A stretch of DNA of 7,473 nucleotides from Betaproteobacteria bacterium (GTDB lineage Bacteria > Pseudomonadota > Gammaproteobacteria > Burkholderiales > Burkholderiaceae_A): assembly GCA_028139685.1 (NCBI GenBank), contig JAOINQ010000032.1, positions 1 through 7,473 on the forward strand. Reading direction: 5' to 3'. The first letter of the stretch is position 1, and each line of letters begins with the position of its first letter. Below are positions 1 to 7,473 of this stretch, one piece after another. The notes under the pieces are model-generated. The model saw only the letters and a program-made list of their open reading frames with translations. It did not search any database and had not been told where the DNA came from. The position numbers were made by a program, and so were the translations under genes.

Positions 1-1298
1 AGTTTTTTATTCCTTAACAAATTATCAACGTATGCCTGACTAACACCATATTTGTTTGACAATCTTCGCAAAGCATCTTTTTCATAGGAAGCATAATGGT
101 ATATGCGAGCCTTTGGAAACTTTTTGAAATGTTCCTCTATGAACTCCATTAGTTCCATGAATGCTTTTTTTTCCTCTGCTAAACTTAACGCCCAAAAAGA
201 GCGGTATTGCTCCTCTTTGTTTTCAAAATAAAAAATACCAAACAGATATTCTAGTTTTTCATCAAGTAAAGGATCGCCTTCTATATCAAAAAAAAGATCC
301 CCTGCCTCGGGACTCGGGAGCTTACCCAATCCATGATCATCAGGCAAATCATCACTTTGTGATCTGATGCCAGCCTCATCCGCCATGATCAATTCGTATA
401 ATGGCTTACTACCTTCTGCTCGGCTTCGAACTTGCAATTTAGCTTGTTGTTGAAGTCTGAGAAACGTTGCTCGCCCTATATCCTTTACCTTTCCTTCTCT
501 TGACAAGTTTGCAAGAGCCTCCATAGTTTGTATTCCCGCTTGATTAAATCTAATAATTTGGTCTCTATTGATCCCAGCAACCTGAACTAAATGATCAGCC
601 TCAAGCCAGGAGTCATTACAGTAGTTCCTCCAATGGCACATTTCACAATGAGTACAAGGTAAAGGTAGAGGCAAGACGGTACGATCATGACTCTTCACAA
701 AAAAGTTACGAAATCTTTTTTTTAAATTACTGAAATAAAAAAAATAATTCTTTACATCAAACTTTCTCTCTAACTTGTCCCCTAATATAAGAAATGCGTG
801 CTGTGGCAAGAAACCTTGGGTGTGTGATATTGCCTCAGAGTAATGCATAAGTTGCAAAACTGCATCTGCCTTGGCAGATCTTGATAACTTAGAATCCTTC
901 ACCTCGTAAGAGTATGAGCCTAACTTAGAGGGAGTATCCACTCTGACGATGAAATCTGGTCTCGCAATAAATTGCTCAACCTGTAGTGCTCCTTGAAAGA
1001 TTATATCTACACCCGTTTGCATTGCTTGTTTTGTAGCTTCTATTCTTTCCAGTGTAGACAACTCATATCCTAACTCTAATACGGATTCGTATTTTTTACG
1101 TAACTCATCCCAGCATTCTAATTCGTGCTTCTTCCCGTTATCCTGAATCATTTGCATATAATCAGATGACTCAACTTTTTGAGACAACAATGCCGGGTTA
1201 GACATAGCCTCAAAATCTATCATTGAAAGATACTGGCATCTCGAAAAATTTATGAGATCAGAGGTTGAAAACAGGACCTTTTCGTCAGTGGTACGCAA
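1..1298 (-). CDS. TM0106-type RecB-like nuclease, N-terminal 432 residues (cut by left edge)
   Basis: The frame is open without a stop from a TTG codon at 1298 to the window edge, so the C-terminus is missing. I see a conserved-looking N-terminal SDLINFSRCQYL (13-24), then a PD-(D/E)XK nuclease core: G55-x-x-H58-E59, RPDF with D115, E132-V-K134, and the Q149-x3-Y153 helix motif. A cysteine cluster C215-x2-C218-x2-C221-x5-C227 with W223 follows and may hold an Fe-S cluster or zinc. At 338-343, DIEGDP begins an RNase H/DnaQ-like exonuclease segment. This order matches the TM0106 family of putative RecB-like nucleases; some members continue into a C-terminal helicase, which would lie left of this window. 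TTG is preferred because AGGG lies 7 bases upstream and the conserved N-terminal motif precedes the first ATG (1223). The physiological role is unknown; DNA processing or repair is the usual inference. It probably shares a transcript with the small membrane gene 18 bases upstream. Confidence 0.88.
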   Translation of the reverse strand, partial: MRTTDEKVLFSTSDLINFSRCQYLSMIDFEAMSNPALLSQKVESSDYMQMIQDNGKKHELECWDELRKKYESVLELGYELSTLERIEATKQAMQTGVDIIFQGALQVEQFIARPDFIVRVDTPSKLGSYSYEVKDSKLSRSAKADAVLQLMHYSEAISHTQGFLPQHAFLILGDKLERKFDVKNYFFYFSNLKKRFRNFFVKSHDRTVLPLPLPCTHCEMCHWRNYCNDSWLEADHLVQVAGINRDQIIRFNQAGIQTMEALANLSREGKVKDIGRATFLRLQQQAKLQVRSRAEGSKPLYELIMADEAGIRSQSDDLPDDHGLGKLPSPEAGDLFFDIEGDPLLDEKLEYLFGIFYFENKEEQYRSFWALSLAEEKKAFMELMEFIEEHFKKFPKARIYHYASYEKDALRRLSNKYGVSQAYVDNLLRNKK

Positions 1299-1316
1299 TT
1301 GTTAACCCTGAAAGAA

Positions 1317-1502
1317 TCAAAGCGCTTCGGAAAATAAAAAGAATAACCCTAGTGATATACCTACCCATCCAGCAATCAGGAGAAGATATAAAACAAAGGA
1401 ATGTAATGCCCCATCAAATAGTATCCTGTCAACACGCTTTACAAGCCTGTACCAAATGTAAATTGGTATTAAAAATAATATTGCTACAAATAAAACTTTC
1501 AT
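1317..1502 (-). CDS. Small two-helix membrane protein, 61 residues
   Basis: I do not recognise a family. The 61-residue product has two hydrophobic segments, about 3-19 and 36-58, joined by a basic stretch (RLVKRVDR, 19-26). By the positive-inside rule this predicts a hairpin with the loop in the cytoplasm. It ends 18 bases before the TTG start of the RecB-like nuclease on the same strand, so the two are likely co-transcribed. The ATG is only 47 bases from the start of the divergent carboxypeptidase gene, so both promoters would have to lie in that gap or inside the neighbours. No clear Shine-Dalgarno site precedes this ATG, which lowers confidence in the exact start. The overlapping plus-strand frame encodes no recognisable protein and is rejected. 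Confidence 0.6.
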   Translation of the reverse strand: MKVLFVAILFLIPIYIWYRLVKRVDRILFDGALHSFVLYLLLIAGWVGISLGLFFLFSEAL

Positions 1503-1549
1503 GAAAAAAATTTGTCATTAAAAGAGTTATATTATCAACCGAGAGCTCA

Positions 1550-3043
1550 ATGGAATACAACTACAAAAAGCTATCCAATTTGCAAACACGTATCAACCGG
1601 TTAAACCATTTGAAAGAGGTAGCCTTTTGGGATCAGGCTACTAACATGTCAGAAAAAGGTCTTAATGCCAGATCGGAGGCAATAGCCGAGCTTTCACAAA
1701 TAGTCCATGAACTAGAATGTGACCCCAATAACAAAAAAATTATTTCCGATGCGGAAAATGAAGACTTGTCTGAAACCGAAAGGGCTAACTTAGTTGAAAT
1801 AAAAAGAAGATTTGAAAGAACAGAGGTAATACCGAAAGAGTTGTTTAAAGAAAAACACCTTGCTGCGAGTCTATGTGAGCATGGCTGGCGAAAACAAAGA
1901 TTCGATAATGATTGGAAAAGTTTTCTCGAAAACTTTAAAAAAGTAGTGACGCACTCCCGTGCGGAAGCAAAAATTTTATCGGAAAAATTTGAAGTCTCGC
2001 CTTATGAAGCACTAATGGACAAGTACGAACCACATCTGACCGAAATATTTGTAGATGACTTATTTGGCGAAATTAAATCTTGGTTGCCAAACTTGCTTGC
2101 CAAAGTTTTGGCTAAGCAAGCTAATGAACCTGTGATCGTGACGGAAGGGTTATTTGAGATTAAAAAACAAAAGCAACTAGGTTTAGAGATTATGGAAGTT
2201 CTTGGATTTGACTTCAAGGCTGGGAGACTTGATGAAAGTATCCATCCTTTTTGTGGGGGCACACCTGAGGATGTGAGAATCACAACAAGGTACAAAAATA
2301 CAGAATTTTTGCCAGCATTGATGGGAACGATACACGAAACCGGCCATGCGAGATACGAACAAAATTTGCCGAGTAGTTTGTTAGATCAACCCGTTGGACA
2401 GGCTAGATCAATGAGTATTCATGAAAGTCAATCTCTCTTTTTTGAGAAACATATTGGGGGGCATCCACGTTTCATCGAAAGGATACATCCGAAAATCTTA
2501 TCAAATTTTGGAGAACAGCCCTCGACGCACCTAGAAAACCTTAAAAGGCTTATCTTAAAGGTTAAGCCCAGTTTTATCCGGGTTGATGCTGATGAGATCA
2601 CTTACCCTGCTCATATAATTCTTAGGTACGAAATCGAAAAAGGACTCATAAATGGAGATGTAGAGGCAGAAGACATCCCCCAATTATGGGATGAAAAAAT
2701 GGAAGAGCTTTTAGGTATATCGACAAAAGGTGAATTTTGCGACGGGCCAATGCAAGATGTTCATTGGCCCGAAGGCTTATTTGGATACTTTCCTTGTTAT
2801 ACATTGGGAGCAATCTATGCCGCCCAATGGAAGGCGATGATTCAATTAGAACACAGTAATTTTGATGACATAGTGGGCAAAGAAAATCTCAATTTGATAT
2901 TTCACTGGCTCGATGAAAATATTTGGAAAAAGGCGAGTATAAAATCTACCGATAAATTAACTTCAGATGCATCCCACGGATCTATCCTAAACGTAGATCA
3001 TTTCAGAAACCATCTCGAAAGTCGTTATTTATCTGAGTTCTAA
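1550..3043 (+). CDS. M32 family (Taq-type) metallocarboxypeptidase
   Basis: Complete 497-residue protein, the normal length for thermostable carboxypeptidase 1 / carboxypeptidase Taq, a cytoplasmic zinc-dependent enzyme that removes C-terminal residues from peptides. The active-site HEXXH is H262-E-T-G-H266, and the third metal ligand is E292 in HESQS (291-295), 26 residues later, the spacing expected for M32. Other family hallmarks are an N-terminal AFWDQATNMSEKG segment, DADEITYPAHIILRYEIE, and a late DGPMQDVHWPEGLFGYFPCYTLG-type block (split here by description only). The whole chain is mostly helical, and I see no signal peptide or membrane segment. GAGAG-like purines (GAGAG at 1541-1545) sit just upstream of the ATG as a weak ribosome site. 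The gene diverges from the small membrane protein and converges on the ZIP-cNMP gene with only 20 bases between stops. Its job is probably peptide turnover; nothing suggests a link to the transport genes. Confidence 0.95.
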   Translation: MEYNYKKLSNLQTRINRLNHLKEVAFWDQATNMSEKGLNARSEAIAELSQIVHELECDPNNKKIISDAENEDLSETERANLVEIKRRFERTEVIPKELFKEKHLAASLCEHGWRKQRFDNDWKSFLENFKKVVTHSRAEAKILSEKFEVSPYEALMDKYEPHLTEIFVDDLFGEIKSWLPNLLAKVLAKQANEPVIVTEGLFEIKKQKQLGLEIMEVLGFDFKAGRLDESIHPFCGGTPEDVRITTRYKNTEFLPALMGTIHETGHARYEQNLPSSLLDQPVGQARSMSIHESQSLFFEKHIGGHPRFIERIHPKILSNFGEQPSTHLENLKRLILKVKPSFIRVDADEITYPAHIILRYEIEKGLINGDVEAEDIPQLWDEKMEELLGISTKGEFCDGPMQDVHWPEGLFGYFPCYTLGAIYAAQWKAMIQLEHSNFDDIVGKENLNLIFHWLDENIWKKASIKSTDKLTSDASHGSILNVDHFRNHLESRYLSEF

Positions 3044-3063
3044 AAAAAATGTTGTGTAGGTAC

Positions 3064-4440
3064 TCACTCCAGAAGCTTAAACAAAACTGAAGCCAAGAAT
3101 CCTGCAAGAGTGGCTAAACCGACTAGATTATTATCTGCCAAATGTGCAGCTTCAGGTAACATTGCTGCGCAAATCATGGTAAGCATCGCACCTGCTGCTA
3201 GTCCTTCCACAATTACAAGTGTTGAGTGAGAAACACCTTCTCCAATAAATGCCCCAATAGCTGCCCCAACAGCAGTCAGCACTACCAATGAACCCCATAA
3301 GGAAAGTATTTTCCATATCTCCATGCCTTCTTTTTTCATTTGCGCAGAACTAGATAACGCTTCAGGAAAATTCGACAAAAATAACCCAGCAATAAACGTG
3401 TATGGGAGCACATTTAGAAAACTAGGGTCAGTGCCTGCCGCGACACTTGCTGAAATTAACGTTAAAACAGCGATTCCTAAAACAAAACTCTCTGGGATTG
3501 CATCAAGCATAATACCTAACCAAATTGCGAATGCAGCATTACCATGAGAGTTAAACTGTTTCTGCAAATCTGCCCTTGTTGGCAAATCACCGGTATCACC
3601 ATGGTGAACCGCTTCCATTGCAAGCTCAGCCCACTTAGCTCTTGCATCGGCATCTTTCTCAACGTGATCGATATTTTCCTCGAATCTCTCCTTAGCCATA
3701 GCTCTTAACTCTTCGTCAAACTCAGGTATTTTTTCGCGAAGCATATGGAAGTCCTCGGCTGAGAGCACCAAAAGCTCTGTCTCATCGTTAGCTGTACAAT
3801 CAGCTGTTCGATTCACCTTGTTTAAGAGCGACATCTCACCAACAATCTCACCTTTCGCAAGTACCAAATCCGGATGATCAGGACTTTCAACTTTCAGAGA
3901 TCCACTGCGAATAACGTACATTGATTCAGGAGTATCTCCTCGTGTGTAAACACAATCGCCTTTATGAAGAAAACGAGGCTTTAAATGACCAATAATGATA
4001 CTCATATCCTCAGGATCCAATTTATAAAAAAGCGGAACATCGGCAACATCTTTCATTGCTTTTTTAAAAAATTTCTCCTTATCAACTGCAGACTTTGAAA
4101 TTATGTAGGCAGTTTTTCTTAGGTAGCCTCCTTTTTGATTTATGAGTTGGTCGAGTAAGACAAAAAGTAAACCCCCAACAACAGCCCCCACGATTAATAG
4201 AAAAAAGTGCTGCTCTGCTTCTAATCTTTGTTTCGCATCTTTGGCAGAACTTAACTCATAGATTGTTGGAGCTACCAACTCTAAAGCTAATGCAGAAAGA
4301 AGTGCGCCAGCTCCAAATGCCGCCATCAGACCAATGACAGTGGATGATACTCTAAAATAAATACCGATTGCAGAACCAAATAACAATGAGATCGAGGCAA
4401 TAACCCCAACCATAGCTGCCCAAAAAACATAACCTTCCAT
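3064..4440 (-). CDS. ZIP-like metal transporter with an inserted cyclic-nucleotide-binding domain
   Basis: 458 residues. Hydrophobic helices lie at about 5-29, 33-58 and 79-99, then 302-335, 342-366, 378-400, 407-428 and 436-456, giving the 3+5 helix layout of ZIP carriers. The long TM3-TM4 loop, cytoplasmic in ZIP proteins, holds a complete CRP/cNMP-binding fold at about 137-240. Its phosphate-binding cassette keeps G201-E202 and R211-T-A213. Helix 4 has D313-A-I-P316-E317 and helix 5 has S356-N-F-P359-E360; these align with the HNxPE-type metal motifs of ZIP helices 4 and 5, but both histidines are replaced. Helix 7 (EGLAAGAMLTMICAAMLPEA, 412-431) is clearly ZIP/GufA-like. I infer an inner-membrane divalent-metal carrier, or a sensor derived from one, controlled by cAMP, cGMP or a related ligand. 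GGGGAG 7 bases upstream supports the ATG. Substrate and ligand are unproven. Confidence 0.85.
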   Translation of the reverse strand: MEGYVFWAAMVGVIASISLLFGSAIGIYFRVSSTVIGLMAAFGAGALLSALALELVAPTIYELSSAKDAKQRLEAEQHFFLLIVGAVVGGLLFVLLDQLINQKGGYLRKTAYIISKSAVDKEKFFKKAMKDVADVPLFYKLDPEDMSIIIGHLKPRFLHKGDCVYTRGDTPESMYVIRSGSLKVESPDHPDLVLAKGEIVGEMSLLNKVNRTADCTANDETELLVLSAEDFHMLREKIPEFDEELRAMAKERFEENIDHVEKDADARAKWAELAMEAVHHGDTGDLPTRADLQKQFNSHGNAAFAIWLGIMLDAIPESFVLGIAVLTLISASVAAGTDPSFLNVLPYTFIAGLFLSNFPEALSSSAQMKKEGMEIWKILSLWGSLVVLTAVGAAIGAFIGEGVSHSTLVIVEGLAAGAMLTMICAAMLPEAAHLADNNLVGLATLAGFLASVLFKLLE

Positions 4441-4507
4441 ATGCTACTCCCCCAAACCAAACTTCAAAATGCTTATACTACAAATAAATAAAAAAAACTT
4501 CTTTAAC

Positions 4508-4705
4508 ATGACCAATTTTTATAACATTCATAGACACCGTTTTTACATTGACTATCCGCAAGAGAAACTTGACGGTGAGTTGTACAAATACAAATGCGCT
4601 TTTTGTGGTATCGATACGGTCACTATCGATGGGATGCTTGAAAACCACTCGCCCACTTGTGAGTACCGGCTACAAAAAGAAAACGATGCTAATTCTGACA
4701 CATAG
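4508..4705 (+). CDS. Small C2HC putative zinc-binding protein, 65 residues
   Basis: I do not recognise a named family. From the ATG at 4508 the product is 65 residues, soluble, with no signal peptide. It has a tight metal-knuckle pattern C30-x2-C33-x13-H47-x3-C51 after a YKYK lead-in, which suggests binding of one zinc ion. An in-frame ATG at 4469 would add 13 residues (MLILQINKKNFFN). I prefer 4508 because a TATACT hexamer at 4474-4479, a possible -10 box, falls inside that extension; neither start has a good ribosome site. The gene is divergent from the ZIP-cNMP gene, sharing a short upstream region, and converges on nhaD with 12 bases between stops. The overlapping minus-strand frame lacks any such pattern and runs into nhaD. 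Possible roles are a small regulator or metal-handling protein; this is inference. Confidence 0.65.
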   Translation: MTNFYNIHRHRFYIDYPQEKLDGELYKYKCAFCGIDTVTIDGMLENHSPTCEYRLQKENDANSDT

Positions 4706-4717
4706 AATCCTGTCAGA
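4694..4717. terminator. Weak inverted repeat between convergent C2HC gene and nhaD
   Basis: TCTGACA at 4694-4700 and TGTCAGA at 4711-4717 form a perfect 7-base inverted repeat around a 10-base loop that includes the stop codon of the C2HC gene; the second arm abuts the nhaD stop. The position suits a bidirectional terminator, but neither side has a T-run, so a Rho-independent role is doubtful. Confidence 0.35.
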
Positions 4718-6013
4718 TTAATGGCCAAATAGCGGAGACAAAGCAACGTATGTTAACGCACCAGCTATGTAACCCACCAAAGCTAAAACGCTGATTTTCT
4801 TAACGTACCAAAAGAAATTAATCTTTTGCATACCCATCGCCGCCAATCCGGCTGCAGAGCCAATAATCAAAATCGAACCGCCCGTTCCGGCACAGAAAGC
4901 TAAAAACTGCCAAAGGTAACTGTCTTTCGGATGCAAGTCCATGGGGAACATTTTAATTGAAGCTGCCACCATGGGAACATTGTCGACCAGTGAGCTCATG
5001 AGCCCAATTAACATAATCACTAGAGTTGTATTTCCGAGGGTTTCATCTAGCCACTTCGCAAGCTCAGGTAAAATTTTACTGTGCTCTAATGTAGCCACGG
5101 CTAGCAAAATACCTATAAAGAAAATAATGGAACTCATGTCAATCTTGGATAAAGCGCGAGCAAGTGAAAACTGTGCTTTTTCAGATTCCTTCTTGCCTTT
5201 GTGCAATAAATCCGTAATTAACCACAGGAACCCCAAGCCAAACATGACCCCCAAAAATGGTGGCAGATGCGTTATGGTTTTGAAAATTGGAACGCCAATT
5301 AGTGCTCCAATACCACAATAAAATATAACATTTCTTTCTTTTTGCGTTGTCTCTGCGTGTCTGGCAACACCCACATCCGTTTTCGGAGGTTCCACTCCCT
5401 GACCTTTCAAGGAATTGGTAACAAAATATAGTGGTATAGCTGCCGCAACAATAGATGGTATGAACACCTCATATATGACATTTAAAGCAGATATCTTATC
5501 TGCTACCCAAAGCATGGTCGTGGTCACATCACCGATCGGAGACCACGCTCCGCCAGCATTTGCACAAATCACAATCAAACCGGCAAATAATAAACGGTCT
5601 TCCTTCTTGCCCAAAAGTTTGGATATCAATGAGCACATAACGATGGTTGTTGCGAGATTGTCTAATACTGCGCTAAGAAAGAAAGTCGCCACACCTATCT
5701 GAAAAAGCAAAGTTGATGACTTTGTTGTCTTAATCCTTTTGGTAATAATATCAAATCCATTATGAATATCTATCAACTCTACAATAGTCATGGCGCCCAT
5801 CAAAAAGAAAACAATTTGGCCCACTTCAATAAGCGTATGACCTAATTCATCGTGAACCATGGTGTGAATATCACCACCGCTAAATAGAACGTATATCGTC
5901 CAAAGTAAACCTGCACCTATCAACGCAGTTGCTGATTTATTTACATGAAGAGGGTGCTCTAAGGCTATTGCGGCGTAAGATAACAAAAATATGGCAGAAA
6001 GGGCAATAATCAC
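4718..6013 (-). CDS. nhaD: NhaD-type Na+/H+ antiporter
   Basis: About 431 residues with some 11-13 hydrophobic helices: an inner-membrane antiporter that expels Na+ (and Li+) in exchange for protons, aiding pH and salt tolerance. Family hallmarks are ALEHPL near residue 20, SAVLDNLATTIVM (about 114-126), ANAGGAWSPIGDVTTTMLW (about 151-169) and, in the second half, SLVDNVPMVAA; the paired LDN and VDN acidic sites mark the two inverted halves of the ion-transporter (IT) fold. A TTG at 6019 is in frame, but AGGAGG (6022-6027) ends only 2 bases before it. The GTG at 6013 is 8 bases from the same AGGAGG, the normal spacing, so I start there. The leader carries a TATAAT box. The gene converges on the C2HC gene and lies downstream of the TerB-like gene with its own apparent promoter. 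Confidence 0.93.
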   Translation of the reverse strand: MIIALSAIFLLSYAAIALEHPLHVNKSATALIGAGLLWTIYVLFSGGDIHTMVHDELGHTLIEVGQIVFFLMGAMTIVELIDIHNGFDIITKRIKTTKSSTLLFQIGVATFFLSAVLDNLATTIVMCSLISKLLGKKEDRLLFAGLIVICANAGGAWSPIGDVTTTMLWVADKISALNVIYEVFIPSIVAAAIPLYFVTNSLKGQGVEPPKTDVGVARHAETTQKERNVIFYCGIGALIGVPIFKTITHLPPFLGVMFGLGFLWLITDLLHKGKKESEKAQFSLARALSKIDMSSIIFFIGILLAVATLEHSKILPELAKWLDETLGNTTLVIMLIGLMSSLVDNVPMVAASIKMFPMDLHPKDSYLWQFLAFCAGTGGSILIIGSAAGLAAMGMQKINFFWYVKKISVLALVGYIAGALTYVALSPLFGH

Positions 6014-6020
6014 GTGCAAT

Positions 6021-6027
6021 ACCTCCT
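6021..6027 (-). promoter_or_regulatory. Strong Shine-Dalgarno site that decides the nhaD start
   Basis: The minus strand reads AGGAGGT here, close to a perfect anti-16S match. It is 8 bases from the GTG at 6013 but only 2 from the TTG at 6019, so it points to GTG as the true start. Confidence 0.75.
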
Positions 6028-6059
6028 AATTTCTCTAATAGAGTCGTTCATGTGGTTTT

Positions 6060-6065
6060 ATTATA
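6060..6065 (-). promoter_or_regulatory. Putative -10 box of the nhaD promoter
   Basis: A perfect TATAAT on the minus strand lies in the 73-base gap between the TerB-like stop and nhaD, which would give a leader of about 40 bases. No good -35 element is found 16-18 bases upstream (A-rich there). Within the leader, CTCTA-A-TAGAG (6033-6043) is a small palindrome that could be a binding site, but it may be chance. Confidence 0.45.
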
Positions 6066-6086
6066 AATATGGTTTTGGGGATTTTT

Positions 6087-6485
6087 TTAAATTCCAACTA
6101 CCTTTGTATTATTTTTCACTGTCAATGTGGCAAGGTCACCACTCAAACTATCCTTTGAAACATCAAACTTGTCTAAAAACTTATCAAATAACTTTGTTTC
6201 CTCCGGTTCGATAGAGCCATCTGACAACAGAGAGTCATAAACGTTTAGCAACACGCATTTTTTTTGTTCGGCATTCAACATGGGAGAAGCATCCTGAAGA
6301 AACTTGTCTAGAGGAGTGTCTCGCACGTAATCAAGTCCTGCTTCTAGAAGATCATCATCACCGCCAACCACGGTTTTCAACTGTCCCCACTCCTGCTGAG
6401 CAATCGTACCATCAATTGAGGACATGTAAATTAAACTAGCCGCCATAATCAAAGACGGATTTAACTCCGCAACATCATCTGCCAT
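6087..6485 (-). CDS. TerB-like (tellurite-resistance-fold) acidic protein
   Basis: 132 residues from the ATG at 6485, chosen because AGGAAG stands 6 bases upstream; the upstream in-frame ATG at 6533 would add 16 residues and has no ribosome site. The protein is soluble, acidic and mostly helical. It carries two copies of D-G-x-I-x3-E, at D25-G-T-I-x3-E32 and D89-G-S-I-x3-E96, the paired acidic motif of TerB/DjlA-N-like domains, which may bind a metal ion. Such domains occur in tellurite/stress and membrane-associated complexes, but this is a stand-alone copy without terC, terD or terE beside it, so a tellurite role should not be assumed. It precedes nhaD on the same strand with a 73-base gap and diverges from the TIGR03643-type gene across an operator-like palindrome. 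Confidence 0.8.
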   Translation of the reverse strand: MADDVAELNPSLIMAASLIYMSSIDGTIAQQEWGQLKTVVGGDDDLLEAGLDYVRDTPLDKFLQDASPMLNAEQKKCVLLNVYDSLLSDGSIEPEETKLFDKFLDKFDVSKDSLSGDLATLTVKNNTKVVGI

Positions 6486-6537
6486 CACTGTCTTCCTGAA
6501 ATTATTTGAATATAATGTTGTATTCTGCAACAAAAAT

Positions 6538-6555
6538 CAGGATAGTGCTATCCTG
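6538..6555. promoter_or_regulatory. Operator-like perfect palindrome between divergent genes
   Basis: CAGGATAG-TG-CTATCCTG is a perfect 8+8 inverted repeat with a 2-base centre, in the 115-base gap between the TerB-like and TIGR03643-type starts. A TATATT box follows on the plus strand at 6571-6576 and another is on the minus strand at 6509-6514, so the palindrome sits near the -35 zone of the former and just upstream of the latter. On the minus strand it is followed by ATTTTTG, so a terminator is the alternative reading. Confidence 0.55.
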
Positions 6556-6600
6556 TATACGAAAAATCATTATATTTTTTTACTTGTGAAAATTTTTGCA

Positions 6601-6867
6601 ATGCGTCAAAGAAAGCTAACTGAAGATACCGTGCACCGAGTAATTGAGATGGCATGGGAAGACCGCACTCCAATAGATGCCATAAAGAAACAATTTTCAC
6701 TAAGCGAAAAACAAATTATTGTGCTCATGAGAACACATCTTCGCTCGGCTAGTTTTAGAAACTGGAGAAAAAGAGTTGCGGGTAGAAAGACCAAGCACAT
6801 GGCGTTACGGAGCAAAGCCATTTCTCGCAGTCATTGCTCTCTACAATATAAACAGAAAAGTAGATAA
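6601..6867 (+). CDS. TIGR03643-type small basic protein
   Basis: 88 residues from the ATG at 6601. The first 70 residues (MRQRKLTEDTVHRVIEMAWE..., then WRKRVAGRKTKH) match my memory of TIGR03643, an uncharacterised bacterial family of about 70 residues. The pattern is an N-terminal helix, the AWEDRTP turn, a helix-turn-helix-like segment (IDAIKKQFSLSEKQIIVLMR, 23-42) and a strongly basic end with W53-R-K-R and GRKTKH. A DNA- or RNA-binding role is an inference. The tail after about 70 residues (SKAISRSHCSLQYKQKSR) is longer than usual for the family. A GTG at 6586 would add 5 residues; ATG is preferred because it gives the familiar MRxRKLT beginning and the putative -10 at 6571-6576 leaves almost no leader for the GTG. 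Family members are often near photolyase genes, but none is visible here. It converges on the adhesin-E-like gene with 2 bases between stops. Confidence 0.82.
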   Translation: MRQRKLTEDTVHRVIEMAWEDRTPIDAIKKQFSLSEKQIIVLMRTHLRSASFRNWRKRVAGRKTKHMALRSKAISRSHCSLQYKQKSR

Positions 6868-6869
6868 AA

Positions 6870-7238
6870 CTAACCTGAGCAGACTATTTTTTGAAGTATT
6901 GAGTCTGGAGTTCTAGGCACGATATACATCCAACCTTTTGAAACACCATTTGAAATGATCATTTTTCCTTTGGCATTTATTTTTGAAAACGATTTGAAAG
7001 CCAAAATTTTGTAACGCCCTCTGTTACAGTCAAACCTTTGGCGAACTAAGACGGATTTTTCACCGCTGTTCGTTTGAAAAACATAGTTCGAGAGAACAAA
7101 AACATTTACTTCCTTTAGATCTGGGCTTTTTTTAATCGATGCTGGGTTGTAAAAAAAATCCGCACCTTTAGTTCGGAAATATTTTACCCAAGAAATCTCT
7201 GCATAACTTAACTTAGGAAAAAATGTCACAAGAGACAT
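6870..7238 (-). CDS. Secreted surface-adhesin-E-like protein; start uncertain
   Basis: From the ATG at 7238 the product is 122 residues. After a hydrophobic start ending in LSYA-EI, a plausible signal-peptidase I site, it has the pattern of the surface-adhesin E-like domain: a short W-x3-F opening, FFYNPASI, a mid-chain FDCNRGRYK, GWMYIVPRTPDS and a terminal KIVC, the two cysteines probably forming a disulfide. Such proteins act in the periplasm or on the outer surface; their function outside Haemophilus is largely unknown. The ATG gives a signal peptide with no basic n-region. The same frame remains open upstream and reads GRRTFLFSSWFFVC, which would complete a normal signal peptide, but it has no ATG, GTG or TTG there and overlaps a terminator. 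An ATT at 7304 or a sequence error are alternatives. No ribosome site precedes the ATG. Confidence 0.68.
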   Translation of the reverse strand: MSLVTFFPKLSYAEISWVKYFRTKGADFFYNPASIKKSPDLKEVNVFVLSNYVFQTNSGEKSVLVRQRFDCNRGRYKILAFKSFSKINAKGKMIISNGVSKGWMYIVPRTPDSILQKIVCSG

Positions 7239-7256
7239 ACATACAAAAAACCATGA

Positions 7257-7300
7257 CGAAAATAAAAAGGTCCGTCTACCCCAAAAAGGAGTAGACGGAC
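7257..7300 (-). terminator. Strong Rho-independent terminator
   Basis: On the minus strand GTCCGTCTAC (7300-7291 complement) pairs with GTAGACGGAC (7279-7270 complement) for 10 bases; one U-G and two C-G pairs extend the stem to 13 around a five-T loop, and CTTTTTATTTT follows. The gene it ends is the His/Pro-rich one stopping at 7318. The plus strand has no T-run after the hairpin, so it works in one direction. Confidence 0.9.
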
Positions 7301-7317
7301 TAATGAAGCTAAACTTA

Positions 7318-7473
7318 TTACGCCATCGTAGATGGATCATCCGGAGGAGGCATGTCTGGGCCCGGATCCATTGGAGGAGCTCCATCTGGGGGTCCAGCTG
7401 GACCATCTGGGGGCGGTCCCTGAGGAGCCTCATGATGATGCTCATGCTCAGTTTCAGACATTGCATGATCAAA
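7318..7473 (-). CDS. His/Pro-rich protein, C-terminal 51 residues (cut by right edge)
   Basis: The minus-strand frame is open from the window edge to a TAA at 7318-7320, followed 18 bases on by a strong terminator, which supports its being a real gene end. The visible 51 residues begin FDHA-MSETEHEHHHEAP and continue in proline, glycine and aspartate runs of the type PPPDG, GPPDG, PPMDPGPD and PPPDD, ending STMA. An ATG at 7461 could be the start of a 47-residue protein, but the 12 bases before it carry no ribosome site, so I favour the tail of a longer protein. Low complexity, with GC-rich codons unlike the neighbours, suggests a disordered, perhaps metal-binding (HEHHH), tail. The longer overlapping frame seen on this strand is a shadow upstream of the adhesin-E-like gene. 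Function is unknown. Confidence 0.7.
   Translation of the reverse strand, partial: FDHAMSETEHEHHHEAPQGPPPDGPAGPPDGAPPMDPGPDMPPPDDPSTMA

Follow-up and report, generated by a model that had tools for sequence, protein, structure and literature searches.

A ZIP-fold carrier with a cyclic nucleotide-binding domain inserted between TM3 and TM4 suggests second-messenger tuning of membrane passage

Control of metal uptake in bacteria is usually described in terms of metal-sensing transcription factors and of the metal itself. The ZIP carrier BbZIP is described as having a scaffold (TM2, 3, 7, and 8) and a moving domain (TM1, 4, 5, and 6) (PMC9278863), and its TM3-TM4 loop is reported to cover the metal exit site and to contribute when intracellular zinc negatively regulates uptake (PMC10256678). 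A preliminary description of the present locus had called this loop cytoplasmic, variable, and regulatory in ZIP carriers. Cyclic nucleotide-binding domains (cNBDs) or their fold also occur in transport proteins: SLC9C1 is reported to be a voltage-gated carrier in which cAMP shifts the voltage range (PMC6052114), and human CNNM4, a mediator of Mg2+ transport, is reported to have a cNBD-like domain that does not bind cyclic nucleotides (PMC6940986). Here we describe a predicted ZIP-type metal carrier from a marine bacterium, encoded in a window of 7,473 nucleotides (the whole stretch of DNA analysed; Table 1), in whose TM3-TM4 loop a cNBD is inserted, an arrangement suggesting that passage across the membrane is tuned by a second messenger, e.g. 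cAMP.

The predicted structure of the window protein contains a complete eight-helix ZIP fold, and BbZIP (PDB 5TSA, 7Z6M, and 8GHT) was matched over both membrane parts, upholding the 3+5 helix layout read earlier from the sequence; structure prediction, which had been proposed as a check, thus returned the ZIP fold. The structural match came from a second aligner run on Foldseek candidates; the 50 matches listed by Foldseek were all cNBD-containing chains, and a sequence search with a TM1-TM3 profile (alignment A4) gave no ZIP chain and three weak, chance-like matches. Pfam Zip (PF02535) scored 33.1 bits against a gathering cut-off of 35.1 in the carrier protein, and appears in the database's precomputed list for relatives P0002 and P0003. 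The insert passes PF00027 on Pfam score and its predicted fold matches MloK1, so that a complete cNBD does lie between TM3 and TM4 as first described; its cassette is likewise intact, with the canonical Gly (G201), Glu (E202), Arg (R211), Thr, and Ala (A213). Like the two folds, the place of the insert, and the intact cassette, purifying selection is shown by computation.

Table 1. Features of the carrier gene and protein in the window (nucleotide positions are those of the window; residues are those of the protein).
Feature	Position	Strand	Basis
ZIP-fold carrier with inserted cNBD, 458 aa	3064..4440	-	
TM1-TM3, residues 2-102	4135..4437	-	BbZIP structural match
TM3-to-cNBD linker, residues 103-134, GGYLRK motif	4039..4134	-	
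cNBD, residues 135-255, beta-roll and start of C-helix	3676..4038	-	Pfam PF00027, MloK1 match
Phosphate-binding cassette, residues 197-213, G201/E202/R211	3802..3852	-	
cNBD-to-TM4 linker, residues 256-301	3538..3675	-	
TM4-TM8, residues 302-457	3070..3537	-	
TM4 motif D313-A-I-P-E317-S, aligned with BbZIP H177-N-L-P-E181-G	3487..3504	-	
TM5 motif S356-N-F-P-E360-A, aligned with BbZIP Q207-D-V-P-E211-G	3358..3375	-	

Most simply, this architecture can be read as a cyclic nucleotide controlling the elevator allosterically. The protein would be an elevator-type carrier of ZIP fold whose cargo is probably a divalent metal, with the cNBD replacing the short cytoplasmic TM3-TM4 loop; since TM3 belongs to the scaffold and TM4 to the transport domain in BbZIP, the cNBD would ride on the tether between the fixed and the moving parts. 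The intact cassette would bind a cyclic mononucleotide, most likely cAMP, and the bound ligand would displace the C-helix (predicted at residues 239-277 and directed at TM4), thereby altering the position or rate of the elevator. We give this full mechanism about even chances; the ligand, its coupling, the sign of the effect, and the cargo are what we infer. Of the preliminary interpretation, the ZIP fold, insert position, and cassette hold, while gating of metal transport by a second messenger stays at the level of the plausible. Of 12 genomes of relatives (a set to which the window's own genome does not belong), 11 encode class III cyclases, and a cyclic nucleotide messenger therefore likely exists in such cells, which is as much as cyclase presence can say. 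Several features of the protein count against the mechanism. In the structure prediction, pLDDT falls below 50 at residues 105-120 and 273-297, i.e. in both linkers, so that how the cNBD sits relative to the membrane part is modelled with low confidence; the other flank of the insert (residues 256-300) has nine D/E and five K/R, and the TM2-TM3 loop has three K/R; and evolution is faster in the cNBD, where the commonest residue has a mean share of 0.487, than in the membrane parts, where this share is 0.579 and 0.682.

A ZIP part and a cNMP-binding part in one chain, for which a database search had been suggested, proved to be a recurrent arrangement: the protein search gave 2259 proteins above threshold, and among the best 120 of these, which were examined, PF00027 was present in all 120 and query coverage was at least 96% in 118 (75% in P0035, 91% in P0120). 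A contig scan of genomes yielded 36 loci, comprising full-length matches to the query at 52-97% identity (L001-L014), partial matches (L015 and L016), and matches confined to the cNBD and its surroundings at 25-36% identity (L017-L036). Counts by genome are lower bounds, with at most four to six candidates scored per genome. Fused loci occur in at least 7 of 247 genomes from the phylum of a Flavobacteriales genome (L056 matched only from residue 105) and in at least 7 of 251 from the phylum of a Chloroflexi genome (in one the frame is broken, and another is cut by a contig end), and relatives without the cassette occur in one and two further genomes, respectively. In the phylum of the nearest relative, a match was found in at least 1 of 398 genomes, i.e. 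the starting genome alone, and 5 of the 41 genomes formed by the nearest relative and its 40 kin match. Given these sparse matches across samples of several phyla, the family is widespread but sparse. Among plasmids, 119 records have a match, none of which covers 80% of the query in one place; three of four plasmid loci examined are ZIP proteins without a cNBD, and the other (L040), read from sequence only, has a cNBD behind a Na+/H+ antiporter-like protein. At L069 and L073 (G701 contig 2), a fused carrier gene is divided between two reading frames and its second part contains a stop, representing either a decayed copy or an assembly error. Several family members carry the JGI name CRP-like cAMP-binding protein, and such names may conceal fused carriers from transporter surveys.

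Cassette conservation was assessed in 78 aligned rows, i.e. the window protein and 77 of the best 120 (the remaining 43, mostly near copies together with the partial P0035 and P0120, were left out by choice). Every row has G201, E202 is present in 75 rows, and position 211 is Arg in 42, His in 25, Tyr in seven, Cys in three, and Ser in one. On the tree of these rows, a large clade without the window protein has Arg211 in 33 of 36 rows, and the other clade, to which it belongs, has His in 24, Arg in nine, Tyr in six, and Cys in three. The window protein's own clade has Arg in nine of nine rows and is nested among rows without Arg, so that the residue may have been either retained amid losses in several neighbours or regained. 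Replacement of Arg211 in 36 of 78 rows, with the window's clade lying in an Arg-poor branch, speaks against cyclic nucleotide control, as does the precedent of CNNM4, in which a cNBD fold within a metal transport protein binds no cyclic nucleotide. The persistence of the domain in those 36 rows would instead suit a ligand-free structural or dimerisation module that joins protomers or limits elevator travel; consistent with this, PMC6940986 reports that the cNMP-like domain of CNNM4 dimerises and binds neither cAMP nor cGMP, and that removal of the domain inhibits Mg2+ transport by CNNM2 and CNNM3. However, CNNM4 is described there as having neither the Arg nor the Glu, whereas the window protein departs from this non-binding signature in having both, and it is for this reason that we favour binding. 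Together with the retention of E202 in 33 of the 36 rows lacking Arg, and of Arg throughout the window's clade, this makes a ligand-free role unlikely in our view.

The cNBD could also sense some other ligand (a nucleoside, another nucleotide, or something heme-like or redox-active), at least in the branch with His, Tyr, or Cys at position 211. There are reports of a non-canonical cassette paired with heme binding in CooA (PMC2246266) and of nucleosides bound by trypanosome PKA cNBDs (PMC10959531), and on our tree the three Cys rows form one supported group, with the His and Tyr rows clustered; the cassette of the window protein is itself canonical, and we hold this alternative to be quite improbable. 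Cyclic nucleotide control, the reading we prefer, has a further point against it in residue 171, which is Pro and not Gly in the window protein. E. coli CRP binds cAMP though it is without the corresponding Gly. Gly171 and Arg211 occur together in 32 of the 78 rows, Gly without Arg in none, Arg without Gly in ten, and neither in 36, the rows with both agreeing with a Gly169-Arg209 link reported for cNBDs (PMC2246266). Treatment of the two residues as coupled traits was rejected, as just two independent pairs fall on starred branches, too few for a test, and a Fisher value was set aside for taking no account of kinship. Of the 14 loci with a fused gene in the sampled genomes, 13 have Arg and seven have Gly, so the combination of Arg with a residue other than Gly also occurs outside the window's clade. 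Glu is missing in L060, which has His in its aligned cNBD, and in L067, the one of the 13 Arg-bearing loci to lack it and thus another point against cyclic nucleotide control.

By profile alignment, the BbZIP M1 ligands H177, E181, Q207, and E211 correspond to D313, E317, S356, and E360; N178, D208, and E240, which we take to be the M2 ligands, fall on A314, N357, and A393; and A425 and A426 stand at the positions of the exit residues H275 and E276. Placed by offset, S106 corresponds to E54 (4279-4281) and D305 to K455, both of which are constant in the 78 family rows, as are D313, P316, and P359, and E317 and E360 are each present in 77. The acidic core of the site thus appears to be retained and the softer ligands lost. 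A metal harder than zinc is possible, and zinc, or any metal, is a presumed cargo, given that two of four M1 ligands differ. The altered site weighs against the proposed mechanism, and it allows that the membrane part has a role other than metal import, handling other cargo or acting as a membrane sensor with a ZIP fold. The substitutions at the M1 and exit positions, E54 and K455, and the Pfam Zip score under its cut-off fit such a role, but the near-invariance of D313, E317, and E360, the completeness of the ZIP fold, and 12 cNBD-less rows of alignment A5 with identical D313, E317, S356, N357, and E360 argue against it, and we consider it very unlikely. The same cNBD-less rows argue that the change in the transport site is not tied to the insert.

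A search with residues 290-458 gave 2415 proteins at E 1e-10 or better, and many of the best 120 of these are cNBD-less ZIP relatives, mostly of 304-355 aa, without PF00027 and with up to 64% identity to the window protein over those residues; some are named ZupT or ZIP family by JGI. The existence of such relatives, e.g. P0124 with 59% identity in the membrane part, is a further argument against the proposed mechanism. In alignment A5, the cNBD is placed between GGYLRKTAY at the end of TM3 and HxNAAxAIWLG at the start of TM4. D97, close to the end of TM3, is present in 77 of 78 family rows and H299, in the cNBD-to-TM4 linker, in 74. In 171 sequences (the window protein, 77 from the fused-family search, 90 from the residues 290-458 search, and three from plasmids), the stretch opposite residues 111-297 measures 6-41 residues in 89 cNBD-less sequences, versus 126-192 in 82 fused ones. 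The membrane-part tree (83 rows after thinning at 85% identity, 78 used after five outgroup or long rows were dropped) needs three changes of cNBD presence, gains or losses, forced by starred branches. Grouping of the 21 cNBD-less rows is rejected by an AU test (p-AU 4e-30) that was run after a quick tree had been seen and on a group defined by the trait. In that quick tree, cNBD-less P0171 is sister (support 97) to P0027, in whose cNBD His replaces Arg at position 211; the two are 74% identical in the membrane part. By Pfam, L060 has two stretches of cNBD in tandem in the same TM3-TM4 loop; this ZIP-type carrier (L060:433-2487, +) has Arg in neither cassette. These comparisons portray the insert as modular. 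A broader proposal is that the protein is a second-messenger-gated elevator, the grafted cNBD letting cAMP or a similar nucleotide set flux directly, without transcription, and that gains or losses of the graft on one membrane core number at least three, with a tandem pair in one locus and, in one branch, a decayed cassette beside complete absence of the domain, as if binding were lost first; we give this somewhat less than even chances.

Beside the carrier gene, the window encodes an NhaD-like Na+/H+ antiporter (4718-6019, -; NCBIfam NhaD_1 above its cut-off, TIGR00775 below), which adjoins the carrier gene in the window and in L001-L006. An operon with this upstream gene was rejected: a small gene on the opposite strand intervenes and L007-L012 have other neighbours, so no functional link is drawn. 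The small gene (4469-4705, +; probable start 4508) is divergent from the carrier gene and encodes a C-x2-C ... H-x3-C protein, possibly a zinc-finger protein judging from this motif; it occupies the same place in all six close loci (L001-L006), was found by motif in none of L007-L016, and reaches the cut-off of no Pfam family. In L012, an Ion_trans-domain gene lies 13 bases upstream of the carrier gene, and genes for a cNBD protein of 152 aa and for a class III cyclase follow 4-6 kb downstream. Sequence clustering gives the same gene order in L011, where the last gene is cut; the two loci are close kin and count as one case. Among the genes tested at L007-L009 and L014, there were no Ion_trans, cNBD, or cyclase neighbours. 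An adaptor of HlyD type (L001:2569-4191, +; Pfam on L001) bears a cNBD at its N terminus, with both Glu and Arg in the cassette; it belongs to a cluster common to L001-L005, 3-5 kb from the carrier gene, and adjoins an ABC exporter gene in L001, L002, L004, and L005. At the window edge are genes for a DUF2805 protein (6586-6867, +) and a Surface-adhesin E domain protein (6870-7472, -).

We found no literature on a ZIP-cNBD chain among open-access PMC papers; Table 1 of PMC2246266 names no ZIP partner for its 30 cNBD families, and a text search of the ZIP survey PMC5751234 gave no match. ZIP carriers and cNBDs are themselves known, and what appears new is the presumably regulatory insert in a ZIP-fold carrier. 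If the proposed mechanism is true, the carrier holds its own second-messenger receptor, and cyclic nucleotide signalling would act on flux directly and fast. Since intact, changed, absent, and doubled cNBDs all occur in nature, the family offers a ready set for learning how a binding domain drives an elevator.

Among known systems, the bacterial cyclic nucleotide-gated channels MloK1 and SthK have cNBDs that are among the closest to that of the window protein by sequence and fold; they are tetrameric channels with a C-terminal cNBD, and the cNBD of SLC9C1 is likewise C-terminal and not inside the carrier. SLC9C1, a sperm Na+/H+ exchanger with a voltage sensor and a cNBD, resembles the window protein in being a secondary carrier with a cNBD (PMC6052114), but it belongs to another transporter family and has its own voltage sensor. 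CNNM2-4 are, like the window protein, metal transport proteins with a domain of cNBD fold, but are described as having a DUF21 membrane domain and a CBS pair, with Arg, Glu, and nucleotide binding absent from the CNNM4 domain (PMC6940986). BbZIP shares with the window protein the fold of both membrane parts, the xPE motif in TM4 and TM5, and the TM3-TM4 loop as the regulatory place, whereas its M1 and exit pairs H177/Q207 and H275/E276 give way to D/S and A/A, and its short, His-rich loop to a cNBD.
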